Shown: one piece after another, positions 1 through 7,447 of the stretch
Numbering within the stretch: position 1 is the stretch's first letter
How the letters are laid out: each line of letters begins with the position of its first letter
NCBI GenBank assembly: GCA_025938055.1
Contig: JAICQC010000238.1
Location: forward strand, 1 to 7,447
DNA: 7,447 bases
Reading direction: 5' to 3'
DNA from: Anaerolineales bacterium
Lineage (GTDB): Bacteria; Chloroflexota; Anaerolineae; Anaerolineales; Villigracilaceae
Program-made: the position numbers and the translations under genes
Notes under the pieces: model-generated
What the model saw: the letters and a program-made list of their open reading frames with translations, nothing else
Databases searched by the model: none
What the model was told of the DNA's origin: nothing

Positions 1-1167
1 CAATTCAGCCCGCACATAATCATAGAATCCTGCCGTGTAAGGTCCCACCACGCTGGTAAGCAGCGGATCATATTCGGCGTTCTCCGTCACGCCGAGGCGG
101 TCGATCCCCAGGAAGCGGCTGTCGAGCCGTCCAACCGTTCGTCCGCTCTCGCGCAGGAGTTCCTTGAAGAAGTGCTGGTCGATGATCCTCAAATTTGTGC
201 GCTCGATGAAATCCGTGGAGAGCCCGGTAAAGCGCGCCAGTTCCTGGATGATGTGAAGGCGCTCCTCGGCAGGCAATAAATCCCCTCTTAATAATGCAGA
301 TGCATATTCGCCTCTGGCAAATTCTTCCACTTCCTTCAGGAACTCTCGTAACGGTTGTCCCACGCCAGCCTTTTTATGGTACCAGGCGGTCGCAGCATAG
401 CCTGGCAGGAATAAGGTGAAGGGCAATTCATTATTTGTATTGAACAGGATCGTCGTGAAATCCAGCACTGCGGAAATTAACATCAAGCCGTTGAGATACA
501 GACCATGTCGTTCCTGTAGGTAGCCCGAAAGACCGGCGGCGCGCGTCGTCCCATAACTTTCACCGATCAGGAATTTCGGCGAGAGCCAGCGATTGAACCG
601 GGTCGTATACAGGCGGATAAAATCACCCACCGACTCGATATCCTTACGGAACTCATGCCACTCCTTCGGCTTCTGTCCATCCACCGCGCGGCTGTAGCCC
701 GTGCTGATGGGATCGATAAAAACAAGATCGGTTTCGTCAAGGAGTGAATACTGGTTATCTGTCAGTTTGAAGGGTGGCGGCGGCAGTTCCCCTTCATCGG
801 TCATTACAACCCGACGCGGGCCCAGGACGCCCAGATGTAACCAGACGGATGACGAGCCCGGTCCGCCGTTGAACGAAAAGGTGAGCGGGCGCTTCGCCCG
901 GGAGCTGCTGCCATCCTTGGTATAGGCGATAAAGAAAACCTGCGCGCGCGGCTTCTCGCCTTCCGATTCTTTTTCACGGTCAGGAGTTTCCTCCTTAAGG
1001 ACGATCGTCCCTGCTGTGACCGTGTACTTGATCTCCCTGCCGCCGATCCGCACCTTGTGCTGGGTTACGACCAGGTTATCTTTTGGAGCCGGCCTTTCTT
1101 CCTTCCCTTCGACCCGACCTCCGGTCGTCCGGTCAGGTTTTTCTTCGGGTTTCTTGTCATCTGCCAT
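1..1167 (-). CDS. Serine carboxypeptidase, peptidase family S10 (partial, C-terminus off the left edge)
   Basis: Family S10 enzymes release C-terminal residues from peptides using an alpha/beta-hydrolase fold with a Ser-Asp-His triad. The visible part is 389 codons and runs off the window, so the Asp and His of the triad are not seen. Visible signatures are FNGGPGSSS at residues 99-107 (the oxyanion-hole motif, WNGGPGSS in most members) and IGESYGTTRAA around Ser204, the nucleophile. The ATG at 1167 follows GAGG with a 6-nt spacer, and an in-frame TAA lies 18 nt upstream. The N-terminus is a charged Lys/Glu/Pro-rich stretch of about 40 residues with no signal peptide or lipobox, which is unusual because most S10 enzymes are secreted or vacuolar; cytoplasmic location is therefore inferred. 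It follows the membrane protein gene on the same strand after 86 nt and may share its transcript. Family assignment is firm; substrate is unknown. Confidence 0.9.
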   Translation of the reverse strand, partial: MADDKKPEEKPDRTTGGRVEGKEERPAPKDNLVVTQHKVRIGGREIKYTVTAGTIVLKEETPDREKESEGEKPRAQVFFIAYTKDGSSSRAKRPLTFSFNGGPGSSSVWLHLGVLGPRRVVMTDEGELPPPPFKLTDNQYSLLDETDLVFIDPISTGYSRAVDGQKPKEWHEFRKDIESVGDFIRLYTTRFNRWLSPKFLIGESYGTTRAAGLSGYLQERHGLYLNGLMLISAVLDFTTILFNTNNELPFTLFLPGYAATAWYHKKAGVGQPLREFLKEVEEFARGEYASALLRGDLLPAEERLHIIQELARFTGLSTDFIERTNLRIIDQHFFKELLRESGRTVGRLDSRFLGIDRLGVTENAEYDPLLTSVVGPYTAGFYDYVRAEL

Positions 1168-1205
1168 AGTCAGCCTCAATTGTTAGGGTATAAAAGACAA
1201 GCGAT

Positions 1206-1233
1206 TTTATAACCGCTTCACCGGATACGTCAC
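1206..1233 (-). promoter_or_regulatory. Possible promoter of the S10 peptidase gene
   Basis: On the minus strand GTGACG (1233-1228) is separated by 16 bp from TATAAA (1211-1206), about 38 nt before the ATG. The -35 matches the consensus at 4 of 6 bases and the -10 at 5 of 6. It is weak evidence, as read-through from the upstream promoter at 1781-1809 could also serve this gene. Confidence 0.3.
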
Positions 1234-1234
1234 G

Positions 1235-1246
1235 GTTCTGCAGAAC
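1235..1246. repeat. Perfect 12-bp palindrome GTTCTGCAGAAC
   Basis: The palindrome begins 7 nt beyond the stop codon of the membrane protein gene and just upstream of the possible S10 promoter. It could be an operator half-site pair or chance. The arms are inverted relative to the GAAC-N4-GTTC LexA box of Gram-positives, so I do not call it a LexA site. Confidence 0.3.
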
Positions 1247-1253
1247 AGCTTAT

Positions 1254-1751
1254 TTAGAAGGGCTTGAACACCATCAGCCACAAAACGATCATCGGGATTA
1301 CATACCCAACGATGACCAGTCCATTCACATCCAGTTTGCGGATATGCGCCTCGACCTCCTCCTGGCTGGCAGGTTCTTCCGCCGGGAATTTGTCACCTCG
1401 AATCATGTACGGCAAGCCCACCATTCGCCGCAGATGTTTATAGCGTGTATCGTTCATAAATGCCATATATAAAAATACAATGATCATCAAAATAATCGAT
1501 GTCCAGATCCAGCCGCGGTTCCAGAGCCTGAGGATGAACGGCATGATCAACCCTGAAATCCCCATCACCAGGAAGGATACGAACATCACGACCATCGTGG
1601 ACATGGAGAGATCCAGCAGCGCACGGATGCGGGCAAAATCAGTCTCGCGGCGGAGCTGGAACGCCATGGCGACCGACGTCCCGTGGGCGAGGAAAAATGT
1701 GATCGAGCCAAGTATATGTATGAATATCAACCAGGGAACCAGGGTTAGCAT
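1254..1751 (-). CDS. Small integral membrane protein, four predicted TM helices (DUF2269-like)
   Basis: The 165-residue protein has hydrophobic segments at about 5-30, 53-75, 81-100 and 143-162, with a cytoplasm-like charged loop (about 101-140, rich in Arg, Lys and Glu) between helices 3 and 4. The first helix carries IHILGSITFFLAHGTS, with His and Gly spaced as in DUF2269 and related four-helix families that include putative haem- or copper-linked membrane proteins. That resemblance is from memory and not firm. The start is well supported: AGGAGG lies 5 nt before the ATG, and a strong promoter precedes it. The gene follows rsmI on the same strand after 54 nt but has its own promoter, so its expression is probably independent of rsmI. 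Function unknown. Confidence 0.85.
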   Translation of the reverse strand: MLTLVPWLIFIHILGSITFFLAHGTSVAMAFQLRRETDFARIRALLDLSMSTMVVMFVSFLVMGISGLIMPFILRLWNRGWIWTSIILMIIVFLYMAFMNDTRYKHLRRMVGLPYMIRGDKFPAEEPASQEEVEAHIRKLDVNGLVIVGYVIPMIVLWLMVFKPF

Positions 1752-1780
1752 GTCATCCTCCTTGAGGCAAAAGTTGGCTT

Positions 1781-1809
1781 ATTATATGATAAAGAATTTC
1801 CGGGCTCAA
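1781..1809 (-). promoter_or_regulatory. Strong sigma70-type promoter of the membrane protein gene
   Basis: On the minus strand TTGAGC (1809-1804) and a perfect TATAAT (1786-1781) are separated by exactly 17 bp, about 30 nt before the ATG. The -35 box overlaps the TGA stop codon of rsmI (1808-1806). Transcription would start near 1774 and include the AGGAGG site. Confidence 0.75.
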
Positions 1810-2633
1810 TCCTTATTTTGATTGATCAATGAATATATTTCTTTTTTGTGCCAGCCACTATGTTTTGCCAGCTCGGTGGAGATCTCCTTGGCGGATTTCT
1901 CACTTTTCAACTCGTTTTCAATCGCCCGCTGTAGTTGTTCCTCGGTCCATCTTTCACTCCCCTCTTCCCTCTTCCCCTCCACGACCAGCGTGAATTCTCC
2001 ACGCGGCGGCTGTGACTGAAAGTGTTCCAGTGCCCCGCTAACATTCCCACGCCAGTACTCCTCGAACATCTTGGTCATTTCACGCGCCACACAAATGCGG
2101 CGGTCTCCCAGTATGGAGTGGATGTCCTCCAGCGCCTCTACGATGCGGTAAGGTGATTCAAGGAAGACCAGTGTGTACGGTTGGCGCTCCACTTCCTCCA
2201 GACGGCGGTGTCGCTCACTCGTCTTATGCGGCAGATAACCAAGATAGAGGAACGAGTCCGTGGGCAGCCCGGAGACCGTCAGGGCGGCGATGGGCGCCGA
2301 GGGACCGGGGATGGGCCTCACTTCGTGTTGGGCAGCGAGGGCGGCTCGCACCAGTTCGTAGCCTGGGTCATTCACTGCCGGAGTCCCCGCGTCCGAGACC
2401 AGCGCCACATCGCCGGTTGAAAGCTTCTCAAGGATGAAATCGAGTTTGTTGAGTTTATTGTGTTCGAAGTAACTCGTGATCGGGGTCTCGATCTCGAAAT
2501 GCCGCAGCAGCTTGCCAGTATGACGCGTATCCTCCGCCGCGATCAGGCTCGCTTCGCGAAGGACGCGCACGGCGCGCGGTGACATATCTTCCAGATTCCC
2601 GATGGGGGTTGCCACAAGATAAAGTGTGCCCAT
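1806..2633 (-). CDS. rsmI: 16S rRNA (cytidine(1402)-2'-O)-methyltransferase RsmI
   Basis: RsmI adds the 2'-O-methyl group of m4Cm1402 in the ribosomal P site, using S-adenosylmethionine. The 275 residues are typical of the family. Signatures visible in order: GTLYLVATPIGNLEDMSPRA at 2-21, IAAEDTRHTGKLL at 31-43, SYFEHN at 54-59, LVSDAGTPAVNDPG at 78-91, PIPGPSAPIAAL at 107-118, FLYLGYLP at 128-135, TLVFLESPYRI at 154-164, REMTKMFEE at 184-192 and GEFTLVVEG at 212-220. The C-terminal domain (about 228-275) has the short helical end common in RsmI. The ATG starts right at the conserved GTLYLVATP motif. No ribosome binding site precedes it, and the likely -10 box is only 6 nt upstream, so the message is probably leaderless. 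It is divergent from the HAD operon. Confidence 0.97.
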   Translation of the reverse strand: MGTLYLVATPIGNLEDMSPRAVRVLREASLIAAEDTRHTGKLLRHFEIETPITSYFEHNKLNKLDFILEKLSTGDVALVSDAGTPAVNDPGYELVRAALAAQHEVRPIPGPSAPIAALTVSGLPTDSFLYLGYLPHKTSERHRRLEEVERQPYTLVFLESPYRIVEALEDIHSILGDRRICVAREMTKMFEEYWRGNVSGALEHFQSQPPRGEFTLVVEGKREEGSERWTEEQLQRAIENELKSEKSAKEISTELAKHSGWHKKEIYSLINQNKD

Positions 2634-2635
2634 GA

Positions 2636-2650
2636 AATGATTTTATCATT
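2636..2650. repeat. Inverted repeat AATGAT-TTT-ATCATT in the rsmI/HAD divergent region
   Basis: The arms are 6 bp with a 3-nt centre, and the repeat covers the probable -10 box of rsmI. It could be an operator for the divergent pair, but it is AT-rich and may be chance. Confidence 0.3.
2640..2648 (-). promoter_or_regulatory. Extended -10 box of rsmI (TGATAAAAT)
   Basis: On the minus strand TGA followed by TAAAAT fits an extended -10 element (TGnTATAAT). TAAAAT ends 6 nt before the rsmI ATG, so transcription would begin at or next to the A of the start codon. No good -35 box is present at 16-18 bp. Confidence 0.45.
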
Positions 2651-2660
2651 GCGTGAGGTG

Positions 2661-2666
2661 TATAAT
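2661..2666 (+). promoter_or_regulatory. -10 box (TATAAT) of the HAD/MerB-like/VOC/monooxygenase operon
   Basis: This is a perfect TATAAT 23 nt before the ATG at 2690, leaving room for a leader of about 17 nt that holds GGAGG (2681-2685). The -35 region at 17 bp is poor, so the promoter may be weak or need an activator. Confidence 0.5.
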
Positions 2667-2689
2667 TTTTCAAGTTCATTGGAGGAGTG

Positions 2690-3343
2690 ATGATCGTTAT
2701 CTCAGACATGATGGGCACATTGACGACAGGCTCACCCGTCCTGGGCCTGGTGGATTGGGTACGACATAACCAGAGCAAGATGCAGGCGCGGCTCTACATG
2801 GCGTCGATCCTGCCTTCCTATTTGATTGCCAAGCGCGGCTGGATCGACTGGCAAAGCTGGGCACAGGGATTAATGGTCAACAGCCTGAAGATGGTCAAAA
2901 ACGCGACGCCTGAAAAAATGAAAGTCGTTGCCGAGTGGGCAGTGGAACATGATCTCTGGAAGAAGCGCCGTGAGGATGTAATCGCGCGCCTGCAAGAACA
3001 TGTAGCGCAGGGCGCGCAGGTCTATATCGCCAGCAGCGTCGTCGAGCCTATCATCGAACCGTTTGCCAGGCGCGTCAGCGCGCAGACCATAGGCACACCG
3101 GTCGAATACAAAGATGGGCACGTGCGTGTGGCGGGTAACCTGGTCGCGCAGGAGCGTAAGATCGAAACGGTATTGAGTCGCCTGGGAGTGGAGCAAGTTG
3201 ACTTCGCATACGGAGATACTGAACAGGATATTCCCTTGCTGGAACATGCCAATCATCCGGTCGCGGTGTATCCCGATGAAAAGTTGAAAGCCGTTGCGCT
3301 CGCACGCGGTTGGGAGATTCACGGTTCACGAGAAAACGATTAA
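2690..3343 (+). CDS. HAD-superfamily hydrolase, subfamily IB-like (phosphoserine-phosphatase type)
   Basis: HAD enzymes use an Asp nucleophile to hydrolyse phosphate esters. The 217 residues show motif I ISDMMGTLT with nucleophile Asp6, a helical cap at about 15-95, motif II VYIASS at 111-116, motif III Lys157 in QERK, and motif IV AYGDTEQDIPLL with Asp176 and Asp180. Motif I lacks the second Asp of the usual DxD: Met8 takes its place, so the general acid of a normal phosphatase is missing. The enzyme may therefore use another acid, act on a different substrate, or have changed role. A GTG at 2687 is also in frame, but it is 1 nt from GGAGG; the ATG at 2690, 4 nt away, is the better start. 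It is the first gene of a four-gene operon and its stop overlaps the next start by one base (TAATG). Substrate is unknown. Confidence 0.88.
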   Translation: MIVISDMMGTLTTGSPVLGLVDWVRHNQSKMQARLYMASILPSYLIAKRGWIDWQSWAQGLMVNSLKMVKNATPEKMKVVAEWAVEHDLWKKRREDVIARLQEHVAQGAQVYIASSVVEPIIEPFARRVSAQTIGTPVEYKDGHVRVAGNLVAQERKIETVLSRLGVEQVDFAYGDTEQDIPLLEHANHPVAVYPDEKLKAVALARGWEIHGSREND

Positions 3344-4008
3344 TGGATGACACAAAACTCTGGGAGATCCGCGCCTTTGTCTATCGCTACCTTGCGGAAA
3401 CGACCCATCCACCGAGCGTGGAGAAGACCGCTTCGCATTTCAGTCTGACTCACGAGCAGGCTGTTTCCGTTTACGAAGCGCTTCATCAACGCCACGCGCT
3501 TTTTCTTAAGCCAGGCACATCCGAAGTCCTGATGGCGAATCCGTTTTCAGGCGTGGAAACTCCCTTTCGGGTGTACGCCAACGGCAAAACCTATTTCGCC
3601 AACTGCGCCTGGGATTCGCTCGGTATCCCTGCCGCGCTGCGCGCGGATGCAGAGGTCGAAGCCTCCTGCGCGCAGAGTGGAGAGCCCATCCAAATCAGCG
3701 TGACCGATCAACAGGTCCGGGGTTCGGATGCGCTTGTGCACTTCCTCATCCCATTCCGGGACTGGTATGACGACCTCGTCTTCACATGAACCAATATGCT
3801 TTTCTTCCGGTCGGAAGAAGCCTTGCACGAATGGCTCACCCCGCGCAATGCAGAGTGCGGCGCTGTCTTGTCCATCTCACAACTGTGGCAACTCTCGCAG
3901 CGCTGGTATCAGAACCGTATGTCGCTGGAGTATCACGGCAGGACACCGGAGCAGGTGCAGGAGATTTTTAAAGAGCTGGGGTTGACTTCCAGTTTCTGGA
4001 GCGCTTAG
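3343..4008 (+). CDS. Selenoprotein: MerB-fold (alkylmercury lyase-like) protein with Sec149 encoded by in-frame TGA
   Basis: MerB breaks carbon-mercury bonds by protonolysis with two Cys and one Asp. Read through TGA 3787-3789, this gene gives 221 residues (MerB has 212). Residues 1-70 form a winged-helix-like N-terminal domain. FANCAWD places Cys88 and Asp91 where MerB has Cys96 and Asp99 (YAWCALD). EASCAQSGEP at 106-115 matches MerB Cys117, with the same 21-residue spacing from the first Cys. The TGA, residue 149, sits five residues before LFF as MerB Cys159 sits before HFF, so selenocysteine replaces the catalytic Cys. A SECIS hairpin follows at the correct distance. The frame is open on both sides, so there is no frameshift and no other damage. 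ATG 3343 overlaps the HAD stop, which implies coupled translation. No other mer genes are near, so activity on organomercury is unproven. The alternative, a nonsense mutation, is less likely. Confidence 0.85.
3792..3825 (+). promoter_or_regulatory. Bacterial SECIS element (selenocysteine insertion hairpin)
   Basis: Three nt after the TGA begins a stem with CAA/UUG at the base (3792-3794 with 3823-3825), an internal loop, GC/GC (3798-3799 with 3820-3821), a UU bulge (3800-3801), and a perfect 7-bp upper stem UUCUUCC/GGAAGAA (3802-3808 with 3813-3819). It is closed by a GGUC loop (3809-3812). The loop starts after 19 nt, against 18 in E. coli fdhF, whose apical loop is also GGUC. G in the first two loop positions, and a bulged U in the stem, are what SelB recognises in the known example. 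The hairpin lies inside the reading frame, as bacterial SECIS elements do. Confidence 0.82.
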
Positions 4009-4028
4009 AGTTTGAGAAGGAGAATCTC

Positions 4029-4406
4029 ATGAAAGTAAAAGGTATCGTCTGGCTTGGGACGCGCACCGAGCGCTTTGATCAAATGACTGCTTTCTGCCGC
4101 GACCTGCTGGGGTTAAAGCAAAAATCAGTCGAGCCTGGATTCGCAGTGTTTGAGATGCCGAATGGTGATGTCTTCGAAGTATTTGGCTCGGACCAATCCA
4201 TGAACGAATTCATGACTCATCCCGTGGCAGGCTTTCTGGTGGATGACATTGTGGCGGCACGTGCCGAGCTGGAAGCCAGCGGCATTGAATTTATTGATCC
4301 TATTCAGGGAGACACCGAGGATTACAAGTGGACGCACTTCCGCGCGCCGGATGGCTTTGTGTATGAACTGACATATTCCACTGGGCATCCATCCATTGCC
4401 GAGTAA
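4029..4406 (+). CDS. VOC (glyoxalase/bleomycin-resistance fold) family protein
   Basis: The 125-residue protein is one VOC domain made of two beta-alpha-beta-beta-beta modules. The first module runs from KGIVWLGTRTERFDQMTAFC (4-23) to GDVFEVFG (46-53); the second from HPVAGFLVDDI (64-74) to FRAPDGFVYELTY (104-116). Members bind a divalent metal and include lyases, dioxygenases and drug-binding proteins. Glu50 and Glu113 are at positions often used as ligands, while the usual first-strand His is absent, so metal binding is not assured. GAAGGAG (4016-4022) lies 6 nt before the ATG. The gene follows the selenoprotein gene after 20 nt and ends 13 nt before the monooxygenase start, so it belongs to the same operon. 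It has a single Cys, so it does not look like the C-As lyase ArsI. Substrate unknown. Confidence 0.88.
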   Translation: MKVKGIVWLGTRTERFDQMTAFCRDLLGLKQKSVEPGFAVFEMPNGDVFEVFGSDQSMNEFMTHPVAGFLVDDIVAARAELEASGIEFIDPIQGDTEDYKWTHFRAPDGFVYELTYSTGHPSIAE

Positions 4407-4419
4407 AAGCAGAATGGTC

Positions 4420-5589
4420 ATGAATAGGAACATCCTCATCAGCGGGGCAGGTATCTCCGGTTTGACCCTGGCATACTGGCTGAAAAAGCGGGGCTTTTCT
4501 CCGGTGCTCATTGAAAAGCGCCCTGATCTACACGACCGGGGCTATATGATCGACTTCTATGGCTCGGGATATGATGTCGCCGAGAAAATGGGGTTGCTCG
4601 AGCAGCTTCAGGAAAAATCAGCGCAATACCCTGTATCAAAACTTGCATTTGTCGATCGCAATGGAAAACAGCGTGCAACTCTGGATGTAGAGAAGTTCAG
4701 GCAGCTTTTGGATCATAGGTATTTTCCTCTGATGCGCGGAGACCTGGAAACAGTCATTTACGAATCTGTAAAAGACAGTGTACCGATCTCTTTCAACACA
4801 AGCATTGCCAATCTGAACATGCGACCCGATGCCGTGGAGGTTGAATTTACAGACGGCAAACGCGGGATGTATGACCTGGTCGTCGGCGCAGGCGGCATTC
4901 ATTCCAATGTGCGCCGGTTGTTATGGGGCGATGAAAGCCAGTTCAGGAAATTTCTTGGTTTTTACGTGGCGTGCAGTGTGATCGACAATTTCCTGGGCGT
5001 GCAGGATTCCTTCTATGGACATTTTGAGCCAAATGCGCAAACAACCGTGTATTCGATTGGAAATAACAAGCTGGCTGTCTTCTTTGCTTTTAAGTCTGAG
5101 GAATTGAACGCCCGGGGTCGCCAGGGACAGATGGATGTGCTCACGAAGAGATTCGGACAACAGGGCTGGGTCGTCCCTCAACTCGTGGAAGGGACGAAGC
5201 ACGCGGACGATTTTTTCTTCGACGCGGTCGCGCAGATTCAACTCGACGAATGGTATAAGGAGCGGGTCGCGCTGGTGGGAGATGCCTGCCAGTGTCTGAC
5301 TCTCCTTGCCGGTCAGGGCGCCTCGATGGGAATGGCTGGCGCCTATCTGCTTGCAGACGAATTATTTAAGGCGGATGGTGATTACAGGGTTGCTTTCCCG
5401 TCATACCAACAGAAACTACAGCCGGAGATCCTTCGCAGGCAAAAAGATGCACGAGGGCTGGCAGGCTCGTTCGTCCCCGAAACGCATGCCGCCATCGCCA
5501 TGACCTATTTCCTTTTGAACGCGGCTTTTTTGCCCGGCTTCAGATCCCTGTTCAAAAGACAAATCGGGGCGAGGAGCATTATCAAGTGA
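4420..5589 (+). CDS. FAD-dependent monooxygenase (flavoprotein aromatic hydroxylase family)
   Basis: The family (PF01494 type, with UbiH and TetX relatives) uses NAD(P)H and O2 to hydroxylate substrates. From ATG 4420 there are 389 residues: the Rossmann motif ISGAGISGLTLAYWL at 7-21 with Glu32 binding the FAD ribose, Arg106 in LMRGDLE, the central motif VVGAGGIHSNVR at 154-165, and the second FAD motif ALVGDACQCLTLLAGQGASM at 284-303 with Asp288. Two departures stand out. The GADG of the central motif is GAGG, and the usual GDAAH is GDACQ. A hydrophobic helix near 361-375 could touch the membrane. ATG 4414 and TTG 4396 are also in frame; 4420 is chosen because the FAD motif then begins at the usual distance, but no clear ribosome binding site separates the choices, and translation may be coupled to the VOC gene. 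It is the last gene of the operon, before a terminator. Confidence 0.9.
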   Translation: MNRNILISGAGISGLTLAYWLKKRGFSPVLIEKRPDLHDRGYMIDFYGSGYDVAEKMGLLEQLQEKSAQYPVSKLAFVDRNGKQRATLDVEKFRQLLDHRYFPLMRGDLETVIYESVKDSVPISFNTSIANLNMRPDAVEVEFTDGKRGMYDLVVGAGGIHSNVRRLLWGDESQFRKFLGFYVACSVIDNFLGVQDSFYGHFEPNAQTTVYSIGNNKLAVFFAFKSEELNARGRQGQMDVLTKRFGQQGWVVPQLVEGTKHADDFFFDAVAQIQLDEWYKERVALVGDACQCLTLLAGQGASMGMAGAYLLADELFKADGDYRVAFPSYQQKLQPEILRRQKDARGLAGSFVPETHAAIAMTYFLLNAAFLPGFRSLFKRQIGARSIIK

Positions 5590-5640
5590 TCACTCGCGGG
5601 AATGGCTAAGACAGCACAACAGCGTAGCCATAAAAATTCA

Positions 5641-5672
5641 CTGTCCCATTCTCCCTGATGAGAATGGGACAG
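5641..5672. terminator. Bidirectional hairpin terminator between convergent units
   Basis: The arms CTGTCCCATTCTC (5641-5653) and GAGAATGGGACAG (5660-5672) pair perfectly over 13 bp with a 6-nt loop. On the minus strand the stem is followed by TGAATTTTTA, a T-rich tail that fits intrinsic termination of the tetR-hydrolase unit. On the plus strand there is no T tract, so termination of the operon there is less certain. Confidence 0.8.
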
Positions 5673-5683
5673 CAGAGAAGTTC

Positions 5684-6490
5684 CTAGTCTTTCAAATACT
5701 TAATAACCTGCTCGTGAATCTCTTTTGATTGCAGCGCGCCTCGGTGAGCCAGGCCTTTCGTTTCGATGAGCTGCGCCTGCTCCCAGACGCGCGCGATCGC
5801 GCGGCTGTCTTCCACCGGAGTGACATTGTCTGCGGCATCATGGAACATCAGCGCAGGGATATTAATGCCAGGTGTTAAAGACTCGTTGGTGATGGATTCC
5901 AATACTTCCCGTCCAAATTCCTCATAGATCGTTGCGCGCAGACCCTCGATGATCTCATCGGGCAATCTGGCTAGAACCTGAAAGCGCGGCAGGGAGTCCA
6001 TCAGCCGGTTGAACGCGCCGAAATATACCAGCCGCGCCGGGGGCGGAAATTCTCGCTCGACAAGCGCGTAGGAAGTGATGAGGGTTCCGAATGAATGTGC
6101 GATGATCGCGTGAAATGGTCCTTCCTGCTGCGCGATCAGATCCATGGTGGGTGCGATCTCCAGGAGGTTGGTCCCCTTCCCATCCGACGCGCCGTGAGCG
6201 GGCTGGTCGAACGCGACCACGCGATAACCAGCAAACAATAGCGGATCGACAAAACCCGTCATCTGCGCACGAGCCCCTCCCCAGCCATGCATCAGCAATA
6301 CAGCGGGGCCACTGTTCCCCCAGGTGGTGACAGCCAGTTCGCCGCCATCGAATTGGATTCTATAACTGTTGCCCCAATCCATGATTTCCTGTTCCGTGGG
6401 TTTCACTTCATACTTGCCCGGGCTGAAGAAAGCACGATATACCTTTTTCAAAATGGCTTGCGACTCGCCGGTGGAAGTTAATGTGGACAT
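5684..6490 (-). CDS. Alpha/beta hydrolase
   Basis: A 268-residue serine hydrolase. The core starts at about residue 42 after an N-terminal extension. LLMHGWGG at 65-72 gives the oxyanion strand-turn; the nucleophile elbow is AHSFGT with Ser133; the acid is probably Asp221 in FHDAADNVTP; the base is His249 in GLAHRG. The cap at about 155-205 is helical. The likely reaction is hydrolysis of an ester or similar bond in a small molecule, and the substrate is not deducible. There is no signal peptide, so it is cytoplasmic. AAGGAG lies 8 nt before the ATG. A 57-nt gap separates it from the tetR gene upstream on the same strand, and this gap holds a TetR-type operator, so the hydrolase is very probably the repressor's target. 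Confidence 0.93.
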   Translation of the reverse strand: MSTLTSTGESQAILKKVYRAFFSPGKYEVKPTEQEIMDWGNSYRIQFDGGELAVTTWGNSGPAVLLMHGWGGARAQMTGFVDPLLFAGYRVVAFDQPAHGASDGKGTNLLEIAPTMDLIAQQEGPFHAIIAHSFGTLITSYALVEREFPPPARLVYFGAFNRLMDSLPRFQVLARLPDEIIEGLRATIYEEFGREVLESITNESLTPGINIPALMFHDAADNVTPVEDSRAIARVWEQAQLIETKGLAHRGALQSKEIHEQVIKYLKD

Positions 6491-6506
6491 ATTATAGTCT
6501 CCTTTC

Positions 6507-6535
6507 GAAAATACTTACTACCTGGTAAGTTTTAA
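6507..6535 (-). promoter_or_regulatory. Probable promoter of the alpha/beta hydrolase gene
   Basis: On the minus strand TTAAAA (6535-6530) and TATTTT (6512-6507 side) flank the operator with a spacer near 16-17 bp. Each box matches the consensus at 4 of 6 bases. The arrangement copies that of the tetR promoter, with the operator filling the spacer, so repressor binding would block polymerase. Confidence 0.5.
6513..6530. promoter_or_regulatory. TetR-family operator in front of the hydrolase
   Basis: ACTTACTACCTGGTAAGT has 6-bp arms ACTTAC/GTAAGT around a 6-nt centre. It has the same arms and spacing as the site at 7140-7157 in the tetR promoter. Confidence 0.75.
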
Positions 6536-6547
6536 TAATAAAAAAAT

Positions 6548-7126
6548 TTATGCAGACGCAAGCAGGTCTTGTTTGTGCTGCTCTACGACCGCGTGGAACT
6601 TATCCGTTCCGAGCGCTCGAGCCATTTGCAGGGCGCCCTGCAGGCTGGAGAGGATCAGGGCTGCCTTACTGGCGGGATCGCCGCCGAAGTGAAATACGCC
6701 TGCTTCTCTTCCCTCCTGCAATGTGGCTTGCAGCCAGGCTAACAGTTCTCGGGTTAACGCCTGGGTCTGCTCTCGCAATGGGTCTGGTAGTGAGTTGAAC
6801 TCGGTTTCGAGTGACCCCGCCAGGCAAACCTTGCCGTTATCTGCGCGGGTGTTGGTATAGATGCTGAAGAACCAATCGAGTTTTTCCTGAGGGGATAAAT
6901 CTTTGATACGCGCATTTTTGATCCAGAGCTGGAAGCGGTCACGGTAACGCTGGATCACCGCGCATGCCAGTTCCTCCTTGGTCGGGAAGTGGTAGTGGAC
7001 GGCTGCGTTCTTTACATCCAGTTCTTTTGCGATGTGAGCATAGCTAAACCCATTGAATCCTCTCTCCTGCAGAAAGGACTCAGCCAGATCCATAATCGCT
7101 CGTTTGGTATTTGTATTTCTGACCAT
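6548..7126 (-). CDS. TetR/AcrR-family transcriptional repressor
   Basis: The 192 residues are typical of the family. The N-terminal DNA-binding domain spans about 7-52, with the helix-turn-helix at about 28-48 (SYAHIAKELDVKNAAVHYHF) followed by the usual PTKEEL. The C-terminal ligand and dimer domain (about 55-192) is all helical; its specificity is not recognisable. As a dimer it would repress until a small ligand binds. Its own promoter contains a perfect operator, and the same operator precedes the hydrolase gene, so it probably regulates both, perhaps in response to the hydrolase substrate. There is no ribosome binding site: the -10 box ends 8 nt before the ATG, which suggests a leaderless mRNA. 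The start at MVRNTNTKRAIMDLA is the normal distance from the helix-turn-helix. Confidence 0.95.
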   Translation of the reverse strand: MVRNTNTKRAIMDLAESFLQERGFNGFSYAHIAKELDVKNAAVHYHFPTKEELACAVIQRYRDRFQLWIKNARIKDLSPQEKLDWFFSIYTNTRADNGKVCLAGSLETEFNSLPDPLREQTQALTRELLAWLQATLQEGREAGVFHFGGDPASKAALILSSLQGALQMARALGTDKFHAVVEQHKQDLLASA

Positions 7127-7134
7127 ATAGACAG

Positions 7135-7163
7135 ATTTTACTTACTGGTTAGTAAGTTGTCAA
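7135..7163 (-). promoter_or_regulatory. Consensus sigma70-type promoter of tetR
   Basis: On the minus strand a perfect TTGACA (7163-7158) and TAAAAT (7140-7135) are separated by exactly 17 bp. That spacer is the right 17 bp of the operator, so repressor and polymerase compete directly. Confidence 0.85.
7140..7157. promoter_or_regulatory. TetR-family operator in the tetR promoter (autoregulation)
   Basis: ACTTACTGGTTAGTAAGT has perfect 7-bp arms around a 4-nt centre. It lies between the -35 and -10 boxes of the tetR promoter and shares its arms with the site at 6513-6530. Confidence 0.82.
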
Positions 7164-7189
7164 GGATATGTGGGTGTGGCTCAAGCTAA

Positions 7190-7447
7190 TAGCTCGACAT
7201 CATCATAGTTTTAGATTAGTGTTTACAGGAAATTAAAACCTTAGATCCTTGGCTTTTGGGCAATAAAGAGTTTGGTGTCCAAACAGGGCAGCAGGAGGAT
7301 GAAGCGGGACACTCCTGTTGCCTGCTTTGATGCAAATAGCTTTCGTTTGATGCTCGAAACTTTCCCTCTTCACTGTAAGCCTTCAATTCAATCTAGTTGT
7401 TATTTAAATCACAAAATTGACTTTTTAGCTGAAATACTTATATTGAA
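7190..7447. other. Intergenic region without a recognisable gene
   Basis: I see no coding region with start signals, tRNA or repeat array here. The part from 7270 to 7323 holds two hairpins (listed separately). The right end (about 7380-7447) is AT-rich, as in a promoter region for a gene beyond the window. Confidence 0.6.
7270..7323. other. Pair of neighbouring hairpins, possible structured RNA
   Basis: The first is GTTTGG-TGT-CCAAAC (7270-7284). The second pairs GGGCAGCAGGAG (7286-7297) with CTCCTGTTGCCT (7312-7323), 12 bp including two G-U pairs, with a 14-nt loop. GTGTCC (7275-7280) can instead pair with GGACAC (7307-7312), so two mutually exclusive folds exist. Neither strand has a T tract after the second stem, so it is not a classic terminator. 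Confidence 0.4.

What the first reader, a model, noticed from the sequence alone, without database searches (positions are those of the whole stretch)
3343..4008. A MerB-like selenoprotein: selenocysteine in place of the catalytic cysteine of organomercurial lyase
Seen: one in-frame TGA at 3787-3789 splits an otherwise intact 221-codon gene, and both sides align with MerB without a frameshift. Known: MerB acts through Cys96, Asp99 and Cys159. Here they correspond to Cys88, Asp91 and the TGA (residue 149), and the spacing from the first catalytic Cys to the third conserved Cys is kept at 21. Replacement of a catalytic Cys by Sec is the usual pattern of true selenoproteins. Selenium binds mercury more tightly than sulfur and is a better nucleophile, so the change could alter metal-carbon chemistry. 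An automatic annotation would break this gene into two hypothetical ORFs. I do not know of an established MerB-family selenoprotein but cannot search for one.
Basis: partly seen in the sequence, partly recalled or inferred. Interest (0 to 1): 0.95.

Follow-up and report, generated by a model that had tools for sequence, protein, structure and literature searches.

The report
Widespread selenocysteine-containing MerB-type organomercurial lyase
The in-frame TGA codon of this gene recurs at the same active-site position, followed by the same predicted RNA hairpin, in relatives from at least six bacterial phyla, so it is predicted to be read as selenocysteine in place of a metal-gripping cysteine of an organomercurial-lyase (MerB) relative, an enzyme that would likely split carbon-metal bonds and whose listed public gene records stop short at this codon.

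Summary
Confirmed and extended. The TGA at 3787-3789 lies in frame inside a MerB-family gene (PF03243, 112 bits) and aligns with catalytic Cys159; Cys88, Asp91 and Cys109 align with Cys96, Asp99 and Cys117. Of 79 relatives covering the site, 49 have TGA, 29 a Cys codon, one a deletion. A hairpin fitting the bacterial SECIS rules (loop RGUC, 19 nt after the UGA) is formed in 62 of 63 distinct Sec-type genes and in 2 of 42 Cys-type genes. Selection past the TGA is about as strong as before it. SelB passes its cut-off in 57 of 62 genomes with the TGA form; the window's own genome is not held. A Sec-bearing MerB-like family (SaoL) is already listed in reviews; this protein scores far below its cut-off, and 120 of 120 listed homologs stop just before the TGA. 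Unexpected: 11 MerB-family genes in 9 genomes carry TGA at both catalytic cysteines, one beside selA-selD-selB. The fold is MerB; Sec insertion, substrate and activity are untested, and MerA passes its cut-off in only 5 of 46 genomes with the TGA form.

The parts
3343..4008 (+). Sec-type MerB-family gene, 221 codons with TGA at codon 149; ATG overlaps the stop of the upstream HAD gene by one base
3604..3606 (+). Cys88 codon (= MerB Cys96)
   Evidence: alignment; Cys 115 or Sec 8 of 123 aligned rows, duplicates included
3613..3615 (+). Asp91 codon (= MerB Asp99)
   Evidence: Asp 117 / Glu 6 of 123 rows
3667..3669 (+). Cys109 codon (= MerB Cys117)
   Evidence: Cys in 101 of 123 rows
3787..3789 (+). 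TGA, predicted selenocysteine codon 149 (= MerB Cys159)
3801..3820 (+). predicted SECIS hairpin: stem UUUCUUCC / GGAAGAAG, apical loop GGUC at 3809-3812, loop starts 19 nt after the UGA
2687..3343 (+). overlapping upstream gene, HAD-IB type hydrolase; possibly translationally coupled, functional link not shown
   Evidence: a 66% homolog lies 2.8 kb upstream of the Sec-MerB of the nearest relative L001

Best explanation
The gene encodes a MerB-family protein whose codon 149, a TGA in the place of the catalytic Cys159 codon, is predicted to be decoded as selenocysteine by means of the predicted hairpin that follows it, and the protein would likely use Cys88, Asp91 and Sec149 to bind an organometal such as methylmercury and split its carbon-metal bond. 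Shown by calls: the in-frame TGA; its conservation in relatives as TGA or Cys codons; a hairpin-forming stretch with fixed spacing and loop in 62 of 63 TGA genes against 2 of 42 Cys genes; purifying selection beyond the TGA; the MerB fold of the predicted model; SelB and tRNA-Sec in most genomes that carry the TGA form. Inferred: SelB is recruited by the hairpin and inserts Sec in this organism; the selenolate of Sec149 and the thiolate of Cys88 coordinate the metal while Asp91 delivers the proton that releases the hydrocarbon, on the model of MerB (PMC4525700, abstract and passages seen); a cellular thiol removes the metal, since MerA usually fails its cut-off in these genomes. Untested: Sec incorporation, substrate and activity.
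For: TGA in frame, both halves MerB. Alignment of active-site residues. Site 149: 49 TGA, 29 Cys codons (23 TGC, 6 TGT), 1 deletion (L076) among the 79 of 80 loci covering it. Wider alignment: residue 149 U 73, C 49, gap 1; residue 88 C 115, U 8, of 123 rows including duplicates. In-frame stops in MerB matches of four phylum surveys: 40 of 85 rows carry TGA only, 1 TAG, 1 TAA, 43 none (counted by hand; 6 of the 40 come from the survey-centre genomes G001, G023, G026, G030, chosen because they hold the gene). Hairpin: four closing pairs plus loop RGUC in 62 of 63 Sec genes, 0 of 29 Cys genes of the first scan and 2 of 42 Cys rows of the wider set (L086, L092); codon conservation peaks there (TTC 62/63, CGG 45/46, TCG 60/63 against 262 of 912 Ser codons in the same genes; median column 0.55); closing pair C-G 60, A-U 1, U-A 1; 92.9% of cells paired against 43.5-64.1% when slid. 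Omega after the hairpin 0.03-0.24, upstream 0.04-0.22, in the 10 of 12 pairs not saturated. selB over cut-off in 29/32, 13/14 further and 15/16 genomes with the TGA form, 57 of 62 in all; tRNA-Sec at 55 bits or more in 26/32 and 14/15. Nearest relative L001 (68% identity) has both. Fold: the 11 Foldseek hits under 0.001 are all MerB. Double-TGA homologs with TGA at both catalytic sites, one beside selA-selD-selB.
Against: No genome is held for the window, so selA/B/C/D could not be looked for there. Plain folding of the stretch is unimpressive (z -0.81; mean z over 48 nt -0.53 in TGA genes against -0.21 in Cys genes); single-sequence synonymous shuffles reach 0.05 at only 6 of 13 and 3 of 10 sites, window 0.013. 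In the pair count, sliding by +3 gives as many pairs changed on both sides (3) and a higher covariation score (0.142 against 0.120), and the number of pair types does not exceed shuffles (106 of 500), so covariation alone is modest. Two Cys genes have the hairpin, as relic or by chance. Within Chloroflexota genomes that have any MerB match, selB is common without the TGA form too (20 of 26; elsewhere 6 of 8), and the 18 Cys genomes are mostly archaea, so the genome association is partly taxonomic. No mer operon in the window; MerA over cut-off in 5 of 46 genomes. In Anaerolineales the gene sits by mevalonate-pathway genes (19 loci with HMG-CoA reductase), which does not point to mercury. Scores are below all NCBIfam MerB cut-offs (61.6 of 193 bits).
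Confidence: 0.72

Rival explanations
1. A true selenoprotein of MerB fold, but not an organomercurial lyase: it binds or sequesters soft metals, or acts on another organometal or a non-metal substrate.
For: MerA over cut-off in only 5 of 46 genomes with the TGA form; no other mer gene recognised in the window; in Anaerolineales 19 loci place it near HMG-CoA reductase and 14 near a HMG-CoA-synthase-like gene; below NCBIfam MerB cut-offs.
Against: The residues of MerB catalysis are kept: Cys/Sec88 and Asp/Glu91 in 123 of 123 aligned rows, Cys/Sec149 in 122 with one row not reaching the site; storage alone would not demand the acidic residue. MerB without MerA is known from the mer census (PMC8261052, passages seen).
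Confidence: 0.25
2. The TGA is an ordinary stop: a truncated 148-residue protein, a decaying gene or a sequencing error.
For: Public gene calls end there (120 of 120 listed homologs).
Against: TGA at the same codon in 49 loci from several phyla, other stops in only 2 of 85 match rows, purifying selection beyond it, conserved hairpin, MerB profile continuing through it.
Confidence: 0.02
3. TGA is read as another amino acid (a changed genetic code or a suppressor tRNA).
For: The frame alone cannot tell the residue.
Against: TGA ends a neighbouring gene in this window (5587-5589); the position alternates with Cys codons; hairpin and SelB/tRNA-Sec accompany the TGA form.
Confidence: 0.01

Closest known systems
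MerB, organomercurial (alkylmercury) lyase (PF03243; R831b MerB, PDB 3F0O; MerB2, PDB 5C17)
   Different: TGA instead of the Cys159 codon; below the NCBIfam MerB cut-offs; no mer operon around it; the published census screened for Cys at 96, 117 and 159 (PMC8261052, passages seen), so this form falls outside it.
SaoL, MerB-like organometallic lyase selenoprotein (NCBIfam NF040728; SAO system, Haft and Gwadz 2023, paper not held, known here from PMC13188914 and PMC9312934)
   Same: MerB-family selenoprotein with one Sec ('CU' motif in the review's table); for L115 the Sec aligns with the last position of the SaoL model, so the Sec may sit at the same place.
   Different: 51.4 bits against a cut-off of 140; no SAO partner gene among 9 window proteins scanned; 'TU' instead of 'CU'; double-TGA forms exist here. 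That SaoL is a Clostridia family is recalled, not from a call.
Double selenoproteins linked to metals or methyl transfer (MbdU, MduS and others in the table of PMC13188914, passages seen)
   Same: Two Sec residues in one protein, as predicted for the double-TGA MerB homologs.
   Different: Other families; here the two TGA codons replace the two cysteines that hold mercury in MerB.

Membership tests
MerB family, Pfam PF03243 | Profile match over the curated cut-off | tested here: met
   112 bits against 27
MerB family, Pfam PF03243 | MerB fold | tested here: met
Canonical MerB (as screened in PMC8261052: Cys96, Asp99, Cys117, Cys159) | Cys96, Asp99, Cys117 | tested here: met
   C88, D91, C109
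Canonical MerB (as screened in PMC8261052: Cys96, Asp99, Cys117, Cys159) | Cys159 | tested here: not met
   TGA at codon 149: filed as a Sec variant of the family, not as canonical MerB
Canonical MerB | NCBIfam MerB cut-off (NF009710, NF033555) | tested here: not met
   61.6 of 193 and 55.2 of 200 bits
Canonical MerB | C-Hg cleaving activity | not testable with these tools
   needs enzyme assay
SaoL (NF040728) | NCBIfam cut-off 140 bits | tested here: not met
   51.4 bits; 23.6-58.6 bits for the 14 of 15 relatives scanned that matched it
SaoL (NF040728) | SAO partner genes nearby | tested here: not met
   none among 9 window proteins scanned against NCBIfam; says nothing beyond the 7.4 kb window
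Bacterial selenoprotein | In-frame UGA replacing Cys of homologs | tested here: met
Bacterial selenoprotein | bSECIS hairpin 16-37 nt downstream, loop 3-9 nt with G in first two positions (rules from PMC13188914) | tested here: met
   19 nt, loop GGUC, 8 pairs in the window; 62 of 63 Sec genes, and a different hairpin in the 63rd
Bacterial selenoprotein | selA, selB, selC, selD in the same genome | not testable with these tools
   no genome held for the window; selB over cut-off in 57 of 62 genomes of relatives with the TGA form
Bacterial selenoprotein | Selenium in the protein | not testable with these tools
   needs 75Se labelling or mass spectrometry

The most novel reading that the evidence does not exclude
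A large hidden clade of selenocysteine organometal lyases: MerB relatives in mostly uncultured bacteria of at least six phyla use Sec for the second metal ligand, and some use Sec for both, giving a dual-selenolate active site (11 genes in 9 genomes found here, including a probably exported form and one next to selA-selD-selB) that would break carbon-metal bonds and hold the metal more tightly than any thiol enzyme.
Probability: 0.45. Interest if true: 0.9.

Novelty: new variant of a known kind. Interest (0 to 1): 0.76.

Why it matters
Methylmercury demethylation is surveyed through merB; a Sec-coded form is cut at the UGA by gene callers and lacks the Cys159 codon that the published census screened for, so a broad set of bacteria (Acidobacteria, Verrucomicrobia and Planctomycetes show no MerB in that census table, PMC8261052) may have been overlooked. 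The repeated exchange of Cys and Sec codons at the two mercury ligands of one enzyme family gives a direct test of what selenium adds to carbon-metal bond cleavage, and of how a selenolate enzyme lets go of Hg(II) without MerA.

Tried and rejected
Whole-genome search of the window's organism: none held. Rfam scan of the window: two weak hits, neither a SECIS. Plain folding energy and 48-nt synonymous shuffles: weak; the position-specific hairpin count replaced them. Literature: searched open-licence PMC papers; no listing or passage that I saw describes this family, but Haft and Gwadz 2023 and Haft and Tolstoy 2025 are not held, so absence from print is not shown. In the GOS 2008 paper the terms MerB and alkylmercury do not occur and 'mercur' points to mercuric transport proteins; the ISME 2016 and deep-Sep papers gave no hit for the mercury terms (main text, term search only). 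The position of the Sec in SaoL could not be read directly (inference from model ends: inconclusive; L071 would overshoot the model by three positions). A cultured Sec carrier: the best plasmid hit of 15 records, Paraburkholderia sp. PGU19, proved to have Cys (the others were not inspected); phages none. Conserved neighbours as a clue to function: recurrent ones only in Anaerolineales-type loci. The pseudogene, other-code and frameshift readings were rejected as told under rivals. L076 'TGT' was set aside because a deletion removes the homologous codon; it keeps the hairpin. Rows dropped by me before the tree: L052, L073, L076, L077, L078, L079, L080 (partial or aberrant), exact duplicates such as L094 of L030, and L098, L125-L130 (genes already present through other loci); one of the 105 tree rows, a Cys row, could not be mapped back to DNA, later all 42 were. 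L163, found in a survey, has TGA at the site but not the RGUC motif; its hairpin was not scored.

Full report
Observation. The frame 3343-4008 (+) reads through one TGA at 3787-3789, codon 149, to a TAG. The read-through protein matches Pfam MerB with 112 bits against a cut-off of 27; residues 1-148 alone give 66 bits on profile positions 1-78 and the rest alone 28 bits on 87-126. In alignments to solved MerB chains C88, D91, C109 and codon 149 fall on Cys96, Asp99, Cys117 and Cys159. TGA serves as a stop elsewhere in the window (5587-5589), so it is not a reassigned codon throughout.

Conservation of the TGA. A protein search found 2326 homologs; the 120 listed (best) are 144-155 residues long and all end in the Thr that precedes the TGA; NCBI names three of them organomercurial lyase, others are called hypothetical or alkylmercury lyase. 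A scan of GTDB species genomes gave 84 relatives, 80 kept. Of the 79 loci whose match covers the site, 49 have TGA, 29 a Cys codon (23 TGC, 6 TGT), and one (L076) reads TGT only because of a frame-shifting deletion; L078 ends before the site. With loci from a Chloroflexota survey added, 123 aligned rows (duplicates included) have at residue 149 Sec 73, Cys 49, gap 1; at residue 88 Cys 115, Sec 8; at 91 Asp 117, Glu 6. Record titles put the TGA form in Chloroflexota, Acidobacteriota, Verrucomicrobia, Planctomycetota, Gemmatimonadetes and 'Deltaproteobacteria' (Myxococcota in the tree's labels); these are metagenome bins, so single assignments may be wrong. PF03243 surveys of 301 Chloroflexota, 297 genomes of the L023 phylum, 240 of the L026 phylum and 195 of the L038 phylum found 85 match rows: 31 with one TGA, 9 with two, 1 TAG, 1 TAA (below cut-off), 43 without stop; 6 of the 40 TGA rows are from the centre genomes. 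If these were decaying genes the other two stops should be common too. The TGA of the survey rows was then located at the Cys159 site by alignment, pattern or translation.

Tree. A maximum-likelihood tree of 105 rows (59 Cys-Sec, 42 Cys-Cys, 4 Sec-Sec) needs 4 changes of the Sec149 state (3 forced by well-supported branches) and 2 for the double-Sec label; the window pairs with L001 (100/99) inside a Chloroflexota Sec clade. Several long branches meet, L114 and L116 among them, so deep placements and the number of origins are unsure.

SECIS. In the window the TGA is followed by UUUCUUCC-GGUC-GGAAGAAG with the loop 19 nt downstream, within the published bacterial rules (16-37 nt, loop 3-9 nt, G in the first two; PMC13188914, passage seen). 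Four closing pairs and a loop GGUC (47) or AGUC (15) are found in 62 of 63 distinct Sec-type genes; the exception, L116, has its own GCCUCU-CGUGA-AGAGGC at 24 nt. The same hairpin is in 0 of 29 Cys genes of the first scan and in 2 of 42 Cys rows of the wider set, L086 and L092, perhaps relics, perhaps chance. The most conserved codons of the whole Sec alignment are those of the hairpin, and the closing pair changes from C-G to A-U in L071 and to U-A in L114. Sliding the 3' side by 1-3 columns lowers pairing from 92.9% to 43.5-64.1%, but at +3 the covariation score is higher (0.142 against 0.120) with as many doubly changed pairs (3), and pair types do not exceed shuffles. Also on the weak side: whole-stretch folding and single-sequence synonymous shuffles (6 of 13 and 3 of 10 sites at 0.05 or better), because the encoded FFRSEE/FFWSEE motif is itself prone to pair. 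Between ten pairs, omega after the hairpin is 0.03-0.24 and upstream 0.04-0.22; window-L001 and L005-L012 are saturated.

Machinery. SelB over the cut-off: 29 of 32 genomes with the TGA form and 0 of 18 with the Cys form (the latter mostly archaea); in Chloroflexota with any MerB match 14 of 15 against 20 of 26 (G001 is in both calls); in the other phyla 15 of 16 against 6 of 8 (two of those 8, G379 and G365, turned out to carry a double-TGA gene). Together 57 of 62 distinct TGA genomes; three of the five others (G021, G294, G923) show SelB pieces. tRNA-Sec at 55 bits or more: 26 of 32 and 0 of 18, 14 of 15; scores of 47-50 bits look like cross-hits of long-armed tRNAs (my judgement). So the machinery is there, but in these phyla it does not discriminate. 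The window's own genome could not be searched.

Double-TGA homologs. Four genes of the Chloroflexota survey (three in G185, one in G061) and five of the L023-phylum (Acidobacteriota) survey (G469, G023, G607, G452, G551) carry TGA at both the Cys96 and the Cys159 positions. In the six of the G061/Acidobacteriota type the first TGA is followed by CCCUU-CGUGC-AAGGG at 26 nt (UCCUU/AAGGA in L151, a compensatory change; a GUC loop at 27 nt in L153) and the second by UUCUUCU-GGUC-AGAAGAA at 19 nt. In the three G185 genes the first hairpin (GCUGGC-stem, 17 nt) is weaker and not better than shuffles (0.10, 0.35, 0.70). Two more genes (G379, G365), probably exported by their signal-peptide-like start, have UGCUGUU-GGUC-AACAGC[A/G] after the first and CUCUUCU-GGUC-AGAAGAG after the second TGA; the one scored reaches 25.9 bits on PF03243, just under the cut-off of 27. 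In G551 the double-TGA gene lies upstream, on the same strand, of selA, a selD-AhpD fusion and selB, with roughly half a kilobase before selA. A model of the L153 type (pLDDT 92.1) matches MerB crystal chains at TM 0.73-0.79, rmsd 2.8-3.7.

Mechanism. From the MerB literature (PMC4525700, abstract and passages seen) Cys96 and Cys159 hold the metal and Asp99 moves the proton. Placing Sec at 159 would give a more acidic, more mercury-loving ligand (general chemistry, recalled); Asp91 would still protonate the carbon. Release of Hg(II) needs an acceptor; MerA passes its cut-off in 5 of 46 genomes with the TGA form, so thiols or another selenoprotein are more likely acceptors. All of this is inference. 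The gene's surroundings differ between lineages: a HAD hydrolase overlaps it here, mevalonate genes flank it in Anaerolineales. A substrate other than organomercury therefore stays open.

Known or new. Reviews list one MerB-like selenoprotein, SaoL. The window protein scores 51.4 of 140 bits on that model and has no SAO neighbour in the window. The Sec of SaoL may lie at the same site but this is not settled. The mer census PMC8261052 screened for Cys at 159 and lists no MerB for Acidobacteria, Planctomycetes and Verrucomicrobia. I rate it a new variant of a known kind: a separate, widespread Sec-MerB family with double-Sec offshoots. The two papers most likely to mention it are not held here.

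Noticed in passing
   Followed up: partly
   Followed up: partly
L170:3515-4864 (+), genome G032 (the genome of L071): MerA/lipoamide-dehydrogenase-like flavoprotein with an in-frame TGA at the first redox cysteine (GGTUVNVGC), so a possible reductase selenoprotein in a genome that also has a Sec-type MerB.
   Followed up: partly
L002, L004, L009 and 16 further Anaerolineales-type loci: Sec-type MerB gene within 3.5 kb of HMG-CoA reductase upstream, in 14 loci also a HMG-CoA-synthase-like gene and in 10 a thiolase downstream, a mevalonate-pathway cluster.
   Followed up: partly
L116:3413-4075 (+), genome G115: A closer relative of classical MerB (129 bits) with TGA directly before a Cys (UC at 159/160) and a different hairpin: perhaps a separate gain of Sec.
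   Followed up: partly
L086 and L092, genomes G292 and G299: Two Cys-type MerB genes carry the RGUC hairpin behind the Cys codon, possible relics of a Sec past.
   Followed up: no
G003:C445:20540-20632 (L171): A second selB over the cut-off with a weak tRNA-Sec hit (39.5 bits) directly in front of it.
   Followed up: no
window 4426-5589 (+): FAD monooxygenase related to tetracycline destructases (240 of 550 bits) but better matched by a general FAD-binding family, also below its cut-off.
   Followed up: no
L169:4001-4606 (+), Paraburkholderia sp. PGU19 plasmid: Unannotated MerB-like gene with Cys at the 159 site and Cys in place of Asp99 (CMWC).
   Followed up: partly
L120:238-1282 (-), genome G299: Two MerB-like genes in tandem, the second interrupted by a TAG.
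   Followed up: no
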